64,000 nucleotides of DNA from an uncultured Desulfuromonas sp. (GTDB lineage Bacteria; Desulfobacterota; Desulfuromonadia; Desulfuromonadales; Desulfuromonadaceae). A program made the position numbers and the translations under genes. Location of the stretch: NCBI RefSeq assembly GCF_963678835.1, contig NZ_OY787469.1, positions 682,001-746,000 on the forward strand, given 5' to 3'. Shown here piece after piece: positions 1 to 64,000 of this stretch. Within the stretch, counting starts at the first letter, position 1. Each line of letters starts with the position of its first letter. A model generated the notes under the pieces. That model worked only from the letters and a program-made list of their open reading frames with translations. It did not search any database and had not been told where the DNA came from.

Positions 1-1196
1 ATTACCGCTCCACCGGCAATATCCTTGCGGCGGCCAACGCTCTGATTGTTCACAATCAAGACCGGCATGGCAAAAAACTGTGGACAGCGGGAAAGGACGG
101 AGCCGACGTGGTGTATCGCTGCTGTGATGATGGTGAAGATGAAGCCATGGCCGTGGTGGAAGTGATTCACCGCGAGCGGTTTCGCCATCAGTACCAATAC
201 CGTGATTTTGCCATCCTTTATCGGACCAATGGTCAGTCGCGTGCCTTTGAGGAGCAGTTGCGTTATGAAAATATTCCCTACGTGCTGATTGGCGGCCAAC
301 AGTTTTTTGATCGTAAAGAAGTCAAGGATGCTCTGGCGTATCTTAAAGTGATGGCCAACCCGCTTGATGAAGTCAATCTGCTGCGGATTCTCAATTATCC
401 CAAGCGCGGTATCGGCGAAACCACGGCGGAGCGATTGATTCAGGCGTCGGTGACCGGGGAGTGCTCCCTGTGGGATGTCCTCCATCATAGCGCCGGGATT
501 GACGGAATTGGCGAGAAAGCGGGTGAAGCGATTCAAGCCTTTATCGCTTTAATGGAGCGCTATCAGCGTCGCTTTCGCCAGCCCGGTCAGTTGGTGACGA
601 CAACCCAGGAGTTGTTTCGTGAACTGCAGTTGGAGGAGGAGCTCTATCGTCAGGCTGACGATCCCAAGAAAGCCCGGCGCCGGGTGGAGAACCTCCATGA
701 AGTGGTGAATGCGGTGTCCTCCTATGAAGAGCGTGAAGTCATTGCCACTTTGGAAAGTTTTTTGGAAAAAGTCTCACTGCTCGACCGCGATGAGCCGCCG
801 CGTGGCAGCAAAGAAGAAAAGCTGAAACAAGATGCCGTGGTTTTAATGAGTCTTCACTCCAGTAAAGGGTTGGAATTCCCCTGTGTGTTTCTGGTCGGTA
901 TGGAAGAGGGCAGTCTGCCGCACAGCAAAACCATTGAAGAAACCCAGGATGTCAGTGAAGAGCGGCGGCTGTGCTATGTCGGCATGACGCGGGCTCGCCA
1001 GCAATTGACGCTGCTTGGTGCGGCACGGCGCAAGAAATACGGCAAGTTACAGCCACGTGAGGTGAGTCGTTTTCTCGGCGAGATTCCAGAAAGTCTAATT
1101 TTTCATGAAAAAGGCGAGAGCCAAGCAGCGCCACCGGAGCAGCAAAAGGCCATGGCCAGCGATTTTTTTAGCAATATCCACGACATGCTTAAGTAG
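1..1196 (+). CDS. rep: Rep/PcrA/UvrD-type ATP-dependent DNA helicase, C-terminal part (5' end outside window)
   Basis: Superfamily 1A helicase that unwinds DNA at stalled forks or during repair. The reading frame is open from base 3, so the gene starts before the window. About 397 residues are seen. The opening YRSTGNIL is helicase motif IV, SLHSSKGLEFPCVFLVGMEEG near base 850 is motif V, and RLCYVGMTRAR near base 965 is motif VI. The protein stops about 55 residues after motif VI with no Tudor-like tail, so its length and sequence are closer to Rep than to PcrA/UvrD. The paralogues are hard to separate from the C-terminal half alone. The 143 bases after the stop separate it from the MSHA operon. 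Confidence 0.9.
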   Translation, partial: YRSTGNILAAANALIVHNQDRHGKKLWTAGKDGADVVYRCCDDGEDEAMAVVEVIHRERFRHQYQYRDFAILYRTNGQSRAFEEQLRYENIPYVLIGGQQFFDRKEVKDALAYLKVMANPLDEVNLLRILNYPKRGIGETTAERLIQASVTGECSLWDVLHHSAGIDGIGEKAGEAIQAFIALMERYQRRFRQPGQLVTTTQELFRELQLEEELYRQADDPKKARRRVENLHEVVNAVSSYEEREVIATLESFLEKVSLLDRDEPPRGSKEEKLKQDAVVLMSLHSSKGLEFPCVFLVGMEEGSLPHSKTIEETQDVSEERRLCYVGMTRARQQLTLLGAARRKKYGKLQPREVSRFLGEIPESLIFHEKGESQAAPPEQQKAMASDFFSNIHDMLK

Positions 1197-1328
1197 GACG
1201 GACCTTAAACTTAAACAATTATTATAAGCACTCGCATTTTAATGTTCTTGTGCGCTTTTAATTTTTTTGGTTAAATAGTCGCCAGTCTCAGAAGTCTGAC
1301 ACTGTGTCTTTTTCCCCCGGCCGATAAC

Positions 1329-1334
1329 AGGAGG
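1329..1334 (+). promoter_or_regulatory. Shine-Dalgarno AGGAGG that points to a CTG start for mshI
   Basis: A perfect AGGAGG ends five bases before a CTG at 1340-1342. The frame has a TAA stop at 1325-1327, and no ATG, GTG or TTG occurs between it and GTG 1379. The strong site therefore most plausibly serves CTG 1340. Confidence 0.6.
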
Positions 1335-1339
1335 ACAAG

Positions 1340-2293
1340 CTGAAACTGCTCAAGAAAAAATCATCCCGCCACCAGGGAGTGACAGGGGTCTCCTTTTTTT
1401 CCGAGGGAGTCGCACTGGTGCATCTGGTTCAGGAAGAGCCACATCCAAAACTGGTATTCGCCGAGTGCGCATATTGTTCTGCCGATCAAATCTCCGAAGT
1501 TCTTCACAAGCTGGTTGAAAAACATGGTTTGTCCCACAGTCGAACGGTGGCGGTCATGGCACGGGGAAGCTACAATCTGATCCAGATTGATCCGCCGGAT
1601 GTCCCGGAAAACGAATTTCGTGAAGCGGTACGCTGGCAGATTAAGGATCTGCTTGATTTTCCTGCGGACCAGGCTGTGGTGGACACCTTTAGTTCTAAAG
1701 CATCCGAGAACCAGACACTCTCCTTTGCCGTGGCTGCATCGCAGGAACAGGTCTGGCATGTCGTGCATGCGCTGCGTGACGCCGAGCTTGATACTGGTGC
1801 CATTGATATTCCCGAACTGGCCCAGCGCTCATTGGTGTCGCTGCTGCCCGATGATGGACGAGGACTGGCTCTGCTGAGTTTATGGAAAGACAGCGGACTG
1901 ATTACCATTGTTCGCAATGGTGAGCTGTGTATGGCACGCCGGATTAATCTCGGTGTTCAAGAACTGGTTGCCGCGGCTGATCCGGCGAACGAAATTGATG
2001 GGGTGGAGATTTCTCAAGCCCAGCAAAATATCCTCGATGCGGTGATTCTTGAGATTCAGCGCTCCCTTGATTATTACGAAAGCAGCGTGTCACGCCAACC
2101 GGTGTCCTCGGTCTATATCGCGCCGTTGAGTGATCCTGTGCCTGGGTTGCAATCCTATCTCGACAGCTATCTTGCTCCGGAAATCAAGCCATTACAAATG
2201 GGTGATCTGCTGGCGGACTGCACGATGTCAGATACAGAATTATGCCATTGTCTGTCAGCCATTGGCGCAGCCCTGCGCACGGAGTGGAGTTGA
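1340..2293 (+). CDS. mshI: MSHA biogenesis protein MshI (PilM-like actin-fold protein)
   Basis: Cytoplasmic PilM-like protein. In type IV pilus systems PilM links the ATPase/platform to the inner-membrane PilN/PilO pair. About 317 residues if translation starts at CTG 1340. The N-terminus from there reads LKLLKKKSSRHQGVTGVSF, a basic lead into the family's first beta strand. A GTG at 1379 would remove 13 residues and has no good ribosome site. There is no signal peptide or membrane segment. It is the first gene of a co-directional MSHA operon, and the PilN-like gene starts one base after its stop. Family assignment rests on the PilM-like pattern and position. The non-standard start is an inference. 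Confidence 0.8.
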   Translation: MKLLKKKSSRHQGVTGVSFFSEGVALVHLVQEEPHPKLVFAECAYCSADQISEVLHKLVEKHGLSHSRTVAVMARGSYNLIQIDPPDVPENEFREAVRWQIKDLLDFPADQAVVDTFSSKASENQTLSFAVAASQEQVWHVVHALRDAELDTGAIDIPELAQRSLVSLLPDDGRGLALLSLWKDSGLITIVRNGELCMARRINLGVQELVAAADPANEIDGVEISQAQQNILDAVILEIQRSLDYYESSVSRQPVSSVYIAPLSDPVPGLQSYLDSYLAPEIKPLQMGDLLADCTMSDTELCHCLSAIGAALRTEWS

Positions 2294-2294
2294 G

Positions 2295-2894
2295 ATGATG
2301 CAGCAGATCAATCTCTATCAGGACCAATTTAAGCCGCAACGGCGCTCTCAGCTCGGGGCGATTCTTACGGCCACCTTTGTGGTGATGGTTGTTGTCATGG
2401 TGCTGCTGGCGTGGTGGCAGGGACGGCAACGCGATCAATGGCAACAACGTCAGATTGCTGAAAGTCAACGCCAGAGCAGCTTACAGGCTGAACTGACGGC
2501 ATTGGACGACAAGGTGGCAACACTTAAACCGAGTAAACTGCTGACGCGCACCCTGCTCGATACCCGCCGTCAGCTTGATTTGCGTAAACCGGTGTTGCAC
2601 CAGGTGGAGCAACTCAGTCGCAAGAAAGAACTGGTGATTGACAGTCTGGAGGCCCTGGCCTCCCGGCCGTTATCCCACGTTTGGTTGACGACGATTCAGC
2701 TCGCTAACGGTGGCGACGAGATGACGCTAAGCGGCGTGGCCCTGCAGGCTGAGCGGTTGCCGCAGATGGTGGAAGCGTTGGCCCAACAGCCGGTTTTTTC
2801 CAGACGCCATTTTGCCTTTGCCCGCCTCGAACGCCAGAGCGATGGAGGTTACAGCTTTGATCTGAGTACCCGGCAGGGAGGCGAAAATGAGTGA
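2295..2894 (+). CDS. PilN-like MSHA assembly protein (MshI2 type)
   Basis: Bitopic inner-membrane protein of the pilus alignment complex, expected to pair with the PilO-like MshJ and bind the PilM-like MshI. 199 residues from ATG 2295. The start MMQQINLYQDQF matches the INLL/INLY opening by which PilN proteins engage PilM. One membrane segment lies near residues 20-40 (AILTATFVVMVVVMVLLAWW). A coiled-coil region and a PilN-type periplasmic domain follow. The frame is open further upstream to 2130, inside mshI, but the ATG just after the mshI stop fits the family. Its stop overlaps the start of mshJ by 8 bases, suggesting translational coupling. Confidence 0.85.
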   Translation: MMQQINLYQDQFKPQRRSQLGAILTATFVVMVVVMVLLAWWQGRQRDQWQQRQIAESQRQSSLQAELTALDDKVATLKPSKLLTRTLLDTRRQLDLRKPVLHQVEQLSRKKELVIDSLEALASRPLSHVWLTTIQLANGGDEMTLSGVALQAERLPQMVEALAQQPVFSRRHFAFARLERQSDGGYSFDLSTRQGGENE

Positions 2895-3582
2895 CGCAAC
2901 GTTCTGGTCGGACAAGCTCAAGAGCTGGTTTGCCGCATTGAATAAGCGCGAGCAGCGCCTGATTATCGGGACACTGTTTGGTGTGCCGTTGTTTGTGTTT
3001 GTCCAATTGATCTTTTTACCCGGACTTAAAGAACAGACAGCGTTGGAGCGCCAGGTACAACAGCTGGAACAGGACAACACCGTTTTGCAAAGCCAGGTGC
3101 TTGAGATATCGCTACTGGCGCAAAAAGATCCCGACGCGGACACCCGCAAAAGGCTTGAGCAACTTCAGCAGGAGATTGCCCGGTTTGATCAGCGCCTGCA
3201 GGAAAACCTGTCGGGCTTGGTCCCTCCGGCGCAAATGCCCGGATTGCTCCGGTCGATGCTCAAACAGCGCACTGGATTGACGTTGATCTCCATGGAGAAT
3301 GGTCAACCACAGGCGATTAATCTTGCGCCAATGCCTCAAAAGGGCGAAGCCAAGGAGGCGGCTGCTCCTCCTCCTGAGGTGGTTCTGTACCGGCATCCAC
3401 TGCACCTCGAATTGCAAGGGGGCTATCTGGATATACTGGCGTACCTGCAGGACCTGCGGCAATTGCCTCACCGCCTGTTCTGGCATGGTCTGCACATTGA
3501 GATGGGCGAAGGTTATCCTCAAGCCCGTATTCAGGTCGATGTTTACACCCTGAGTCTGGAGAAAGGGTGGATCAGTGGTTAA
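2887..3582 (+). CDS. mshJ: MSHA biogenesis protein MshJ (PilO-like)
   Basis: Inner-membrane PilO-like partner of the preceding PilN-like protein. 231 residues. It has a short cytoplasmic N-terminus, a membrane segment around residues 28-47 (GTLFGVPLFVFVQLIFLPGL), then a heptad-rich coiled coil (about 50-105) and a small periplasmic ferredoxin-like domain. Its C-terminal half carries the typical QGGYLDILAYLQDLRQLP segment found in PilO/MshJ/GspM-type proteins. It overlaps the genes on both sides by 8 bases. Confidence 0.85.
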   Translation: MSDATFWSDKLKSWFAALNKREQRLIIGTLFGVPLFVFVQLIFLPGLKEQTALERQVQQLEQDNTVLQSQVLEISLLAQKDPDADTRKRLEQLQQEIARFDQRLQENLSGLVPPAQMPGLLRSMLKQRTGLTLISMENGQPQAINLAPMPQKGEAKEAAAPPPEVVLYRHPLHLELQGGYLDILAYLQDLRQLPHRLFWHGLHIEMGEGYPQARIQVDVYTLSLEKGWISG

Positions 3583-3940
3583 TTGCTTTGTCAGACAATA
3601 CAGCCTGTTGGCTATTGGTGGTCTGCTCCTGCTGCTGGCGATACCGGCAACATCAGCGCTGGCGTGGTATGATCCCATGCGTCCGCAAGGCAACGGGGCT
3701 GCCGCGTTGAAAACTGAACCTGAAACCCCGTTGACCCTGACCAGTATTCTTATGGCGCAACAGCGCCGGGTGGCCATTATCAATGGTCGGGTTGTGACCG
3801 AGGGCGGTCAGATCAACGGTTACCGGGTGGTAAGCATCACGGATCGTCAGGTCGAACTTCAAAAAGGCAACAAACATCACCGATTGCACTTGGCGGCACA
3901 CAAGAAGGTGCCATCGGTTAAACGAAAGATAACGGAGTAA
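3575..3940 (+). CDS. mshK: MSHA biogenesis protein MshK (PilP-like)
   Basis: Small periplasmic protein of 121 residues with an N-terminal signal or anchor segment (SLLAIGGLLLLLAIPATSALA). YDPMRP follows, and then a short beta domain with the LTSILMAQQRRVAIINGR pattern of PilP/GspC-type proteins, which bridge the inner-membrane PilNO complex and the secretin. The start is a GTG inside the end of mshJ (8-base overlap). The next gene is the secretin, the expected partner. Confidence 0.8.
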   Translation: MVNCFVRQYSLLAIGGLLLLLAIPATSALAWYDPMRPQGNGAAALKTEPETPLTLTSILMAQQRRVAIINGRVVTEGGQINGYRVVSITDRQVELQKGNKHHRLHLAAHKKVPSVKRKITE

Positions 3941-3945
3941 GGTTC

Positions 3946-5610
3946 ATGATGAGAATGAAAGCCCTGATTCAGGCCTCTGTCACCCTGCTGGCCGCGTTTG
4001 TTTTGCTGGCCGGGTGCAGCCCGGTTATGACGGCGCAGCCTACTACGCCGTCAGCGGCGTTAAATTCCTTTCCTGAATCTTCTGCTCAGCCCGCTGCTGC
4101 AGCGCCGGTTCCGGCTGCCGTGCAACAGGCCATGATGCCGCCGCTGGTGCTGGGGGATACTCCGGCGACACAGCCCCGTTTTGATGTGGTGGCAGAACAG
4201 GTTGAAGCGAGGGCCTTTTTTGCCGGTCTGGTCACCGATACGCCGACCAACCTAGTGGTGCATCCCGATGTGGAAGGGACGATCACGTTGCATCTGAAAA
4301 ATGTCACTCTCGAAGAAGTGCTGACGATTGTTCGCGATGTCTATGGTTTTCATTATCGTGCCATCGCCGGGGGCTACCAGATCCTGCCCAACAACATTCA
4401 GACGCAGATTTTCGAAGTGGATTACCTGACCTTGAAGCGCAGTGGACACTCACTGACACGGGTAAATTCCGGGCAGGTCAGTGCCGTGAGCAATGATAAT
4501 AACGGCAACGACAATGACAGCAACAGCAACTCCTCCTCAAACAGCACAACCAGCAGCTCCGGCAGCCGAATCACGACGGTGTCGGAGAGCGACTTCTGGA
4601 GCGGGTTGCAGCAGGCCCTGCAATCCCTGGTTGGTCACGAAAACGGCCGTGGAGTAATTGTTCAGCCTCAGGCGGGGCTGGTGGTAGTGCGTGCGCTGCC
4701 TCAAGAGCTTCAGATGGTGACCGATTACCTCAACAGAACTCAGATTACCTTGCAGCGGCAGGTGATTCTCGAAGCAAAAATCATTGAAGTTGAACTCAAA
4801 GACGGCTATCAGACCGGCATTAACTGGGCAGGGCTGATCCATAACGGCAGCAACACCGCAACGATTGGCCAGGTGGGCGGCGGGACGTACTTCAGTGACG
4901 GGGCCAGTGAACTTGCCGGAACCAATCCGCTGGTGGATGGTTTGGTTACGTCGGCGTTTGGCGGGGTGTTTTCCACCACGTTGCAGTTTGATGATTTTGA
5001 AGCGTTTATTGAGGCGGTGAAAAGCCAGGGCGATGTGCAGGTGTTGTCCAGCCCGCGGATTTCCACGCTTAATAATCAGAAAGCGGTCATCAAGGTTGGT
5101 ACCGATGAATTCTTCGTCACCGATATTTCCAGCGACACCGTCACCGGCACGACCACGACCACCACACCGGACATTACTCTGACCCCGTTTTTCTCCGGCA
5201 TTGCTCTTGATGTCACCCCACAGATCAGTGGTCAGGGGCGGGTCACGTTGCATGTGCATCCAACCGTCAGTGAGGTGGTGGATCAGACCAAGGTGATCAC
5301 CGTCGCCGGACAAGCCCAATCTCTGCCATTGGCCTTCAGCAGTGTGCGCGAGTCTGACACTATTGTTGAAGCACGCAGTGGCCAGGTGGTGGTGATCGGT
5401 GGCCTGATGAAAAATTCCGATACCCGTGAGGGGGCCGGTGTGCCGCTCCTTGGTGATATCCCGGGACTGGGCCATCTGTTTCGACACCAGAAAAACAGTA
5501 CCAGTAAAAGTGAGCTGATCATTTTGCTCAAGCCACAGGTAGTGGAGCGCGATACGGATTGGAACACAGACATTGAAGCGGCACGCCAGCGGATGAACGG
5601 CTTGTTTTAA
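3946..5610 (+). CDS. mshL: MSHA secretin MshL (outer-membrane pilus channel)
   Basis: Secretin that forms the outer-membrane gated pore through which the pilus passes. 554 residues. It has a lipoprotein signal peptide with lipobox LLAGC near residue 25. An N-terminal secretin/TonB-short domain lies around 80-160. A Ser/Asn/Asp-rich linker at about 181-208 is encoded by repeated AAC/AGC/GAC codons. The secretin core runs to the C-terminus, with the signature VIGGLMKNSDTREGAGVPLL near residues 483-502. The start is ATG 3946 after GGAG at 3935-3938. The low-complexity linker sits between the N-domains and looks length-variable. A small intra-operon stem-loop follows at 5625-5642. Confidence 0.93.
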   Translation: MMRMKALIQASVTLLAAFVLLAGCSPVMTAQPTTPSAALNSFPESSAQPAAAAPVPAAVQQAMMPPLVLGDTPATQPRFDVVAEQVEARAFFAGLVTDTPTNLVVHPDVEGTITLHLKNVTLEEVLTIVRDVYGFHYRAIAGGYQILPNNIQTQIFEVDYLTLKRSGHSLTRVNSGQVSAVSNDNNGNDNDSNSNSSSNSTTSSSGSRITTVSESDFWSGLQQALQSLVGHENGRGVIVQPQAGLVVVRALPQELQMVTDYLNRTQITLQRQVILEAKIIEVELKDGYQTGINWAGLIHNGSNTATIGQVGGGTYFSDGASELAGTNPLVDGLVTSAFGGVFSTTLQFDDFEAFIEAVKSQGDVQVLSSPRISTLNNQKAVIKVGTDEFFVTDISSDTVTGTTTTTTPDITLTPFFSGIALDVTPQISGQGRVTLHVHPTVSEVVDQTKVITVAGQAQSLPLAFSSVRESDTIVEARSGQVVVIGGLMKNSDTREGAGVPLLGDIPGLGHLFRHQKNSTSKSELIILLKPQVVERDTDWNTDIEAARQRMNGLF

Positions 5611-5624
5611 CCAAGGTTGTCGTG

Positions 5625-5642
5625 ACGCCGCTTTAGCGGCGT
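5625..5642 (+). other. Stem-loop between mshL and mshM
   Basis: Arms ACGCCGCT and AGCGGCGT are perfectly complementary across TT; folded, this is a 6 bp stem with a 6-base loop. No T-run follows, so it is more likely an mRNA-processing or stability element within the operon than a terminator. Confidence 0.5.
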
Positions 5643-5681
5643 TAACAGGTTCAGATCGATTGCTTTTTGGCTGAGGACCTT

Positions 5682-6587
5682 ATGTACCTGGAACATTTCA
5701 GGTTGACCAATCCCCCATTTTCACTGACGCCGGACACGGATTTTTATTTCGATGCCGCGACCAGTCGGGAAGCGTTTAACGTGGTTCAGGTGGCTCTGCA
5801 GCAGGGCGAGGGGATCGTTAAAATCGTCGGCGAAGTGGGGACCGGCAAAACCGTGATGTGCCGCAAGTTGCTCAATGATCTGCCGGCGCACATGATTACC
5901 GTGTACCTGCCCAATCCGTTGATGGAGCCGCAGCAGTTGTATCAGGCTGTTGCGCAGGAGCTGGATCTCAACATGGCGTCCGGAAGTGCCCTCAACGATT
6001 TGCTCGAACGGCTGAACCGTCATCTGATCGCCTTGAGCAAAGAAGGGTTCCACGTGGTGGTGTGTGTCGATGAGGCGCAAACCATGCCCACCGCAACTCT
6101 GGAGGCATTGCGTTTGTTGAGCAATGTAGAAACCGAGAAAAACAAGCTGCTGCAGATTGTCCTGTTCGGACAGCCGGAGCTTGATGAGCGCCTGGCCGAG
6201 CGCGAACTGCGCCAGTTACAGCAGCGCATCAGTTTTTCCTACCGATTGCAGCCGCTGGATTATGCCGGCTGCGTTGGCTATATCGACCATCGCCTGCAAA
6301 AGGCCGGCTATCTGGGTAAACCGCTGTTCAGCCCTCAGGCGCTCAAAGTGTTGTATCGATCCGCTCAGGGCATTCCCCGGCTGATCAATATCCTCGCTCA
6401 TAAAGCCCTGCTGGCGGCATATGGTCGTGGAGAGACCTATGTCAGACCACCATTGATCCGTGCTGCCATTGCCGATACCGAAGCGGTGGTGCCGGTGTTT
6501 CGCCTCTGGATGTGGACCGCCGGTATTCTGGTGTTGGGGCTGCTGTGCTTTTGTGCCGGATATATGATGAACAGGTGGGTGGTATGA
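5682..6587 (+). CDS. mshM: MSHA biogenesis protein MshM (ExeA/GspA-like AAA ATPase)
   Basis: AAA+ ATPase of the ExeA/GspA class, which helps the secretin assemble in the envelope. 301 residues from ATG 5682 (MYLEHFRLTNPPFSLTPD, the classic opening of this family). GAGG sits five bases upstream. A TTG at 5667 would add five residues and is less likely. Walker A is GEVGTGKT near residue 52 and Walker B is VVVCVDEAQ near residue 130. A single membrane segment at the extreme C-terminus (TAGILVLGLLCFCAGYMM) anchors it. The stop overlaps the mshN start as ATGA. Confidence 0.9.
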   Translation: MYLEHFRLTNPPFSLTPDTDFYFDAATSREAFNVVQVALQQGEGIVKIVGEVGTGKTVMCRKLLNDLPAHMITVYLPNPLMEPQQLYQAVAQELDLNMASGSALNDLLERLNRHLIALSKEGFHVVVCVDEAQTMPTATLEALRLLSNVETEKNKLLQIVLFGQPELDERLAERELRQLQQRISFSYRLQPLDYAGCVGYIDHRLQKAGYLGKPLFSPQALKVLYRSAQGIPRLINILAHKALLAAYGRGETYVRPPLIRAAIADTEAVVPVFRLWMWTAGILVLGLLCFCAGYMMNRWVV

Positions 6588-7876
6588 GTTTGATCAATCA
6601 GATGTTGCGCGATCTGGAAGAGCGCCGCCAGAAAGAGGCGTCAAACACGGCCAGTATCACTGCTGTGAGCGTAACACGCAAGCGCCGTTGGCCGTGGTTT
6701 GTTGCCGGAGTGGCGTTGATTGCAGGTGGTGGGGTTGCCTTGATAGGCAGTTTGTCTCCGTCGCCGGACTCGGTTGAATCGCAGCCGGTTGTGGTGAGCC
6801 ATACAGACACAACCGCACCGGTGGCCGTTGTCCCACACGAAGTTGTTGAGCCGCCGACAAATGCGGTGCTTTCGCTTCTGGCCAGTGAAACAGATCGGGA
6901 GTTACGCATTGTTATGGAGCTGCGTCAACCGGTGGATTGGCATGTTGTCCAATCCGATCCGCGTTCAGTTGCCGTGGCCGTGCCGCTGGCGGTTCATGCC
7001 ACGCTCAATACCGGATCGCTTCACTGGCTTGATCACTGGCGGCAGATCAAAACAGGCTCCACCAATGAACTGATCTTTTCAGCGTCCGGGGATATGACCT
7101 GGAACGTGTTCAGTCTGGCTGGCGACAGTCAACACGGCTGGCGTCTGGTGATTCAGGGCCGTGTTGAGGAAAACGTGACCTCTTCGGCTCACATGCAGGA
7201 ATCTGCTCCAACACCGCAACCGGTGGCACAACCGGTTGCCCCAAAGCCACAACCGGCACCCGCAGCGCAACATGCGACGGGAACCCTGAAAAAACAGGTG
7301 ACACCCCGTGAGCAACTGTGGAGCGCTGCGCAGCAGGCCCGGCAACAGGGCAATCTGCCCGAGGCAACCCGTGTGTTGGGCGAATTGGTGAACGTGGCTC
7401 CCGATGACCGGAACGGGCGCTTTGAATTAATCAAGGTGTTGTTGCAACAACGCAATGCTGAGCAGGCGCTGCAAGTCGCGGAGAGCGGCCGCCAGCGGCA
7501 GCCGGAGGAACCACTGTGGTTGATCCTCAAAGCCCGTTTACTGGCGGAGACGGATCAGTTGGCAGAAGCACTTTACGCTCTGGATGTGGACCCAGCACCT
7601 GCGGTCAGCCAAAGTCCGGAATTTTATGCCCTCAAAGCCGCGCTGTTGCAAAAGGCCACTCGCTACCAGGATGCGCTGCCGATCTATCAGCATTTATGCG
7701 GTGCGTTTCCACAACAGCCGCAGTGGTGGTTTGGTCGTGCGGTTACCGCCGATCAGGTTGGTGATCAGCAGCAGGCGCGTGATAGTTTCAGGCAGGCTTT
7801 GGCTCTGCCCGGTTTGGAGACTCAATTGCAACTGTATGCCACGCAACAGCTGCAACGTTTAGGAGACGGCAACTAA
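6584..7876 (+). CDS. mshN: MSHA biogenesis protein MshN (TPR protein)
   Basis: Inner-membrane protein with a periplasmic TPR domain, thought to scaffold MSHA assembly. 430 residues from ATG 6584, which lies in the ATGA overlap with mshM. The start MSLINQMLRDLEERR is typical of MshN. A membrane segment is at about 28-48 (PWFVAGVALIAGGGVALIG), then a beta-rich AMIN-like region, a Pro/Gln/Ala linker near 205-235, and TPR helices in the last 190 residues (repeats of A..AL...P). The frame is open upstream to 6512, but that part lies inside mshM. mshE starts two bases after the stop. Confidence 0.88.
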   Translation: MSLINQMLRDLEERRQKEASNTASITAVSVTRKRRWPWFVAGVALIAGGGVALIGSLSPSPDSVESQPVVVSHTDTTAPVAVVPHEVVEPPTNAVLSLLASETDRELRIVMELRQPVDWHVVQSDPRSVAVAVPLAVHATLNTGSLHWLDHWRQIKTGSTNELIFSASGDMTWNVFSLAGDSQHGWRLVIQGRVEENVTSSAHMQESAPTPQPVAQPVAPKPQPAPAAQHATGTLKKQVTPREQLWSAAQQARQQGNLPEATRVLGELVNVAPDDRNGRFELIKVLLQQRNAEQALQVAESGRQRQPEEPLWLILKARLLAETDQLAEALYALDVDPAPAVSQSPEFYALKAALLQKATRYQDALPIYQHLCGAFPQQPQWWFGRAVTADQVGDQQQARDSFRQALALPGLETQLQLYATQQLQRLGDGN

Positions 7877-7877
7877 C

Positions 7878-9605
7878 ATGGTGGTTCGGAAAAAAATACG
7901 CATTGGCGACCTGCTGGTTTCCGAAGGGATTATCAGTGAAGACCAGCTGATGACCTCGCTGCAGACACAAAAAAGCAGTGGTGCCAAGCTGGGGCGTACC
8001 CTGATTGACCTCGGCTATATCACCGAGGATCGTCTGCTCGAATTTCTGTCGCGCCAGCTGCAGGTGCCGCTGGTCGACTTGCGCCTGTTTAAATTCGATG
8101 GCGAGTTGGTCAAATTGATTCCGGAAACCCTGGCAAGGCGTTTCCGTGTTGTCGCCTTGACCCGAGAGTCCAACCACCTGCTGGTCGGTATGGCCGATCC
8201 CACCGATATTTTTGCTCTCGACAAATTGACAGCGTTGCTCAACCAGCCGGTGGAACCGGCGGTTGTGCGTGAGTCGGACCTGCTGCGCTCATTGGATACT
8301 GTCTATCGGCGCACTGATGAGATTGAAAATATTGCCGAAGAACTCGGTGAAGAACTGGCCCAGACTGATTTCAACCTCGCTGAGCTGTTGCCGGACAGTC
8401 AGCTTGAAGATGCGCCGGTTGTTCGCCTGCTGCAGACCCTGTTTGAGGATGCCGTGCAGGTGGGGGCGTCGGATATTCATATTGAACCCGATGAAGCGGT
8501 GCTGCGCATTCGCCAGCGGATCGATGGTGTGCTTCACGAGCAGGTGATGAAGGAAAAACGCATTGCCGCCGCTCTGGTGTCGCGTCTGAAGCTGATGAGC
8601 GGTCTGGATATTTCTGAGCGGCGTTTGCCACAGGATGGTCGCTTCAACATTCGCGTCAAAGGGAAAAGCATCGACATCCGTCTGTCGACCATGCCGCTGC
8701 AATACGGCGAGTCGGTGGTCATGCGTCTGCTGGATCAGTCGGGCGGGTTGCTGCGCCTGGATCATATCGGCATGCCGCCGCATATCCTGGCACGCTTTCG
8801 CCGTTTTATTCACCAACCTCACGGCATTGTGCTGGTCACCGGTCCCACCGGTAGCGGTAAGACCACCACGCTGTACGGGGCGCTTAATGAGATGAATCAA
8901 CCGGAGAAGAAGATTATTACGGTTGAAGATCCGGTGGAGTATCGGCTGCCGCGGATCAATCAGGTGCAAGTCAATATCAAGGTGGGGCTGACCTTTGCCA
9001 GCGTGTTGCGTACCGCTTTGCGTCAGGACCCGGATGTGGTCATGGTGGGTGAGATGCGTGACAAGGAAACCGCTGAAATCGGTCTGCGTGCTGCCATGAC
9101 CGGTCACCTGGTGTTATCGACCCTGCATACCAACGATTCCATCAGCACGGCGCTGCGTCTGCTCGATATGGGCGCGGAAGGTTATGTGGTGGCCAGTTCG
9201 TTGCAAGCGGTGCTCGCTCAGCGTCTGGTGCGCCGCGTGTGTACCAGTTGCAGTGAAGAAGATCCGCTCGATGCGCAGCAACGCAGTTGGTTGAAGGAGG
9301 CACTCGGGACAGACGAGGTACCGCAAGGATTCAAAAAAGGGCGCGGTTGCAGTCAGTGCGGCAACACCGGCTATCATGGCCGGATCGGCGTGTTCGAATT
9401 GCTGGAAATCGATACTGCCCTGGCCGATGCCCTGCGGCGTAACGACAGTGCCGGTTTTGCCCGCGTGGCCCAGTCTCAGGAGCATTTTATTTCCCTGGCT
9501 GACTGTGCTCTGGAATACGCGCGTCAAGGCGTTACCACCATGGAAGAGGTGGTGCGGGTGGCCGGACAAGTGGATGAGTTGGAACCCGTCGAGGAAACGC
9601 CGTGA
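7878..9605 (+). CDS. mshE: MSHA pilus extension ATPase MshE with c-di-GMP-binding MshEN domain
   Basis: Hexameric GspE/PilB-family ATPase that powers pilus polymerisation. 575 residues. The N-terminus carries two tandem 24-residue MshEN motifs at about residues 8-31 (RIGDLLVSEG...L...Q) and 37-60 (KLGRTLIDLG...L...Q). In Vibrio MshE these bind c-di-GMP. Walker A is GPTGSGKTT near residue 322, the Asp box is ITVEDPVEY, and Walker B is DPDVVMVGEMRD. Four cysteines form the zinc site (CTSC and CSQC, about residues 455-495). The catalytic set looks complete. Ligand binding is predicted from the motif and not shown. Confidence 0.95.
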   Translation: MVVRKKIRIGDLLVSEGIISEDQLMTSLQTQKSSGAKLGRTLIDLGYITEDRLLEFLSRQLQVPLVDLRLFKFDGELVKLIPETLARRFRVVALTRESNHLLVGMADPTDIFALDKLTALLNQPVEPAVVRESDLLRSLDTVYRRTDEIENIAEELGEELAQTDFNLAELLPDSQLEDAPVVRLLQTLFEDAVQVGASDIHIEPDEAVLRIRQRIDGVLHEQVMKEKRIAAALVSRLKLMSGLDISERRLPQDGRFNIRVKGKSIDIRLSTMPLQYGESVVMRLLDQSGGLLRLDHIGMPPHILARFRRFIHQPHGIVLVTGPTGSGKTTTLYGALNEMNQPEKKIITVEDPVEYRLPRINQVQVNIKVGLTFASVLRTALRQDPDVVMVGEMRDKETAEIGLRAAMTGHLVLSTLHTNDSISTALRLLDMGAEGYVVASSLQAVLAQRLVRRVCTSCSEEDPLDAQQRSWLKEALGTDEVPQGFKKGRGCSQCGNTGYHGRIGVFELLEIDTALADALRRNDSAGFARVAQSQEHFISLADCALEYARQGVTTMEEVVRVAGQVDELEPVEETP

Positions 9606-9625
9606 TCAGCGGGAAAGAGTGACCT

Positions 9626-10858
9626 ATGCCGATGTTTCGTTATACCGCCCGTCGACCCGGCGGCGAACAGGTGACCGGAGAGCTGGAGCTGGCAACCGCC
9701 GCAGCCGTGGCCAGTCAGCTGTCGGAAAATGGCCTCATTCCGATTCGCATTGAGGCGGGGCGCGAGAGCGCGGAACCACGTGAAAAAAAAGCGTTTTCCC
9801 TGTCGTTGAAACGGCGGCCGAAGAAGGTGCGCTTGGACGATTTGATTTTGTTCTGTCGTCAGATGTATTCGCTGACCCGTTCCGGGGTGCCGATGATGCG
9901 CTCGCTGTACGGCCTGATCGAATCGTCGCAAAACCTGACCATGCAACAAGCCTTGCGCGGTGTCATTGAAAACCTTGAATCCGGGCGCGATCTTTCCGGG
10001 GCGATGGCCGCCTATCCCGGCGTGTTTCCCAATCTGATGATGCGCATGGTCCAGGTGGGTGAGAGTAGCGGCAATCTGGAGGAATCCTTTCGCCAGTTGG
10101 GCGAGTATCTGGAGTTTGAAAAACTGACCCGTGAGCAGATCAAGGCAGCGTTACGTTATCCGACATTTGTCATTGTTGCCATCGGTGTGGCCATGGCCAT
10201 ACTCAGCCTGTTTGTCATCCCCACCTTTGAAAAGGTGTTTGCCGGGCTGGGGGCAGATCTGCCGTTGCCGACGAAGATTATCATGGGCATTTCCCATTTC
10301 GCCGTGGCCTATTGGCCCTATCTGCTGGTGGCGGTGGTGGCGGCATTTTATCTGCTGCGCAGTTATCTGCGCACCGAAAAGGGAGCCTACCGTTGGGATC
10401 GCTATAAGTTGAAATTGCCCATTGTCGGTTCGATTCTGATGCGTGCTACGCTTGCCCGTTTTGCCCGTTCTTTTGCCATGGGTTACGGCAGTGGCGTACC
10501 CTTGGTGCAGGCATTAGGCTACACCTCTCGCGCTATTGAAAACAGTTATCTGGGTGAAAAACTCAACGAGATGCGCAATCAGTTGGAACGTGGTGACACC
10601 CTGACGCGCAGTGCCGCCAATCTGAAAATTTTTACCCCGCTGGTGTTGCAGATGCTGGCCGTCGGAGAAGAGAGTGGTTCCGTGGACAGCATGTTGCTCG
10701 AAGTGGCAGGGTTCTACGAGCGCGAGGTGGAATACGATCTGAAAAACCTCACCAGCGCCATTGAACCGATCCTGATCGTCATCATTGGTGCTATGGTGCT
10801 GGTGCTGGCACTGGGCGTGTTCCTGCCAATGTGGAATTTGAGCAGCCTGATGCGGTAA
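9626..10858 (+). CDS. mshG: MSHA inner-membrane platform protein MshG (GspF/PilC family)
   Basis: Polytopic platform protein on which the ATPase acts to insert pilins. 410 residues with two GspF domains, about residues 73-195 and 275-400. Family hallmarks are seen: LDDLILFCRQMYSLTRSGVP, VGESSGNLEE, and in the second half FARSFAMGYGSGVPLVQAL and VGEESGSVDSML. Three hydrophobic segments lie near 170-190, 215-245 and 375-398. It directly follows mshE, as in the Vibrio and Shewanella loci. The 151 bases after it, before the first pilin, are AT-rich and probably hold a separate pilin promoter, but I see no convincing -35/-10 pair. Confidence 0.93.
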   Translation: MPMFRYTARRPGGEQVTGELELATAAAVASQLSENGLIPIRIEAGRESAEPREKKAFSLSLKRRPKKVRLDDLILFCRQMYSLTRSGVPMMRSLYGLIESSQNLTMQQALRGVIENLESGRDLSGAMAAYPGVFPNLMMRMVQVGESSGNLEESFRQLGEYLEFEKLTREQIKAALRYPTFVIVAIGVAMAILSLFVIPTFEKVFAGLGADLPLPTKIIMGISHFAVAYWPYLLVAVVAAFYLLRSYLRTEKGAYRWDRYKLKLPIVGSILMRATLARFARSFAMGYGSGVPLVQALGYTSRAIENSYLGEKLNEMRNQLERGDTLTRSAANLKIFTPLVLQMLAVGEESGSVDSMLLEVAGFYEREVEYDLKNLTSAIEPILIVIIGAMVLVLALGVFLPMWNLSSLMR

Positions 10859-11009
10859 TGTTGTCGAGGGCTTTACAAAAAATTAAAGAAAAACTCTACG
10901 CCAAGATGTCTATTAATGTTACTATTTAGAGTAATGATAGCAACCTATTAGCTGGAGTGGACACGCTGGTTTGCGGCCGCTTCAAATCACAACCAAACAG
11001 GAGAGTCCC

Positions 11010-11459
11010 ATGAACAACCAAAAAGGTTTTACCCTGATCGAACTGATTGTCGTTATTGTCATTCTTGGCATTTTGTCTGCCGTGGCCGTGCCTAAGTTTG
11101 TGGATATGCAAGGTGAGGCGAGAAGAGGTGTCCTTGAAGGGATTCGTGGTTCATGGAAGTCTGCTGTAATGATGTCACATGGAAAGTGGTTGGCACTTGG
11201 CAACTCTCCGGCCTCAATTACTGTTGAGGGTAAAACTGTCGAAATGACAGATGGATACCCTACTGCCTCCACAGAAAACCTTGCAGATCTTATTGATTTA
11301 GATGGGTTGACAGTTATCGATACTGATTCAGATGAATTCTCTGCAACTGTAACATCAGGAGCTCTGTACGTGAATTATGGGGATTACACATTTGTCTATG
11401 GGGTGGTTACAACTGATGCACCTCCGGTGACCAGCAAAATAGCAGAGAAAACACCCTAA
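11010..11459 (+). CDS. mshA: MSHA major pilin candidate (MshA-like)
   Basis: Type IV prepilin-like structural subunit, 149 residues from ATG 11010 (GGAG at 11000-11003). The short leader MNNQKG is cut before F, giving FTLIELIVVIVILGILSAVA with Glu5 present. The body holds EMTDGYPTAS, a segment I associate with MshA. There are no cysteines, so the C-terminal disulfide loop of Vibrio MshA is absent. It is followed by a stem-loop at 11501-11527. Of the three pilins it is the best match to MshA; the designation of major subunit is an inference. Confidence 0.85.
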   Translation: MNNQKGFTLIELIVVIVILGILSAVAVPKFVDMQGEARRGVLEGIRGSWKSAVMMSHGKWLALGNSPASITVEGKTVEMTDGYPTASTENLADLIDLDGLTVIDTDSDEFSATVTSGALYVNYGDYTFVYGVVTTDAPPVTSKIAEKTP

Positions 11460-11500
11460 TTTAATATGAATTTTGCTCACTGCGTACAATCATTTAGCTT

Positions 11501-11527
11501 CGCAGGGTGGGTGTAGCCGACCCTGCG
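11501..11527 (+). terminator. Stem-loop after the mshA-like gene
   Basis: Perfect 8 bp inverted repeat CGCAGGGT / ACCCTGCG with an 11-base loop, 41 bases after the pilin stop. The following bases are T-rich but not a run. A partial terminator or 3'-end stabiliser would let the first pilin be made in excess over downstream genes. Confidence 0.5.
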
Positions 11528-11601
11528 TGTTGAACTCTTTGAAAAAAATAAACTGGGAGGATATTGTCCACCCGACGCTCTTTACACGTTAAAAGGCCGG
11601 C

Positions 11602-12111
11602 ATGAACAGACAACGCGGTTTCACATTACTGGAACTGATCGTGGTGATCGCCGTGGTGATCATTCTGGCCAGTGTCGTGTTGCCGAAATTCCTCCGCTTG
11701 ATGCATCAGGCGGAGGTTTCAGCGGTGCAGGGGATAATTGGCCAGATGCGTAGTGCGTTAAGCCTGCAGATGTCGCGCGGTTTGTACCGTGGCGACGACC
11801 TGGCAGCGTGGGCTGCTGACGGATCAAAGCCGCTTTATCCTATGTATGACCTACTGCTCGTTCCTCCGGAAACTTATTTGGGGGTGCTCAACACTAGCGA
11901 CCGTCGCGGTTGCTGGTATGATGATAAAAACAGCTATGAACTGGTCTACGTGCTGCGCGACGATGAACGGGTTGTGGGTGGTTCCGAAACTCCAGCCACA
12001 TTGCGCTGGCAAATCCAGGTGATTCGTGGCCCGTTGTCGGCAGGAGAGCAGGACACGCTGATCGGGCTGGTGCTGCAACCGTCTTCAGCAACACGCTGGG
12101 TGACGGATTAA
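11602..12111 (+). CDS. MshA/MshB-type pilin, second of three
   Basis: Type IV pilin-like protein of 169 residues. Leader MNRQRG, then FTLLELIVVIAVVIILASVVL with Glu5, followed by an amphipathic helix (KFLRLMHQAEVSAVQGIIGQ) and a beta domain with one cysteine (GCWYDDKN). It is similar in layout to the 12132 pilin: both have SALS, a VP.P/TVPEPYEG-like segment, and a DRGCWY/DRGVWY motif. These two look like duplicates of one another, more than of the 11010 pilin. It occupies the place of mshB/mshA in the canonical order. Confidence 0.85.
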   Translation: MNRQRGFTLLELIVVIAVVIILASVVLPKFLRLMHQAEVSAVQGIIGQMRSALSLQMSRGLYRGDDLAAWAADGSKPLYPMYDLLLVPPETYLGVLNTSDRRGCWYDDKNSYELVYVLRDDERVVGGSETPATLRWQIQVIRGPLSAGEQDTLIGLVLQPSSATRWVTD

Positions 12112-12131
12112 CTAAAGCAGGAGAACGTTGA

Positions 12132-12668
12132 ATGAGAAACCAGAAAGGTTTTACACTGATCGAGCTGGTCGTGGTCATGGTTATCCTGGCTTTGTTGGCC
12201 GCAGTTGCCGTGCCCAAATTCCTCGATCTGCAGAGGCAAGCCGAAGCCGCTTCGGTCAAAGGGGTGGTGGGTAACATCCGCAGTGCTCTCAGCATTCGCG
12301 TGGCGCGAGCACTGGTATCCGGTGAAGATCTGCAGGATTTGGCTGACAACCTGTACCCGATGTCATTGCTGTCCACCGTACCGGAACCTTATGAGGGGCG
12401 TGGCGACAGTGTGCCAGCAGATCGCGGTGTCTGGTATGAGGGCAACGGCTCTCACGACCTGTATTACACGTTGCGTAATGGCGATATTGTCAGCAATCCG
12501 ACCACTGCCGATTATCTGCGCTTTGAGATTGAGGTGGTGCAGGAAGATATCGATGGCGACGGCACACAGGAAGATGTCGGCCTGGTGTTTGAAAAATACG
12601 ACAATACCAACATCATTGATGCCGATACCGATAGTAGTAACGATGCTGATTTTGACTGGAACTACTAA
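12132..12668 (+). CDS. MshA/MshB-type pilin, third of three, with Asp-rich calcium-like loop
   Basis: Pilin-like protein of 178 residues. Leader MRNQKG and FTLIELVVVMVILALLAAVA with Glu5. The central helix is followed by TVPEPYEGRG and DRGVWYEGNGSHDLYY, shared in pattern with the 11602 gene. Near residues 136-146 it has DIDGDGTQED, the DxDxDG pattern of EF-hand-like calcium loops, and the tail is also Asp-rich (DADTDSSNDADFD). Calcium binding is an inference; calcium stabilises some major pseudopilins. A long stem-loop follows at 12709-12747. Confidence 0.85.
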   Translation: MRNQKGFTLIELVVVMVILALLAAVAVPKFLDLQRQAEAASVKGVVGNIRSALSIRVARALVSGEDLQDLADNLYPMSLLSTVPEPYEGRGDSVPADRGVWYEGNGSHDLYYTLRNGDIVSNPTTADYLRFEIEVVQEDIDGDGTQEDVGLVFEKYDNTNIIDADTDSSNDADFDWNY

Positions 12669-12708
12669 GCCAGGCTAAGTTATTAAGAACATTGGTCGTT
12701 TTGTTATG

Positions 12709-12747
12709 TGGAGGCTGTCTCTGGTTGTCTGAGAGCCAGCCTCCACT
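12709..12747 (+). terminator. Long stem-loop after the third pilin
   Basis: Arms GTGGAGGCTG and CAGCCTCCAC pair perfectly. The stem continues past one T.C mismatch with CTCT/AGAG, leaving a 9-base loop. It lies 41 bases after the stop, with only weak T enrichment downstream. It probably limits read-through from abundant pilin message into the minor pilin genes. Confidence 0.55.
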
Positions 12748-12939
12748 CCCATCTTACCTGAACCAGAGAGACCATTAGCGGCAGATCGCACACGTCATTG
12801 AACTGCCTTAGCTTTGAAAAAATCACCGCCGAACTTCTGGGTGCGACCCAAATTTTTTCAAACCTCATTCAGCTCAAGCACGTGCACGCTCATAGCCACC
12901 ATCACCTCACTGATTCAGGTTTTCAGAAAGCCGGGAACT

Positions 12940-13395
12940 ATGAACAGAACCATCACGTCACAAAACGGATTTACACTGGTTGAACTGGTGGTTGTGATCG
13001 TGATTCTCGGCATCCTTTCGGTCACGATGGCCCCCCGTTTTTTTGATCTTGGCGATTACCAGAGACTGGCTTTTCGCGATGAACTGGTCAGTGCCTTGCG
13101 TTACGCCCACAAGCGCGCCGTTGCCGGCAGCCAAAATGTCCGTGTCGTGATTCAGGCAGATGGCTTTTCTCTCGATTATGGTGATGCCGCCTCGCCGGTT
13201 GTCCATCCAAGCGGGGGAAATTTTGTCAATCAGAATGCTTCTCCGGTCGCATTGAAACCTCAAACCGTGACGTTTAACGCTCTTGGACAGATCGTAGAGG
13301 CTCTGGACGAAAAAGATGGAAAGCTGGAGAAGTTTGCTTACGACGGTTTCGGCATTACTCTTTGGGGAGAGACGGGATGTATTGCCACGCAGTAA
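12940..13395 (+). CDS. mshC: Minor pilin MshC-like
   Basis: Minor (GspH/FimT-type) prepilin of 151 residues from ATG 12940 (leader MNRTITSQNG, then FTLVELVVVIVILGILSVTM, Glu5 present). The frame is open back to 12814, but the upstream part is not leader-like. The body matches the MshC pattern: RDELVSALRYAHKRAVAGSQNVRV, then a mid-region TFNALGQ and a C-terminal GETGC. The 271 bases before it contain the 12709-12747 stem-loop and no other gene. Its end overlaps the likely mshD start. Confidence 0.85.
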   Translation: MNRTITSQNGFTLVELVVVIVILGILSVTMAPRFFDLGDYQRLAFRDELVSALRYAHKRAVAGSQNVRVVIQADGFSLDYGDAASPVVHPSGGNFVNQNASPVALKPQTVTFNALGQIVEALDEKDGKLEKFAYDGFGITLWGETGCIATQ

Positions 13396-13874
13396 CGGAA
13401 CATAAACGCGTGAAAAACCAACGCGGCGTGACATTGGTCGAGTTGGTGGTGTCCATTGTGATCATCTCCATCGCCTTGGCCGGTGTGCTGATGGTGATGA
13501 ATTACACCACCGGGCACAGCGCGGACCCCGTGGTTGAATATCAGGCCGTGGCCATTGCCGAGGCCTATCTCGAAGAGATCGAGCTGCAATCCTTTCTCGA
13601 TCCCGGCGGTCCGGCGGAAACCGGACGTGCTGATCTGGATGATGTGCAGGATTATCATTGGAAAGCTCCTTTCGGAATCAATGGCGAGTCGCCGCGAGAT
13701 CAAAATGGTAACAAATTGGCCGCCCTTGCCGGTTACAGCGTTACAGTGTCTGTAACGGATGCCGTGAATATCGGACCGGCGGTCAGCACCGTGGAGGCCA
13801 AAAGGATCGACGTGACAGTGGTCCATCCCAATAACGGCAGTATAACCCTGACCGGCTACCGGAGCGCGTATTGA
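13377..13874 (+). CDS. mshD: Minor pilin MshD-like
   Basis: Minor prepilin-like protein, 165 residues from ATG 13377 (GGGGAGAG about six bases upstream), overlapping the end of mshC by 19 bases. A GTG at 13410 would give the more usual short leader VKNQRG but has only a weak ribosome site. The mature start is VTLVELVVSIVIISIALAGV with Glu5, and the first mature residue is V, not F or M. AEAYLEEIELQSFLDP and RIDVTV are typical of MshD/GspI-like subunits. The start choice is uncertain by 11 residues. Confidence 0.82.
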   Translation: MYCHAVTEHKRVKNQRGVTLVELVVSIVIISIALAGVLMVMNYTTGHSADPVVEYQAVAIAEAYLEEIELQSFLDPGGPAETGRADLDDVQDYHWKAPFGINGESPRDQNGNKLAALAGYSVTVSVTDAVNIGPAVSTVEAKRIDVTVVHPNNGSITLTGYRSAY

Positions 13875-13884
13875 GAGGGGCAGG

Positions 13885-14730
13885 ATGTTGATGAATAAAA
13901 TGCTGTTACCTCTCATGTCTTCCTTGCGCTCTCCACGACAAAAGGGGCGTTTCTCGGCAGGTTTTACCTTGGTGGAACTGATTGTCGTCATTCTGATTGT
14001 CAGTATTCTCGCCACCCTCGGCGGCATGTTCATCAGTCACCCGATTGAAGGCTATGTTGATCTACGGCGTCGTGCCGAACTGGTGGGTCAGGCGGAGATG
14101 GCATTGCGGCGCATGCAGCGGGATATCAGGGCGGCGCTGCCCAACAGTGTGCGCTTGTATACGGATACCGATGGCAACGGCATCGAACTTCTCCATGTCG
14201 TCGATGGCGGGCGATATCGCCGCAACATGGGGACCTCTGGGGGGGATATCCTGGATTTTACCCAGGCGGATAATAAATTTGATGTCCTTGGTGGATTGCG
14301 CCATGCCGTTGACGGTAGGTCGTATGGTGTCGTGATCTACAATCTGGCGGCAACGGGTATCGTGGGCAATGCCTATGCCGGCGATAACCGTTCCCCCGGG
14401 GTCTATAACGCGGACAGTACCATTTCGCTTGATAACCCTACAGTATTTCCCTTTGACTCACCGTCGCAGCGGTTTTTCCTGGTGGATCAGGCAGTTGTTT
14501 ACCATGTTGCAAATGGCATCCTTTGGCGTCATGCCGGCTATGCCATTGATAATGTCGCCGACACCCCAGGGGGAGGAGTCGTCGTCGCCCAACATGTCCA
14601 GTCGGTTGCGTTCCAGTATGCTCCGGGCACGCCGAGTCGGGCCGGGCTGGTGACCATTACGCTGACCCTGCAGGACGGTGGTGAGCAAGTGCGCTTGCTG
14701 CATCAGGTCCATGTGGACAATGCGCCATAA
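13885..14730 (+). CDS. mshO: Minor pilin MshO-like
   Basis: Minor prepilin of 281 residues. It has an unusually long leader of about 27 residues before G/FTLVELIVVILIVSILATLG (Glu5 present). The helix runs into GYVDLRRRAELVGQAEMALRRMQRDIRAALPNSVR, the hallmark of MshO/PilW-type proteins, followed by a large beta domain. GAGAGGGG lies about ten bases before ATG 13885, and an ATG at 13891 is also possible. Minor pilins of this class form the tip complex that primes pilus assembly. Confidence 0.87.
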   Translation: MLMNKMLLPLMSSLRSPRQKGRFSAGFTLVELIVVILIVSILATLGGMFISHPIEGYVDLRRRAELVGQAEMALRRMQRDIRAALPNSVRLYTDTDGNGIELLHVVDGGRYRRNMGTSGGDILDFTQADNKFDVLGGLRHAVDGRSYGVVIYNLAATGIVGNAYAGDNRSPGVYNADSTISLDNPTVFPFDSPSQRFFLVDQAVVYHVANGILWRHAGYAIDNVADTPGGGVVVAQHVQSVAFQYAPGTPSRAGLVTITLTLQDGGEQVRLLHQVHVDNAP

Positions 14731-14752
14731 GCAACCATGAACCAGAGGGCAA

Positions 14753-15163
14753 ATGATGACAGGCCATAAAAGCATTCATGTCAATCAACACGGGTTTACC
14801 TTGGTTCAGGCCATCTTTGTGCTGGTGGTGCTGGGCATGCTCGGTACCTACATGGTGACTCTTCTGGGGGTACAGCAGAGCACAAGCACTCTTGCCGTGC
14901 AACAGGCTCGGGCCTATCAGGCGGCCCGCGCTGGCATCGAATGGGCTGCGGCACGTATTGCCGACGGCAAGGCATTGAACAATGCTTCCTTTGTGGTGGC
15001 CGGGACCGGCTGCACCGTGACCGTGAATGTTGACAAAGTCGACTATTCAGAAGTGGGTAGCCCTGGCACGATCTATCACATCGCCAGTGTTGCCGTATCG
15101 ACAGGGTTGGGCAAGTCCAGCCCTGATTATGTGTCTCGTACGTTGGAGGTGACCCTTCAATGA
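14753..15163 (+). CDS. mshP: MshP-like minor pilin/PilX-type protein
   Basis: 136-residue protein with leader MMTGHKSIHVNQHG, then FTLVQAIFVLVVLGMLGTYM. The position that is Glu5 in ordinary pilins is Gln here. A hydrophobic helix is followed by ARAYQAARAGIEWAAARI, the PilX/GspK-like AAR.G.EWA pattern, and a small domain. Synteny with mshO upstream and mshQ downstream supports MshP. The stop overlaps the start of mshQ as ATGA, indicating coupling. Confidence 0.8.
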   Translation: MMTGHKSIHVNQHGFTLVQAIFVLVVLGMLGTYMVTLLGVQQSTSTLAVQQARAYQAARAGIEWAAARIADGKALNNASFVVAGTGCTVTVNVDKVDYSEVGSPGTIYHIASVAVSTGLGKSSPDYVSRTLEVTLQ

Positions 15164-18100
15164 GTAGAGGAAACGTCACATCTTTGATTCTGTTGACGCT
15201 GCTGCTTCCGATGGTGGCGTTGGCGGATGTTGAGCTGCCGGGGTTTCAGCAGTTGGGCGACAATTCACATCTGACGGTGACCTATGATCAGCTACGCGAG
15301 TCGCCCTTTTATGTGTCCTTGACCGACGATATCACCTTGGCCTCGATCTCTCTGAGCGGGGTTTCCGGTTTAGAGCCGGATTCTTCTCTGGTTTATTTTA
15401 TCGACGGTATCAAGGTTGCCACAGGCACACAAGGCTCGACCAGCGTTCCCGTTTCGATGTCTTTGACCGCCGGCTACCACACGTTGGCTTTGCGGGGCAG
15501 CTGCTATAGCAACGGTGTTTTAGCACCTTGTTCAGGAGGCAGCGCCTCCATGAATATCGCCATTGCCGACTTGGCGGACCGGTTTGTTGACCCGGTGACC
15601 CACCTAGTCAACGGTGATCTCAATCAGGCCTACACCGGAGGCTTCGGAATCAATGCCGTTGAGATTACCGGAGATGCAAACAATTCCATTAACCTGAGGC
15701 AATGGGCGGACCGACTCTATATTCATGGATCAACCAATAGTGGCGGGTCCTTGGAGCTGGGCAATGGTGACGATATTGTGTTGATCGGACGAGACAAAAA
15801 TGCCCCCATTAATCTTTCTCAGGGAGACAATCATTTACAGATCAACGGTCATTTGAATTCGGGTGCGGTCACCGCTGGCAATCAGGATGACACGGTGAAG
15901 GTCAAGGGTGAGGTCAATAATGCCATCCAGTTAAACGGCGGCAACGATCAGGTTGAAGTTTATGGAAATATGAACGGCTCCATCAACATGGGCCATGGCA
16001 ACGACCAGGTGTACATTCATGGTGATGTTAACGGGTCAGGTATTGACATGGGGAAGGGAAGTGACATTCTGCGTGTTGATGGTTCCTTCAACTCTACGGT
16101 AGACGGCGGCGGTGGTGATGGTAACGATACCCTCTATGTCAACATGACGGAAGCACAATGGGCTGGCAGTTGGCAAAAAGGCCATGTGCGGAATTTTGAA
16201 ACCATCATCTGTACCGACACCGTTGTTGAACATGATGACGAGGACGATTTCTCCTTCACGCAGATTACCCTGCATACGGCGGACTCGCTGCAGACGAGCG
16301 ACAGCGTGCACTTTATCCAAAAGCACCACCTCGGTGACAATTCAGACGATTGGGACGGCTATGATGTGACCGGCGACCCGCGATATTATCCGGATTCGGC
16401 GGAAGGCACACGGCAGGATTATTCCTTTGAGCTGTCACAGCCCGCAACCCATTTAAAAATTGAATTTTATCGTGTTCGTAAGCTGGATACCGACAACCCC
16501 ATCTCACTTGACGGCGCTCAGGTCGGTTCGCTGTCCACTGATTCTGATCGGTTGATCTTGGAACTGGATGGTTCCTGGAAGCAAGGAACGCACCAACTGC
16601 GGATTAACTCAAAAATAGTTCCACCGTCACGGCGTGACAATGACGATTTCAGTTGGGACCAGGTGATCATCACACCGACCACGGACCCTGAAATCGATCA
16701 TTTCAAATTTATCCACGACGGAGAAGGCATCACCTGTATGGCCGAAGAGGTGCGGTTGGTGGCCTGCGCCAACAGCGACTGCTCATTGTATTACAACGGG
16801 ACCGTCCACGTGAAGCTCTCCAATATCGGCTGGCTGTATGGGCGTGAAAAAGATCTGACTTTTCCGGGAACCGGTGACGGCGTCATTCTCAAAGTGCAGC
16901 ACACTACGCCGGGCTATGTCGTTCTAGGTGTCGAGAGTTCCACTCCCGCGGCTCATGAGCCGGTCAAATGCGACGACGGTAAAGAGGCCTCTTGCCAGAT
17001 CAACTTTTCCAATGCCGGGATTGTCATTGACGGTGATTATACCGGTTTTGACGATGAGTCTCCTCAAAGTGATGTCGTTACACAGATTGCCGGAAAAAGC
17101 TCAATGCGTGGTTACCACGCCAGAGATCTTCGCGTCTGGGCGGTAAAGACCGATCCGTTATCGGGTGCCTGTGTTGCTGCTGTCGCCGACAAAACGATTC
17201 CGGCGTGGGCTTCGTATCAGCTTCCGGTTTTTGAGGAGGGGTTGCCCGATACGAAGGTTCTGTTTGTCGGAGAGGATTCAACGTCAACAGTACTGGTGAA
17301 CGAGGACAAGACGAAAGGGAAGTTCAATCTTGCCTTTGATGACAACGGTACCGCGCCGTTTGCAATGACGTTTGCCGACTGTGGACGCTATACCATACAA
17401 ATTAACCTCAATTTGCCTGTTGTCGACGAGTCCGGCGATGGTGCTGACGATGCAGACGATGCTGACGATGATGAGGTGGTTCCTGTTGAGGCGGTCTCGA
17501 ATCCGTTTGTCGTCCGCCCTTTGGCCGTGTTTGCCGATGCTCCCGGCAACCCCAAAGCTCAGGATGTTAAGAACAACAATGCGTTTTGGAAAGCCGGAGA
17601 GGACTTTACCCTGAATTTCAAGGTATTGGCCTGGGCAACGGGGCGTGACGGAAATAATAACGGTTTGTGGGACAACGCTTCAGCAGCGGACCTTAAGGAC
17701 CCCGGCGACGGCTATGCACGAGTGCCTTATTGGAATATTGGACAACCTCCGGCAACGGTTGTTCTGCCCGCCGCGACCGGAACGCCTGTGGTGGGTGGTG
17801 CGGGAACATTGACCTACGCACCGCTGGATGCTCCTCTGAATGTCATTTTTTCGGCAGGCAACCGTACCTTAAGCGCAACGGCAAATTTCGATGAGGTTGG
17901 AGTGATTCAATTTCCGGGGTATGCGCTCGATTTTCTCGGCGAGGACGTTTTGCTGGATAGTCCGTATATCGGTCGTTTCTATCCGCACCATTTCAAGCTC
18001 ACTCCTGGTGTCTTGACGAATCGCGTTGACCTGTCTTGCACAACGGCAGCGACAACGGCAGCGACGTTTACCTATCTGGGGGAAAATTTACAACTGACCT

Positions 18101-18978
18101 ACAGGCTGACGGCTAAAAATGCGCTGGGAGCCACAACGCTTAACTATGATGATCGGGCCGGATTTGGCCGCTTTATAGGTAATACGCTGTTGCCCGCGAC
18201 AGAACTGGCCGATTACACCATTGGGGCGTTGGATGATCCTTACGGCACGCCGACTACCGCTCTTAGTGAACGAATCAACATCGTTTCTGCTAAACATATC
18301 GATGGCTGGCTTTACGGCAGGGCAGATTTTACGGTGGTGTTGAATGTTGCCCGTCTGGCGGATGTGGACGGGCCTTTTCCCAAGTGTTATTTCGGGATCT
18401 GTCTTCAGGATCTGGATGGTGTGCAAATTGCCAGCTCAGAAGATAGTGATGGTGCAGAAATCAGCGCACCGGATCTGGATATGGATCAGGATACTGTGCT
18501 GGATCATACTCTGGTGGTCATTGATCCGACTACGTTGCGGTATGGTCGGATGGTCTTGGAAAATGCCTACGGTTCTGAGCTGTTGGATCTGCCGATGACG
18601 ATGCAGGCCGAGTATTGGACCGGTGTGGCGTTTACGCGTAATCTTCTCGATTCCTGCACATTGTATGGCGAGACAGCTCTGACGTTGGATAATGACCAGG
18701 TTGAAGATCCCGTAACGGGAGCTGGTCCGATTGAGGTCGGTACGCAGGCCACGACGGCAAACATCACCAACCAACCCTTACTCACCGGCGACGGCGGGCT
18801 GTTTTTCAACGCTCCCGGAGCTGGAGGTGACGGCTGGGTCAACGTGGAGCTTGAGGTCGACGATTACCTGAAATACAACTGGCATCATCTCGGCGATGAA
18901 AATCCGCGTTCCCGCGCCACATTCGGCATTTACAAAGGCAGCGACCGCATCATTTTTCTGCGCGAAACAGGCTGGTAG
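15160..18978 (+). CDS. mshQ: MshQ-like giant pilus-tip/adhesin protein with RTX-like repeats and DUF6701-type C-terminus
   Basis: Large secreted protein of 1272 residues, the last gene of the MSHA locus and probably a tip adhesin. A signal peptide (LILLTLLLPMVALA) spans residues 1-22. Residues about 195-325 hold seven imperfect ~20-25-residue repeats with turn motifs GNGDD, SQGDN, GNQDD, GGND, GHGND, GKGSD and GGGGDGND, resembling a calcium-binding beta-roll. A beta-sandwich-like region follows (about 380-460). From about 510 onward FKFIHDGEGITCMAEEVRLV begins the MshQ/DUF6701-type region with paired cysteines. An Asp/Ala-rich linker lies near 757-770. The repeats are not something I recall from Vibrio MshQ. 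Confidence 0.85.
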   Translation: MSRGNVTSLILLTLLLPMVALADVELPGFQQLGDNSHLTVTYDQLRESPFYVSLTDDITLASISLSGVSGLEPDSSLVYFIDGIKVATGTQGSTSVPVSMSLTAGYHTLALRGSCYSNGVLAPCSGGSASMNIAIADLADRFVDPVTHLVNGDLNQAYTGGFGINAVEITGDANNSINLRQWADRLYIHGSTNSGGSLELGNGDDIVLIGRDKNAPINLSQGDNHLQINGHLNSGAVTAGNQDDTVKVKGEVNNAIQLNGGNDQVEVYGNMNGSINMGHGNDQVYIHGDVNGSGIDMGKGSDILRVDGSFNSTVDGGGGDGNDTLYVNMTEAQWAGSWQKGHVRNFETIICTDTVVEHDDEDDFSFTQITLHTADSLQTSDSVHFIQKHHLGDNSDDWDGYDVTGDPRYYPDSAEGTRQDYSFELSQPATHLKIEFYRVRKLDTDNPISLDGAQVGSLSTDSDRLILELDGSWKQGTHQLRINSKIVPPSRRDNDDFSWDQVIITPTTDPEIDHFKFIHDGEGITCMAEEVRLVACANSDCSLYYNGTVHVKLSNIGWLYGREKDLTFPGTGDGVILKVQHTTPGYVVLGVESSTPAAHEPVKCDDGKEASCQINFSNAGIVIDGDYTGFDDESPQSDVVTQIAGKSSMRGYHARDLRVWAVKTDPLSGACVAAVADKTIPAWASYQLPVFEEGLPDTKVLFVGEDSTSTVLVNEDKTKGKFNLAFDDNGTAPFAMTFADCGRYTIQINLNLPVVDESGDGADDADDADDDEVVPVEAVSNPFVVRPLAVFADAPGNPKAQDVKNNNAFWKAGEDFTLNFKVLAWATGRDGNNNGLWDNASAADLKDPGDGYARVPYWNIGQPPATVVLPAATGTPVVGGAGTLTYAPLDAPLNVIFSAGNRTLSATANFDEVGVIQFPGYALDFLGEDVLLDSPYIGRFYPHHFKLTPGVLTNRVDLSCTTAATTAATFTYLGENLQLTYRLTAKNALGATTLNYDDRAGFGRFIGNTLLPATELADYTIGALDDPYGTPTTALSERINIVSAKHIDGWLYGRADFTVVLNVARLADVDGPFPKCYFGICLQDLDGVQIASSEDSDGAEISAPDLDMDQDTVLDHTLVVIDPTTLRYGRMVLENAYGSELLDLPMTMQAEYWTGVAFTRNLLDSCTLYGETALTLDNDQVEDPVTGAGPIEVGTQATTANITNQPLLTGDGGLFFNAPGAGGDGWVNVELEVDDYLKYNWHHLGDENPRSRATFGIYKGSDRIIFLRETGW

Positions 18979-19019
18979 TTTAACAGGCCGCTGAGGAAAA
19001 CAATTTTGTACGACAATTG

Positions 19020-19045
19020 CTCATGGAAGATGTTTTGCCCATGAG
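19020..19045. other. Stem-loop between mshQ and the EAL/HDOD gene
   Basis: Arms CTCATGG and CCATGAG pair perfectly around a 12-base loop, 42 bases after the mshQ stop. There is no T-run. It may be the 3' end of the MSHA message or part of the leader of the next gene. Confidence 0.4.
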
Positions 19046-19075
19046 ATGGTGATCTATTTAAATGGAGGCAGTGAC

Positions 19076-20284
19076 ATGCAGGATATCTTTGTCGGCAGAC
19101 AACCTATTTTTGACCGTAACATCAAGGTATATGCCTATGAGTTGTTGTATCGACACGCGTATGTCAATTATGCGGAAATACACGATCAGGATGCTGCCAG
19201 CTGTGATGTGATGGCCAATGCCCTGCTTGAGATCGGGCTGGATGCGATTGTCGGCCCTCACAAAGCCTTTTGTAACTTTGCCCGAGGCTTTTTGCTACAA
19301 CGCGATGATCTTTCCTTTGTTGCCGACCGACTCGTTATTGAAGTGCTGGAGCATGTTGAGCCGGAACCAAAGGTTCTTGAAGCCATGGACTATTTCTCAG
19401 CACAGGGGCATTTGATCGCCCTGGACGACTTTGTCTATCGTCCTGAGCTGCGCCCGTTGGTTGAGCGGGCTGATATTGTCAAGCTGGATGTCATGGAACT
19501 GAGCATGGATCAGGTGGCTGAGCAGTTGACCATGCTACGCAAGATCAAAGCGTTGAAATTTGTTGCGGAAAAGGTGGAAAGCAACGACATTTTCCAGCAG
19601 TGTCGCGAGCTGGGGTTTGATTATTTTCAGGGCTATTTCTTCAGTAAGCCGAAGATTGTCTCCGGCAAGAAGCTGCCACCGGCGCGCATGGCCATGATCC
19701 GCCTGCTCAGTGAGCTGCAAAATCCCGATGTCAGTATCAGCGAAGTGGAAAAGATCATTGAGTCTGACGTCTACCTCAGTATCAAACTGCTGCGTCAGAT
19801 CAATTCAAGCTATTACAACCTGATTAACGAAGTGACGTCGATCCGTCAGGCCATTGTCTGTATCGGTCTCAACCATATTCGGACCTGGGCTTGTGTGCTG
19901 ATGCTTGGCGGTGTCAGCGACAAACCGCAGGAGCTGCTGGGCATGGCACTGATCCGGGCCAAAATGTGTGAGTTGCTGGCTCCGGATTCTGATCATGGCC
20001 GTCAGCAGGTGTTCTTTACCGTCGGACTGTTTTCGTTGCTCGACAGCATCCTTGATGCGCCGATGAGCCATATTCTCGATAGTTTGCCATTGTCGGATGA
20101 GATCAATGATGCTTTGCTCGATCATGGTGGTGAGGCGGGTGCGACTTTGCACGATGTGCAGTGTTATGAGCAGGCCAACTTGGTGGATCTTGAAGGTTCC
20201 AGTCATAGCAGTGATGAACTGGCCAATGCCTATTGGCAAGCCGTTGCCTGGGTGGAGAAGATCAAAGCCAGTTTGAACGATTGA
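19076..20284 (+). CDS. EAL-HDOD signalling protein (YuxH/CdgJ-like)
   Basis: 402-residue cytoplasmic protein from ATG 19076 (TGGAGG at 19062-19067). An N-terminal EAL-like domain spans about residues 1-200. The motif itself is ELLYR instead of EALLR, but ALDDF, KLDVME and FVAEKVES resemble the metal-binding segments of active enzymes. A C-terminal HDOD domain (about 205-400) has LLSELQNPDVSISEVEKIIESDVYLSIKLLRQINS. Family members regulate motility and c-di-GMP responses; the related Vibrio CdgJ affects MSHA and flagella. Whether it hydrolyses c-di-GMP is unclear. Its position behind mshQ suggests it feeds into pilus control. Confidence 0.88.
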   Translation: MQDIFVGRQPIFDRNIKVYAYELLYRHAYVNYAEIHDQDAASCDVMANALLEIGLDAIVGPHKAFCNFARGFLLQRDDLSFVADRLVIEVLEHVEPEPKVLEAMDYFSAQGHLIALDDFVYRPELRPLVERADIVKLDVMELSMDQVAEQLTMLRKIKALKFVAEKVESNDIFQQCRELGFDYFQGYFFSKPKIVSGKKLPPARMAMIRLLSELQNPDVSISEVEKIIESDVYLSIKLLRQINSSYYNLINEVTSIRQAIVCIGLNHIRTWACVLMLGGVSDKPQELLGMALIRAKMCELLAPDSDHGRQQVFFTVGLFSLLDSILDAPMSHILDSLPLSDEINDALLDHGGEAGATLHDVQCYEQANLVDLEGSSHSSDELANAYWQAVAWVEKIKASLND

Positions 20285-20302
20285 TTCAGGTTGAACAGGT
20301 AA

Positions 20303-20339
20303 CGCCCCATTGTCATTTGCAGATCATGGGGCGTTTTTT
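20303..20339 (+). terminator. Rho-independent terminator after the EAL/HDOD gene
   Basis: CGCCCCAT and ATGGGGCG form an 8 bp stem followed directly by six T residues on the + strand, 18 bases after the stop. It separates this gene from the convergent speA. Confidence 0.9.
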
Positions 20340-20368
20340 ATTGCTCGTGTGTGGGTTGGGATGAAGTT

Positions 20369-22267
20369 TCAGTCGCGATAGTAAGGATAGCCGCTCAGGT
20401 TGTCGCCAAACAATGTCAGAAATTGCTGACGCTCGGCCACGCTCAGCCGTTGTTCGCGTACCGCCAGCTCTGCCTCTTTGCGCATTCGATCAAACAGCAC
20501 CGACGGACTGTATTCCACATAGCTGAGAATCTCACCGATGGTGTCACCGGAGATCTCTTCAATGAGATCATAACCACCTTCATCATTGATGCGTACGCTG
20601 GCAACATGGGTATCACCAAACAGGTTGTGCAGATCGCCCAATGTCTCCTGATACGCCCCCATTAAAAAAGCACCGACATAGTAATTTTCGCCCAGCGTAA
20701 ACGGATGCAGCGGCAGTGTTTTGCGCAGTTCGCCGCCGACAATAAACTGGTCGAGCTTGCCGTCGCAGTCGCAGGTCAAATCCGAGAGGATTGCCTCACG
20801 CGTCGGCTTTTGTCCGAGGCGGTGCAGTGGAGCGACGGGCAGCAGTTGATCGATGGCCCAGGTGTCGGGCAACGACTGGAAGACACTGAAGTTGCCGTAA
20901 TAGATATCGGCCAGGGCATCCTGCAATTCGCTGATCTGCGGTGACGCTAGGCCGGATTGGCGGGCCGTGGCAACGACTTTTTGTGCCGTGGCCAAAAACA
21001 GGTTCTCGCCTAAGGTGCGTTGGCGCAGGGTGAGTTGCCCGTCACGAAATTGTTGGCGCATACGGTCACGCAGGATAACCGCCTGGTGGTAATCCTGGCC
21101 GTTGAGAGTCGTGAAAAAGCGGTGTTGCTCCTGCAGGATTTCAGCTTCGCTCGCAGGAAACGGTTGTGGCAACGGGCCTGCTTCAAAATGCATCACATCA
21201 AGGATGTTGAACAGTAGCATCGACGAATAAGCCACAGTGGCGCGACCTGATTCGGTAACGATATGGGGGTGAGCAATGCCGGTGCTGTCGAGCGTTGCCG
21301 CAATGGTGGTGACAATGGCCCGGCAGTAGTCCTCCAAGCTGTAGTTGCGCGAGTGGCCATCGCCACTGCAGCGGCCACTGTAGTCCACGGCAAGGCCGCC
21401 GCCGAGGTCGAGGTAACCCATAGGCGCACCTTCGCGGCGCAGATTGATGTAGTAACGGCACGCCTCTTCCACACCACAACCGATGTCCTCCAGACAGGGG
21501 ATCTGCGAGCCGAGATGGCAGTGGAGCATTTCCAGGCAGTCGATCATCCCGGCGGCCTGCAGGGTTTCGACCATGGCCAGTAACTGGGTGCTGCTTAAAC
21601 CGAAACTGCTGCGGTCGCCGCTGGTTTCCGTCCACAGGCCACTGACCTGGGTGGAAATTTTAATCCGCGCACCGATGTGCGGGCGTACGTCGAGCAGACG
21701 GCTGCGCTCAATGAGCAGATTCAGTTCAGCGGGAGATTCAATGACGAAAAAACAGGAATGGCCGAGTTTTTGTGCCCACAGCCCGAGGTCGATGAACTCC
21801 CGATCTTTGTAACCATTGAGCACCAGCAGGCCGCCCGGCGTCAGGTTGGCCAGGGCCAGCACCAGCTCAGCTTTGCTGCCCGCTTCAAGGCCGTGCTGGT
21901 AGGGGGCGCCGAAGCGGCAGATCTCTTCAATGATCTGGCACTGTTGATTGACCTTGACCGGAAACACGCCGCGGTAACGGCCTTGATAACCGGCGGCAGC
22001 AATGGCGCTGCGAAAAGTCTCGTTGAGATAAACAATGCGTGATTGCAACAGGTTTTCAATGCGCAAGACGATGGGCATGTCATAGCCGCGTTGTTCCAGA
22101 CCGGCGACAATTTCCATCAGCGAAACCTGAACCGGACCATTGCTGCCGGCGGTCTCCACCGTCATCTCCCCAGCGCTGTTAACGCCAAAGAAGCCGCGTC
22201 CCCAGTCGGGGATGCCGTACAGTTGTGCCGAATCGTCAATGGTCCAGTTGTTCAGGTCTTGCGTCAT
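20369..22267 (-). CDS. speA: Biosynthetic arginine decarboxylase SpeA
   Basis: PLP enzyme that converts arginine to agmatine, the first step of putrescine/spermidine synthesis. 632 residues, the usual length for the biosynthetic form. The PLP lysine lies in FPVKVNQQCQ. Other family segments are EMLHCHLGSQIP, YLDLGGGLAVDYSG and, near the C-terminus, VGAFLMGAYQETLGDLHNLFGDT. No signal peptide is present. speE lies upstream on the same strand, but 288 bases of palindromes intervene, so the two are probably separate or differentially expressed transcripts. Confidence 0.96.
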   Translation of the reverse strand: MTQDLNNWTIDDSAQLYGIPDWGRGFFGVNSAGEMTVETAGSNGPVQVSLMEIVAGLEQRGYDMPIVLRIENLLQSRIVYLNETFRSAIAAAGYQGRYRGVFPVKVNQQCQIIEEICRFGAPYQHGLEAGSKAELVLALANLTPGGLLVLNGYKDREFIDLGLWAQKLGHSCFFVIESPAELNLLIERSRLLDVRPHIGARIKISTQVSGLWTETSGDRSSFGLSSTQLLAMVETLQAAGMIDCLEMLHCHLGSQIPCLEDIGCGVEEACRYYINLRREGAPMGYLDLGGGLAVDYSGRCSGDGHSRNYSLEDYCRAIVTTIAATLDSTGIAHPHIVTESGRATVAYSSMLLFNILDVMHFEAGPLPQPFPASEAEILQEQHRFFTTLNGQDYHQAVILRDRMRQQFRDGQLTLRQRTLGENLFLATAQKVVATARQSGLASPQISELQDALADIYYGNFSVFQSLPDTWAIDQLLPVAPLHRLGQKPTREAILSDLTCDCDGKLDQFIVGGELRKTLPLHPFTLGENYYVGAFLMGAYQETLGDLHNLFGDTHVASVRINDEGGYDLIEEISGDTIGEILSYVEYSPSVLFDRMRKEAELAVREQRLSVAERQQFLTLFGDNLSGYPYYRD

Positions 22268-22555
22268 TTCACCACACTCCTGTCAGTGGTTTGTTGGGTA
22301 TTGATTGGAGCCCATGGATGGACGGCCAAAATCGTCGGGTTCGCCACGCATCTCTATTGGTCCGGCGATTTTGTACGCTTTTGAAAATGACATTTTTCAA
22401 AAGCGTCAGGCTGTTGACAAACAGGCTCCCCGAGCCCAAGGACGGGCGAGCCAAAAACAAGGAGAGGTTTAACTCCTTGTTTTTGTAAGTGAAGCAAAAC
22501 CGCGTTTTTGCGAAACGGCCATGACAAAGTCCCTGGATGGACTTTGTCATCAACC
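22268..22555. repeat. Cluster of three perfect inverted repeats between speE and speA
   Basis: In 176 bases there are three strong hairpins. At 22375-22406 the arms are ACGCTTTTGAAAA / TTTTCAAAAGCGT (13 bp, 6-base loop). At 22452-22485 they are CAAAAACAAGGAG / CTCCTTGTTTTTG (13 bp, 8-base loop). At 22521-22550 they are ATGACAAAGTCC / GGACTTTGTCAT (12 bp, 6-base loop). The last starts six bases after the speE stop and is the likely speE terminator hairpin on the minus strand. Reading frames through this stretch are not supported as genes. Confidence 0.8.
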
Positions 22556-23401
22556 TTATCGGCCAATGTTTTCGCGGGCAAAGGTCGGCAGCATAAACGC
22601 ACCGAGGTGCAGTTGCTCGTTGTAGTAGCGGGTATCAAAGCCGCGGTTGGCGGCGCGCTGCTGATCAAAATCAGTGACCGGGTGGTATTTCTTGCTGGCA
22701 AAGGCGAAACTCCACAGACCGCTGGGGTAGGTGGGGATGAACGCCTGATACATCTCGACAATGGGGAACACGTTGCGCAGGTTGCCGTACATGGCCTTCT
22801 GGATGTCGCCATGGTAAAAAGGCGATTCGCTCTGGGCGACCATGATGCCGTCCTCTTTCAGGGCACCGTGAACCAGACGGTAAAAATCTTCTTCGAACAG
22901 GCCGACGGCCGGACCGATGGGATCGGTGGAGTCGACAAGGATGATGTCGAATTCGTTCTGGTGGTCACGAATATAGGCCAGGCCGTCATCGACATGCAGT
23001 TTAACGCGTGGATTGCTGCCGTCAATTTCACAGGCCATGGACGGCAGCAGTTCGATGGACTTCTCAATCACCAGACCGTCAATTTCGCACAGGGTCGCTT
23101 GCTCAACACCGGGGTGCTTCATGATCTCGCGGATGCTGCCGCCGTCACCGCCGCCGATTACCAGTACGTTTTTCGGGGCGGGGTGGGTGAACAGTGCCGG
23201 GTGGGCAATCATGTCGTGGTAAACGAACTCATCGCGTTCGGTAACCATGACCAGACCATCAAGCAACATCATTTTGCCGTATTCCAGGGTTTGGACAATG
23301 TCCAGTTGCTGAAATTCACTCTTGCCGGAGAACAACGTCTCCGTCACCTTCATGGTAATCCCGACATTTTCCGAGTGTTTCTCGGTGTACCACATTTCCA
23401 T
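22556..23401 (-). CDS. speE: Spermidine synthase SpeE
   Basis: Polyamine aminopropyltransferase that moves the aminopropyl group of decarboxylated SAM to putrescine. 281 residues. The N-terminal beta domain (MEMWYTEKHSENVGITMKV) and the catalytic core YHDMIAHPALFTHPAPKNVL, GGGDGGSIRE and VDSTDPIGPA are all present. Length and motifs are normal. I see no speD in the window. The gene sits between the palindrome cluster and MITE copy 1, so its promoter lies beside or within the repeat-rich 23402-23906 stretch. Confidence 0.96.
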   Translation of the reverse strand: MEMWYTEKHSENVGITMKVTETLFSGKSEFQQLDIVQTLEYGKMMLLDGLVMVTERDEFVYHDMIAHPALFTHPAPKNVLVIGGGDGGSIREIMKHPGVEQATLCEIDGLVIEKSIELLPSMACEIDGSNPRVKLHVDDGLAYIRDHQNEFDIILVDSTDPIGPAVGLFEEDFYRLVHGALKEDGIMVAQSESPFYHGDIQKAMYGNLRNVFPIVEMYQAFIPTYPSGLWSFAFASKKYHPVTDFDQQRAANRGFDTRYYNEQLHLGAFMLPTFARENIGR

Positions 23402-23430
23402 AATGGCTTCCTGTTCCTTAAATAGAGGGT

Positions 23431-23594
23431 TAGTGCTCTGACAACACGAAATCTTCGGGTTTGGCTTTGCCTTGCACCATTGTCACGGCGTTGCAAAATC
23501 TTGACGTGGAGCGTCACTTCTGCGATTTCGCGCCTTGTGAGAACGGCACAATGCTATGCCATACACTCGAATTTTTAGCATTGACAGTGCACTA
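23431..23594 (+). mobile_element. MITE-like repeat, copy 1
   Basis: 164 bp element with ends TAGTGCTCTGACA and TTGACAGTGCACTA. It is nearly identical by eye along its length to copies at 23745-23910 and, inverted, 62281-62444. It carries no coding capacity of its own. The terminal inverted repeat and dispersed copies are typical of a non-autonomous miniature transposon; flanking TA is present at both ends of this copy. Confidence 0.75.
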
Positions 23595-23634
23595 GTAGTT
23601 GAACACACACAATTTTGTCATCGGAAAGAGCCTC

Positions 23635-23716
23635 TGTAGGAGCGAATTTATTCGCGAATTGTTCTGGTCATTGATCCTTATCATGAGGGGAATTCGCGGC
23701 TGAAGCCGCTCCTACA
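23635..23716. repeat. REP/BIME-like palindromic pair
   Basis: TGTAGGAGCGAATTTATTCG starts the left unit. The right unit ends with GGCTGAAGCCGCTCCTACA, so TGTAGGAGCG and CGCTCCTACA face each other over about 82 bp, each unit with its own small dyad. The GTAGGAGCGGCTTCAGCCGCG core is the kind seen in REP elements of many gammaproteobacteria. It lies between MITE copies 1 and 2. Confidence 0.65.
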
Positions 23717-23744
23717 ACAGACAATTTCAAAGATGCTGAAGTAC

Positions 23745-23910
23745 GAGTGCTCTGACAACACGAAATCTTCGGGTCTGGCTTCGTCTCGCACCCTTCCCAC
23801 TGCGTTGCAAAATCTTGAAGTGGAGTGGCCACTTCGGCGATTTCGCGCCTTGTGTGAATGGCACGATGCTATGCCATACACTCGAATTTTTAGCATTGAC
23901 AGAGCTCTAG
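23745..23910 (+). mobile_element. MITE-like repeat, copy 2
   Basis: Second copy of the ~164 bp element in the same orientation as copy 1, from GAGTGCTCTGACA to TTGACAGAGCTCTAG. Its right terminal repeat contains the stop codon of the minus-strand gene at 23907-24374, so it lies exactly at that gene's 3' end. Confidence 0.75.
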
Positions 23911-24374
23911 TGTGTCAAAACGACGCAAGCCAGGGCACAGGAGGGCTGAGAGACTTTCACCTGTACCGCCAACGATTGAATCTCTTTTACGGTGTCGCCA
24001 CGCTGCTCCACGGCGCTCTGCGCCTGACTGCGAGCCATGGCTTCTATATCTTCTTTATGGCCGGTGGCCGCAACGGGAATCACCGGTGCACCATGGTGCG
24101 GATTTTCCGGGTAGGCAACCGCAATGGCCGCACTGATCACTTCCCCGACAGTGGCAGATTCAATCTGGGCCATAAACAGGCGTTGTTCTGCCTTTGTTGT
24201 GCACTGTCCAGGTGTCTGCAGCGCGCTGCCGGGCGGAAGAAACCCTCTGGCTTCTAGAAGTATGCGATCGGCTAATCCGGCTTCGGCCAATGCCTGATAA
24301 TGGGCAGAAACAGGCGATTCGCCTTGCCCGCATGCACAGGTGAAGTAATGTTGTGGCATCGTGTTATTTGCCAT
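23907..24374 (-). CDS. Pyruvoyl-dependent arginine decarboxylase homologue, probable pseudoenzyme
   Basis: 155 residues with the fold pattern of archaeal/bacterial PvlArgDC (FLPPGS, GEVISAAIAVAYPEN, AQSAVEQRGDTVKEIQSLAVQ, CALACVVL). AGGAGA precedes ATG 24374. The family self-cleaves between two serines in an SSI(I/M)PP motif to make its pyruvoyl group. Here the aligned residues are Arg43-Gly44 (EARGFLPPG). The Asn before it and the Glu in the later beta strand also look replaced (ILL; VIPVAATG). A catalytic role is therefore unlikely. An N-terminal CAC motif at residues 13-15 is unusual. It lies near speA and speE; MITE copy 2 supplies its stop codon. Confidence 0.7.
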   Translation of the reverse strand: MANNTMPQHYFTCACGQGESPVSAHYQALAEAGLADRILLEARGFLPPGSALQTPGQCTTKAEQRLFMAQIESATVGEVISAAIAVAYPENPHHGAPVIPVAATGHKEDIEAMARSQAQSAVEQRGDTVKEIQSLAVQVKVSQPSCALACVVLTH

Positions 24375-24612
24375 CGGTTCTCCTTTTTTACCGCAAAATG
24401 CCGTCAGGTAAACTCTACACTGTCTTCATGTCAACTTATGCCGTAAAATAGCGCAAATCACAACCTTTTATCTACTTAGGACACCGCGATGAGGTGCTTG
24501 CCACGCTTTGGTGGGTTGGCATTTTTTGCCGGACGTCAACAACAATGAAATGGGTAAGCTTTGTCATAGGAGTAAACCGGTTTTTGGTTACAGCAACGGA
24601 AAGGATGACTCG

Positions 24613-25419
24613 ATGGGTTTGACAGCACTGGGCTTTATTGGTGGCGGAAACATGGCTGAAGCGTTGATCAAGGGCTTGATTGCATCTGGTATGGACAGCA
24701 AAGCAATGCTTGTTGCCGAGCTGATGCCGGAGCGCCGCCAGTTTCTTGAACAGACGTATGGCATTGAAACCACAGCCGACAGCAGTCAGGTTGTGGCTGA
24801 GAAAAAAGTCATTCTTCTGGCGGTCAAACCACAGGCTCTGGATGCGGCACTGATGCCGCTGAGTGAAACGTTCAGCGACGATCATTGCATGATCTCAATT
24901 TTAGCCGGGGTTAAAACCTCACGTATTGAGGCGATTCTCGGTGATTCACCACGGGTTGTTCGCGTTATGCCCAATACCCCGGCGTTGATCGGTGCCGGGG
25001 CAGCGGCGCTTAGTGGTGGCCGCTATGCTCAGAATGATGATGTTGAACTGGCTCGGCAGTTGTTTGCCTCGGTCGGTGTTGTTGAGGTGGTGGCAGAAAA
25101 ATTGCTCGATGCTGTTACCGGGTTGTCCGGTTCCGGGCCGGCGTATGTTTACACCATTATCGAAGCTTTGGCTGATGGCGGCGTGCTGGAAGGGTTGCCG
25201 CGCTCTGTGGCATTGAGTCTGGCGGCCAAGACCGTTGCCGGGGCCGCGCAAATGGTGCTGGATACCGGCGAACATCCGGCGGTGTTGCGTGATCGGGTGT
25301 GCAGTCCGGGTGGGACGACCATTGCAGCTGTGGATACGCTGGAGAAGGGGAAATTGCGCGCAACCTTGATGGATGCTGTCTCTCGGGCCAGCGAGCGGTC
25401 GCGGGAGTTGGCGGATTAG
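24613..25419 (+). CDS. proC: Pyrroline-5-carboxylate reductase ProC
   Basis: NAD(P)H-dependent enzyme for the last step of proline synthesis. 268 residues from ATG 24613, with AAGGA about seven bases upstream. The frame is open to 24508, but MGLTALGFIGGGNMAEALIKG from 24613 is the standard N-terminal Rossmann start. The C-terminal dimer domain has LSGSGPAYVYTIIEALADGG and DRVCSPGGTTIAAVDTLEKG. It diverges from the PvlArgDC-like gene; the 238 bases between them must hold both promoters, though none stands out. Confidence 0.95.
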   Translation: MGLTALGFIGGGNMAEALIKGLIASGMDSKAMLVAELMPERRQFLEQTYGIETTADSSQVVAEKKVILLAVKPQALDAALMPLSETFSDDHCMISILAGVKTSRIEAILGDSPRVVRVMPNTPALIGAGAAALSGGRYAQNDDVELARQLFASVGVVEVVAEKLLDAVTGLSGSGPAYVYTIIEALADGGVLEGLPRSVALSLAAKTVAGAAQMVLDTGEHPAVLRDRVCSPGGTTIAAVDTLEKGKLRATLMDAVSRASERSRELAD

Positions 25420-25440
25420 GTTCATTGTCTGTGCCGTTTT

Positions 25441-25859
25441 CTATCTCTTTCGTGGCACCAGTTAAACGGGTGGGCAGTGCCCACCCGTGCCTGGGTTTGT
25501 TATTGAACAGCCAAGTCCTCCCGTTCAGCAGCACCGAACGCAATGAACGCCAGCCCGCGTCATGAGGGTACCACCCTTGCGAACGGATGAAATTTGCCAG
25601 CGTGATCTGTTTCGAAGGGCGAACCACTGAAGATCAAAGTCAAGGTCGCCGGGACTCGCCCCGGCAGGCGACACCCTTTTGACTGGCCGCTCAAAAGGAT
25701 GCAAAAACCGGCTTGAACACCTCCTGACCCTCAAGATTAACCGACAATGCGTCTGTTTCCGTTATGCGTCACAGATCCGGCTCGCCGCCCTTTAGGTCGG
25801 CGAATCGTGCAACGCATCATCTTTGGCGTAAAACGTTGATAACAACCTTAAGTCGCGCT
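25441..25859. repeat. Structured repeat array, unit 1
   Basis: First unit (about 419 bp) of five tandem diverged units. It begins with CTATCTCTTTCGTGGCACCA and a perfect 21-base palindrome at 25467-25487 (CGGGTGGGCA-g-TGCCCACCCG). Downstream hairpins include GCCGGG/CCCGGC, CTTTTGA/TCAAAAG and TCGCCG/CGGCGA. Compared with units 2-4 it lacks about 165 bases carrying the ACTTTTG hairpin. No supported coding sequence. Confidence 0.8.
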
Positions 25860-26382
25860 CTATCACTGGTGTGGTACCGATCAAATGGGCGGGACGGTGC
25901 CCGCCCTGCAGTCGTGTGTTATTAAGCAGCCCAGCCCTCCCGTTCAGCAGCACCGAACGCAATGAACGACAGCGCAATGGTTGTCGGCAACCTGTTTGAG
26001 CGTCAGCGAGTTTTGCCGACATTGCGATGTAAGAGAATGGAGAGAGGGAACCCGATAGGGTGCAATGACGGGAGTCGATTTTGCGGTACTTTTGTCGACG
26101 CAAAAGTGCCCCGACGTGCGGGCGCGGAAGCCCGCGTCACGTGGGTACCATCATTGTGAACGGATGAAGTTCGCCGGGTCTCGTCCCGGCAGCCGACATC
26201 CTTTTGACTGGCCGCTCAAAAGGATGCAAAAACCAGCTGAACACCTCCTGGCCCTCAGATCAACCGACAATGCGTCTGTTTCCGTGATGCTTCACGGATT
26301 CGGCTCGCCGCCCTTTAGGTCGGCGAATCGTGCAATTCATCATCTTTGGCGTAAAGCGTTGATAACAATCTTCAATCGCGCT
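25860..26382. repeat. Structured repeat array, unit 2
   Basis: About 523 bp. The first hairpin is GGGCGGG/CCCGCCC at 25887-25906. A hairpin at 26085-26110 has arms GGTACTTTTG and CAAAAGTGCC. It lacks about 60 bases around the GAACCACTGAAG segment seen in units 1, 3 and 4. The two hairpins differ from other units by paired changes. Confidence 0.8.
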
Positions 26383-26964
26383 CTATCTCTGGTGTGGTAC
26401 CGATCAAGCGGGCGGGACGGTGCCCGCCCTGCAGTCGTGTGTTATTAAGCAGCCAAGCCCTCCCGTTCAGCAGCGCCGAACGAAGAGAACGGTCATCGCG
26501 ATGGTCGTCGGCAACCTGTTTGAGCTGTAGCGAGTTTTGCCGACATCGCGGTGTAAGTGAACGCAGAGAGGGAACCCGTAAGGGCGCAATGACGGGAGTC
26601 GATTTTGCGCCACTTTTGTCGACGCAAAAGTGGCCCGACGTGCGGGCGCGGAAGCCCGCGTCATGTGGGTACCACCATGGCGAACGGATGAAGTTCGCCG
26701 GTGCGATTCGTTTCGGATTACGAACCACTGAAGGTCAAGGTCAAAGTCAAGACCGCCGGGTTTCGTCCCGGCAGCCGACATCCTTTTGATTGGCCGCTCA
26801 AAAGGATGCAAAAACCAGCTGAACACCTCCTGGCCCTCAGATCAACCGACAATGCGTCTGTTTCCGTTATGTTTCACAGATTCGGCTCGCCGCCCTTTAG
26901 GTCGGCGAATTGTGCAACGCATCATCTTTGGCGTAAAACGTTGATAACAACCTTAAGTCGCACT
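26383..26964. repeat. Structured repeat array, unit 3
   Basis: About 582 bp, the most complete unit without an insertion. It carries hairpins GGGCGGG/CCCGCCC, GCCACTTTTG/CAAAAGTGGC (26609-26634), GCGGGC/GCCCGC, GCCGGG/CCCGGC, CATCCTTTTGA/TCAAAAGGATG and TCGCCG/CGGCGA in that order. The CATCCTTTTGA arm reads in this unit with an 8-base loop. Confidence 0.8.
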
Positions 26965-27711
26965 CTATCTCTGGTGTGGCACCAATCAAACGGGCGGGAC
27001 GGTGCCCGCCCTGCAGTCGTGTGTTATTAAGCAGCCCAGCCCTCCCGTTCAGCAGCACCGAACGCAATGAACGTCATCGCGATGGTTGTCGGCAACTTGT
27101 TTGAGGACTGATGCAGACTGGGCGAGTTTTGCCGGCATCGCGGTGTTAGTGAACGCAGAGAGGGAACCCGTAAGGGTGCAATGGGGTTGTTATTGATCAG
27201 ATGAACGAGAGGTGTTGCGTGAGATTTTTTGCGTCAGCAAGGCAGAGGGAGGAGCTATAGTCGTTCTATGGCGACGACCGATAACGCCGCTGACGTGAAA
27301 AAGATCCGCAACAACTCCGTGAAAGCTGATTGATGACAACCCCTTGGGAGTCGATTTTGCGCCACTTTTGTCGACGCAAAAGTGGCCCGACGTGCGGGCG
27401 CGGAAGCCCGCGTCATGTGGGTACCACCTTCGCGAACGGATGATGTTCGCCAGAGCGGTCAGTTCCGAGTGACGAACCACTGAAGAGCAAAGTCAAGGTC
27501 GCCGGGTCTCGTCCCGGCAGCCGACATCCTTCTGACTGGCCGCTCAAAAGGATGCAAAAACCGGCTTGAACACTTCCTGACTCTCAGATTAACCGACAAT
27601 GCGTCTGTTTCCGTAATGCGTCACAGATTCGGCTCGCCGCCCTTTAGGTCGGCGAATCGTGCAACGCATCAGCTTTGGCGTAAAACGTTGATAACACTCT
27701 TAAGTCGCGCT
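26965..27711. repeat. Structured repeat array, unit 4 (carries an insertion)
   Basis: About 747 bp. Removing the 161 bp inserted element at 27183-27343 leaves 586 bp, matching unit 3. The same hairpin order is kept. No coding sequence is supported. Confidence 0.8.
27183..27343. mobile_element. Second MITE-like palindromic element, inserted in repeat unit 4
   Basis: 161 bp segment absent from the other units. Its ends are imperfect 18 bp inverted repeats (GGGGTTGTTATTGATCAG against CTGATTGATGACAACCCC, 15 of 18 positions pair). Inner parts also pair loosely (GCGTCAGC with GCTGACG). It has no gene. Flanks rejoin to restore the unit 3 sequence almost exactly. Confidence 0.7.
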
Positions 27712-27890
27712 CTATCTCTGGTGTGGCACCGATCAAACGGGCGGGACGGTGCCCGCCCTGCAGTCGTGTGTTATTGAGCAGCCCAGCCCTCCCGTTCAGC
27801 AGCACCGAACGCAATGAACGTCAGCGCAATGGTTGTCGGCAACCTGTTTGAGGGCTGATGCCGACGGGGCGAGTTTTGCCGATATCGCAG
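27712..27890. repeat. Structured repeat array, unit 5 (truncated)
   Basis: Only the first ~180 bases of a unit, up to the GCCGATATCGCAG segment, after which similarity ends. The remaining bases to 27996 hold no gene that I can see. Confidence 0.75.
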
Positions 27891-27996
27891 TTTACGTTAC
27901 TTGGTGCCAGGTCATGTGACCGGAGAAGGTTCCCCATGCAATTTGCTGGGTTATGTGGTTCAGGGGAGCTAGAAAGGACTGTGCTGACACAATCTG

Positions 27997-29547
27997 TTAG
28001 ACTTCTTCCTCTTCATCCAGAGGAGCCTCTTCCTGTTCCGGCTCTTCAATGACCATGTCATCTGCATGAACCGTGAGAGGGCTGTATTCGCCGAAGTAGA
28101 GGCGGCTGTTGAGCGTGTCAGCAACAATGGATAACGGGCCGTATTGTTCAAAACGAACCTCTTCGGTGACAGTGTCCAACGAGATTACTACTTTTTCCCG
28201 TACACGCCGATGCACATTGATTTTGGCATTACCGTCATGGTCTTCATAGACGAATCCGTTGAGTTCCTTTTTTACCTCCACCTGCATTTTTTTCACCAGA
28301 TCAAGGCGATCAAGAAGGATGGTTAGGCGTTTTTTTGTGGCGGAGTCATCGCTTTTATCTTTGGCAGCCTTTTTTTTCAGCGGGCCAAGACAGTGATTGA
28401 TGAATTCGTTCTGGATGGTGAGACTCTTTTGCTTAGCTTTGAGCATTTGCAGGCGGTCGGTTTCAGGGAAATAGACCCCGGAGGTCAGCCGGGTGGTAAC
28501 TCCGGCTGTTGCGCCGATATCCTTGGCTTCAATGCCATTGAGGGCCAGACATCTACCTCCGCTGATCACGCCGTTTTTGATCAGAATGGCTCCGGCTGAT
28601 TTGATTACGCAGTTGCGGATCTCGTTGGCGATGACCACATCGCCCATACATTCCACCGTGACACCGTTGAGATAGTTGGCTTTGAGTGTGCCACCACAGC
28701 GGATCAACCCTTCGTCCCGCCCCGACATGCTGCCGATCGAGACATCGCCATCAGTAATCAGGTAGGAGTTGCCGACCGCTCCGCCAATCTCAATGCCTTT
28801 GATGGAGCGAATATCGAAACTGTCGAGTACATCGCCACGCACACGGGTGTAGCCGGGGAAATTGATGTTACCCACTTCCAGGTCAACATCACCGTGAATG
28901 ATGTAATCTTCCGAGACAGACAGCGTGTTTTCCGAATAATCGACCCGGCCGCATAATTCGGCGATAAAACGCTGACCGCCGTCTTCCACGCGGACTCCGT
29001 CACCGAGTCTGACGTCGAGCTCCTTGCCTTGAATCGGGGCGATGACTTTGCCGGTAACCGTGGATGAGCCTCTGCCGTATTCGGCTGGGTGAAAAATTGC
29101 GATTTCTTGGTCGGGTTCGACGCTGGTGAACAGGTTAAGGGTGTAAAGGTCGAGTTTGCCCTCGGCATTTTCTTCGAGTTGGATGTTTTGATCTGCACCG
29201 GTCCGGATCAGTACTTCCAGCCAGGCATCAGCACCAGGCTCGGGTGGTTCTGTGGAGGCAACGACCACATGGCGTTGCTCTTTTCCTTTGGAGGCAAAAT
29301 TGCATACTGCCTCGACAGCAGACAGGTCGACGCCGTCTTCAATGCCAGCCTGGGATAGCGCACTGAGTAGTTGTTGGGAGGGGATTTCAACGTCCTTTTT
29401 GGCGACAGGGATCAGACTGACCATGGCCGACATTTCATCATTGGCGACAATAATCTGCAGACTGAATTCCTCGGTATGTTCTTCGTGAACAACATTGCCG
29501 GGAGCTTCGCCAAACGGGCTGGTTTCATTTTCGGTGGTTTCAGACAT
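27997..29547 (-). CDS. fapA: FapA-family protein (DUF342, flagellar assembly protein A-like)
   Basis: 516-residue cytoplasmic protein. It has an N-terminal wing (about 25-180), then a right-handed beta-helix of repeated turns (about 180-350; IIHGDVDLEVGNINFPGYTR, ITDGDVSIGSMSG, VECMGDVVIANEIRN). A coiled coil follows (about 360-430; QMLKAKQKSLTIQNEFINH, RLTILLDRLDLVKKMQVEVKK), with a beta tail and an acidic C-terminus. FapA-like proteins are linked to flagellar assembly and MinD/FlhG partners in Vibrio, but the molecular role is poorly known. Its neighbour upstream is a c-di-GMP enzyme gene. Confidence 0.85.
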   Translation of the reverse strand: MSETTENETSPFGEAPGNVVHEEHTEEFSLQIIVANDEMSAMVSLIPVAKKDVEIPSQQLLSALSQAGIEDGVDLSAVEAVCNFASKGKEQRHVVVASTEPPEPGADAWLEVLIRTGADQNIQLEENAEGKLDLYTLNLFTSVEPDQEIAIFHPAEYGRGSSTVTGKVIAPIQGKELDVRLGDGVRVEDGGQRFIAELCGRVDYSENTLSVSEDYIIHGDVDLEVGNINFPGYTRVRGDVLDSFDIRSIKGIEIGGAVGNSYLITDGDVSIGSMSGRDEGLIRCGGTLKANYLNGVTVECMGDVVIANEIRNCVIKSAGAILIKNGVISGGRCLALNGIEAKDIGATAGVTTRLTSGVYFPETDRLQMLKAKQKSLTIQNEFINHCLGPLKKKAAKDKSDDSATKKRLTILLDRLDLVKKMQVEVKKELNGFVYEDHDGNAKINVHRRVREKVVISLDTVTEEVRFEQYGPLSIVADTLNSRLYFGEYSPLTVHADDMVIEEPEQEEAPLDEEEEV

Positions 29548-29628
29548 CCTGTCTCATCCGCAGCTGGGCAATAACCTATGCTTATCTACTCTTGTCGGTC
29601 TGCGTTTCCCGAGAGTTTAGCAACAATG

Positions 29629-32388
29629 TTAAGAATTTGGCAGAATTGTTGGTTTTTTCAACATTTCGCTGAAGGCGTTGTCATGAATCGGCCGGCTAAA
29701 ATAGTAGCCCTGGGCTTGGGGGCAGCCGAGCTGCAGCAGCAGTTGACGTTGTTCGTCGGTCTCAACGCCCTCGGCGATAATGGATAAATCGAGTGTGCGT
29801 CCCAGAGTGATAATGGTGCGGGCGATGCCACAGTTATCGAGCGACATGCTGTTGACAAAAGAACGGTCGATTTTCAATTTATCGATGGGAAAACGGTTTA
29901 AATGGCTCAGAGATGAATAGCCCGTACCGAAGTCGTCGATGGCCAGAGTGATTCCCAGTTTGGTCAGACGATTCATCAGGTCGATGGCGACATCAACATC
30001 CTCCATTAGCAGGCTTTCCGTCAGCTCCATCTCTAGATGCCTAGCCGCTAATCCGGTTTTGTTAAGAATTTGCTCGATATCGTCAACCAGATTCTCATTG
30101 CGGAACTGGCGCGCCGACAGATTGACGGCGATTTTTAATTCCGGATGATTTTTCTGCCATGCCACGGTTTGCTGACAAGCCTGCTCCAATGCCCAGGCAC
30201 CAATCTCTTCAATGACGCCGGTTTCTTCAGCCAGTGGAATGAAGTCGCTGGGGGAGATCAGGCCGTGTTCGGGGTGCATCCAGCGCAGCAGGGCCTCGCT
30301 GCCGACAATCCGACCGCTGTCCATCTCAACCTGGGGTTGGTAGTAGACCACCATCTCCTGGCGCTGCAGAGCTTTGCGCAGATTGTTTTCCAGTTGCAGA
30401 CGGCGCCCGGCATGGGCGTTCATATCCGGGGTATAAAACTGAAAATTATTGCGTCCTTTTTCTTTAGCCCGATACATGGCGGTATCGGCAAAGCGGATCA
30501 GTTGGTCAACCTCAATGCTGTCTTCCGGGGCGACACTGATGCCAATGCTGGTGGTCAGGCACATTTCTTCACCGTCAATGATCACCGGCTGAGAAACCAG
30601 CTCAGAAAGTTTTTGAGCCAGCGACACGACATCGGACAGCTCACGGATATCTTCGAGCAGCACCAGAAATTCGTCGCCGCTGAAACGTGCTACGGTGTCT
30701 GTATCGCGCAGCGCTTCCTGCATGCGTAGCGCCAGCGTGGTGAGGATCCGGTCGCCGACGGCATGCCCCAATGTGTCGTTGATGTTTTTAAAGCGATCCA
30801 AGTCCAGCAACAATAGGACAGCCTGAGTCTTGTGTCGACGGGCTTTGGCGATGGCCAGTTTGAGACGGTCATTGATCAGCAAGCGGTTGGGCAGCCCGGT
30901 TAAAGGATCGTGATAAGCCTGATGAATCAGCTGGTCTTCCGCAGCTTTGCGCTCAGAAATGTCGCGGATAATCGCCTGAATCAGGTGGCCGCGGTCAAGC
31001 TCAATCCATCGAGCATTGATCTCGACGGGAAATGTGCTGCCGTCGTGACGAAATTGCATGGTCTCGAAACGGACACCTTGCTCGGCTTTGAGCTGTTCCC
31101 AGAACAGATCACACTCCTGTTGGCTTAAATCACACAGATCCTTGAGTTTGAACGTTTTCAGTTCCCCTTCCGGATAACCGTAGGTGTCAAGAGCCCGTTC
31201 ATTGGCATCAATAATCTGTCCCTCCGCGTCCACCAGCAAAACGAGATCATTGGCAAAGCGGGTCAGGTTGTCAAAGCGCTGGCTGAGCATCTGGTGCTGA
31301 AGTTGCTGCTGATAGTAGCCGGCCTGGTAGAGTGCCTGTTGGCGACGCCACCACAACAGCATCATCAACCCCGCTGTCGCCAGAATCAAGGTTGCGGTGA
31401 CCGCCTCAATGGCGGCAATGCGGAACAGCGGTGCCATCACTTCGTTTTTGTCGATCTTTGCCACCAGATACCAGGGGCTGTCATCGACTTTTTTAACGGA
31501 AGCCAACACCGGAACCTGGCGGTAATCGTAGCCGAGGAACACGCCCTCTTTTTCAGCAAGAATGCGGCTTCCCGGGGATTCATACCCCTTGGGCGGCTTG
31601 GCACTGACCAACATTTCCGGTGAGACCATATGACGGCTTGGTGTCAAACGGAGAATCGAGTCGTCCACCTTTCGCACCAGAATCGATTCGGCGCTGGGGC
31701 TGGGAACCGGCCACGACGTCATCAACGGCACTAGAAACTGTTCGGGATTGACAATAAAAACCAGGGCGCCAACTACTTCTTGTGTGGGATTACCGTCGCG
31801 ATACAGTGGGGCGATGAGATTCATATGCACATGTGTGGTATGTACGTCGGCATGGCTGTGTCCATGATGATAACCTGTCGTGTTGCCATGAACATGGAAC
31901 AATTTGCTGAACATCACCTGATGGCGCTCCAGGGCCATGATCAGCGGTTTTGGGTCGATATGTGTTTCTAAATTGATGTTGTCGCCGACACTGAGAATCG
32001 GTTTCCCCAAGGCGTCGGTGAGGACGATGGCGTGGTCTTCACTGTCGCTTAACGCCGGGGTTAGTGACTGGATGATGTGATTGGCTCGATCCGGGGTGCG
32101 TTGGGTGCTGAATGATGCAATGCTGTTAAGCAGGTCACGGTTGGCGGTGAGCAGTCGGGCATGGATGATCCGTTCGTGGCGCCAGTGCCCCACTTGACGG
32201 GCTTTGAGATTGGTCAACATGGTCAGGTTGACTTGGGCGGCTTCCGAAATGGTTTTCTTTTGGTAATCGTAGAAAACGGCGGCAGACAAACAGACGAGAA
32301 TGGTCAGACAAAAGAACACCAGCAGCAGAACGAGTTTTCCACTGCTTTGTTGGTACGCCGTATCGTGATGGTTTGCGGGTGAGGCCAT
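29629..32388 (-). CDS. Membrane GGDEF-EAL protein with Cache-like sensor containing a His-rich loop
   Basis: 919 residues. A membrane segment is at about 17-40, a periplasmic dCache-like sensor at about 42-320, and a second membrane segment at about 325-346. PAS follows at about 370-480, then GGDEF (about 485-650) and EAL (about 665-910). The GGDEF signature is SGDEF (570-574), a variant that can be active. The EAL motif SEALLRW at 697-703 and DDFGTGYSSL are intact. Residues 165-188 hold nine histidines in 24 positions (HVHG...HHGHSHA...HTTHVH), which suggests metal binding. It probably tunes c-di-GMP in response to a periplasmic cue. Confidence 0.9.
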   Translation of the reverse strand: MASPANHHDTAYQQSSGKLVLLLVFFCLTILVCLSAAVFYDYQKKTISEAAQVNLTMLTNLKARQVGHWRHERIIHARLLTANRDLLNSIASFSTQRTPDRANHIIQSLTPALSDSEDHAIVLTDALGKPILSVGDNINLETHIDPKPLIMALERHQVMFSKLFHVHGNTTGYHHGHSHADVHTTHVHMNLIAPLYRDGNPTQEVVGALVFIVNPEQFLVPLMTSWPVPSPSAESILVRKVDDSILRLTPSRHMVSPEMLVSAKPPKGYESPGSRILAEKEGVFLGYDYRQVPVLASVKKVDDSPWYLVAKIDKNEVMAPLFRIAAIEAVTATLILATAGLMMLLWWRRQQALYQAGYYQQQLQHQMLSQRFDNLTRFANDLVLLVDAEGQIIDANERALDTYGYPEGELKTFKLKDLCDLSQQECDLFWEQLKAEQGVRFETMQFRHDGSTFPVEINARWIELDRGHLIQAIIRDISERKAAEDQLIHQAYHDPLTGLPNRLLINDRLKLAIAKARRHKTQAVLLLLDLDRFKNINDTLGHAVGDRILTTLALRMQEALRDTDTVARFSGDEFLVLLEDIRELSDVVSLAQKLSELVSQPVIIDGEEMCLTTSIGISVAPEDSIEVDQLIRFADTAMYRAKEKGRNNFQFYTPDMNAHAGRRLQLENNLRKALQRQEMVVYYQPQVEMDSGRIVGSEALLRWMHPEHGLISPSDFIPLAEETGVIEEIGAWALEQACQQTVAWQKNHPELKIAVNLSARQFRNENLVDDIEQILNKTGLAARHLEMELTESLLMEDVDVAIDLMNRLTKLGITLAIDDFGTGYSSLSHLNRFPIDKLKIDRSFVNSMSLDNCGIARTIITLGRTLDLSIIAEGVETDEQRQLLLQLGCPQAQGYYFSRPIHDNAFSEMLKKPTILPNS

Positions 32389-32499
32389 GAGCAGCTTTCA
32401 TAAAATAGGTTTGTGCAAAAAGCCGTTCTGGCTTCGCTGCCACCCTGTCGAACCATTCTCGTTGCCCATCTCTGGACCCCATAAGTCCTTTGCAAGAGA

Positions 32500-32528
32500 C
32501 TCATAAATTAAAAAATAATATTTATCAA
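32500..32528 (-). promoter_or_regulatory. Candidate sigma70-type promoter for the GGDEF-EAL gene
   Basis: On the minus strand TTGATA (-35; 32528-32523) and TATGAG (-10; 32505-32500) are separated by 17 bases of AT-rich DNA. Transcription would start about 105 bases before the ATG. Confidence 0.45.
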
Positions 32529-32529
32529 C

Positions 32530-32548
32530 AGGTAGGATAATCCTACCT
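32530..32548. promoter_or_regulatory. Perfect dyad next to the -35 box, operator-like
   Basis: AGGTAGGAT-A-ATCCTACCT, a 19-base palindrome, abuts the upstream edge of the candidate -35. That is a position expected for an activator site. It also lies 24 bases beyond the upstream gene's stop and could instead be a weak terminator hairpin. Confidence 0.45.
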
Positions 32549-32572
32549 AGAAAAGGGCGATAATTCAAGTAA

Positions 32573-33862
32573 TCACGACAAGTTTGAGACACGACGCAGG
32601 CGCAGAAACCAGGCTTCGGCCAATTCGCTGCTGATCAGCAGGAAGATAGCCAGCAGAATACCGGGGATCTGCAGGGGGATAAACAGACTGACCAGCCAGC
32701 AAATGAGCAGATAGGCAAATTTAACCAGCGTGGCCTGACCGAGGATGACGGTGTGGTGGGTGGCGGTAAAGTAGGCGCGCAACAGGTTGGTGCCGCCATA
32801 GGCCAGCGGGAAGATGGCGCACAGGCTCAGCGGCAGGATGATATACTGGCGCAGAGGTTCGGCAAGGCCGAAAATATTATCAAAGATCAACTGGTTGGCC
32901 GGACCGGCAATGCCGAGAGTCAACAACCCCATGCCGAGACTGGTCCACCAGAAGAAGCGTAACAGAACGGCATAGTCTTGCGGTTTTTCGATCAGGGTCA
33001 GGTAGACTTGTTGCAGGTTGCGCATGGGCCCGGCAAGCATGAACAGCAGGGCGCGGATGACACCGAACGATGCCAGAGCCAGGTTGGCATCGGGCAGACG
33101 GCTGATAATGGCATTGATGACCACCGGAATGGTTTGTTGCAATCCGGAAGAAAATGCTACCGGCAGGGCAAAACGGAGAATTTCACCGGTGGATTTTTCG
33201 TTGCGGTTGTCGAACGGGACATGGCATCGCCAGGCAAACAGCCCCATCATAGTGGTTTCGACGACAATACACATCAGCAGGCCGAATGCGCCCAGTTCCG
33301 GACCGTTAAACCATTGTTGGCCGATGTACAGCCAGAATAGTAGGGCACCGATGCGGATGCCGGTGGCGAGAGACACCAGGTTGGTGTGGCGGGCGCGGAT
33401 CACCATGCCCTGAAAAAAGCCGCGAAAGCCGGTGAAAAACGGTAGCAACGCCATCAGCGCCAAAACCCGCTTGGCGCCATCGGCAACGGACGGCGACACG
33501 CCGAGGATGGTTTGCAGCAGGACGTCACCCAAAAACGTATGGGCGATGAGGTTGAGCATGGTCGACACATAGATGGCAATGAGAATCACGCACAGCATCA
33601 TGCTGCGAAAGGAACTCTTGCCGCGGACAATGGCGATGGTGATGGTGTGGTTCTGATACGACGGTGAGGCAAACAGCAGGTGCACCACCATGGCCACGGA
33701 AAATGAGGCCAGGGCAATGACATAATCATCGACCCGCGCCAGAGCGGCATTGATGATGGAGTGAGAAACACTCATTAACTGAACATTGAGCACCAGCGGA
33801 AAGAAAAACCAGCTGATCTCCTTCATGGTCAGGATCGGGCGTTGTGAATCGGTCGTCATCAT
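32573..33862 (-). CDS. Polytopic membrane protein of the MATE/MOP-like transporter type
   Basis: 429 residues with about 12 hydrophobic segments in two halves, each opening with a similar pattern (SWFFFPLVLNVQLMSVSHSIINAALAR; ILRFALPVAFSSGLQQTIPVVINAIISR). This two-fold repeat is typical of the MOP flippase superfamily (MATE, polysaccharide flippases, Ank-like). The substrate cannot be told. It overlaps the end of gph by four bases (ATGA) and is last in a run of six minus-strand genes from trmFO. Confidence 0.6.
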   Translation of the reverse strand: MMTTDSQRPILTMKEISWFFFPLVLNVQLMSVSHSIINAALARVDDYVIALASFSVAMVVHLLFASPSYQNHTITIAIVRGKSSFRSMMLCVILIAIYVSTMLNLIAHTFLGDVLLQTILGVSPSVADGAKRVLALMALLPFFTGFRGFFQGMVIRARHTNLVSLATGIRIGALLFWLYIGQQWFNGPELGAFGLLMCIVVETTMMGLFAWRCHVPFDNRNEKSTGEILRFALPVAFSSGLQQTIPVVINAIISRLPDANLALASFGVIRALLFMLAGPMRNLQQVYLTLIEKPQDYAVLLRFFWWTSLGMGLLTLGIAGPANQLIFDNIFGLAEPLRQYIILPLSLCAIFPLAYGGTNLLRAYFTATHHTVILGQATLVKFAYLLICWLVSLFIPLQIPGILLAIFLLISSELAEAWFLRLRRVSNLS

Positions 33863-34488
33863 GGGAACAACGCCAGCAGATCTTGCGGCTGCTGAACACT
33901 CCAGGTGTAGGGTGCTTCACCGGCGATGCCGAAACCGTAGTGACAAAAGCAACTGGCCACTCCGGCAGCTTGGGCGCAGTAGAGGTCGGTGTGATGATCA
34001 CCGATCATCACGGCTCTGGAGGGGGAGACATTCAGGGTTGCCATGGCATGGGTCAAGGGCAACGGGTGGGGCTTTTTTTCGGCAAGACTGTCCCCGCCGA
34101 GGACCAGAGCAAATGGCTCCAGCAGATTGAGACCGCGCAGCAGGTCTAAGGCCAACGCGTAGGGTTTGTTGGAGACCACGGCCAGTACTTTGTCTTGGTG
34201 GCGGTCAAGAAAGGCTTCAATGCCCGGAAAGATGCCAGTGTGGTCGAGCAGGTGTTCGGCGTAGAGTTGTAGAAAGGTCGCACGGTGCTCTGGAGTGTAG
34301 ACCCCCTCGGGCAGGGCGCGTTGCACCAGGCGGGTGGCCCCGTCACCAACATAACTTAAGGCGAGCTGTTCAGCGAGCGGTTCCAGGTCCAGATGGACCC
34401 GCAAACGGTTTACTGCCGCCGCCAGGTCGCGGGCTGAATCCACCAGGGTGCCGTCCAGATCAAAGAAAAATCCGTCAATCTCCTTCAT
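33859..34488 (-). CDS. gph: HAD-family phosphoglycolate phosphatase-like hydrolase
   Basis: 209 residues. HAD motif I is FFDLDGTLVDS at residues 8-18, with cap domain helices after it. Motif II is VVSN, motif III Lys lies in AEKKPHPLP, and motif IV is MIGDHHTD. This layout fits phosphoglycolate phosphatase, which removes 2-phosphoglycolate formed during DNA repair; close HAD paralogues cannot be excluded. I chose ATG 34488 because MKEIDGFFFDLDGT starts directly there; the frame is open further upstream in the preceding gene. The start shares one base with the symporter stop. Confidence 0.8.
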   Translation of the reverse strand: MKEIDGFFFDLDGTLVDSARDLAAAVNRLRVHLDLEPLAEQLALSYVGDGATRLVQRALPEGVYTPEHRATFLQLYAEHLLDHTGIFPGIEAFLDRHQDKVLAVVSNKPYALALDLLRGLNLLEPFALVLGGDSLAEKKPHPLPLTHAMATLNVSPSRAVMIGDHHTDLYCAQAAGVASCFCHYGFGIAGEAPYTWSVQQPQDLLALFP

Positions 34489-35876
34489 CACTGAAACAGA
34501 CCGCGCAGCCAGGCCCACAAGCCGGCTTCGTCGATTTTGTAAAAAAGTACAATGGCCACGGCCAATGGCGAGACAAAGCGGATCAACACATGCCACACCG
34601 GGTACACCCAACCGGCGCCACCGGCCATCAACTCCTCTTTTTCCTCATCACCACCCCAGAACCAGCCGACGTAGATAGCGATCAACAGACCGGCAATGGG
34701 CAGCAGGTAATTCGAGGCGATCAGGTCGGCAGAGTCGAAAAAAGACCGGTCGCCGATAAACGTCCAATCGGCCATGACATTGTATGACAAGGCCGTGGGG
34801 ATGCCGACGCTGAAGGCAAGGGCGGCAATAGTGCAGGTGGCGGTTTTACGGCCCCATTTGCGCTCGTCAATCAGGTAGGCGACCTGGGCTTCAAGCAAAG
34901 AGATGTTGCTGGTCAGAGCGGCAAAAGATATCAGAAGGAAGAAGAATACCGCGAGGATTGCGCCGCCGGGGATCTGTGAAAACACCACCGGAATGGTTTT
35001 GAAAATCAGTCCCGGACCTGCGGCTGGCTCCATACCCACGGCAAAGACAATCGGGAAGATGGCGAGTCCGGCCATCAGGGCGATCAACGTGTCGAGAATC
35101 ACCACGCGCAGACCGGCGGCAAACAGGTCCTCCTCCCGTTTCAGGTAGGAGCCGTAGGTGATCATGGCCGCCATGCCCAGCGACAGGGTGAAGAATGAAT
35201 GGCCGAGGGCTTCGAGCACTGAGCCGGGGGTAAGCTTGTTGAAGTCCGGGCTGAACATGAATTCGAGACCCTGACGGGCACCGGGACTGATCATACCGTT
35301 GACGAACAGCAGGGTTAGCAGCAGGAACAGGATCGGCATGAGAATCTTGCTCCAGCGCTCAATCCCTTTCTGGACGCCGCTGATGACGATGGCCAGACAC
35401 AGCGCCATGAACACAAAATGCCACACTATCTGGCGACTGCCGTCGGCAATCAGCGTTCCGAACATCCCTTCAACCACGGCTGGGTCTGTTCCGGCAAAGC
35501 GACCCATCAGGGCACGGTAAACGTAGTCGAGGGTCCAACCGGCCACCACCGAGTAGTAGGAGCTGATGATAAATGCGGCGCTGACGCTGATCCAGCCCGG
35601 TGTCTGCCACCAGGAGCGCTTATGTTCCAAGGCGATAAACGCGCCAATGGCGTCTTTTTTGGTGTGACGTCCCACCATCAGCTCGGCCAACATGATCGGC
35701 AATCCCACCAGCACGATGCACACCAGATAGACCAGGACAAATGCGCCACCGCCATTTTGTCCGGCGATGTAGGGAAATTTCCAGATGTTGCCGAGACCGA
35801 CCGCGCTGCCGGCGGCGGCGAGGACAAAACCGATGCGGGTGCCCCATTGGGGGCGCTGGGCCGGTGTTGAAGCCAT
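34488..35876 (-). CDS. NSS-family sodium-dependent transporter
   Basis: Neurotransmitter:sodium symporter family protein of 462 residues from ATG 35876. The family signature GSAVGLGNIWKFPYIAGQNGGGAF is in the first membrane segment, and about 11-12 segments follow. Bacterial members usually import amino acids with Na+; the substrate is unknown here. GGGAGTAGGAAC precedes the start. A TTG seven codons upstream is less likely because it overlaps yggS. Confidence 0.9.
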   Translation of the reverse strand: MASTPAQRPQWGTRIGFVLAAAGSAVGLGNIWKFPYIAGQNGGGAFVLVYLVCIVLVGLPIMLAELMVGRHTKKDAIGAFIALEHKRSWWQTPGWISVSAAFIISSYYSVVAGWTLDYVYRALMGRFAGTDPAVVEGMFGTLIADGSRQIVWHFVFMALCLAIVISGVQKGIERWSKILMPILFLLLTLLFVNGMISPGARQGLEFMFSPDFNKLTPGSVLEALGHSFFTLSLGMAAMITYGSYLKREEDLFAAGLRVVILDTLIALMAGLAIFPIVFAVGMEPAAGPGLIFKTIPVVFSQIPGGAILAVFFFLLISFAALTSNISLLEAQVAYLIDERKWGRKTATCTIAALAFSVGIPTALSYNVMADWTFIGDRSFFDSADLIASNYLLPIAGLLIAIYVGWFWGGDEEKEELMAGGAGWVYPVWHVLIRFVSPLAVAIVLFYKIDEAGLWAWLRGLFQ

Positions 35877-35880
35877 GTTC

Positions 35881-36573
35881 CTACTCCCTCGCGCCAAAGA
35901 TGGCGGTGCCGACCCGGATTAGAGTGGCGCCTTCTTCAATGGCAATTTCAAAGTCGTGACTCATGCCCATGGACAGCGTGGCCATGCTGACATTCGGCAG
36001 GTTGAGTGTGTCAATCTTTTCAGCCAACTCCCGCAGCAAGCGGAACCAGGGGCGCACCTGTTCCAGGTTGTCGGCATACGGCGGCAGAGCCATCAGCCCT
36101 TCCACATGCAGATGGGGCAGCTCAGACAGTTGCCGCACCAGTTGCTCAGCTTTATCAACAGGGACGCCAGCTTTGCTCGCTTCATCGCCGACATTCACCT
36201 GAACCAGAATCCGGGCGACATCATCGGCTTTGCCCCATTGTTTGTTGATCTCTTTGGCCAGTGACAAACGGTCTACCGAATGGATTAATTCGGTTTTTCC
36301 AGCCAGATACTTCACTTTGTTGCTCTGTAGTGCACCAATGAAATGCCAGCGCACCGGGCCAGTGACCACCTGGTGTTTGTCGATAAATTCCTGAACATAG
36401 CTTTCGCCAAACAGCGTCTGCCCGGCGCTCAGAGCCGCTTCAATCAGTTCGACTGGTTTTTTCTTCGATACGGCAATCAGCTGCACATCCTGTGGATCAC
36501 GGCCGCAGCGGAGGCAGGCTGCCGTGATGCGCTGCTGAATCGTTTCAAGATTATGGGCAATTTCAACAGACAT
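35881..36573 (-). CDS. yggS: PLP homeostasis protein (YggS/PLPBP family)
   Basis: 230-residue alanine-racemase-like barrel protein that binds PLP and buffers vitamin B6 and amino-acid pools. The PLP lysine is in LIAVSKKKP (about 36). GESYVQEF, WHFIGALQSNK, SVDRLSLAKEI and LSMGMSHDFEIAIEEGATLIRVG are family segments. Length is standard. It lies 11 bases after maf and four bases before the NSS gene. Confidence 0.95.
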   Translation of the reverse strand: MSVEIAHNLETIQQRITAACLRCGRDPQDVQLIAVSKKKPVELIEAALSAGQTLFGESYVQEFIDKHQVVTGPVRWHFIGALQSNKVKYLAGKTELIHSVDRLSLAKEINKQWGKADDVARILVQVNVGDEASKAGVPVDKAEQLVRQLSELPHLHVEGLMALPPYADNLEQVRPWFRLLRELAEKIDTLNLPNVSMATLSMGMSHDFEIAIEEGATLIRVGTAIFGARE

Positions 36574-36584
36574 GGATCTTCCCG

Positions 36585-37199
36585 TCAGGCTGAGGTGTCG
36601 TCGGCAAACAGCGCCACGGCACCAAGTTGAATCAGATCGCTGACAATTTGAGACAGGGGCAAACCGACGACACTGGTATAACTGCCGTGGATGGCGGTGA
36701 CCATAAAGGCACCAAGCCCCTGAATGGCATAGGAACCGGCTTTGTCTGCCGGTTCACCACTGGCAATGTACCCCTCAATCTCCCGGCCTGTCAATGGCCG
36801 GAACCAGACCTCGGTGATCTCGCAGCGGACAATGTCCTCCTCGGTTTCACGGTCGTGAATGGTATACGCCGACATCACCTGGTGGCTGCGTCCCGACAGC
36901 ATCTGTAACATGCGCCGGGCGTCGTCATGGTTGGTGGGTTTACCGAGGATCTGTTGATCACAGACGACAATGGTATCACTGCCGATAAACCAGCGGCCGT
37001 CAATGTCGCTGCGGTTGGCGACGTCGAGGGCTTTGTCGCGGCTGAGGCGGCGGACAAACTCTTCGGCGGATTCGCCCTCAAGACGGTCCTCGTCAATCTG
37101 GCTCGGCACCACCTGAAAATCGATGCCAAGACCGGCGAGCAGTTCCCGGCGGCGTGGTGAAGCGGAGGCCAATACGATATTGGACGTGTCAGGCGTCAT
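36585..37199 (-). CDS. maf: Maf-family nucleotide pyrophosphatase
   Basis: 204-residue house-cleaning enzyme that hydrolyses non-canonical or dTTP/UTP-like nucleotides. It opens with [19 protein letters not shown] (family signature SxSPRR). Also seen are [30 protein letters not shown] and [28 protein letters not shown]. It overlaps the 3' end of trmFO by 11 bases, so the two are likely coupled. Confidence 0.95.
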
Positions 37200-38541
37200 G
37201 GAACACTCCTTTGAGCTGTTGAAGCCACTGTTCCCAGGCCTCCAGAGCGCGGTCGGCCATAGCCAGACGACGCAGAGCCCGTTTCATCTTGCGTCCCTCT
37301 AATGGCGGGAACAACCCGTAGTTGACGTTCTGTGGTTGAAAATGTTCCGGGTCGCTGTCACGTAAGTGTCCCAGCAGCGCGCCGCAGGCTGTTACTGCTG
37401 CTGGTAGCGGCAGAGTTTTGCCAAGCAGGTCGCCGGCGGCAATCAGTCCAACGAGATAGCCGCAGGCTGCGGATTCGACATAGCCTTCAACGCCGGTGAT
37501 TTGTCCTGCAAAATAGAGGCGGGGATCGCTGGTCAGTTGCAGGCGACCGTTGAGGCAACGCGGCGCATTGATAAAGGTATTACGGTGGACACTGCCGAGG
37601 CGTTCGAATTCGGCCTTTTCCAGGCCCGGAATGGTCCGGAAGATACGTCGCTGCTCCGGGTAAGTGAGTTTAGTCTGGAAACCGACGATGTTGTAACTGG
37701 TGGCATGGCGGTTGTCTTGGCGCAGCTGGATCACCGCATAGGGCTCCTTGCCGGTGCGCGGATCGGGCAAGCCCACCGGCTTCATCGGTCCGAAGGCCAA
37801 GGTCTGTTCGCCGCGCTCGGCCATCTCCTCGATGGGCATGCAGCCTTCGAAGTGGATCATCTTTTCGAAGTTGTGGGCCGCAACCTTGTCGGCCGCAATC
37901 AGTTCGGCGACAAACGCCTGATACTGTTCCTTGTTCATCGGGCAGTTGACATAGTCGGCATCGCCCTTGTCGTAGCGTGACGCACGCCAGGCCACGGAAA
38001 AGTCAATGGAATCCGCAGTGATAATGGGGGCGATGGCATCGTAGAAATAAAGGCTCTCTTCGCCGGTGATCTGGGCAATTTGTGTAGCAAGGGTGGGTGA
38101 CGTCAGCGGCCCGCTGGCAATGATAACCGGACCCTGCTCAGGGAGCGTGGTCACCTCTTCGCGCATAAGAGTGATGTGCGGGTGGGCGGCGATTTTGTTA
38201 CCAACCCAGTCGCTGAAGGCCTCACGATCCACGGCCAGCGCACCACCGGCCGGGACAGCAGTGGCGTCAGCTGCCTGCATGAACAGGCTGTTGGCGCGGC
38301 GCAGTTCCTCTTTCAAGCAGCCGACGGCATTGTTCATGCCGGTGCCGCGCAGGCTGTTGGAGCAGACCAGCTCGGCCAGCCCTTCACTGTGGTGTGCTGG
38401 GGAGAACTGGATGGGTTTCATCTCAAGCAGGTACAGGTCGATGCCGAGTTCCGCAGCTTGCCAGGCGGCTTCGCAGCCAGCCAGACCGCCGCCGATAATG
38501 GTAAGTTGTGGAGTTTGGCCGGATTTGGTCATGAGAGGCAT
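37189..38541 (-). CDS. trmFO: FAD-dependent tRNA m5U54 methyltransferase TrmFO
   Basis: Folate-dependent enzyme that makes ribothymidine at position 54 in the T-loop of tRNA. About 450 residues from ATG 38541 (a further ATG at 38532 is possible). FAD-binding [37 protein letters not shown] (with the conserved Cys), [14 protein letters not shown] and [16 protein letters not shown] are hallmarks. It is separated from topA by a terminator hairpin, and the pair topA-trmFO is a common arrangement. Confidence 0.95.
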
Positions 38542-38571
38542 GATGGGTTGTCCTTTATTGCCGCAGGCTGA

Positions 38572-38621
38572 CAAAAAAACGTGTGCCGCATCAGGTCTTG
38601 GCGACGGTCAGCGGCACACGT
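38572..38621 (-). terminator. Rho-independent terminator after topA
   Basis: On the minus strand the arms ACGTGTGCCGC and GCGGCACACGT (11 bp) are followed by seven T residues. It lies about 30 bases after the topA stop. The loop is about 21 bases. Confidence 0.9.
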
Positions 38622-38652
38622 TGAATCGTTTGAACAGGGATGCGGAAAAGAA

Positions 38653-41070
38653 TTAAGTGTCTTTTTTAGTCGTCTTTTTCGCCGGCGCCTTCTTCTTGGC
38701 GGTTGTCGTGGTTTTTTTAGCGGTCGTTTTTTTGGCCGGTGCCTTTTTAGCGGGTGCTTTCTTTTTTGCCGCCGCTTTGGTTGGTTTTTTTTCCGGCGGG
38801 ATGACCGTCACTTCCCAGTCACAATTTTCCTGCGGGCATTTGTGTACCGTGCCGTAGCGTTTGGTGGTTTTCTCCACGGTTAGCTCAAAGCCGCATTTGG
38901 GACAGGGCTTTTCCATGGGCTGATCCCACAGGGCGTATTTGCATTTTGGATAACGGTTGCAGGAGTAGAAGATTTTGCCGTAGCGGCTCTTCTTCTCCAT
39001 CAGCTCACCCTCTTTGCATTGCGGGCAAGTGATGCCCAGCGCCTTGGGTTTGACCAGCGGCTGAATGTTCTTGCAGTCAGGGTAGGCGCTGCAGGCGAGG
39101 AATTTGCCGTAACGGCCCATCTTGATGAGCATCGGCGCACCGCATTTTTCGCATTTTTCCTCGGAAACTTCCGGTTCCTCCTGATCGCCACCTTCCAGAG
39201 GTTCGGTATGGCGGCAGTCGGGAAAGCCGCTGCAGGCGAGGAATTTGCCGGAGCGTCCCAGTTTGATCACCAGTTCTTTGCCGCACTCCGGGCAGATCTT
39301 ATCGGTCTTTTCGGTGGTTAGGTCAGCTTTGGAAATTTCCTGCTCTTTTTGTTTGAGCAAGGTGACAAACGGTTCCCAGTACTCTTTCAGCAGTGGTTTC
39401 CACTGCTTTTCACCACGGGATACCGCATCGAGTTCTTCCTCGAAATTAGCGGTAAAATCGTAATCAACGTATTTGGTGAAATGGTTGGACAGCAGATCAT
39501 TGACCACCATGCCGACATCTTCCGCGTGGAAGGCGCGTTTTTCCAGGCGGACGTATTTGCGTGTGACCAAAGTGTTCATGATCGACGCGTAGGTGGACGG
39601 ACGGCCAATGCCGTATTCTTCGAGAATTTTGACCAGACTCGCCTCGGTGTAGCGTGGCGGTGGCTGGGTGAAGTGCTGGTTGGGCGTGATCTCTTTGCTC
39701 GCGACACTCTCCTGCTCCTGCAGGGGGGGCAGCATACCGTCCTGTTCTTCCGGCTCATTGCCTTCATCGGTGCCTTCGATATACAGCTTCATAAAGCCGG
39801 GGAAGCGGATCACCTGGCCATTGGCGCGGAAGTTATGCTGTACGGCACCGCCTTGGGTGGTGATGTCTACAGTGGTGGCGTCGAGAATGGCCTGAGCCAT
39901 CTGCGAAGCGACGGTGCGCATCCAGATCAGACGGTAGAGCTTGTACTGATCCGAGTTGAGGGCCGCCTTGATTTTTTCCGGATGGTTGGCGATCGATGTT
40001 GGACGGATCGCCTCATGGGCTTCCTGGGCATTTTTGGCACGGCTTTTATAGACGCGCGGTTTGGCCAGAGCATAGTCTTTGCCGTAGATGGAGGTGATCA
40101 CGTCACGTGCTTCATCCGTCGCCTGTTCCGATAACGCCACGGAGTCGGTACGCATATAGGTGATCAGACCGACGGCGCCTTGACCGATGTCGATCCCTTC
40201 ATACAATTTCTGGGCGACGGTCATGGTCTTGCGCGCCGAAAAGCCCAGCTTGCGGCTGGCTTCCTGCTGCAGAGTACTGGTGGTGAAAGGAGCGGCCGGA
40301 GAACGTTTTTTCTCCTTGCTGGTGACTTTGGCGACCTGCAGCGGCAGAGCACTGATCTCTTTGACAAGTTGTTCAGCCGCTTGCTGATTTTCAATATGAA
40401 ATTTGTCGAGCCTTTTGCCGTCGATGGCATTGAGTTTGGCTTCGAAGGATGCTCCGCTATTGTTGGCAAGCTGTGCTTCGATACTCCAGTATTCACGCGA
40501 TTCAAACGCCTGAATCTCTTTTTCTCGCTCGCAGACCAGGCGCAGAGCCACCGACTGGACGCGACCGGCGGACAGGCCGTAACGGATTTTTTTCCATAAA
40601 AACGGTGACAGAGTAAAGCCGACCAGATAGTCGAGGATCACCCGCGCCTGTTGGGCATTGACCAGATCGCGAGAGATGTGATGTGGCTCGGCTACGGCCT
40701 TAAGAATGGCTGGCTTGGTGATTTCGTGGAACGTTACTCGCTTCACTTTGGGTTTGTCGCTGTTTTCGTCAATGCCCAACGCCTCAAGCAGATGCCAGGC
40801 GATGGCTTCTCCCTCACGGTCGAGGTCAGTGGCGAGGAGCAGTTCTTCACACTTGGCCACTTCTTTGGTCAGCAGCTCGATGTGTTTCTGGCTTTCCGGC
40901 AGAATATGATATTTGGGTACGAAGCCGCCCTCGACATCGACGGATCCCTGTTTGCTGGGCAGGGCGCGGATATGGCCGTAGGAGGCGAGTACCTTGTAAT
41001 CCTTGCCGAGGAATTTCTCGATGGTTTTTGATTTTGCGGGCGATTCGACAATAACCAGTGAACGTGCCAT
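38653..41070 (-). CDS. topA: DNA topoisomerase I TopA
   Basis: Type IA topoisomerase that relaxes negative supercoils. 805 residues. The Toprim domain is at the N-terminus (LVIVESPAKSKTIEKFLG; ATDLDREGEAIAWHL). The active tyrosine is in GLITYMRTDSV. Three or four C-terminal zinc ribbons of CxxC type run from about residue 585. The last ~45 residues are a Lys/Ala/Pro/Thr-rich basic tail (repeats of APAKK and TTAKK), resembling histone H1-like tails and expected to help non-specific DNA binding. Confidence 0.97.
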   Translation of the reverse strand: MARSLVIVESPAKSKTIEKFLGKDYKVLASYGHIRALPSKQGSVDVEGGFVPKYHILPESQKHIELLTKEVAKCEELLLATDLDREGEAIAWHLLEALGIDENSDKPKVKRVTFHEITKPAILKAVAEPHHISRDLVNAQQARVILDYLVGFTLSPFLWKKIRYGLSAGRVQSVALRLVCEREKEIQAFESREYWSIEAQLANNSGASFEAKLNAIDGKRLDKFHIENQQAAEQLVKEISALPLQVAKVTSKEKKRSPAAPFTTSTLQQEASRKLGFSARKTMTVAQKLYEGIDIGQGAVGLITYMRTDSVALSEQATDEARDVITSIYGKDYALAKPRVYKSRAKNAQEAHEAIRPTSIANHPEKIKAALNSDQYKLYRLIWMRTVASQMAQAILDATTVDITTQGGAVQHNFRANGQVIRFPGFMKLYIEGTDEGNEPEEQDGMLPPLQEQESVASKEITPNQHFTQPPPRYTEASLVKILEEYGIGRPSTYASIMNTLVTRKYVRLEKRAFHAEDVGMVVNDLLSNHFTKYVDYDFTANFEEELDAVSRGEKQWKPLLKEYWEPFVTLLKQKEQEISKADLTTEKTDKICPECGKELVIKLGRSGKFLACSGFPDCRHTEPLEGGDQEEPEVSEEKCEKCGAPMLIKMGRYGKFLACSAYPDCKNIQPLVKPKALGITCPQCKEGELMEKKSRYGKIFYSCNRYPKCKYALWDQPMEKPCPKCGFELTVEKTTKRYGTVHKCPQENCDWEVTVIPPEKKPTKAAAKKKAPAKKAPAKKTTAKKTTTTAKKKAPAKKTTKKDT

Positions 41071-41130
41071 GAAATGTCCTTGAAGCGGTCTGAAATTTTC
41101 CGGCAGGCCTTCATTGGCGCCGGTACAAAT

Positions 41131-41159
41131 AAAAAAGCTGCCGGTGGTTCACCCGCAGC
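41131..41159 (-). terminator. Terminator after smg
   Basis: Minus-strand stem GCTGC-G-GGTG / CACC-G-GCAGC with a three-base loop and one G.G mismatch, followed by TTTTTT. It starts 12 bases after the smg stop and so separates smg from topA. Confidence 0.75.
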
Positions 41160-41170
41160 CCGTTGTTGTT

Positions 41171-41641
41171 TCAGTGATAAAGCCTGTTCCAGTTGTCTTC
41201 AAGGATACAGTCGATCTCTCTGGACCCGTCATATTGAAGGCTGGCAAACATGGCCAGAATGGTGATCGATTTTACATCGTCCAGGGTGCTTACTTCCCCG
41301 TCATTCTGGCAGGCTTTGAGGATGATCTCCTCTTCGAGCTCCGATGTCAGGATTCCCGCGGTGCGTAACTTGACCAGGAACCCTCGCGCTTCACGAGTCA
41401 GGCATTGCCTTTCCTGTGGGGCGTAAACGCGGATCAGTGGTGGTGACAGGAGCGTCTGGTCCGCATCGGGCGGTTGCTGCAGGGTGACTTTTTCCATCCA
41501 CGAAAAAGCGGCGTTGATCTCTTCCTCTTTGAACCCTGCTGACAGCAGTTCCTCGACTATTTCACGCTCGCTGGAAAAATCGTGTTCGTTCATAAAATAC
41601 TGGGCAATAATGCCCACAATGATCAGCACACGTTCGTTCAA
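41171..41641 (-). CDS. smg: Smg-family protein (DUF494)
   Basis: 156-residue protein of the Smg/DUF494 family, commonly encoded between dprA and topA; function unknown. The sequence begins MNERVLIIVGIIAQYFMNEH. It has the EEELLSAGFKEEEINAAFSWME segment and ends ILEDNWNRLYH. It is mostly helical and acidic, with no membrane segment. The position 25 bases after dprA matches the conserved dprA-smg-topA order. Confidence 0.85.
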   Translation of the reverse strand: MNERVLIIVGIIAQYFMNEHDFSSEREIVEELLSAGFKEEEINAAFSWMEKVTLQQPPDADQTLLSPPLIRVYAPQERQCLTREARGFLVKLRTAGILTSELEEEIILKACQNDGEVSTLDDVKSITILAMFASLQYDGSREIDCILEDNWNRLYH

Positions 41642-41666
41642 AAAAGCACCTGTCGAGATCGTGGTT

Positions 41667-42758
41667 TCAGGATGGAAATGCCCGAATATAGTGCCCTCCG
41701 GGCAGCGATTGAGCGAGGCCCAGAAGCTCCAAGTGCAGCACGATAGCCGAAACCTCCATGGGTGTCAAGCCACTTTCCGTGGCCAATTTGTCGAGATGTC
41801 GCGGGGTTTTACCCAGTTCTCTTAACACCAGATCCTGGCTGGTGCTCAAAGGTGGCAGGACAGATTCCTTTTTCTCTACAGCAATGCTGTGCTCTGTATA
41901 GCCAAAGTGGTCAAGGATATCCTGTGGTTGGCAGACCAGGGTGGCGCCATCACGGATCAGTTTCAAGCACCCGGCAACCTGTGAATCGTAAGGGGCCCCG
42001 GGTACCGCAAAGACTTCGCGTCCTTGCTCAAGAGCAAAGTCCGCCGTTATCAACGAACCGCTTTTCAAGGCGGCTTCGATTATCACCACTGCGTCACTGA
42101 GGCCACTGATGATGCGGTTACGACCGGGAAAATTGCCGGGCTTTGGCGCGGTGCCGGGCGGGTATTCGGAGACGATGAGCCCCTTTTCGCTGATCTGCTC
42201 AAACAGATGTCGATTTTCTTTGGGGTAGATCAGGTCGATGCCGCAGCCGAGCACGGCAATGGTCGAGCCCGGTCCGTTAAGCGCGCCACGATGGGCGGCA
42301 CTGTCAATGCCGCGGGCCAGACCGCTGACAATGGTCAGGTTGTGCTCCGAGAGCGTATGGGCAAGGGCTTCCGCCCAACGTTGACCAGCCGGGCTGCAGC
42401 GTCGTGAGCCGACCAGCGCCAGGGCGCGTTTTTTCGGCCATTGCCCACGCAGGTAGAGCAGTGCCGGTGGATCACAGATATGACGTAATGCCTGCGGATA
42501 GTCGTCATCCCACAGGCTGGTCAAACGCACGTTCAATTGATCCAGGCGGGCAACCGTTTTTAGAAAGGCTGGGTCCTGTGCCTCGGGTGGTGTGCCGAGG
42601 GATTTGCTTTTGACCTGGGCATGGTGTGCCCAATGCTGTGGAGATACAGCCAGAGCGGCTTCGGCGCTGCCGTAATGATGGATCAATTGAATCAGGCGTT
42701 GTCGGCCCAGGCCTGCAGTCAGGTGAAGGCGCAGCCAAAAAATCTCTTGTTGGGTCAT
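41667..42758 (-). CDS. dprA: DNA-processing protein DprA
   Basis: Protects incoming single-stranded DNA and loads RecA during natural transformation. 363 residues. An N-terminal helix-hairpin region is followed by a Rossmann fold with LALVGSRRCSPAGQRWAEAL, IVSGLARGIDSAAHRGAL, GSTIAVLGCGIDLIYP, FPGRNRIISGLSDAVVIIEA and SGSLITADFALEQGREVFAVPG. A C-terminal winged-helix-like (DML1) domain is at about 300-360. The gene is intact. Confidence 0.96.
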   Translation of the reverse strand: MTQQEIFWLRLHLTAGLGRQRLIQLIHHYGSAEAALAVSPQHWAHHAQVKSKSLGTPPEAQDPAFLKTVARLDQLNVRLTSLWDDDYPQALRHICDPPALLYLRGQWPKKRALALVGSRRCSPAGQRWAEALAHTLSEHNLTIVSGLARGIDSAAHRGALNGPGSTIAVLGCGIDLIYPKENRHLFEQISEKGLIVSEYPPGTAPKPGNFPGRNRIISGLSDAVVIIEAALKSGSLITADFALEQGREVFAVPGAPYDSQVAGCLKLIRDGATLVCQPQDILDHFGYTEHSIAVEKKESVLPPLSTSQDLVLRELGKTPRHLDKLATESGLTPMEVSAIVLHLELLGLAQSLPGGHYIRAFPS

Positions 42759-42785
42759 TGTGTGGGATTCTTTTAATGCTGTTGG

Positions 42786-42823
42786 TAAAAGAAAAGGATT
42801 AGCCGTAAAGCCAATCCTTTTCT
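42786..42823 (-). terminator. Terminator after the LysM-domain gene
   Basis: On the minus strand AGAAAAGGATT pairs with AATCCTTTTCT (11 bp, 12-base loop) and is followed by TTTTACC. It lies about 22 bases after the LysM gene stop. Confidence 0.75.
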
Positions 42824-42844
42824 GGGGTTCTTGGTGTGGGGACT

Positions 42845-43840
42845 CTATTCCATTTCGGTATAAACCAAGTCGCCGCGATAGATCGGTTCAGCCGACTTGA
42901 GAATGACCGCTGCCGATGATTCCGCATCGGCCTTCACCACCAGGGCGCGACCGAGCAGGGTATCAGGGAGAACAATATTGCGATCCTGCTGGGCCTGCTC
43001 TGTGGCTTGGCGGGGACGGACAATCGTCATCATATTACCGATTTCAAGGCCGTCACTGGTGCCGAGGTCGATGTAAAAAATATCGTGTTGACCCAAGGCC
43101 ATTTTTTCTGGGTTGGCGGCAATGATGCAACCCTCCAACGGGACCTCCGCACGCTTCAGAACAATGGTAGATTCATGCTCGGCGATTGGTAACAGAATGT
43201 CGCCGCGCTCAATTTCGCTGACTGCCTTGGTGATGGTCCCCGAGTAGACCTGTTCATGGGCGGCTGTTAGCTGAAGGTTTCCTCGATAAACAACTTGGAA
43301 ACCGAGGTTTTTTTCTGTCTGGGGGTGGATTACCGGATCAGCCAGCTTGAAAATATGGTATTTGCTGCCGATGGTAGCCTGGTCGTCACTCATTTGCAGA
43401 AAGACGGTGTCGCCCTGCGTCATCATGATGCGGTTGTCGACAGTGTCCACCAGACGACCGACATTTTGCAGACGGATATTGCTGATGAAGCTGTTCAGAT
43501 CGCCGTCGGTGGTGAAGGTGATCTCTTCCACCGGCTCCGGCAACGGTTCAGCGGCAGGCTCTTCCACAACGGGCTCATCTTGGGGATATTCAGGCAGCAG
43601 TTCAATACGTCCGTCATAAATGGCCACTTTCTGGCCGGGGTAGATCAGGTGGGGATTGCGGATAAACGGATTGTTGGCCCACAAATTCGGCCAGTACCAG
43701 GGGTCGGTGATGAACCGTTTTGAAATTCCCCACAGGGTGTCCCCTTTCTGAATGGTGTAAATGCGGGGATTGTCCTGAGCAATGGCAACTGCCGGAAGCA
43801 AAAGCAGGCAGGCCAGAATTATCAATTTGTTCATCCTCAT
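42845..43840 (-). CDS. Exported LysM-domain protein
   Basis: About 331 residues from ATG 43840 (GGAG seven bases upstream). Signal peptide LIILACLLLLPAVAIAQ at about 4-20. A LysM domain directly follows (IYTIQKGDTLWGISKRFITD, then NPHLIYPGQKVAIYD), expected to bind peptidoglycan. A Pro/Glu-rich linker (DEPVVEEPAAEPLPEPVEE, about 90-115) leads to a beta-rich C-terminal region I cannot name. It lies upstream of dprA. The frame extends 16 codons further upstream, but the signal peptide fits this start. Confidence 0.85.
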   Translation of the reverse strand: MRMNKLIILACLLLLPAVAIAQDNPRIYTIQKGDTLWGISKRFITDPWYWPNLWANNPFIRNPHLIYPGQKVAIYDGRIELLPEYPQDEPVVEEPAAEPLPEPVEEITFTTDGDLNSFISNIRLQNVGRLVDTVDNRIMMTQGDTVFLQMSDDQATIGSKYHIFKLADPVIHPQTEKNLGFQVVYRGNLQLTAAHEQVYSGTITKAVSEIERGDILLPIAEHESTIVLKRAEVPLEGCIIAANPEKMALGQHDIFYIDLGTSDGLEIGNMMTIVRPRQATEQAQQDRNIVLPDTLLGRALVVKADAESSAAVILKSAEPIYRGDLVYTEME

Positions 43841-43905
43841 GATGATCTCCTCTTGTGACATCGCATCGAACGTTTGGCGTCGGGACACAATTATTTATTT
43901 TATCA

Positions 43906-43927
43906 GGCTGGCAGGGGGATGCCAACC
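43906..43927 (-). terminator. Stem-loop after the CpoB-like gene
   Basis: Minus-strand arms GGTTGGCA and TGCCAGCC pair over 8 bp with one G.T, six-base loop, followed by an A/T-rich stretch but no T-run. About 20 bases after the stop. Confidence 0.45.
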
Positions 43928-43946
43928 TACTGACTTAAAAGATACA

Positions 43947-44624
43947 CTATTCTTCCAAGCTGGCCAGTCCGACATTGGCTTTCTTGGCGGCAGCGCTGTC
44001 CGGGTAATTTTCGATCAGACGGTTGAGCGCAGCCTGGGCATGCTGAGGTTGGTTGGTTCTCTTCAGAAGAACCGCCATACTATATAATGATTCAGAAGCT
44101 TTGTGATCATCTGAGTAATGACTGACCACCTCCGCAAAATGACTCAACGCCTGCTGAGTTTTTCCCTGAGCCTGCTGTGACTGTGCTAGGCGGAAGCACG
44201 CCGTTGCTGCAAAGGGGTTTTCCGGATAAAGGCGTAAAAATTCGCTGAAGCCGCGTTCCGCATCTGCGTAGCGTTCCTGAGTATAATCGGCAAAGGCCTG
44301 GCGGTAGATCTCCGTGGCCGAAGGTTGTGACGTGGTTTCTGCTGCAGTCGTTGGGGTGGTTTCAACCATACTGCCTGTCGGTTGTGGTCGTGATTTCAGT
44401 TGCTCAATATCCTGTTGGATGGTATTGAGCAGAGTCTGGTTGGCATCGATCTGGCTTTCCAGGCGAGTGACCAGCCCTGTGAGGCTGTCGATCTGTTGTT
44501 GCTGGGCCTGGACCTGACGCTCCAGAGGGCGGGTGAAGGAACTGCTCTGAGGAGAAGACGCCGGAGCACATCCATAACTCAGCCAAAGGGAACATAGGGC
44601 GATTGTGGCAAGAGAACGGCGCAT
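43947..44624 (-). CDS. CpoB/YbgF-like lipoprotein with coiled coil and TPR repeats
   Basis: 225 residues. Signal peptide with lipobox SYGC near residue 19. A coiled coil spans about 33-75 (QVQAQQQQIDSLTGLVTRLE), then a Thr/Pro/Ser linker and a TPR domain (about 100-225; AFADYTQERYADAERGFSEF, AATACFRLAQSQQAQGKTQQ). This is the domain order of CpoB/YbgF, which works with Tol-Pal in envelope constriction. No tol genes are in the window, so the name is by architecture. Confidence 0.8.
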   Translation of the reverse strand: MRRSLATIALCSLWLSYGCAPASSPQSSSFTRPLERQVQAQQQQIDSLTGLVTRLESQIDANQTLLNTIQQDIEQLKSRPQPTGSMVETTPTTAAETTSQPSATEIYRQAFADYTQERYADAERGFSEFLRLYPENPFAATACFRLAQSQQAQGKTQQALSHFAEVVSHYSDDHKASESLYSMAVLLKRTNQPQHAQAALNRLIENYPDSAAAKKANVGLASLEE

Positions 44625-44733
44625 GTCAACGGTCCTTCACATCGAGAGAAATAAAAAAGCAAAATACTGCAAAATATTCTAATATTTATAGGCTTTTTGT
44701 CCTCTTGTCAAGGAGGAAACCCTTTGGCATACG

Positions 44734-44757
44734 GGTGATTTTATTCTGAAAATCACC
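44734..44757. other. Stem-loop in the divergent CpoB-like / U32 intergenic region
   Basis: GGTGATTTT and AAAATCACC pair over nine bases around ATTCTG. No T-run follows; it could be part of the U32 gene leader or an operator. Confidence 0.4.
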
Positions 44758-44861
44758 TATGCTGACGATCCGAATAAAAGACATGGTCTGTCCGGGAAGT
44801 ACGTTTGGTCTGCCCCGGCGGAGAAAATTTTTTCGACTCAAATAAATATATGGAAAATGCA

Positions 44862-46124
44862 ATGAATAAGGTTGAATTGCTGGTCCCGGCCGGCGATATG
44901 GATAAATTAAAAATAGCCCTGCGCTTCGGAGCGGATGCGGTGTATGTGGGGGGCCGCCAATTCGGCCTGCGGGCGGCAGCCGGCAATTTTGATCTTGACC
45001 AATTGCGCGCGGCGATTGACCTGACCCACCAGCAGGGTAAGCGCATTTATCTCACCCTCAATGCCTATCTGCGCCCGGAAGATCTGGCAGGCGTCGATGG
45101 CTATCTTGAGGCGCTGCGACCGTTGGCGATTGACGGCTACATTGTCTCTGACCCCGGTGTGTTGATGCGGGTAAAACACATCGATCCCCAACGCGAAGTC
45201 CATCTGTCGACCCAGGCCAATACAACCAATGCCGAAAGTTGTCGTTTTTGGCAGCGCCAGGGGGTGGATCGGGTCAATCTGGCTCGGGAACTCAATCTTG
45301 ATGAAATTCGTCAGATCCGCCGCTGTAGCGATATCGGGCTGGAGGTGTTTGTTCACGGAGCCATGTGCGTTGCATATTCGGGACGCTGTCTGCTGTCAAC
45401 GGCGCTGACCGGGCGTAGTGCCAATGAAGGGGCTTGCGCCCAGCCGTGCCGCTGGAATTATGCCCTGGTGGAGGAGACCCGGCCCGGTCAGTATTTCCCC
45501 ATCGAAGAGGATGGTCGTGGAACCTATATTATGAATAGCCGTGACCTGTGTCTGCTTGATCAGGTGCCGAACCTGATTGAGGCCGGGGTCGACAGTCTGA
45601 AGATCGAGGGGCGCATGAAAACCCTCTATTATGTTGCTGCGGTGACACGGGTGTATCGGGCGGCGATTGATTGCTATCTGGCTGATCCGGCTAACTACCG
45701 GTGCGACCCGTTGTGGAGCGAAGAGTTGGATAAGGTCAGTCATCGCCCTTACACGACCGATTATCTGCCTGCGGATGACGCCGCGGTTCATACGGAGGAT
45801 TCGCGATATCGCCGTACCCATGACTTTATCGGTGTGGTGCGCGATGTCGCTGGAGATCGTTTCCTGATTGAAGGCCGGAACCGTTTCTGTGTTGGTGATA
45901 CGATTGAATTAATCGGGCCGCAGATGCGTCAAGTGAGGTTTGACGTGCCACAGTGCCAAGATGCGCAGGGCGAGCCCGTGTCAGTGATTCAGCCCAATGC
46001 CCGGGTGTGGATGACAATTCCCGGTACGGTTGCCGTCGGGGATTTACTGCGCCGCGAAAAAAATGAACCCGGCTGGACCGTTGCCGGGGCAACACCAGAA
46101 CCGTTAGAAAAAAAATCGACATAA
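44862..46124 (+). CDS. U32-family protein (TrhP/YegQ-like, iron-sulfur cysteines present)
   Basis: 420 residues from ATG 44862 (GGAA seven bases upstream; ATG 44850 also possible). It opens MNKVELLVPAGDMDKLKIAL, typical of the U32 family. The cysteines in HGAMCVAYSGRC and NEGACAQPCRW match the 4Fe-4S-binding set seen in TrhP, UbiU and RlhA. Members make tRNA ho5U34 (TrhP), ubiquinone (UbiU) or 23S rRNA ho5C (RlhA). The true reaction is not decided by sequence alone, and old peptidase annotations are doubtful. Confidence 0.85.
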   Translation: MNKVELLVPAGDMDKLKIALRFGADAVYVGGRQFGLRAAAGNFDLDQLRAAIDLTHQQGKRIYLTLNAYLRPEDLAGVDGYLEALRPLAIDGYIVSDPGVLMRVKHIDPQREVHLSTQANTTNAESCRFWQRQGVDRVNLARELNLDEIRQIRRCSDIGLEVFVHGAMCVAYSGRCLLSTALTGRSANEGACAQPCRWNYALVEETRPGQYFPIEEDGRGTYIMNSRDLCLLDQVPNLIEAGVDSLKIEGRMKTLYYVAAVTRVYRAAIDCYLADPANYRCDPLWSEELDKVSHRPYTTDYLPADDAAVHTEDSRYRRTHDFIGVVRDVAGDRFLIEGRNRFCVGDTIELIGPQMRQVRFDVPQCQDAQGEPVSVIQPNARVWMTIPGTVAVGDLLRREKNEPGWTVAGATPEPLEKKST

Positions 46125-46136
46125 AAAAGGACCCTT

Positions 46137-46994
46137 ATGTTTTCACAACCCTTTGCATCCCCCGTGGATTTACCTTTCAACTGGAACAGCCTGGCCGATG
46201 GCTTTGAACTTCATGGTCCCCTTCAGGATCCGGGCGGCGCAGGCGTGTTTGTCGTGTTGGTTGGTTCAACGTTGCTGCTGGCTACCGACAACCAATTACC
46301 GCAGCAGCTGCCTGTTGATCAGAAACAGTCGCCGCTCTATATCGGGCAGTGGCACGGCAAACCGTGTCGCGTTGTCCGCCTTCCCGCCGGTCAGGAGCGG
46401 GTTGCGGGGTTGGTGGCTTACGACCTGCAAGCCGATGACCCGGATCTTCCGCTGGCTTTGTTGTCGCTGGGCGTTCTGGCCCAGCAGCTGATGCGCTGGC
46501 AGAAAAACAGCGCCTATTGTGCCAACTGTGGCGGCGCTTGTGACTGGAACGGTGATGGCTGGGGGCGGCAGTGCAGCGCCTGCCAACGCCATCATTTCCC
46601 CCATATTCATCCTTGTGTCATTGTCCTGATCCGCCGTGACAACGAATTGCTGCTGGTTCGCAAGGCCAACTGGGTGCCGGGCCGTTACAGCCTGGTGGCC
46701 GGATTTGTTGACAGCGGCGAATGTCTGGAAGATGCCGTGCGCCGTGAGGTGCGAGAGGAAACCGGGGTTGAGGTGGACAATATCCGCTATATCGGCAGTC
46801 AGGGCTGGCCTTTCCCCAGCCAGATCATGGCTGGATTTGTCGCCGATTATGCCGGGGGCGAGGTGAAGATTCAGCTCTCCGAACTGGAAGACGGTGGCTG
46901 GTTCCCGATGGACCGATTGCCGCGTTTGCCGTCGCGGCGCAGCATCGCACGCTATTTAATTGATACCTATGGAACAACGAACACAAACGGTTGA
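46137..46994 (+). CDS. nudC: NAD+ diphosphatase / NAD-decapping Nudix hydrolase NudC
   Basis: 285 residues. Zinc ribbon CANCGGACDWNGDGWGRQCSAC (four Cys) and the Nudix box GFVDSGECLEDAVRREVREETG are intact. A SQGWPFPSQ motif follows, which is SQPWPFPxS in the family and marks NADH pyrophosphatases. The substitution of Pro by Gly in that motif is minor. NudC hydrolyses NAD(H) and removes NAD caps from RNA. It is 12 bases after the U32 gene and probably cotranscribed with hsp20 downstream. Confidence 0.92.
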   Translation: MFSQPFASPVDLPFNWNSLADGFELHGPLQDPGGAGVFVVLVGSTLLLATDNQLPQQLPVDQKQSPLYIGQWHGKPCRVVRLPAGQERVAGLVAYDLQADDPDLPLALLSLGVLAQQLMRWQKNSAYCANCGGACDWNGDGWGRQCSACQRHHFPHIHPCVIVLIRRDNELLLVRKANWVPGRYSLVAGFVDSGECLEDAVRREVREETGVEVDNIRYIGSQGWPFPSQIMAGFVADYAGGEVKIQLSELEDGGWFPMDRLPRLPSRRSIARYLIDTYGTTNTNG

Positions 46995-47004
46995 GGATGG
47001 TGCT

Positions 47005-47454
47005 ATGAACGAAAACAGCCTGTTGACGACCCTGCAACAGCAACAGGGTAAGATGGAGGAGACGCTTAATCAGGTCGATCGCGGCATAATTGACCCGGTC
47101 AACACGACGGGGATGTGGGAACCGGCGGTGGATGTCGGTGTTGACGGTGATCATCTGGTGATCTTGATGGATCTGCCCGGGGTTTCCCAAGAGCAGATTG
47201 GCATTCGTCTCAACGACGACTGTCTGATTGTCGAAGGGCAGCGTCAGCCCGCCTCAGAACACCTGCGTCTGCAGCGGCAGGAGTGTCCGGATGGTCGTTT
47301 TTCACGCAGTTTATATCTGCCGCCGGGCGTGCGTTCCGAGCATCTCAGCGCCCGTTGCGAACAGGGGGTGCTGCGCATAGAAATTCGCGGGTTAACAGCG
47401 GAAGATCAGGTGCGTGTCGACGACGAGCAACGAGTTACGACCGGTGCTTGGTGA
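47005..47454 (+). CDS. Small heat-shock protein, Hsp20/alpha-crystallin family
   Basis: 149 residues from ATG 47005. The alpha-crystallin domain is at about 40-135 (PAVDVGVDGDHLVILMDLPG ... GRFSRSLYLPPGV ... CEQGVLRIEIRG). The N-terminal arm is Gln-rich and helical. sHSPs form oligomers that hold unfolded proteins. A GAGG lies about nine bases upstream, and the gene starts ten bases after the nudC stop. No heat-shock promoter is visible, so stress control is not evident from sequence. Confidence 0.9.
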   Translation: MNENSLLTTLQQQQGKMEETLNQVDRGIIDPVNTTGMWEPAVDVGVDGDHLVILMDLPGVSQEQIGIRLNDDCLIVEGQRQPASEHLRLQRQECPDGRFSRSLYLPPGVRSEHLSARCEQGVLRIEIRGLTAEDQVRVDDEQRVTTGAW

Positions 47455-47959
47455 CGCGCCATAGCCCGCGCTGTTGAGTGCGGGCTTTCTTTTCCAGGGT
47501 GAGAAAGTTTTCTTTTTCAGAAAAATCAAAGCGGCGGTAAACAATAGCCTGCCCCTCTTCAAGCAACAACTGATTGAGCATACGGCCATCCGGTAGCCAC
47601 ACATAGGCCAGCAAGCGACCATAGCGGTCAAACCTTTCTTCGCCAGTCTGTAATTGTACCACCTGATGCAGGCATAACTCTTTAGTGCGCTGGCGTGCCG
47701 ATTGAGCCACATGGCGCAATGCCTGCCAGTCACAACTGCCCAGGCGCAAAAATTTCCAATCCCGATCCGACTCCTCTTTTTCCGGACAGTCAATGCCGAT
47801 CAATCGGACAACGCCCACACCGTCAACGGTGATGGTGTCGCCATCGCTGATCCAGCTAACCCTGCCGTAGCGTTCGGCGGCGGCCTGCGTGAGGACACCG
47901 CCGCACAGAATCAGCAGCATCTGAATCGTGAGCAGAAGAAACCATCTGCGGAATTTCAT
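47435..47959 (-). CDS. Exported thermonuclease-family (SNase-like) nuclease
   Basis: 174 residues from ATG 47959. Signal peptide FLLLTIQMLLILCGGVLTQAAA at about 7-28. SNase core: VSWISDGDTITVDGVGVVRLIGIDCPEKEE (calcium-site Asp, first Arg and catalytic Glu region) and GEERFDRYGRLLAYVW with the second Arg. The ATG overlaps the cysK stop as ATGA, so translation is coupled to cysK, an odd partner. Convergent with hsp20, whose last 20 bases it overlaps. Confidence 0.85.
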   Translation of the reverse strand: MKFRRWFLLLTIQMLLILCGGVLTQAAAERYGRVSWISDGDTITVDGVGVVRLIGIDCPEKEESDRDWKFLRLGSCDWQALRHVAQSARQRTKELCLHQVVQLQTGEERFDRYGRLLAYVWLPDGRMLNQLLLEEGQAIVYRRFDFSEKENFLTLEKKARTQQRGLWRVTKHRS

Positions 47960-48864
47960 GCGTCGAAAATATCCATGGAGAGGTAACGCTCGCCCGTATC
48001 GCACAGTGTCGTAACTACGCGCTGCCCCGGCTTGAGCTGCGCTGCGACCTGTTGCGCGGCAAATACGTTGGCCCCACTGGAGATGCCAACCAGAACCCCA
48101 TGCTGAGCCAACTGGCGTGCACACTCGCGGGCCTGGTCCGTCGCCACGGTTATGACGCGGTCAAGAAGTTGCTGGTCAAGAACCTCGGGGATAAATCCGG
48201 CGCCAATGCCTTGAATGCCATGAGGACCGGGGGAGTGCCCGGATAAAACTGCGGAGTCCTCCGGTTCGACGGCAATGAGGTCGATCGCGGTATTCTGGGC
48301 TTTCAGGTAGCGGCCAACGCCGGTGAGGGTGCCGCCGGTGCCGACGCCGGTGACAAACGCGTCAAGTGCACCGTCGAGGTCCCGATAGATCTCCGGCCCG
48401 GTGGTCCGTTCATGAGTTTCCGGATTGGCCGGGTTGGTAAACTGTTGCACCATGAACCAGCCGTTTTCATCGCTCAGGGCTTCTGCCTGGTCAATGGCGC
48501 CACGCATCCCCTTGGCACCCGGCGTCAGCACCAGGTCTGCGCCATAGGCTTTGAGCAGACGGCGTCGCTCCAGGCTCATGCTGTCGGGCATGGTTAGAGT
48601 CAGTTGATAACCTTTGCTGGCGCACACCAGGGCCAATCCGATACCGGTGTTTCCGCTGGTCGGTTCAACCAGATGCGCTCCTGGTTGCAGCAGGCCGTCT
48701 TGCTCGGCCTGTTCGATCATGCCGAGTGCAATGCGGTCTTTGACACTGCCGCCCGGATTGGCGCTTTCCAGTTTTCCCCACAGTTCTGCACCTTGGGGTG
48801 TCTCGAAAAAAGGGAGTCGAATCAGCGGCGTGTTGCCGATCAGTTGCAGTAGGTCGCTTTTCAT
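47956..48864 (-). CDS. cysK: Cysteine synthase (O-acetylserine sulfhydrylase)
   Basis: PLP enzyme that makes cysteine from O-acetylserine and sulfide. 302 residues from ATG 48864 (AGGAG eight bases upstream). The PLP lysine is in NPGGSVKDRIAL, and the loop PTSGNTGIGLA and GVGTGGTLTGVGRYLK are intact. The sequence is close in length to CysK/CysM; which isoform is not certain. It overlaps the nuclease gene by four bases. The frame is open to 48960, but that part is not needed. Confidence 0.93.
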   Translation of the reverse strand: MKSDLLQLIGNTPLIRLPFFETPQGAELWGKLESANPGGSVKDRIALGMIEQAEQDGLLQPGAHLVEPTSGNTGIGLALVCASKGYQLTLTMPDSMSLERRRLLKAYGADLVLTPGAKGMRGAIDQAEALSDENGWFMVQQFTNPANPETHERTTGPEIYRDLDGALDAFVTGVGTGGTLTGVGRYLKAQNTAIDLIAVEPEDSAVLSGHSPGPHGIQGIGAGFIPEVLDQQLLDRVITVATDQARECARQLAQHGVLVGISSGANVFAAQQVAAQLKPGQRVVTTLCDTGERYLSMDIFDA

Positions 48865-49117
48865 AAAAGAACTCCTGTTGTGATGACTTTTCTTGAGCAT
48901 ACCAAGCGATGACGGCTCTGGGTATGGAAAAAATGCTTTTCCGAGTAAAAAGATCAACAATAGGGCTCCTGACGGGAAATAATGGTTTTATATGACTGAT
49001 TTATAGAAAAAAAATTGATTCGATCTTGGTTGCGTGCTCATCGATTCCTCACTACAGTAATAAAGATTATCATAAACATTAAAAACTCACTCAACTCATG
49101 AAGTATAGGAGGGCGTT

Positions 49118-50911
49118 ATGCGCTGGACGGTAAAAAACAAAATGGTTGCTATGGGAGCCCTGGTTTTCATCGGGCTGTTGTCTATGGCGACAATGAGCTA
49201 TAGAACCAATGCGTTTTCTTCGGTTTCTGCCGATCAGCTTGAAATGCGTACAGAGCAGCTTGAACTGCTTAATGGATTTAACGAACAATTGCTGATTCTC
49301 AACCTGGCCGCGATGGACGCAATCGTTGATAAAGCGGAAAGGCAGGTCGCATCGGATGTGCTTGAAGAGATCAACACCGCCGTTACTTTTTTACAGGGGC
49401 ATCTTCGTGATCTGTCGGTGATCGCCGATCACCCTGATGAGCAGCCGTTGGTTCAGCGGATTCAGCGTGATATCTCGGCGTTGACACTTTTAGTGGCTGA
49501 GCAGCTGGTTCAGGCGATTGCTGCCGGTGCCGATGACGCCGTGTTTGCCCGGTTCGATGATCAGATCGATGCTGGCCTTGGCAGCGTTTCCACCGATCTT
49601 AGCCACTTGATTGCCGCCGTTAAAGAGGAAGCGGCCGTGGCAACCGCTGCCTTACACGGTCGACTTGATTCAGCGAATATCGTGTTGTTCTCTGTGGCCG
49701 CAGCAATTGTGATGATTCTTGCTCCAGCAGGATTTTTCTTTGCTCGCAGTATTATCCGCCCCTTGGGGCAGAGTGTTTCAATGCTTGCTGAACTGGAGGC
49801 CGGACACCTGGGGCAGAGGCTCAATGTCAACAGCCGTGATGAGCTTGGCGACATGGCGAGGGCCATGGATGCCTTTGCTGACAGTTTGCAGCAGGATGTG
49901 GTTGCGAGCCTCAATCTGCTGGCTCAGGGGGATTTGCGTTTTGAGGTGGTGCCGCGAGACTGTGACGATTCCCTGCGAGGTTCGGTTAAAAAGGTTGCCG
50001 AAGATCTGCAGCGACTGCTCGAACAGATTCAGCAGACCTGTGATCAGATTGCCGCCGGTGCCGGTGAAGTGGCGGATTCGAGTCAGGCACTGTCACAGGG
50101 GGCAACGGAATCAGCCAGTTCACTCGAAGAGATTTCCGCGTCCATGAACGAGATGGCGTCTCAAATCAAACATAATGCCGAAAATGCCGGACAGGCCAAT
50201 ACCCTGTCGACTGAAGCGCACAATGCGGCAGAGCAGGGTAGTGAACAGATGGCACAGATGGTGGTGGCCATGGCTGATATCAATGATTCGGGGCAGAGTA
50301 TCTCTCGCATCATAAAGGTCATTGATGAGATTGCCTTTCAGACCAATCTGCTGGCGCTGAATGCTGCCGTCGAGGCTGCCCGTGCTGGGCAACATGGTAA
50401 AGGATTTGCCGTGGTCGCTGAAGAGGTGCGCAATCTGGCGGCACGCAGTGCCAAGGCTGCCAGTGAAACCTCTGAGCTGATCGAAGACTCGGTGGAAAAA
50501 GCCGCCAACGGTGTCAAAATTGCCGATGTGACTTCAGAAAGGCTCGATGCCATTCTTCAAGGTGTCACAAAGGTGTCCGACTTGATCGGAGAAATCAGTG
50601 TTGCAAGCAATGAACAGGCTCAAGGCATTGCTCAAGTGAATCAGGGGGTGGGACAGATTGATCAGGTGACCCAGCAGAATACCGCGAGCGCTGAAGAGGG
50701 AGCAGCGGCCAGCGAAGAGTTGTCCTGCCAGGTGGAGCAGTTACGCCAGATGGTAGGTTCTTTTAAATTGAAGGAAAACACCAGCCCGAAGTTACGTGCC
50801 GTCCCTGCCGTGCAGACAACAGCCGCTAGTGGCAAACGATCAGATCGGGAGGTCGCGGTTACAGCTACCGCACAGATCAGCGAAATGGACCGTGGATTTG
50901 GTGGTTATTAA
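49118..50911 (+). CDS. Methyl-accepting chemotaxis protein, full length
   Basis: 597 residues. The first membrane segment is at about 8-28, a helical periplasmic sensor at about 30-185, and the second membrane segment at about 186-212. A HAMP domain is at about 215-265, and the signalling domain follows to about 545. The hairpin tip is [41 protein letters not shown]. Transmits ligand state to CheA/CheW. The C-terminus lacks a visible CheR-binding pentapeptide. AGGAGG precedes ATG 49118. The sensed ligand is unknown. Confidence 0.94.
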
Positions 50912-51092
50912 CGGCCGATGTTCACTAATTAGCTTTGTTCATTTACGGTGTTCGAATTTTATAAATGAAATAGTTTTTTATTTTAACGGTATTTTTTTCC
51001 GAGCTACTCTTTCGGGTGTCGACATGCGGTTTTGCCCGTTTTCTGGGATGACGCTCCGAGAGTGGTTACTCCAAATCCTCAAATCAAATAAG

Positions 51093-51133
51093 AAACGGCT
51101 CCCGCCTGTTCATGGCCGGGAGCCGTTTTTTTT
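51093..51133. terminator. Bidirectional terminator, overlapping the end of the minus-strand ykgJ-like gene
   Basis: AAACGGCTCCCG and CGGGAGCCGTTT form a 12 bp stem followed on the + strand by a T-run through 51133. On the minus strand it is followed by CTTATTTG. The minus-strand gene ends at 51110 inside the loop. Confidence 0.85.
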
Positions 51134-51538
51134 GCGTGCCTTACGCAAATGCGCAGCAAATGAAATTCCCTCTGTTACCCTGTAGCCACATCCCGGCGGG
51201 AGTGCACCCCCACAAAAGAAAATGCCTTTGTGGGGAAAATCTCGGCACAGCTGTGGTCGATGGTCATAATCCCGGCAACGGTTGTTTTCATCAAGCATGG
51301 TGCAGTTGAACACCAGCAGCCCCTGATTGTCGCGACCACAGATTTCAAAACGGTTAAACTCGGGATGATCGTCAACCAGTCGTCTGAACGCCCGCCGTGA
51401 GCGCAACCAGCGGCGCGATTGTTCCAGCTGCAGGCGGCGGCAGCAGGCACCACACTGACGGCATTTCCCGGTAAGGATTAACTCCTTGCCCGTCAGGCGC
51501 AGGCGCAAGTGACGCCACCAGCCGGCAATGGAAATCAT
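51110..51538 (-). CDS. YkgJ-like CxxCxxCC zinc/iron-cluster protein
   Basis: 142 residues from ATG 51538, two bases after the trpB stop. Conserved Cys pattern CRQCGACCRRL near residue 27, then CTMLDENNRCRDYDHRPQLCRDFPH and a later GCGY. This is the YkgJ family, proposed to bind Zn or an Fe-S cluster; function unknown. The C-terminal residues KKNGSRP are encoded in the arm and loop of the convergent MCP terminator, so they are basic and family-unrelated. The frame extends 16 codons upstream into trpB. Confidence 0.75.
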   Translation of the reverse strand: MISIAGWWRHLRLRLTGKELILTGKCRQCGACCRRLQLEQSRRWLRSRRAFRRLVDDHPEFNRFEICGRDNQGLLVFNCTMLDENNRCRDYDHRPQLCRDFPHKGIFFCGGALPPGCGYRVTEGISFAAHLRKARKKNGSRP

Positions 51539-51539
51539 C

Positions 51540-52721
51540 TTAGAGCTGCAACCGCTCGGCGACGAAGTCAATATCCTTGTCGCCACGGCCGCTCAGGTTG
51601 ATCAGCAACTTTTTCCCGGGACGTTGCGGAGCGATGCGCATGGCATAAGCCAGGGCGTGAGCACTCTCCAGCGCAGGAATAATACCCTCACAGCGCGACA
51701 AGGTGACAAAGGCATTGAGACAGTCGTCATCACTGGCCGTTTCGTATTGGACCCGGCCGATGTCCTTGAGATGGCTGTGTTGCGGGCCGACCCCCGGATA
51801 ATCGAGACCCGAGGCGATGGAGTAAACCGGTAACGGTTCCCCCTCGTCGTCCTGAAGCAGGTAGCAGCGCATGCCGTGGAGGACGCCCGGCTGTCCTTTG
51901 GTCAGACTGGCGGCATGGTCCGGGGTGTCGAGGCCACGTCCTGACGGTTCGACGCCGACAATCTCGACAGATGTATCATCAAGAAAAGCAGTGAACAGGC
52001 CCATGGCGTTGCTGCCGCCACCGACACAGGCGATCAGGGTGTCGGGCAGGCACTCGTATTGCGCCAGAAACTGTTCGCGTGCCTCTTCGCCCACCACCTG
52101 CTGGAAGTCGCGCACCATCTGTGGAAACGGGTGGGGACCGACCACTGAGCCGATGGCGTAAAAGAAGTTTTGCGGGTCGCGCAGGTATTCCTCGAAGGCA
52201 CTGTCTACCGCATCCTTCAAGGTTTTTGTGCCACGCTCAACGGAGACGAGGCGTGCGCCCATCACCTTCATGCGGGTGACGTTGGGGGCCTGCTTGGCAA
52301 TATCAATGGCGCCCATGTGGATTTCACAGTCAATACCGACCAGAGCACAGGCCGCGGACAAGGCCACGCCGTGTTGTCCGGCACCGGTTTCTGCGAGAAT
52401 CTTGGTTTTGCCCATCTTTTTGGCCAGCAATGCTTCACCGAGGCAATGGTTGATTTTGTGGGCACCGGTGTGGTTGAGGTCTTCCCGTTTCAGGTAGATC
52501 TCCGCACCGCCGAGTTGTTCGGTGAGGCGACGGCAGAAATACAGTGGACTGGGGCGACCGACATAATGGCGTTGCAAATCGGCCAGTTCCTGTTGAAAGG
52601 CGGGATCGTTGCAGATCTCCTCATACGCAGCGGCAATATCATCCATCACCTGCTTGAGTTCCGGCGGCAGGTATTGGCCGCCATAGTCGCCAAATTGGCC
52701 GTTGTTGTCGGGCTGGGTCAT
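51540..52721 (-). CDS. trpB: Tryptophan synthase beta chain TrpB
   Basis: Condenses indole with serine. 393 residues from ATG 52721 (AGGAG seven bases upstream). The PLP lysine is in [40 protein letters not shown] and [10 protein letters not shown] are family segments of the TrpB1 class. It opens [15 protein letters not shown]. No trpA lies beside it here; either trpA is elsewhere or the gene is a stand-alone copy. It is followed by the YkgJ-like gene. Confidence 0.96.
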
Positions 52722-52803
52722 CAAAGAACTCCTTTGTCTTTGTCTCTGTTACAAAAAGGCATCCCCGCCTTTTATAGACTCCATGAGCCTTTTTACAAGA
52801 GGT

Positions 52804-53724
52804 TCACTTGGTAAAGCACATTATGGGATCGTTGCTGGTTTTTTTGCGGCGATTTTCTTCGCGTTTTTGCTGGTAGCTTGACGGCATGTAATAGTTGTAG
52901 GCAACGCGGATGCCAAGCACCAGCAGGGCACACCCGACGCCGAGTATGGCACTGTACAGCGGTGGTGTGATCAAGGCAACGCGGATCAGCAGAGTGGACA
53001 CGGCAAAGCCACTGTTACGAAATGCCACTCGGTAGCTGGAGCCGTAGCGCATAGAAAACAACATGATCAGAATATCGCTGAACACCAGCAGGGTGTAAAA
53101 CGATTCAAAGGTTTGATTCTGTTCGCCGTAAAACAGGCTGAACCACCAGTTGTACGCGACAATGATCAGGAAACCCACCATCATCAGCAGGGCGATCAGT
53201 TTTTTAACAATGATAAATGACGCGGTTTCCTTATCGTCGGGAGATAGCGGTTCCTGGTGGATCTGGCGGTAGTAGTAATTGAGGATGACAAAAATGATCA
53301 GGGCACCAAACGCCAGGGCCGAGATGTCCAGCACAAGATGGGAGACTTCTTCCCAGATGATCGGTTCATGAAGCTTGGAGATCTCTTTGAAAATATCTCG
53401 TAACAGCACCAGGGAAAGGATTTCCACCTGCTTGCCCACCGAAATAGATACGGAATAGACCAGACTGAACAACAGACTCAATACCTCAAATACCAGCAGC
53501 AGGGTAAACACCAGCTCAATGGCTTCAAGATGGTTGGTCGGGGTGATGGCGGCAATCTGAGGGGGCAGCAGGCCGAAGCGGTTGAGTTGAATGCCGCTGA
53601 TGCCGAAAATAAACACCAGCACCATCAAGGTGCCGATGCGACGCTGGCCGCTGGCACCTTCGAAGGCGTGTTCCACCTTGTCAAAGGTTTTATTGATGGT
53701 GCGGTAAACCGGGTTGATGACCAT
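52804..53724 (-). CDS. Unrecognised polytopic membrane protein
   Basis: 306 residues from ATG 53724 (GGAGGAG five bases upstream). Six or seven hydrophobic segments, for example IGTLMVLVFIFGISGIQL, LEAIELVFTLLLVFEVLSLLFS, LAFGALIIFVILNYYY and LIALLMMVGFLIIVAYNWWFS. A basic tail of KKREENRRKK type ends the protein. No family came to mind with confidence. It sits downstream of a 51-residue gene and lysA on the same strand. Confidence 0.75.
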   Translation of the reverse strand: MVINPVYRTINKTFDKVEHAFEGASGQRRIGTLMVLVFIFGISGIQLNRFGLLPPQIAAITPTNHLEAIELVFTLLLVFEVLSLLFSLVYSVSISVGKQVEILSLVLLRDIFKEISKLHEPIIWEEVSHLVLDISALAFGALIIFVILNYYYRQIHQEPLSPDDKETASFIIVKKLIALLMMVGFLIIVAYNWWFSLFYGEQNQTFESFYTLLVFSDILIMLFSMRYGSSYRVAFRNSGFAVSTLLIRVALITPPLYSAILGVGCALLVLGIRVAYNYYMPSSYQQKREENRRKKTSNDPIMCFTK

Positions 53725-53753
53725 AAAATCTCCTCCGACGGGAGGCCCGTCGT

Positions 53754-53909
53754 CTATTCGATATCGTGTCGTATCACGCACAGCACGATCATTTCCGGAT
53801 CCTGTTGCTGCTCAATAAATTTCAGTTGCGCCTGTTGTGGATATTCGGCGTCCACCAGGGCCTCACCGAACTCCTCGCCTTTTTGGTAGTGCACTTCATA
53901 GGTCGTCAT
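53754..53909 (-). CDS. Small conserved-looking protein (51 aa)
   Basis: 51 residues from ATG 53909, with AGGAG about nine bases upstream. It reads MTTYEVHYQKGEEFGEALVD and ends CVIRHDIE. Soluble, acidic, likely a small beta-alpha fold. It starts 28 bases after the lysA terminator hairpin and ends 29 bases before the membrane protein gene. The tight spacing and good ribosome site suggest a real gene. Function unknown. Confidence 0.55.
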   Translation of the reverse strand: MTTYEVHYQKGEEFGEALVDAEYPQQAQLKFIEQQQDPEMIVLCVIRHDIE

Positions 53910-53936
53910 GGAATGAGTCTCCTGCCGTGAAAGAAG

Positions 53937-53966
53937 AAGCGGATGCCGTGGTAGCGACATCCGCTT
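53937..53966 (-). terminator. Terminator-like hairpin after lysA
   Basis: AAGCGGATG and CATCCGCTT form a 9 bp stem with a 12-base loop. On the minus strand it is followed by CTTCTTTC. It starts just after the lysA stop. Confidence 0.6.
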
Positions 53967-53974
53967 GTGAACAA

Positions 53975-55240
53975 TTAGGCACCGGGGGTGAAGCTGTCCG
54001 GTGTGTAGTTCTGGGTGGCAAAATAATCATCCACCGTTTCCGCCCGGCGGATCAGCTCAACACGGCCATCGCAGCGCAGCAGCAGTTCCTGGGGCCGCAG
54101 ACGGCCGTTGTACTGGAAACCCATGGCATGACCATGAGCGCCTGAATCGTGAATCACCAGCAAGTCGCCCTCGTCAATTTTTGGCAGCTCGCGTTGCACG
54201 GCAAATTTATCGTTGTTCTCACACAGAGAGCCGACCACATCGTAGGTCATCTCTTTGGGGGCATTGTCTTTGCCGAGGACATCAATGTGGTGGTAGGCCT
54301 CATACAGGGCCGGACGCATCAGCGCCGACATGCAGGAATCGACACCGATGTAATTGCGGTAGGTGTCCTTATGGTTAATGGCGCGGGTGACCAGGCAGCC
54401 GTGGGGACCGGTCATGAAACGACCGCTTTCCATATACATGCGCGGCACAAAGCCGTTCTTGGTCTTGAACGCATCGAACAGTTCGGTGACTTCTTTAGCC
54501 AAGGTGTCAATGTCAAGTGGTGCCTGGTCCGGGTTGTAAGGGATGCCGAAACCACCGCCGATATTGACGAATTCAAACTCGATCTCCAGTTCCGCTTTAA
54601 CCAGCTCGGCCAGCGACAGCACCATGCGTGCTGTTTCCACCATGTAGGTGTAGTCCAGTTCGTTGGAGGCGACCATGGTATGCAGACCGAAGCGGGTGGC
54701 GCCGCGCTCTTTGGCCTTGCGGTAAGCGTCGACCACCTGCTCATGGGTGATGCCGTATTTGGCTTCCACCGGGTTGCCGATGATGATATTGCCGGTGCGG
54801 CGCGGCCCCGGATTGTAGCGGAAGCAGATCAGCTCGGGGAAATTGGGTACCTTGTCAATGAGGGAGATGTCGTCCAGGTTGAGAATACAGCCACCGTCCT
54901 GCTCAGCAAAGGCAAATTCCTCCGGGCTGGTGTTGTTGGAGGTGAACATAATGTCTTCGGTGTCGGCACCCAACTCGCGGCTCATGATCAGTTCGGGAAT
55001 CGAGCTGCAGTCGTAGCCGAAGTTCATCTCTTTCATCAGCTTAAGAATCTGCTTGTTGGGCAGGGCTTTGACGGCAAAATATTCACGAAAACCGTCAATG
55101 CCGGAAAACACCTGCTTGAGGTGTTCGCCTGTTTCACGAATACCCGCCTCATCATAAATATGGAACGGGGTGCCGTAGTGCTCGGCAATTTCGGGCAAAG
55201 CTTTGAACAGGCGCTGTTTAAAAGAGTCGGACATGGGCAT
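53975..55240 (-). CDS. lysA: Diaminopimelate decarboxylase LysA
   Basis: PLP enzyme for the last step of lysine synthesis. 421 residues. The PLP lysine is in EYFAVKALPNKQIL. FGYDCSSIPELIMSRELGA, FRYNPGPRRTG, VNIGGGFGIPYN and GSLCENND (the Cys/Glu of the partner active site) are intact. AGGAG sits eight bases before ATG 55240. It resembles the LysA-like branch and not NspC, based on the N-terminal segment; close decarboxylases cannot be fully excluded. It is transcribed on its own, or with the 51-aa gene if the hairpin leaks. Confidence 0.9.
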   Translation of the reverse strand: MPMSDSFKQRLFKALPEIAEHYGTPFHIYDEAGIRETGEHLKQVFSGIDGFREYFAVKALPNKQILKLMKEMNFGYDCSSIPELIMSRELGADTEDIMFTSNNTSPEEFAFAEQDGGCILNLDDISLIDKVPNFPELICFRYNPGPRRTGNIIIGNPVEAKYGITHEQVVDAYRKAKERGATRFGLHTMVASNELDYTYMVETARMVLSLAELVKAELEIEFEFVNIGGGFGIPYNPDQAPLDIDTLAKEVTELFDAFKTKNGFVPRMYMESGRFMTGPHGCLVTRAINHKDTYRNYIGVDSCMSALMRPALYEAYHHIDVLGKDNAPKEMTYDVVGSLCENNDKFAVQRELPKIDEGDLLVIHDSGAHGHAMGFQYNGRLRPQELLLRCDGRVELIRRAETVDDYFATQNYTPDSFTPGA

Positions 55241-55321
55241 GGCGCGTATCTCCTTGGTAAGTCATCAAATGTAAATCAACAGATTTTACTCCTGACCTTT
55301 TCAGCAGAAGAAAAAACGTGT

Positions 55322-55362
55322 TCGGGCTATTGTAAATTCCCCATAGTAAAGAAAAAGCCCGA
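55322..55362 (-). terminator. Possible distal terminator of the SBP-GGDEF gene
   Basis: TCGGGCT and AGCCCGA pair around a long A/T-rich loop; on the minus strand a T-run follows about five bases later. It lies about 135 bases beyond the 55498 stop and directly upstream of lysA. Weak. Confidence 0.35.
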
Positions 55363-55497
55363 TAGAGTGCAACTGCAAATTCTGTCGATGATTTTAAATA
55401 TGACCTTCGTGGTTGTATTTTGTTGCAGCAGGAATGTCAAGAATAATTTGCCAAACGAGGTAGCGGCGTTTGCAACATCCTGCCGTGAACAACCGGC

Positions 55498-57975
55498 TCA
55501 GTCAGAATGTGTCTCAGGCGGGTCTGCAAGGACGAATTGATCACGACCGTTTTCTTTAGCGCGATACAGCGCATGGTCGGAACGGCACAGCACATCTTCA
55601 AGGTTTTCACCCCAAGACAATGATGCGATACCAATACTGACGGTAAATGTCACGGTTTCGTCTTCGACTGTCCGGTAGCGAAGCTCGCGGATGGTCTCAA
55701 TGATTTTTCTGGCAAAGACCTTTGCTCCCTCTAGCGTAGTGTTTTGCAGACAGATGACAAATTCTTCACCACCGGTTCGGGCCAGAAGATCTGTGGACCG
55801 CAACAGCGGAACCAGTGTGGTTGCAAACAGCTTGAGGACGTCATCACCGACATGGTGGCCGTAGCGATCATTGACCTGTTTGAAGTGGTCGAGGTCCAGA
55901 GACAGAAACTGCATCTCTGTTTTGTTTCTGTGGGCCAGGGAGACGTATTGCTGGGCAAACTCCATAAAGTAGCGGCGATTATGCAATCCGGTTAACGGGT
56001 CGGTACGGGCGAGTCGGGACAGATTGCTGTTGGCCTTGCGTAACGCCCGCGTCCGGCGGCGCACTTCGCGTTCAAGTTGTCTGTTGTGGTGGTTGCTGTA
56101 GATGGCGTGCAACACCAGAACCAGCAGAAAGGCGACAATGGTGTAAAACCACAGAGCATAGTGCTGAATGAACCGCCTAACATCGAGGTTTGTTTCATCG
56201 TAGGGGGGCAGTCGGAACTTCTTTAACAGCGAATGCACCGAGGAGTAATCGCTGGGAACCGTCCAAGCTTCGCGGACCGCTGCCTTGGTATCATGCGAGG
56301 CATGTGACAGGCCCAGCAGGGCCGCTGCAAGTTGATTGGCGGTTTCAATCGGAACATGGCGCAATTTGGCTATCGACCATTCCGGGTACAGTTTGGTGCT
56401 GACTCGGTATGGAAAGCCGATATAGCTTTTTTCGTGAATAATAAACAGGGTGTCCATATCGATCAGTCCGTCGTGAGCCATTTTTTCAAGGATACCGGTG
56501 CGAATGATACCAACATCGGCATCGCCATTGACAACAGCGGCCACAACCGCATCATGGCTGGACAAAAATTTCCGGTCGATCCCTTCGAGATTGACATTGT
56601 TTTCCTGAAACGTTTCCACTGCCATCAACCAGCCGCCTAAAGAGTTGGGAGCAACCGCTGCCAGCGTTTTGCTGTCGAACATATCAGGCGACAAACTCAA
56701 GGGGGTTCTGCGTAAGGTGAAGATGACGCTGCCGTATTGGTCTGTCGATGACTTGTGGTCCTGCTGGCGGTTGAGCAACGAGGCGATACGCGACAGACCG
56801 TGTTTGTTTTCAAGTTCAACATACAACACCGGATTGACGATGAGAAAATCAATGGCCTGGCTGCGGACGCTTTGGCCAATGGCGTCGAAAGCGATCGGAA
56901 CAAAGGTGGTGTGCAGGTCGTCAAGCGTGTCGTTCAAATAGGTGAGAAGTGAGGCCCAGCGCTCCAGGGCTTTGCGATTGCCACGGTTGGCGAGGATGCC
57001 GATTTTTAGCTCGGATTTGTTAAAGCCGAGAGGGTCTATGGCCTGGTCCAAACCGTGAGTGTCACCATTTGCCTGGCCCGTCAGTCGGTACAACTCCAGA
57101 ATGCGGTTGACCTTGTTACGATCAATCTTACCAATTTTTTGTTCCCGTCCAATGGCCAGTTGCTTGAGAACAGTGCCTTCAAAAATGAGACTGTCGAGGC
57201 TCTTGCCTTGAGTGTTGTAGTGCGCGTCAATGAGCTGGGCGGTTTTTTCAATATGGTCAAATGCCCACAGCCAGCCTTTAATCGTTGCCGAGTAGAAAGC
57301 CCGGGTTCGTTGTGGATGGTGGGCGATCTGTTCTTCGCTGGTAAAGAGAAAATCGCCATAAAAAGAGAAACCGTACTTGGCTGGGTTGAACACCCGATAG
57401 GGAATGCCCACCTGATTAAGTTGAAAGGGCTCGTTGGACAGATAGCAGGCCATGGCGTCGGTTTTGCCGCTAATCAGATCCTCCAATTGTGATGAATGGG
57501 GTTGAAGGTGCAATTCATTTAGGTTGACCCCTTGCGATATCAGCATGGACAGCAGGTTGGTGGCATTGGCCTGGTCCTGAGTGATCATGATCTTTTTGCC
57601 GGCGAGATCCGCCGGGCTCTTGATGCTGGGGTTGGTGGCAATGAGGATTTCCGGCGACTCCTGAAAGATCGCTCCAAGGATGACCACCGGACGCCCCTGG
57701 AGTCGGTTAAGAATCAACGATGATTTTCCCGTGGCAAATTCGGCGCGGCGCTGTACGACCTCATTGACGACATTGAGCCCCGGCTTGTAGGGTTTGATCG
57801 TAACATCGAGACCAGCATCACGATAGAAGCCCAGCTCTTTAGCAACATAGATCCCGGCAAACTGGAACTGATTGAGCCATTGAAGTTGCACCGAGACCTT
57901 CTCGGATTTGGCATAAACTGGGGACTCCATGAACAGGAAGAAAATGAAAACGAGGCACAGGCATTTTGCGATCAT
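55498..57975 (-). CDS. Periplasmic dual substrate-binding-protein sensor diguanylate cyclase
   Basis: 825 residues from ATG 57975 (GGGAG seven bases upstream). Signal peptide about 1-22. First SBP domain about 28-240 of the NMT1/THI5 type (VQLQWLNQFQFAGIYVAKEL; ADLAGKKIMITQDQAN). Second SBP domain about 330-590 of PhnD-like type (KIGILANRGNRKALERWASL; IDFLIVNPVLYVELE). One membrane segment near 620-642 and a coiled linker precede a GGDEF domain with intact GGEEF at 735-739. The C-terminus has no EAL. Binding of two small molecules outside would thus control c-di-GMP inside. Ligands are unknown. Confidence 0.88.
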   Translation of the reverse strand: MIAKCLCLVFIFFLFMESPVYAKSEKVSVQLQWLNQFQFAGIYVAKELGFYRDAGLDVTIKPYKPGLNVVNEVVQRRAEFATGKSSLILNRLQGRPVVILGAIFQESPEILIATNPSIKSPADLAGKKIMITQDQANATNLLSMLISQGVNLNELHLQPHSSQLEDLISGKTDAMACYLSNEPFQLNQVGIPYRVFNPAKYGFSFYGDFLFTSEEQIAHHPQRTRAFYSATIKGWLWAFDHIEKTAQLIDAHYNTQGKSLDSLIFEGTVLKQLAIGREQKIGKIDRNKVNRILELYRLTGQANGDTHGLDQAIDPLGFNKSELKIGILANRGNRKALERWASLLTYLNDTLDDLHTTFVPIAFDAIGQSVRSQAIDFLIVNPVLYVELENKHGLSRIASLLNRQQDHKSSTDQYGSVIFTLRRTPLSLSPDMFDSKTLAAVAPNSLGGWLMAVETFQENNVNLEGIDRKFLSSHDAVVAAVVNGDADVGIIRTGILEKMAHDGLIDMDTLFIIHEKSYIGFPYRVSTKLYPEWSIAKLRHVPIETANQLAAALLGLSHASHDTKAAVREAWTVPSDYSSVHSLLKKFRLPPYDETNLDVRRFIQHYALWFYTIVAFLLVLVLHAIYSNHHNRQLEREVRRRTRALRKANSNLSRLARTDPLTGLHNRRYFMEFAQQYVSLAHRNKTEMQFLSLDLDHFKQVNDRYGHHVGDDVLKLFATTLVPLLRSTDLLARTGGEEFVICLQNTTLEGAKVFARKIIETIRELRYRTVEDETVTFTVSIGIASLSWGENLEDVLCRSDHALYRAKENGRDQFVLADPPETHSD

Positions 57976-58205
57976 GGAAGTTCTCCCTTTTTTGGCCATT
58001 TTTAATCCTATCATGTGGGAAAGAATGATCAACTGGTTCTATATAGGGTTTTTTTATTGATACGGCAATCATTTATGAGCACTCAGACTCATTGGAAAAG
58101 GTTGTTTGATTTATAGGACATGCTAATGTTTTGCTGAGGTGCGAGGTTTCATCGGTTGAAATAAAGCTCATTTGCTTTAATGATATGATTGTTCGGGGTA
58201 TGCTA

Positions 58206-58291
58206 AGAGCGTGGTAACGCTCTGCTGCCGTTTCATGTCGGTACGGGGACATGAAAAGAGCACTTAGTACGCCGTCGGATGGCTCCTGACG
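58206..58291 (+). promoter_or_regulatory. Structured leader with three hairpins before the 58319 gene
   Basis: 58206-58223: AGAGCGT / ACGCTCT around a four-base loop. 58231-58256: TTTCATGTC / GACATGAAA around eight bases. 58273-58291: CGTCGGA / TCC-t-GACG with a bulge. Ribosome site AGGGGG and ATG 58319 follow. It does not match the c-di-GMP-I riboswitch pattern or other riboswitches I know. The rest of 57976-58205 shows no gene and should hold the divergent promoters. Confidence 0.5.
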
Positions 58292-58318
58292 ACGTGATCC
58301 TTTAAGGGGGAACGCTTT

Positions 58319-59731
58319 ATGACGACACAAGACAGACATGACATTTTGACACGGCTGATTGATCTGGCAAGCGCTGACACCTTCTATCACGATCTTTACC
58401 GGCAGCGTGCGTCATTCTATCTGCAACCGGAACTGTCGCAAGATGCCTATCATGCGTACAAAAAGATGAAAATTCAGAAGGGCGCTTTGCCCAACCAGAT
58501 GCGTAATGCCATTTTGCAGAAAGACTGGCAGACGGTCAAAGAGCTGACTGAGCAGGACAAAAAGATGCGCAACGAGTTGCAGCGGCGCGCTGAATCGGTG
58601 GTGTTTGCAGAAAAGCTCTATGAACCGGTTGACGTGGCCATTGATCCATTTTCTCCCGGTATGCACACATTGGTCGGTTTAACCATGGGCCGGTTAAAAG
58701 AGTTACATAAAAAAACCGTTGCCTCACTGCAGAAACTCAGTGAAAAGGACAGCGACTGGCGCGGTTTTTACCAGCAACGGCTTGGCGTGTTTAACACGCT
58801 GTCCATCAGTGACGCGAGCATCGATGATGAGGAGCAGTTTGTTCCGGAAGTGGTGTTGGAAGAGGAGGCCGAGGACGCTTTGGAGTCCGGCAATATGGCC
58901 CGCCTTGAACAACTGGCGGAAAAAATTCTCGCCGGCAAAGGCGATAATGGACAACCCACCTCCGAGCAGTTGCTTGCCGACAAACACCAGCATCCCGATG
59001 ATTTTCTCTTTGAATTTTCATCCACAGTGATCGAACGTGCGGCTCAATTTGGCTTGAGCCACTACCAGGTCGCTGAAAACAGTCAGGAGTATGCGCCGCT
59101 GTCCCGTTTTGCCTGGCACCCGACGTTTACCGATGTTGAAGACCGCGAACCTCATGTGTTGCAGGTCCCTGATATCCCCTTTGACGACAACACTCCGGAA
59201 GCGCTCAAGGCGCGGATTCAGATGTTTGCCGTTCATCCCTTTATCAACTCCTCAGGCGTGCGTTTTTTGCCGCACATGGTGGCGGAAGATCTCCTTGTCG
59301 AAGATTTTCCCGAGCCTGAAGCCGGTGGTGCGCTGCCGGACGGTGGTTTGCTGGCCTTTTTGGGGTTGCACCAGCGCAACCAATTAGATCGCCAAACCAT
59401 TGAAGCGGCCCTGCTCGCTCATGGCAACACGTTTGTCGAACAGAAGCTCGGCCTGGACCCGCGTCAATTCAAGCTGGTGTGTATTCCGGCGGACCTGCAT
59501 TTGCGTATTGGCCAGGACAAGGGCTGGGGACAGCAGAAAATCTGGACTCACTTTGACGGTTATATGGTGATGGAAGGAGCGAGTCGTCGCGCTTTGGCCG
59601 GTGGTGATGTGCGCTACGGCGGTATTTATGACCTCCTCGGAATCAGCCGCAATTACAGTTCTGAACGGATTATTACCCGTTTTGCCGTGGTGCAGCGCAA
59701 ACGTCTGGCCGTGTGGCAGAATGGCGTTTGA
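58319..59731 (+). CDS. Unrecognised 470-residue soluble protein
   Basis: 470 residues from ATG 58319 (AGGGGG eight bases upstream). No signal peptide or membrane segment. The first ~165 residues are helical and charged (DILTRLIDLASADTFYHDLY; VASLQKLSEKDSDWRGFYQQ). An acidic stretch at about 168-190 leads to a mixed region (FAWHPTFTDVEDREPHVLQV). The final ~90 residues are alpha/beta (HFDGYMVMEGASRRALAGGD, RNYSSERIITRFAVVQRKRL). I know no family for it. The gene is monocistronic, lies behind a structured leader and converges with a GGDEF-EAL gene. Confidence 0.7.
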   Translation: MTTQDRHDILTRLIDLASADTFYHDLYRQRASFYLQPELSQDAYHAYKKMKIQKGALPNQMRNAILQKDWQTVKELTEQDKKMRNELQRRAESVVFAEKLYEPVDVAIDPFSPGMHTLVGLTMGRLKELHKKTVASLQKLSEKDSDWRGFYQQRLGVFNTLSISDASIDDEEQFVPEVVLEEEAEDALESGNMARLEQLAEKILAGKGDNGQPTSEQLLADKHQHPDDFLFEFSSTVIERAAQFGLSHYQVAENSQEYAPLSRFAWHPTFTDVEDREPHVLQVPDIPFDDNTPEALKARIQMFAVHPFINSSGVRFLPHMVAEDLLVEDFPEPEAGGALPDGGLLAFLGLHQRNQLDRQTIEAALLAHGNTFVEQKLGLDPRQFKLVCIPADLHLRIGQDKGWGQQKIWTHFDGYMVMEGASRRALAGGDVRYGGIYDLLGISRNYSSERIITRFAVVQRKRLAVWQNGV

Positions 59732-59811
59732 TCCGGCGAGCGCACGAACAATGAATTTTTCTGTCGCACTCGGGGAACAGGCCCCGGTCGCCACTCTGTT
59801 GGTGCAAAAGA

Positions 59812-62112
59812 TTACGTGGTCGGTTCGAACGGGGTCGGATTGGCTAGGAGTGCGACAAGGTCGTCGGCCGGCAAGGGTTTGCTGAACAGATATCCCTGGA
59901 CCGAATCGCACTCGCACATGGCCAGAAACGCATACTGCTCACGTGTTTCTACCCCCTCGGCAATGGCATGAATGCCGAGGCTGTGCGCAATGCCGATAAC
60001 GCTGTTGGCCACTGAGGCGGCCGTGGCATCCGACGCCACATCGAGGATAAAAGAGCGATCAATTTTAAGGCAATCAATCGGGAAACGGCGCAGATAGTTG
60101 AGGCTCGAATAGCCGGTGCCGAAATCGTCGAGACTCAAGGCAAAGCCGATCTGTTTGAGCTCGGCCAGAAGTTTGGCGATCCTGTCCGGGTCCTCCATGA
60201 CCATACTTTCGGTCAGCTCCAGATCAAGCCAGTGAGGGTCCATGTCGAATTCATGGAGAATCGTCTGGATGCTCTCCACAAAGTCACTTTGGAGAAATTG
60301 TCGCGCAGACAGGTTGACGGCAATTTTGATTGGCGGCAATCCTTGCTCCTGCCAGGCTTTGAATTGACGACAGACCTCGCGAAACACCCATGCCCCCAAG
60401 GCGATAATCAGGCCGGTCTCTTCTGCCAGAGGGATAAAATCATCGGGAGGCACCATCCCTTTGGTTGAGTGATTCCAGCGCACGAGAGCTTCACAGCCGT
60501 CAATTTTTCCCGACGCAATTCTAACCTTGGGCTGGTAGTGGAGAACAAACGACCCCAATTGCAAGGCCTGGCGAAGATCGCCTTCCAGTTCCAAAGCTTT
60601 ATGGGCGCGGGCGTCCATCTCTTTGGAACAGAACTGAAATCCGTTGCCACCCTGTCTTTTGGCCTGATACATGGCGGCGTCAGCGTGTCGAAGAAGGTCT
60701 TCCGACTGTTCACCATCGCGCGGATAAAGGCTGGCACCGATGCTGGTAGTGATCCTCAGTTCACGTTTGCCCAGTGGAAACGGTTGCTCAAAAGCCGTTA
60801 AAATTTTCTGAGCCATGATGCGCGCTTCAGCGGGGTGATTAATCTGCGTCATGATAATAGCGAACTCATCCCCTCCCAATCGCGACAAGGTATCTCCGGG
60901 GCTGATGCAGGCCAATAAGCGCTCTGCGACCTCCAATAGAACAGCGTCGCCCTGGCTGTGACCAAGGCTGTCATTAATGACTTTGAAACGATCGAGATCA
61001 AGCAGGAAAACAGCTGTGTTGCGTTGAGCGCGCTCGGCATGAGCAATCGCCTGTTGAATGCGGTCATCAAGCAGAACACGATTGGCCAGCCCCGTTAGGG
61101 CGTCATGGTTGGATTGGTGCTCAAGTTGTTTTTCATATTCTTTGCGAATCGTGATATCTCGAACAAAGGCGACGTGGTGTGCGCCATTTTTAAACAGACA
61201 TTGGCTTGCCAACACTTCGACGGGAAAGAAACTGCCGTCTTTACGCTGATGGCGGGTTTCAAGGACTCGTTTTTTTGTTTTTTTCAGGTTAGCCCACTGG
61301 TCCGCCCAGCGCTCAGCATGAAAGTCGGGATCAATGTCCCACAGGTGTAAGGTTTGCAGTTCCTGCTTTGAGTACCCCAGAGAGCGGCAGGCCTGATCGT
61401 TAACGAATAAAAAGCGTCCCTCCTCGTTGATCCAGAAAATAGCTTCTGAAGCTTGTTCAATGGAAAAACGGAAGCGCTGGAGCACCTGGTCTGTTTTTCT
61501 TTTCTCGGTGATATCCTGCACCAGTGTCATGGCACCGGTAATAATACCGTTTTGCGACTTCAGCGGTAGAGCGGAATACAGAATCGTGCGCCGCACCCCA
61601 TCGGGGCAGTCAATGTCAATTTCTTCCCTCAGGCAGACCTCGCCCTTGTTCAACGCGCGCCAGATCCCCCACTCCTCGGGAGCGACTGGCTGGCCATTGC
61701 TGCACCACCACCCCTTGATCTCGGTATAGCCCTGAATGTCGTCATAGGCCCGAATACCGAATTCCTGCAATAAGCGCTGGGCAGCGGTGTTGTGGTCCAG
61801 CACGTTTCCCAGGCAATCAACAACCCAGATTCCTGTAGGAATGGTTTCGACAACATTACGGAACAGCTCTTCGCCGCGGCGCGTGCGCCTGATGGCATTG
61901 CGTAACAAAAAAAACAACAGCAACGCAGTGAAAAAAACAAAAGCGCTGCCTTTGCGGGTTTGCAGTTTTGATAATGTCAGGAGATCAATACCAAGCGCCA
62001 GCAACAGACGGTCAGAGAGGTAGATCCAGAAGAGGGCAATCAGCGCATACGTCAGGGCAATGCCCCATGCCGTTGACAGAAAAGCGAATCGTTTAGATGA
62101 GCGATAGGGCAT
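59812..62112 (-). CDS. Membrane PAS-PAS-GGDEF-EAL protein
   Basis: 766 residues. Two membrane segments near 10-34 and 52-70, PAS about 80-205, and PAS about 210-335 (RRFSIEQASEAIFWINEEGR-like). GGDEF is at about 345-500 with intact LGGDEF, and EAL at about 520-755 with CEALVRW and DDFGTGYSSL. Both catalytic sets look complete, so it could make and degrade c-di-GMP. It differs from the 29629 protein by lacking a large periplasmic sensor. No clear promoter is visible. Confidence 0.93.
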   Translation of the reverse strand: MPYRSSKRFAFLSTAWGIALTYALIALFWIYLSDRLLLALGIDLLTLSKLQTRKGSAFVFFTALLLFFLLRNAIRRTRRGEELFRNVVETIPTGIWVVDCLGNVLDHNTAAQRLLQEFGIRAYDDIQGYTEIKGWWCSNGQPVAPEEWGIWRALNKGEVCLREEIDIDCPDGVRRTILYSALPLKSQNGIITGAMTLVQDITEKRKTDQVLQRFRFSIEQASEAIFWINEEGRFLFVNDQACRSLGYSKQELQTLHLWDIDPDFHAERWADQWANLKKTKKRVLETRHQRKDGSFFPVEVLASQCLFKNGAHHVAFVRDITIRKEYEKQLEHQSNHDALTGLANRVLLDDRIQQAIAHAERAQRNTAVFLLDLDRFKVINDSLGHSQGDAVLLEVAERLLACISPGDTLSRLGGDEFAIIMTQINHPAEARIMAQKILTAFEQPFPLGKRELRITTSIGASLYPRDGEQSEDLLRHADAAMYQAKRQGGNGFQFCSKEMDARAHKALELEGDLRQALQLGSFVLHYQPKVRIASGKIDGCEALVRWNHSTKGMVPPDDFIPLAEETGLIIALGAWVFREVCRQFKAWQEQGLPPIKIAVNLSARQFLQSDFVESIQTILHEFDMDPHWLDLELTESMVMEDPDRIAKLLAELKQIGFALSLDDFGTGYSSLNYLRRFPIDCLKIDRSFILDVASDATAASVANSVIGIAHSLGIHAIAEGVETREQYAFLAMCECDSVQGYLFSKPLPADDLVALLANPTPFEPTT

Positions 62113-62280
62113 GAAATAACCTCACTCGGGATCGCCTGCTAGAGCTCTGTTGCTGAATGAAAATAAAAAGAATTCATGGGCACAGCGGCTTTCATATTCT
62201 TGTTCACCACATTACATTGATTTCCATAGCAGGCCCAGAAAAAATGATCACAGGCTCATTGATTAAAAAAAATGCGAAAG

Positions 62281-62444
62281 CTCGTGCTCTGTCAATGCTA
62301 AAAATTCGAGTAAATGGCACAGAATCGTGCCATTCACACAAGGCACGAAATCGCCGAAGTGGCCACGCCATTTCAAGATTTTGCAACGCAGTGGGAGGTG
62401 CGAGGCGAAGCCCGACCCGAAGATTTCGTGTTGTCAGAGCACTG
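62281..62444 (-). mobile_element. MITE-like repeat, copy 3 (inverted)
   Basis: Same ~164 bp element as at 23431 and 23745, in the opposite orientation, from CTCGTGCTCTGTCAATG to TTGTCAGAGCACTG on the + strand. Internal stem AATGGCAC/GTGCCATT is 8 bp here, against 6 bp or less in the other copies. The remaining 62113-62524 holds a hairpin and no gene. Confidence 0.75.
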
Positions 62445-62462
62445 ATTTGGTGTCGTTTGGCG

Positions 62463-62494
62463 AGTCCGGCTGCTCAGTGCTTTGCAGCCGGACT
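62463..62494. other. Strong stem-loop between MITE copy 3 and the 62525 gene
   Basis: AGTCCGGCTGC and GCAGCCGGACT form an 11 bp stem with a 10-base loop, 30 bases after the stop of the minus-strand gene. No T-run on either strand. Confidence 0.6.
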
Positions 62495-62524
62495 GCAACA
62501 AGAAGATCAACCTGAGGCAAAAAA

Positions 62525-62902
62525 CTATTTTCCTGCACCCCGTCCCTGGCCCATCCCCATACCGGTTCCCGCTCCTCTGCCCATGGCCGAACCGCGCAGC
62601 ATTCCCTGAGCGGGAGGTTCCTCGGGCAGACTGACGCCGCGTTGTTTTGCGCGCTCCTGCATCGTGGCGTGATGCTCTGCACGAATTTTCTGACGCTGCT
62701 CAGCTGTTTTGGCATCTCTCATTTTGGCACGGAACTCCATGCGCTCCTGCTGAGTCATCAGTTGACTGCCGTAAATCTTCTGTTGCTGCTGCATCTGTGT
62801 CTGAGCGGCATCCTGTGCAGTCACCTGTTCTGCAGCAAAGGCAGCCCCAGCATAAAGCAATAAGGCTGTTGCCGGCGTTAATAGGAAAAACAAACGTTTC
62901 AT
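62525..62902 (-). CDS. Small secreted Gln/Arg-rich protein, hypothetical
   Basis: 125 residues from ATG 62902 (AGGAGG six bases upstream). Signal peptide MKRLFFLLTPATALLLYAGAAFA at 1-23. The mature part is helical and basic (MTQQERMEFRAKMRDAKTAE; EHHATMQERAKQRGV) and ends in a Gly/Met/Arg-rich tail (GMLRGSAMGRGAGTGMGMGQ). This pattern of charged helices recalls Spy/CpxP-like periplasmic proteins, but I cannot assign a function. The tail, rich in Gly and Met, is unusual. Confidence 0.7.
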   Translation of the reverse strand: MKRLFFLLTPATALLLYAGAAFAAEQVTAQDAAQTQMQQQQKIYGSQLMTQQERMEFRAKMRDAKTAEQRQKIRAEHHATMQERAKQRGVSLPEEPPAQGMLRGSAMGRGAGTGMGMGQGRGAGK

Positions 62903-63121
62903 GACACCCTCCTGTTGTAAGGCATTGAAAAAAGCGCAGATCCTCGAGCTGTGACTCTCAGAGCGAGATCTAATAATCAAACTTTAAAGGGCTTTGGGGG
63001 TTCGTCAAGTCGCCAGCGTCGTGTTGCCGGCCCAAAGGGGCATGATTCCGTTCAGGTTCTCCGTTTGCAGTACACTGATGAAGGGATTAAGAGTGTGGGA
63101 CATGCACAGGGGGCAAAACGG

Positions 63122-64000
63122 TTAACTCAAATGTGGCTGAGGAATGCCAGAGGCGTCTGGGTGGTTACTGTCGGCTGTCAAAGCTGCTGTTTTGACACCC
63201 GTTGCACAAAAGAAGGCGGCACTGCGCTCTAAATCGGCCGATGTCGCGGTAAATTCTTCAGCCGTTGATCCGATTTGTGTTGCTGCCGCGGCGTTAACCT
63301 CGGTGAGTGATTTGAGCTTACTGCTCGCTTGATTGACGTTGGCGGCCTGGTGCTGTTGCTGTGTGCAGGCGTTGGAGATTTCAACAATTTGTTCAGAGGT
63401 TTTCTGGATTTTCGGGGTGATTTTACTTAAGAGATGTTGCGCCTCCAGGCTGACACTGAGACTGTTCTTGGCGATGGCCGTAATTTCAGCGGCCATCTGT
63501 TGACTGCGATCCGCCAGCTTACGGACTTCGCCGGCGACAATGGCAAAGCCTCTGCCGTGCTCAGCCGCCCGTGCCGCCTCAATGGCGGCATTGAGTGCCA
63601 GCAGGTTGGTTTGGCGGGAGATCTCGTCAATCATTGAAATATGATCGACGATGCTCTGCATGGCCAGCGAAGTCTGGTCAACGGCAGCATTGGCTGTTGC
63701 CACGTCGACACTGGCTTGTACGGCATTGTTCTTAGTTGTTTCAGCGCGTTGGGATGTTTGTTGAATGTGGCTGGCGATTTCATTGATCGACAGGGTGATA
63801 CTGCTGGCGAGATTGGCTTGCTCGGCAGCGCCCGAAGCCAGTTGTTCTGAACTGACTGCCATCTGTTGACTGCCGCCGGCAACATGGCTGGCCGCCTGCT
63901 GCACGTCACCGATAATGGTTTGGATCTCACCGGCCATGGCGTGAATGGTGTTCATCAGTGCCCCGGCTTCGTCGCGATTGCGGGAGGTGGTTGTTTTGCT
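63122..64000 (-). CDS. Methyl-accepting chemotaxis protein, C-terminal part (5' end outside window)
   Basis: About 292 residues of the cytoplasmic signalling domain are seen. The open frame runs through the window edge, so the start and sensor are missing. Hairpin tip: [41 protein letters not shown]. The first residues in the window ([17 protein letters not shown]) fit the HAMP/AS2 region. The C-terminus ends PQPHLS and shows no clear CheR pentapeptide. It is a second receptor, distinct from the one at 49118. Confidence 0.92.

Follow-up and report, generated by a model that had tools for sequence, protein, structure and literature searches.

A repeat family with inverted double-hairpin ends forms non-coding intergenic arrays in Desulfuromonas and related bacteria

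The space between proC and a fapA-like gene of an uncultured Desulfuromonas sp. raises the question of what kind of entity a run of hairpin-rich repeats between two ordinary genes represents. The locus lies in a stretch of 64,000 nucleotides of contig NZ_OY787469.1, which is called the window here. The original prediction described it as a tandem array of structured non-coding units with compensatory changes. The array extends from about 25430 to 27898 and is intergenic. Upstream is proC, encoding pyrroline-5-carboxylate reductase (24508–25419, + strand; P5CR_dimer, 7.8e-42), and the array profile begins 11 bp past this gene. The downstream neighbour, convergent with proC, encodes a FapA-like protein (27997–29547, − strand; FapA 5.9e-54, FapA_N 2.6e-39). 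Direct repeats are present where they had been predicted: a 300-nt block occurs four times (72–100% identical to the reference copy) and a 118-nt block five times (69–100%), with start-to-start spacings of 419, 523, 582 and 747. The hairpin variants were likewise found in the sequence, the first stem being CGGGTGGGCA/TGCCCACCCG in copy 1 and GGGCGGG/CCCGCCC in other copies, and the ACTTTTG hairpin having GGTAC/GTGCC or GCCAC/GTGGC as its stem.

The ends of the units in the window were placed with R1, a covariance model of the end motif. It detects four left motifs, which lie on the + strand and start at 25646, 26171, 26753 and 27499, together with three right motifs, which lie on the − strand and end at 26137, 26661 and 27413; weaker matches are three half-motif palindromes within left motifs and two hits of about 14 bits at 25595 and 22354. 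The five units of the original prediction are indeed repeats, but they are really three complete elements, one 3′-truncated element and one 5′ fragment, all read on the + strand. The fragment (25430–25641), located by profile matches at L015:2931-3142 that were converted to window positions, consists of a core end with a GGGTGGG..CCCACCC hairpin and a CGTTC..GAACG-type hairpin, followed by a shortened linker (core profile 218–337, linker profile 172–264). Element E1 (25646–26137, 492 bp) is complete, with a left motif at 25646–25721 (+) and a right motif at 26064–26137 (−) that score 82.3 and 25.5 bits with R1. The same holds for E2 (26171–26661, 491 bp; motifs at 26171–26246 (+) and 26588–26661 (−), 90.2 and 30.3 bits) and for E3 (26753–27413, 661 bp; motifs at 26753–26828 (+) and 27341–27413 (−), 90.1 and 29.9 bits). 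E4 (27499–27898) has a left motif at 27499–27574 (+; 83.6 bits), a core and positions 1–81 of the linker, as placed by R1 and the core and linker profiles, and is truncated before the right end motif. That units differ by whole modules also proved right, since E3 alone contains a 162-bp module (27184–27345, + strand) with complementary ends, GGGTTGT.../...ACAACCC. It is predicted to fold into one long hairpin (−84.4 kcal/mol for 27184–27346), and 33 copies longer than 100 bp occur in 39 loci fetched from the same genome, all of them inside the arrays there.

A typical element is about 490 bp long and is bordered by inverted copies of one double-hairpin motif. In this motif a GC hairpin is separated by CGAC from a second hairpin with an 11-bp stem; an A-tract follows, and past it come bases that can pair with the loop. 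In the left motif of E3 (26753–26828, + strand) the GC hairpin occupies 26755–26772 and is followed by a spacer, the stem CATCCTTTTGA/TCAAAAGGATG within 26779–26808, the A-tract and bases partly complementary to the loop. The tag beside the stem is mostly CGAC or CGCC, and the second hairpin is followed by CAAAA(A) before the loop-complementary bases. Each end can, according to this model, form a putative H-type pseudoknot in which the loop of the second hairpin pairs with the bases past the A-tract. Inverted end motifs were also seen in other loci of the same genome and in other genera and families, where a search for + then − pairs 380–650 bp apart gave 33 pairs spanning 420–539 bp; some loci there have an unpaired motif or the − then + order. 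In one genome of another family (G017) end motifs alternate within an array, and many arrays of the window's own genome end inside an element and have no right motif. Intergenic hairpins of the type CTTTTG..CAAAAG with an A-rich tail are common in proteobacteria and look similar to the end motif. One end motif of the own genome, at L018:246-319, is divergent, with the loop TAAGCCG and the tail CGGCTT; it resembles those of other families and stands apart from the main array type.

The element is not confined to this locus. One 582-bp unit has 199 matches in the own genome, and the 39 fetched loci contain 43 arrays longer than 250 bp that together make up 72,746 bp or 1.6% of the 4.525-Mb genome, a lower bound for the genome as some motif places lie outside the 39 loci. 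The core profile matches 147 times in these loci, 113 times at near full length. The 582-bp unit gives matches in 20 of 58 genomes, the own genome included; they are strong in G001, G002, G007 and G008, which are four of nine other genomes of the genus, and in G011 and G013, two of four further genomes of the family, and weak elsewhere in the order. In G007 and G002 most fetched loci are single elements, with a core followed by a linker. With the end-motif covariance model, 114 of 244 sampled genomes of the class were positive, again with the own genome included and under strict filters with at most 19 candidates scored per genome, and all 114 belong to the order of the window. This order-wide comparison is one of the end motifs of the elements. 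An exact pattern, scanned against named genomes, was found on four contigs of one Desulfuromonas MAG, BM513; as an order-wide marker an exact short pattern is too narrow (6 of 136 genomes) and was dropped. No match to the element occurred in a plasmid collection.

Compensatory changes in the five window units would carry little weight if taken alone, since a pair of ancestral hairpin alleles common to the copies would look identical. The paired changes of the original prediction were present with more copies as well, over 221 cores, 167 linkers and 55 distinct end motifs. For hand-chosen stems, counted in seven genomes over the 221 distinct cores and the 167 linkers, H1, H2 and H6 in the core and H8i and H11 in the linker are 97–99% Watson-Crick and the weaker stems P1, P2, H5, H12 and H13 are 64–80%, counts to which common descent of hairpin alleles applies as a caveat. 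Alternative pairs occur in large numbers, such as T-A (119) and C-G (96) in H6 and G-C (63), C-G (62) and T-A (33) in H10. The 199 unit matches together with the stem pairing over these cores and linkers exclude that the window array is a chance arrangement. A separate alignment of the end motif comprised 61 matches, 55 of them distinct, taken from the window and from 46 loci that belong to several families. Over the 55 distinct sequences pairing reaches 99.7% in the first hairpin and 98.5% in the second, where 2 and 6 pairs, respectively, are double-changed. Four of five measures for the whole structure lie above every shuffle, and the remaining one, further pair types, falls within the shuffles (65/500).

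The six-pair stem of the putative pseudoknot is 75.7% paired in the end-motif alignment, against 65.1% after shuffling (0/500) and at most 53.8% when slid, with instances in another register scored as unpaired. The covariation score of this stem is 0.356 versus 0.188 for shuffled data (0/500), and two of the five measures, pairs changed on both sides (145/500) and further pair types (130/500), fall within the shuffles. In an overlapping sequence set the mean longest complement between loop and tail is 4.08, compared to 2.92 with shuffled partners (0/5000), a comparison in which shuffling ignores relatedness and some tails are misread among the 44 parsed motifs (49 were taken from 82 matches after omission of duplicates and weak or partial ones, 5 were unparsed, and 38 of the parsed are unique). 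The copy of the motif in the linker, read on the − strand, has GTCGA/TCGAC in most cases and GTCGT/ACGAC in 13 of 159 parsed out of 167 examined. Among the cores of the genus no loop/tail covariation beyond shuffles was found (3.919 versus 3.919; 210 parsed of 221). The caveat on alternative registers stands beside this result for the genus cores.

Could the conserved palindromes be remnants of a protein-coding gene? Two open reading frames of 127 and 131 aa lie within the array, which is what a decayed gene might leave behind, but they have no Pfam match at E ≤ 0.01. Internal deletions are not multiples of three in 97% of 89 cases in the core and 98% of 96 in the linker, many being single-base, and the same is true of 100% of 241 insertions in the core and 81% of 247 in the linker. 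Most copies contain stops in every frame, with a median of 1–5 per frame, and in the best frame 30 of 167 linkers are stop-free. It is the palindromes that are conserved instead of a reading frame. An origin of the arrays as pseudogene remnants is therefore highly improbable, and the original statement that this is not a decayed gene is borne out.

A more serious alternative is that each element encodes a large structured non-coding RNA of about 490 nt, the genes being arrayed and the RNA selected for its function. The fold is strong and conserved among diverged elements: a cluster of 13 elements from other families with a mean identity of 0.65 gives an alifold value of −79.2, where ten column shuffles average −7.0. 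In the hand-chosen stems taken together, G-T pairs outnumber A-C (717 to 352), which could mean RNA; this excess is seen in several interior stems and, to a slight degree, in the pseudoknot stem as well (30 to 19). RNA pseudoknots typically include an A-rich strand that crosses a stem. Several observations speak against this reading. G-T pairs are almost absent from the end hairpins, where 2 G-T cells stand against 920 Watson-Crick, 6 A-C and 4 other, and such scarcity is unlike usual RNA helices. The reverse strand of the 13-member cluster folds about equally well (−71.0 versus −5.9 for shuffled columns) and the end motifs point in opposite directions. The window unit, too, folds better than shuffles on both strands, and more so on the − strand (z −2.28 on + and −4.32 on −). 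No promoter-like site was found, terminator-like sites numbered 3 where shuffles gave 3.8, and Rfam returned no match at gathering score over the window and none at E ≤ 1 over 25400–27950. Taken with the evidence on its behalf, an arrayed RNA gene seems unlikely.

The near-absence of G-T pairs and the lack of promoter or terminator excess make us lean towards the end hairpins acting at the level of DNA, with a role as RNA possible. The original suggestion of selection on folded RNA or DNA was right in that pairing is kept; it can be refined to a genome-wide repeat family bounded by inverted ends that are capable of a pseudoknot, in place of a single array of structured RNA, and for the end hairpins it leans towards DNA. 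Compensatory change does not by itself show a function for the host, because it is described for mobile REPINs as well (PMC3116915).

The position of the arrays relative to genes gives further information. With genes called by a simple codon model, the 43 array junctions (42 of them from arrays of at least 250 bp) comprise 29 convergent, 14 same-direction and no divergent pairs, the class being uncertain for the four in which a called neighbour is more than 1 kb away. Other gene pairs in the same loci are 5 convergent, 82 same-direction and 27 divergent (n = 114; Fisher 3.6e-16), and those in the window 5, 39 and 4 (n = 48; arrays versus these 1.7e-8). With genes called earlier in a cruder way, the array junctions had been split 25, 15 and 1 in the same order (n = 41). 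In G008 the junctions are 24 convergent, 15 same-direction and 0 divergent of 39, and the bias is weaker in G007 (10/15/2 of 27) and G002 (7/9/2 of 18). An apparent leading-strand orientation of the arrays, 28 versus 11 by the GC skew of the flanks, was discarded as the bias is absent in one replichore.

This convergent preference is what one would expect if the arrays were devices for gene 3′ ends. Working on the DNA or on the transcript, they might serve as bidirectional terminators or insulators, or offer sites to gyrase, IHF or HU, roles that have been suggested for REP/BIME sequences. Several array sites do persist between relatives, and PMC2700814 proposes paired multicopy sites of Geobacter metallireducens as IHF/HU sites. 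Yet no excess of intrinsic terminators accompanies the arrays, and at the window site and at site L032 three relatives keep the neighbouring genes without an array. G008 has a shorter form of the window array, which G002, G007 and G001 lack altogether, and L032 is occupied in the own genome and G008 and has no element matches in the same three genomes. The bias is moreover also expected from selection against damage to promoters, and is reported for REPs generally in PMC3733652. We judge a 3′-end device to be quite an improbable explanation.

What remains to be explained is how a real, widespread, structured, non-coding repeat family came to occupy these sites, and here a mechanism of spread can only be proposed from comparison of genomes. 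The explanation we favour, and consider somewhat probable, is that the array consists of non-autonomous non-coding repeats of about 490 bp, analogous to REPINs and to the NIME arrays of Neisseria, that were spread by an enzyme, amplified by recombination and tolerated at gene 3′ ends. An enzyme acting in trans would have spread the elements by recognising their structured ends as single-stranded DNA. Homologous recombination would then let tandem arrays grow, shrink and exchange. The convergent bias would reflect removal of copies that hit promoters, a terminator or insulator effect being secondary if it exists.

The search for the mobilising enzyme was directed at Y1 transposases. The own genome has 27 Y1_Tnp places, and about ten of the open reading frames (some 325–330 aa, for example C1:1302315-1303226 and C1:1738781-1739698) also match the C-terminal part of DnaA, an arrangement that we take to be RAYT-like. 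No significant end motif lies near any of the 27 places, the two weak scores being 12.2 and 10.8 bits (E 0.052 and 0.14), and 30 of 34 Y1 places in five relatives likewise have none. A RAYT or other Y1 enzyme as the linked transposase was rejected on these grounds. A broader proposal can be offered as a tentative possibility: the elements may be an undescribed, order-wide class of mobile elements in Desulfuromonadales-like bacteria, about 420–540 bp long, with pseudoknotted double-hairpin ends, which might spread as folded single-stranded DNA (or RNA) by machinery other than a motif-flanked RAYT, would be distinct from REPINs and MITEs, and could form arrays (at least 1.6% of the genome) that drive rearrangement.

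Several known repeat systems resemble the element in part. NIME arrays with dRS3 likewise form large clusters between genes, made up of REP-like repeats in alternation with repeats of other kinds. Prokaryotic MITEs are also short and non-coding with inverted ends; they differ in that no parent with these ends was found at the Y1 loci searched. No target duplication was found either, and no transposition event was seen; the comparison covered two sites in five genomes, where the array-free junctions are too diverged to define a duplication. REPINs (PMC3116915) have two inverted palindromic ends with a spacer, are extragenic and multicopy, show compensatory changes in their arms and form higher-order clusters. 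Two inverted copies of a palindromic motif bound one element here as well, both in the window and in other genera and families. However, REPIN spacing in that paper is 71 or 110 bp with association to RAYT genes, whereas the motif pairs here span about 420–539 bp, the ends are double hairpins with a possible pseudoknot, the interior is long and structured, and the end type was not shared with RAYT-gene flanks at the 27 own places and the 30 in relatives mentioned above. The element is not classified as a REPIN because of these differences in size, ends, interior and RAYT linkage.

The CGTC- and GTAG-tagged REPs have a palindrome with a short unpaired tag, occur as head-to-head dimers, lie mostly between convergent or same-direction genes and include CGTC types without a dedicated transposase (PMC3733652); dRS3 is filed there as CGTC-1 and mosaic clusters are noted. 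They are single palindromes of 20–40 bp in that text, the CGTC type having a CGTC, TGTC or CCTC tag, a stem of 8–9 bp and a loop of 4–5, but the motif described here has a CGAC or CGCC tag, two hairpins, an 11-bp stem and a longer loop. The main text of PMC3733652 mentions neither Geobacter nor Desulfuromonas nor Pelobacter. Multicopy sequences of Geobacter and Pelobacter (PMC2700814, PMC2996986 and PMC3543383) are intergenic, some palindromic and some in opposite-strand pairs with short tandem repeats. These families may include relatives of the element, and the element may underlie part of the unexplained multicopy intergenic sequences in this bacterial class. A paper describing the element was not found among the main texts of the open-access literature searched. 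The element is now defined and searchable by a covariance model, borders and sites with and without arrays. It widens the range of REP and REPIN architectures by one with pseudoknot ends, and raises the question of how REP-like elements are mobilised when a flanking RAYT is absent.

The arrays appear to be sites at which copy number changes and rearrangements occur, and unit number does differ between related genomes. For 18 of the 43 own arrays both flanks were present at one fetched G008 locus, and after one invalid interval was dropped element matches were found at all 17 sites. The number of near-full cores is higher in the own genome at 14 of the 17, equal at 3 and never higher in G008, a draft of about 50 contigs in which the lower number may partly be due to assembly collapse of repeats. 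Site L009 has four cores in the own genome, one element in G007, a one-contig genome, and shortened copies in G008 and G001; in the G002 stretch there is no profile match and the other flank was not found. Apparently a resident single element can become an array.

Core identity is 88.4% within and 86.3% between own arrays, and between the own genome and G008 it is 86.4% for orthologous and 84.9% for non-orthologous arrays. For 28 of 109 cores the best own match is found in the same array (2.4 expected), for the other 81 in a different one, and 16 of 75 cores have their best G008 match in the orthologous array. In L110, a G008 locus, the left flank of own locus L029 meets the right flank of own locus L030, which are about 38 kb apart, and this suggests a rearrangement between arrays through the repeats. 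At the array starts in L035, L042, L013 and L014, hexamer tracts of the types (AAGGTC)n, (CAGGAC)n and (CAAGAA)n lie directly 5′ of the GC hairpin, and in other families, too, some elements are bordered by short repeats of a similar kind.
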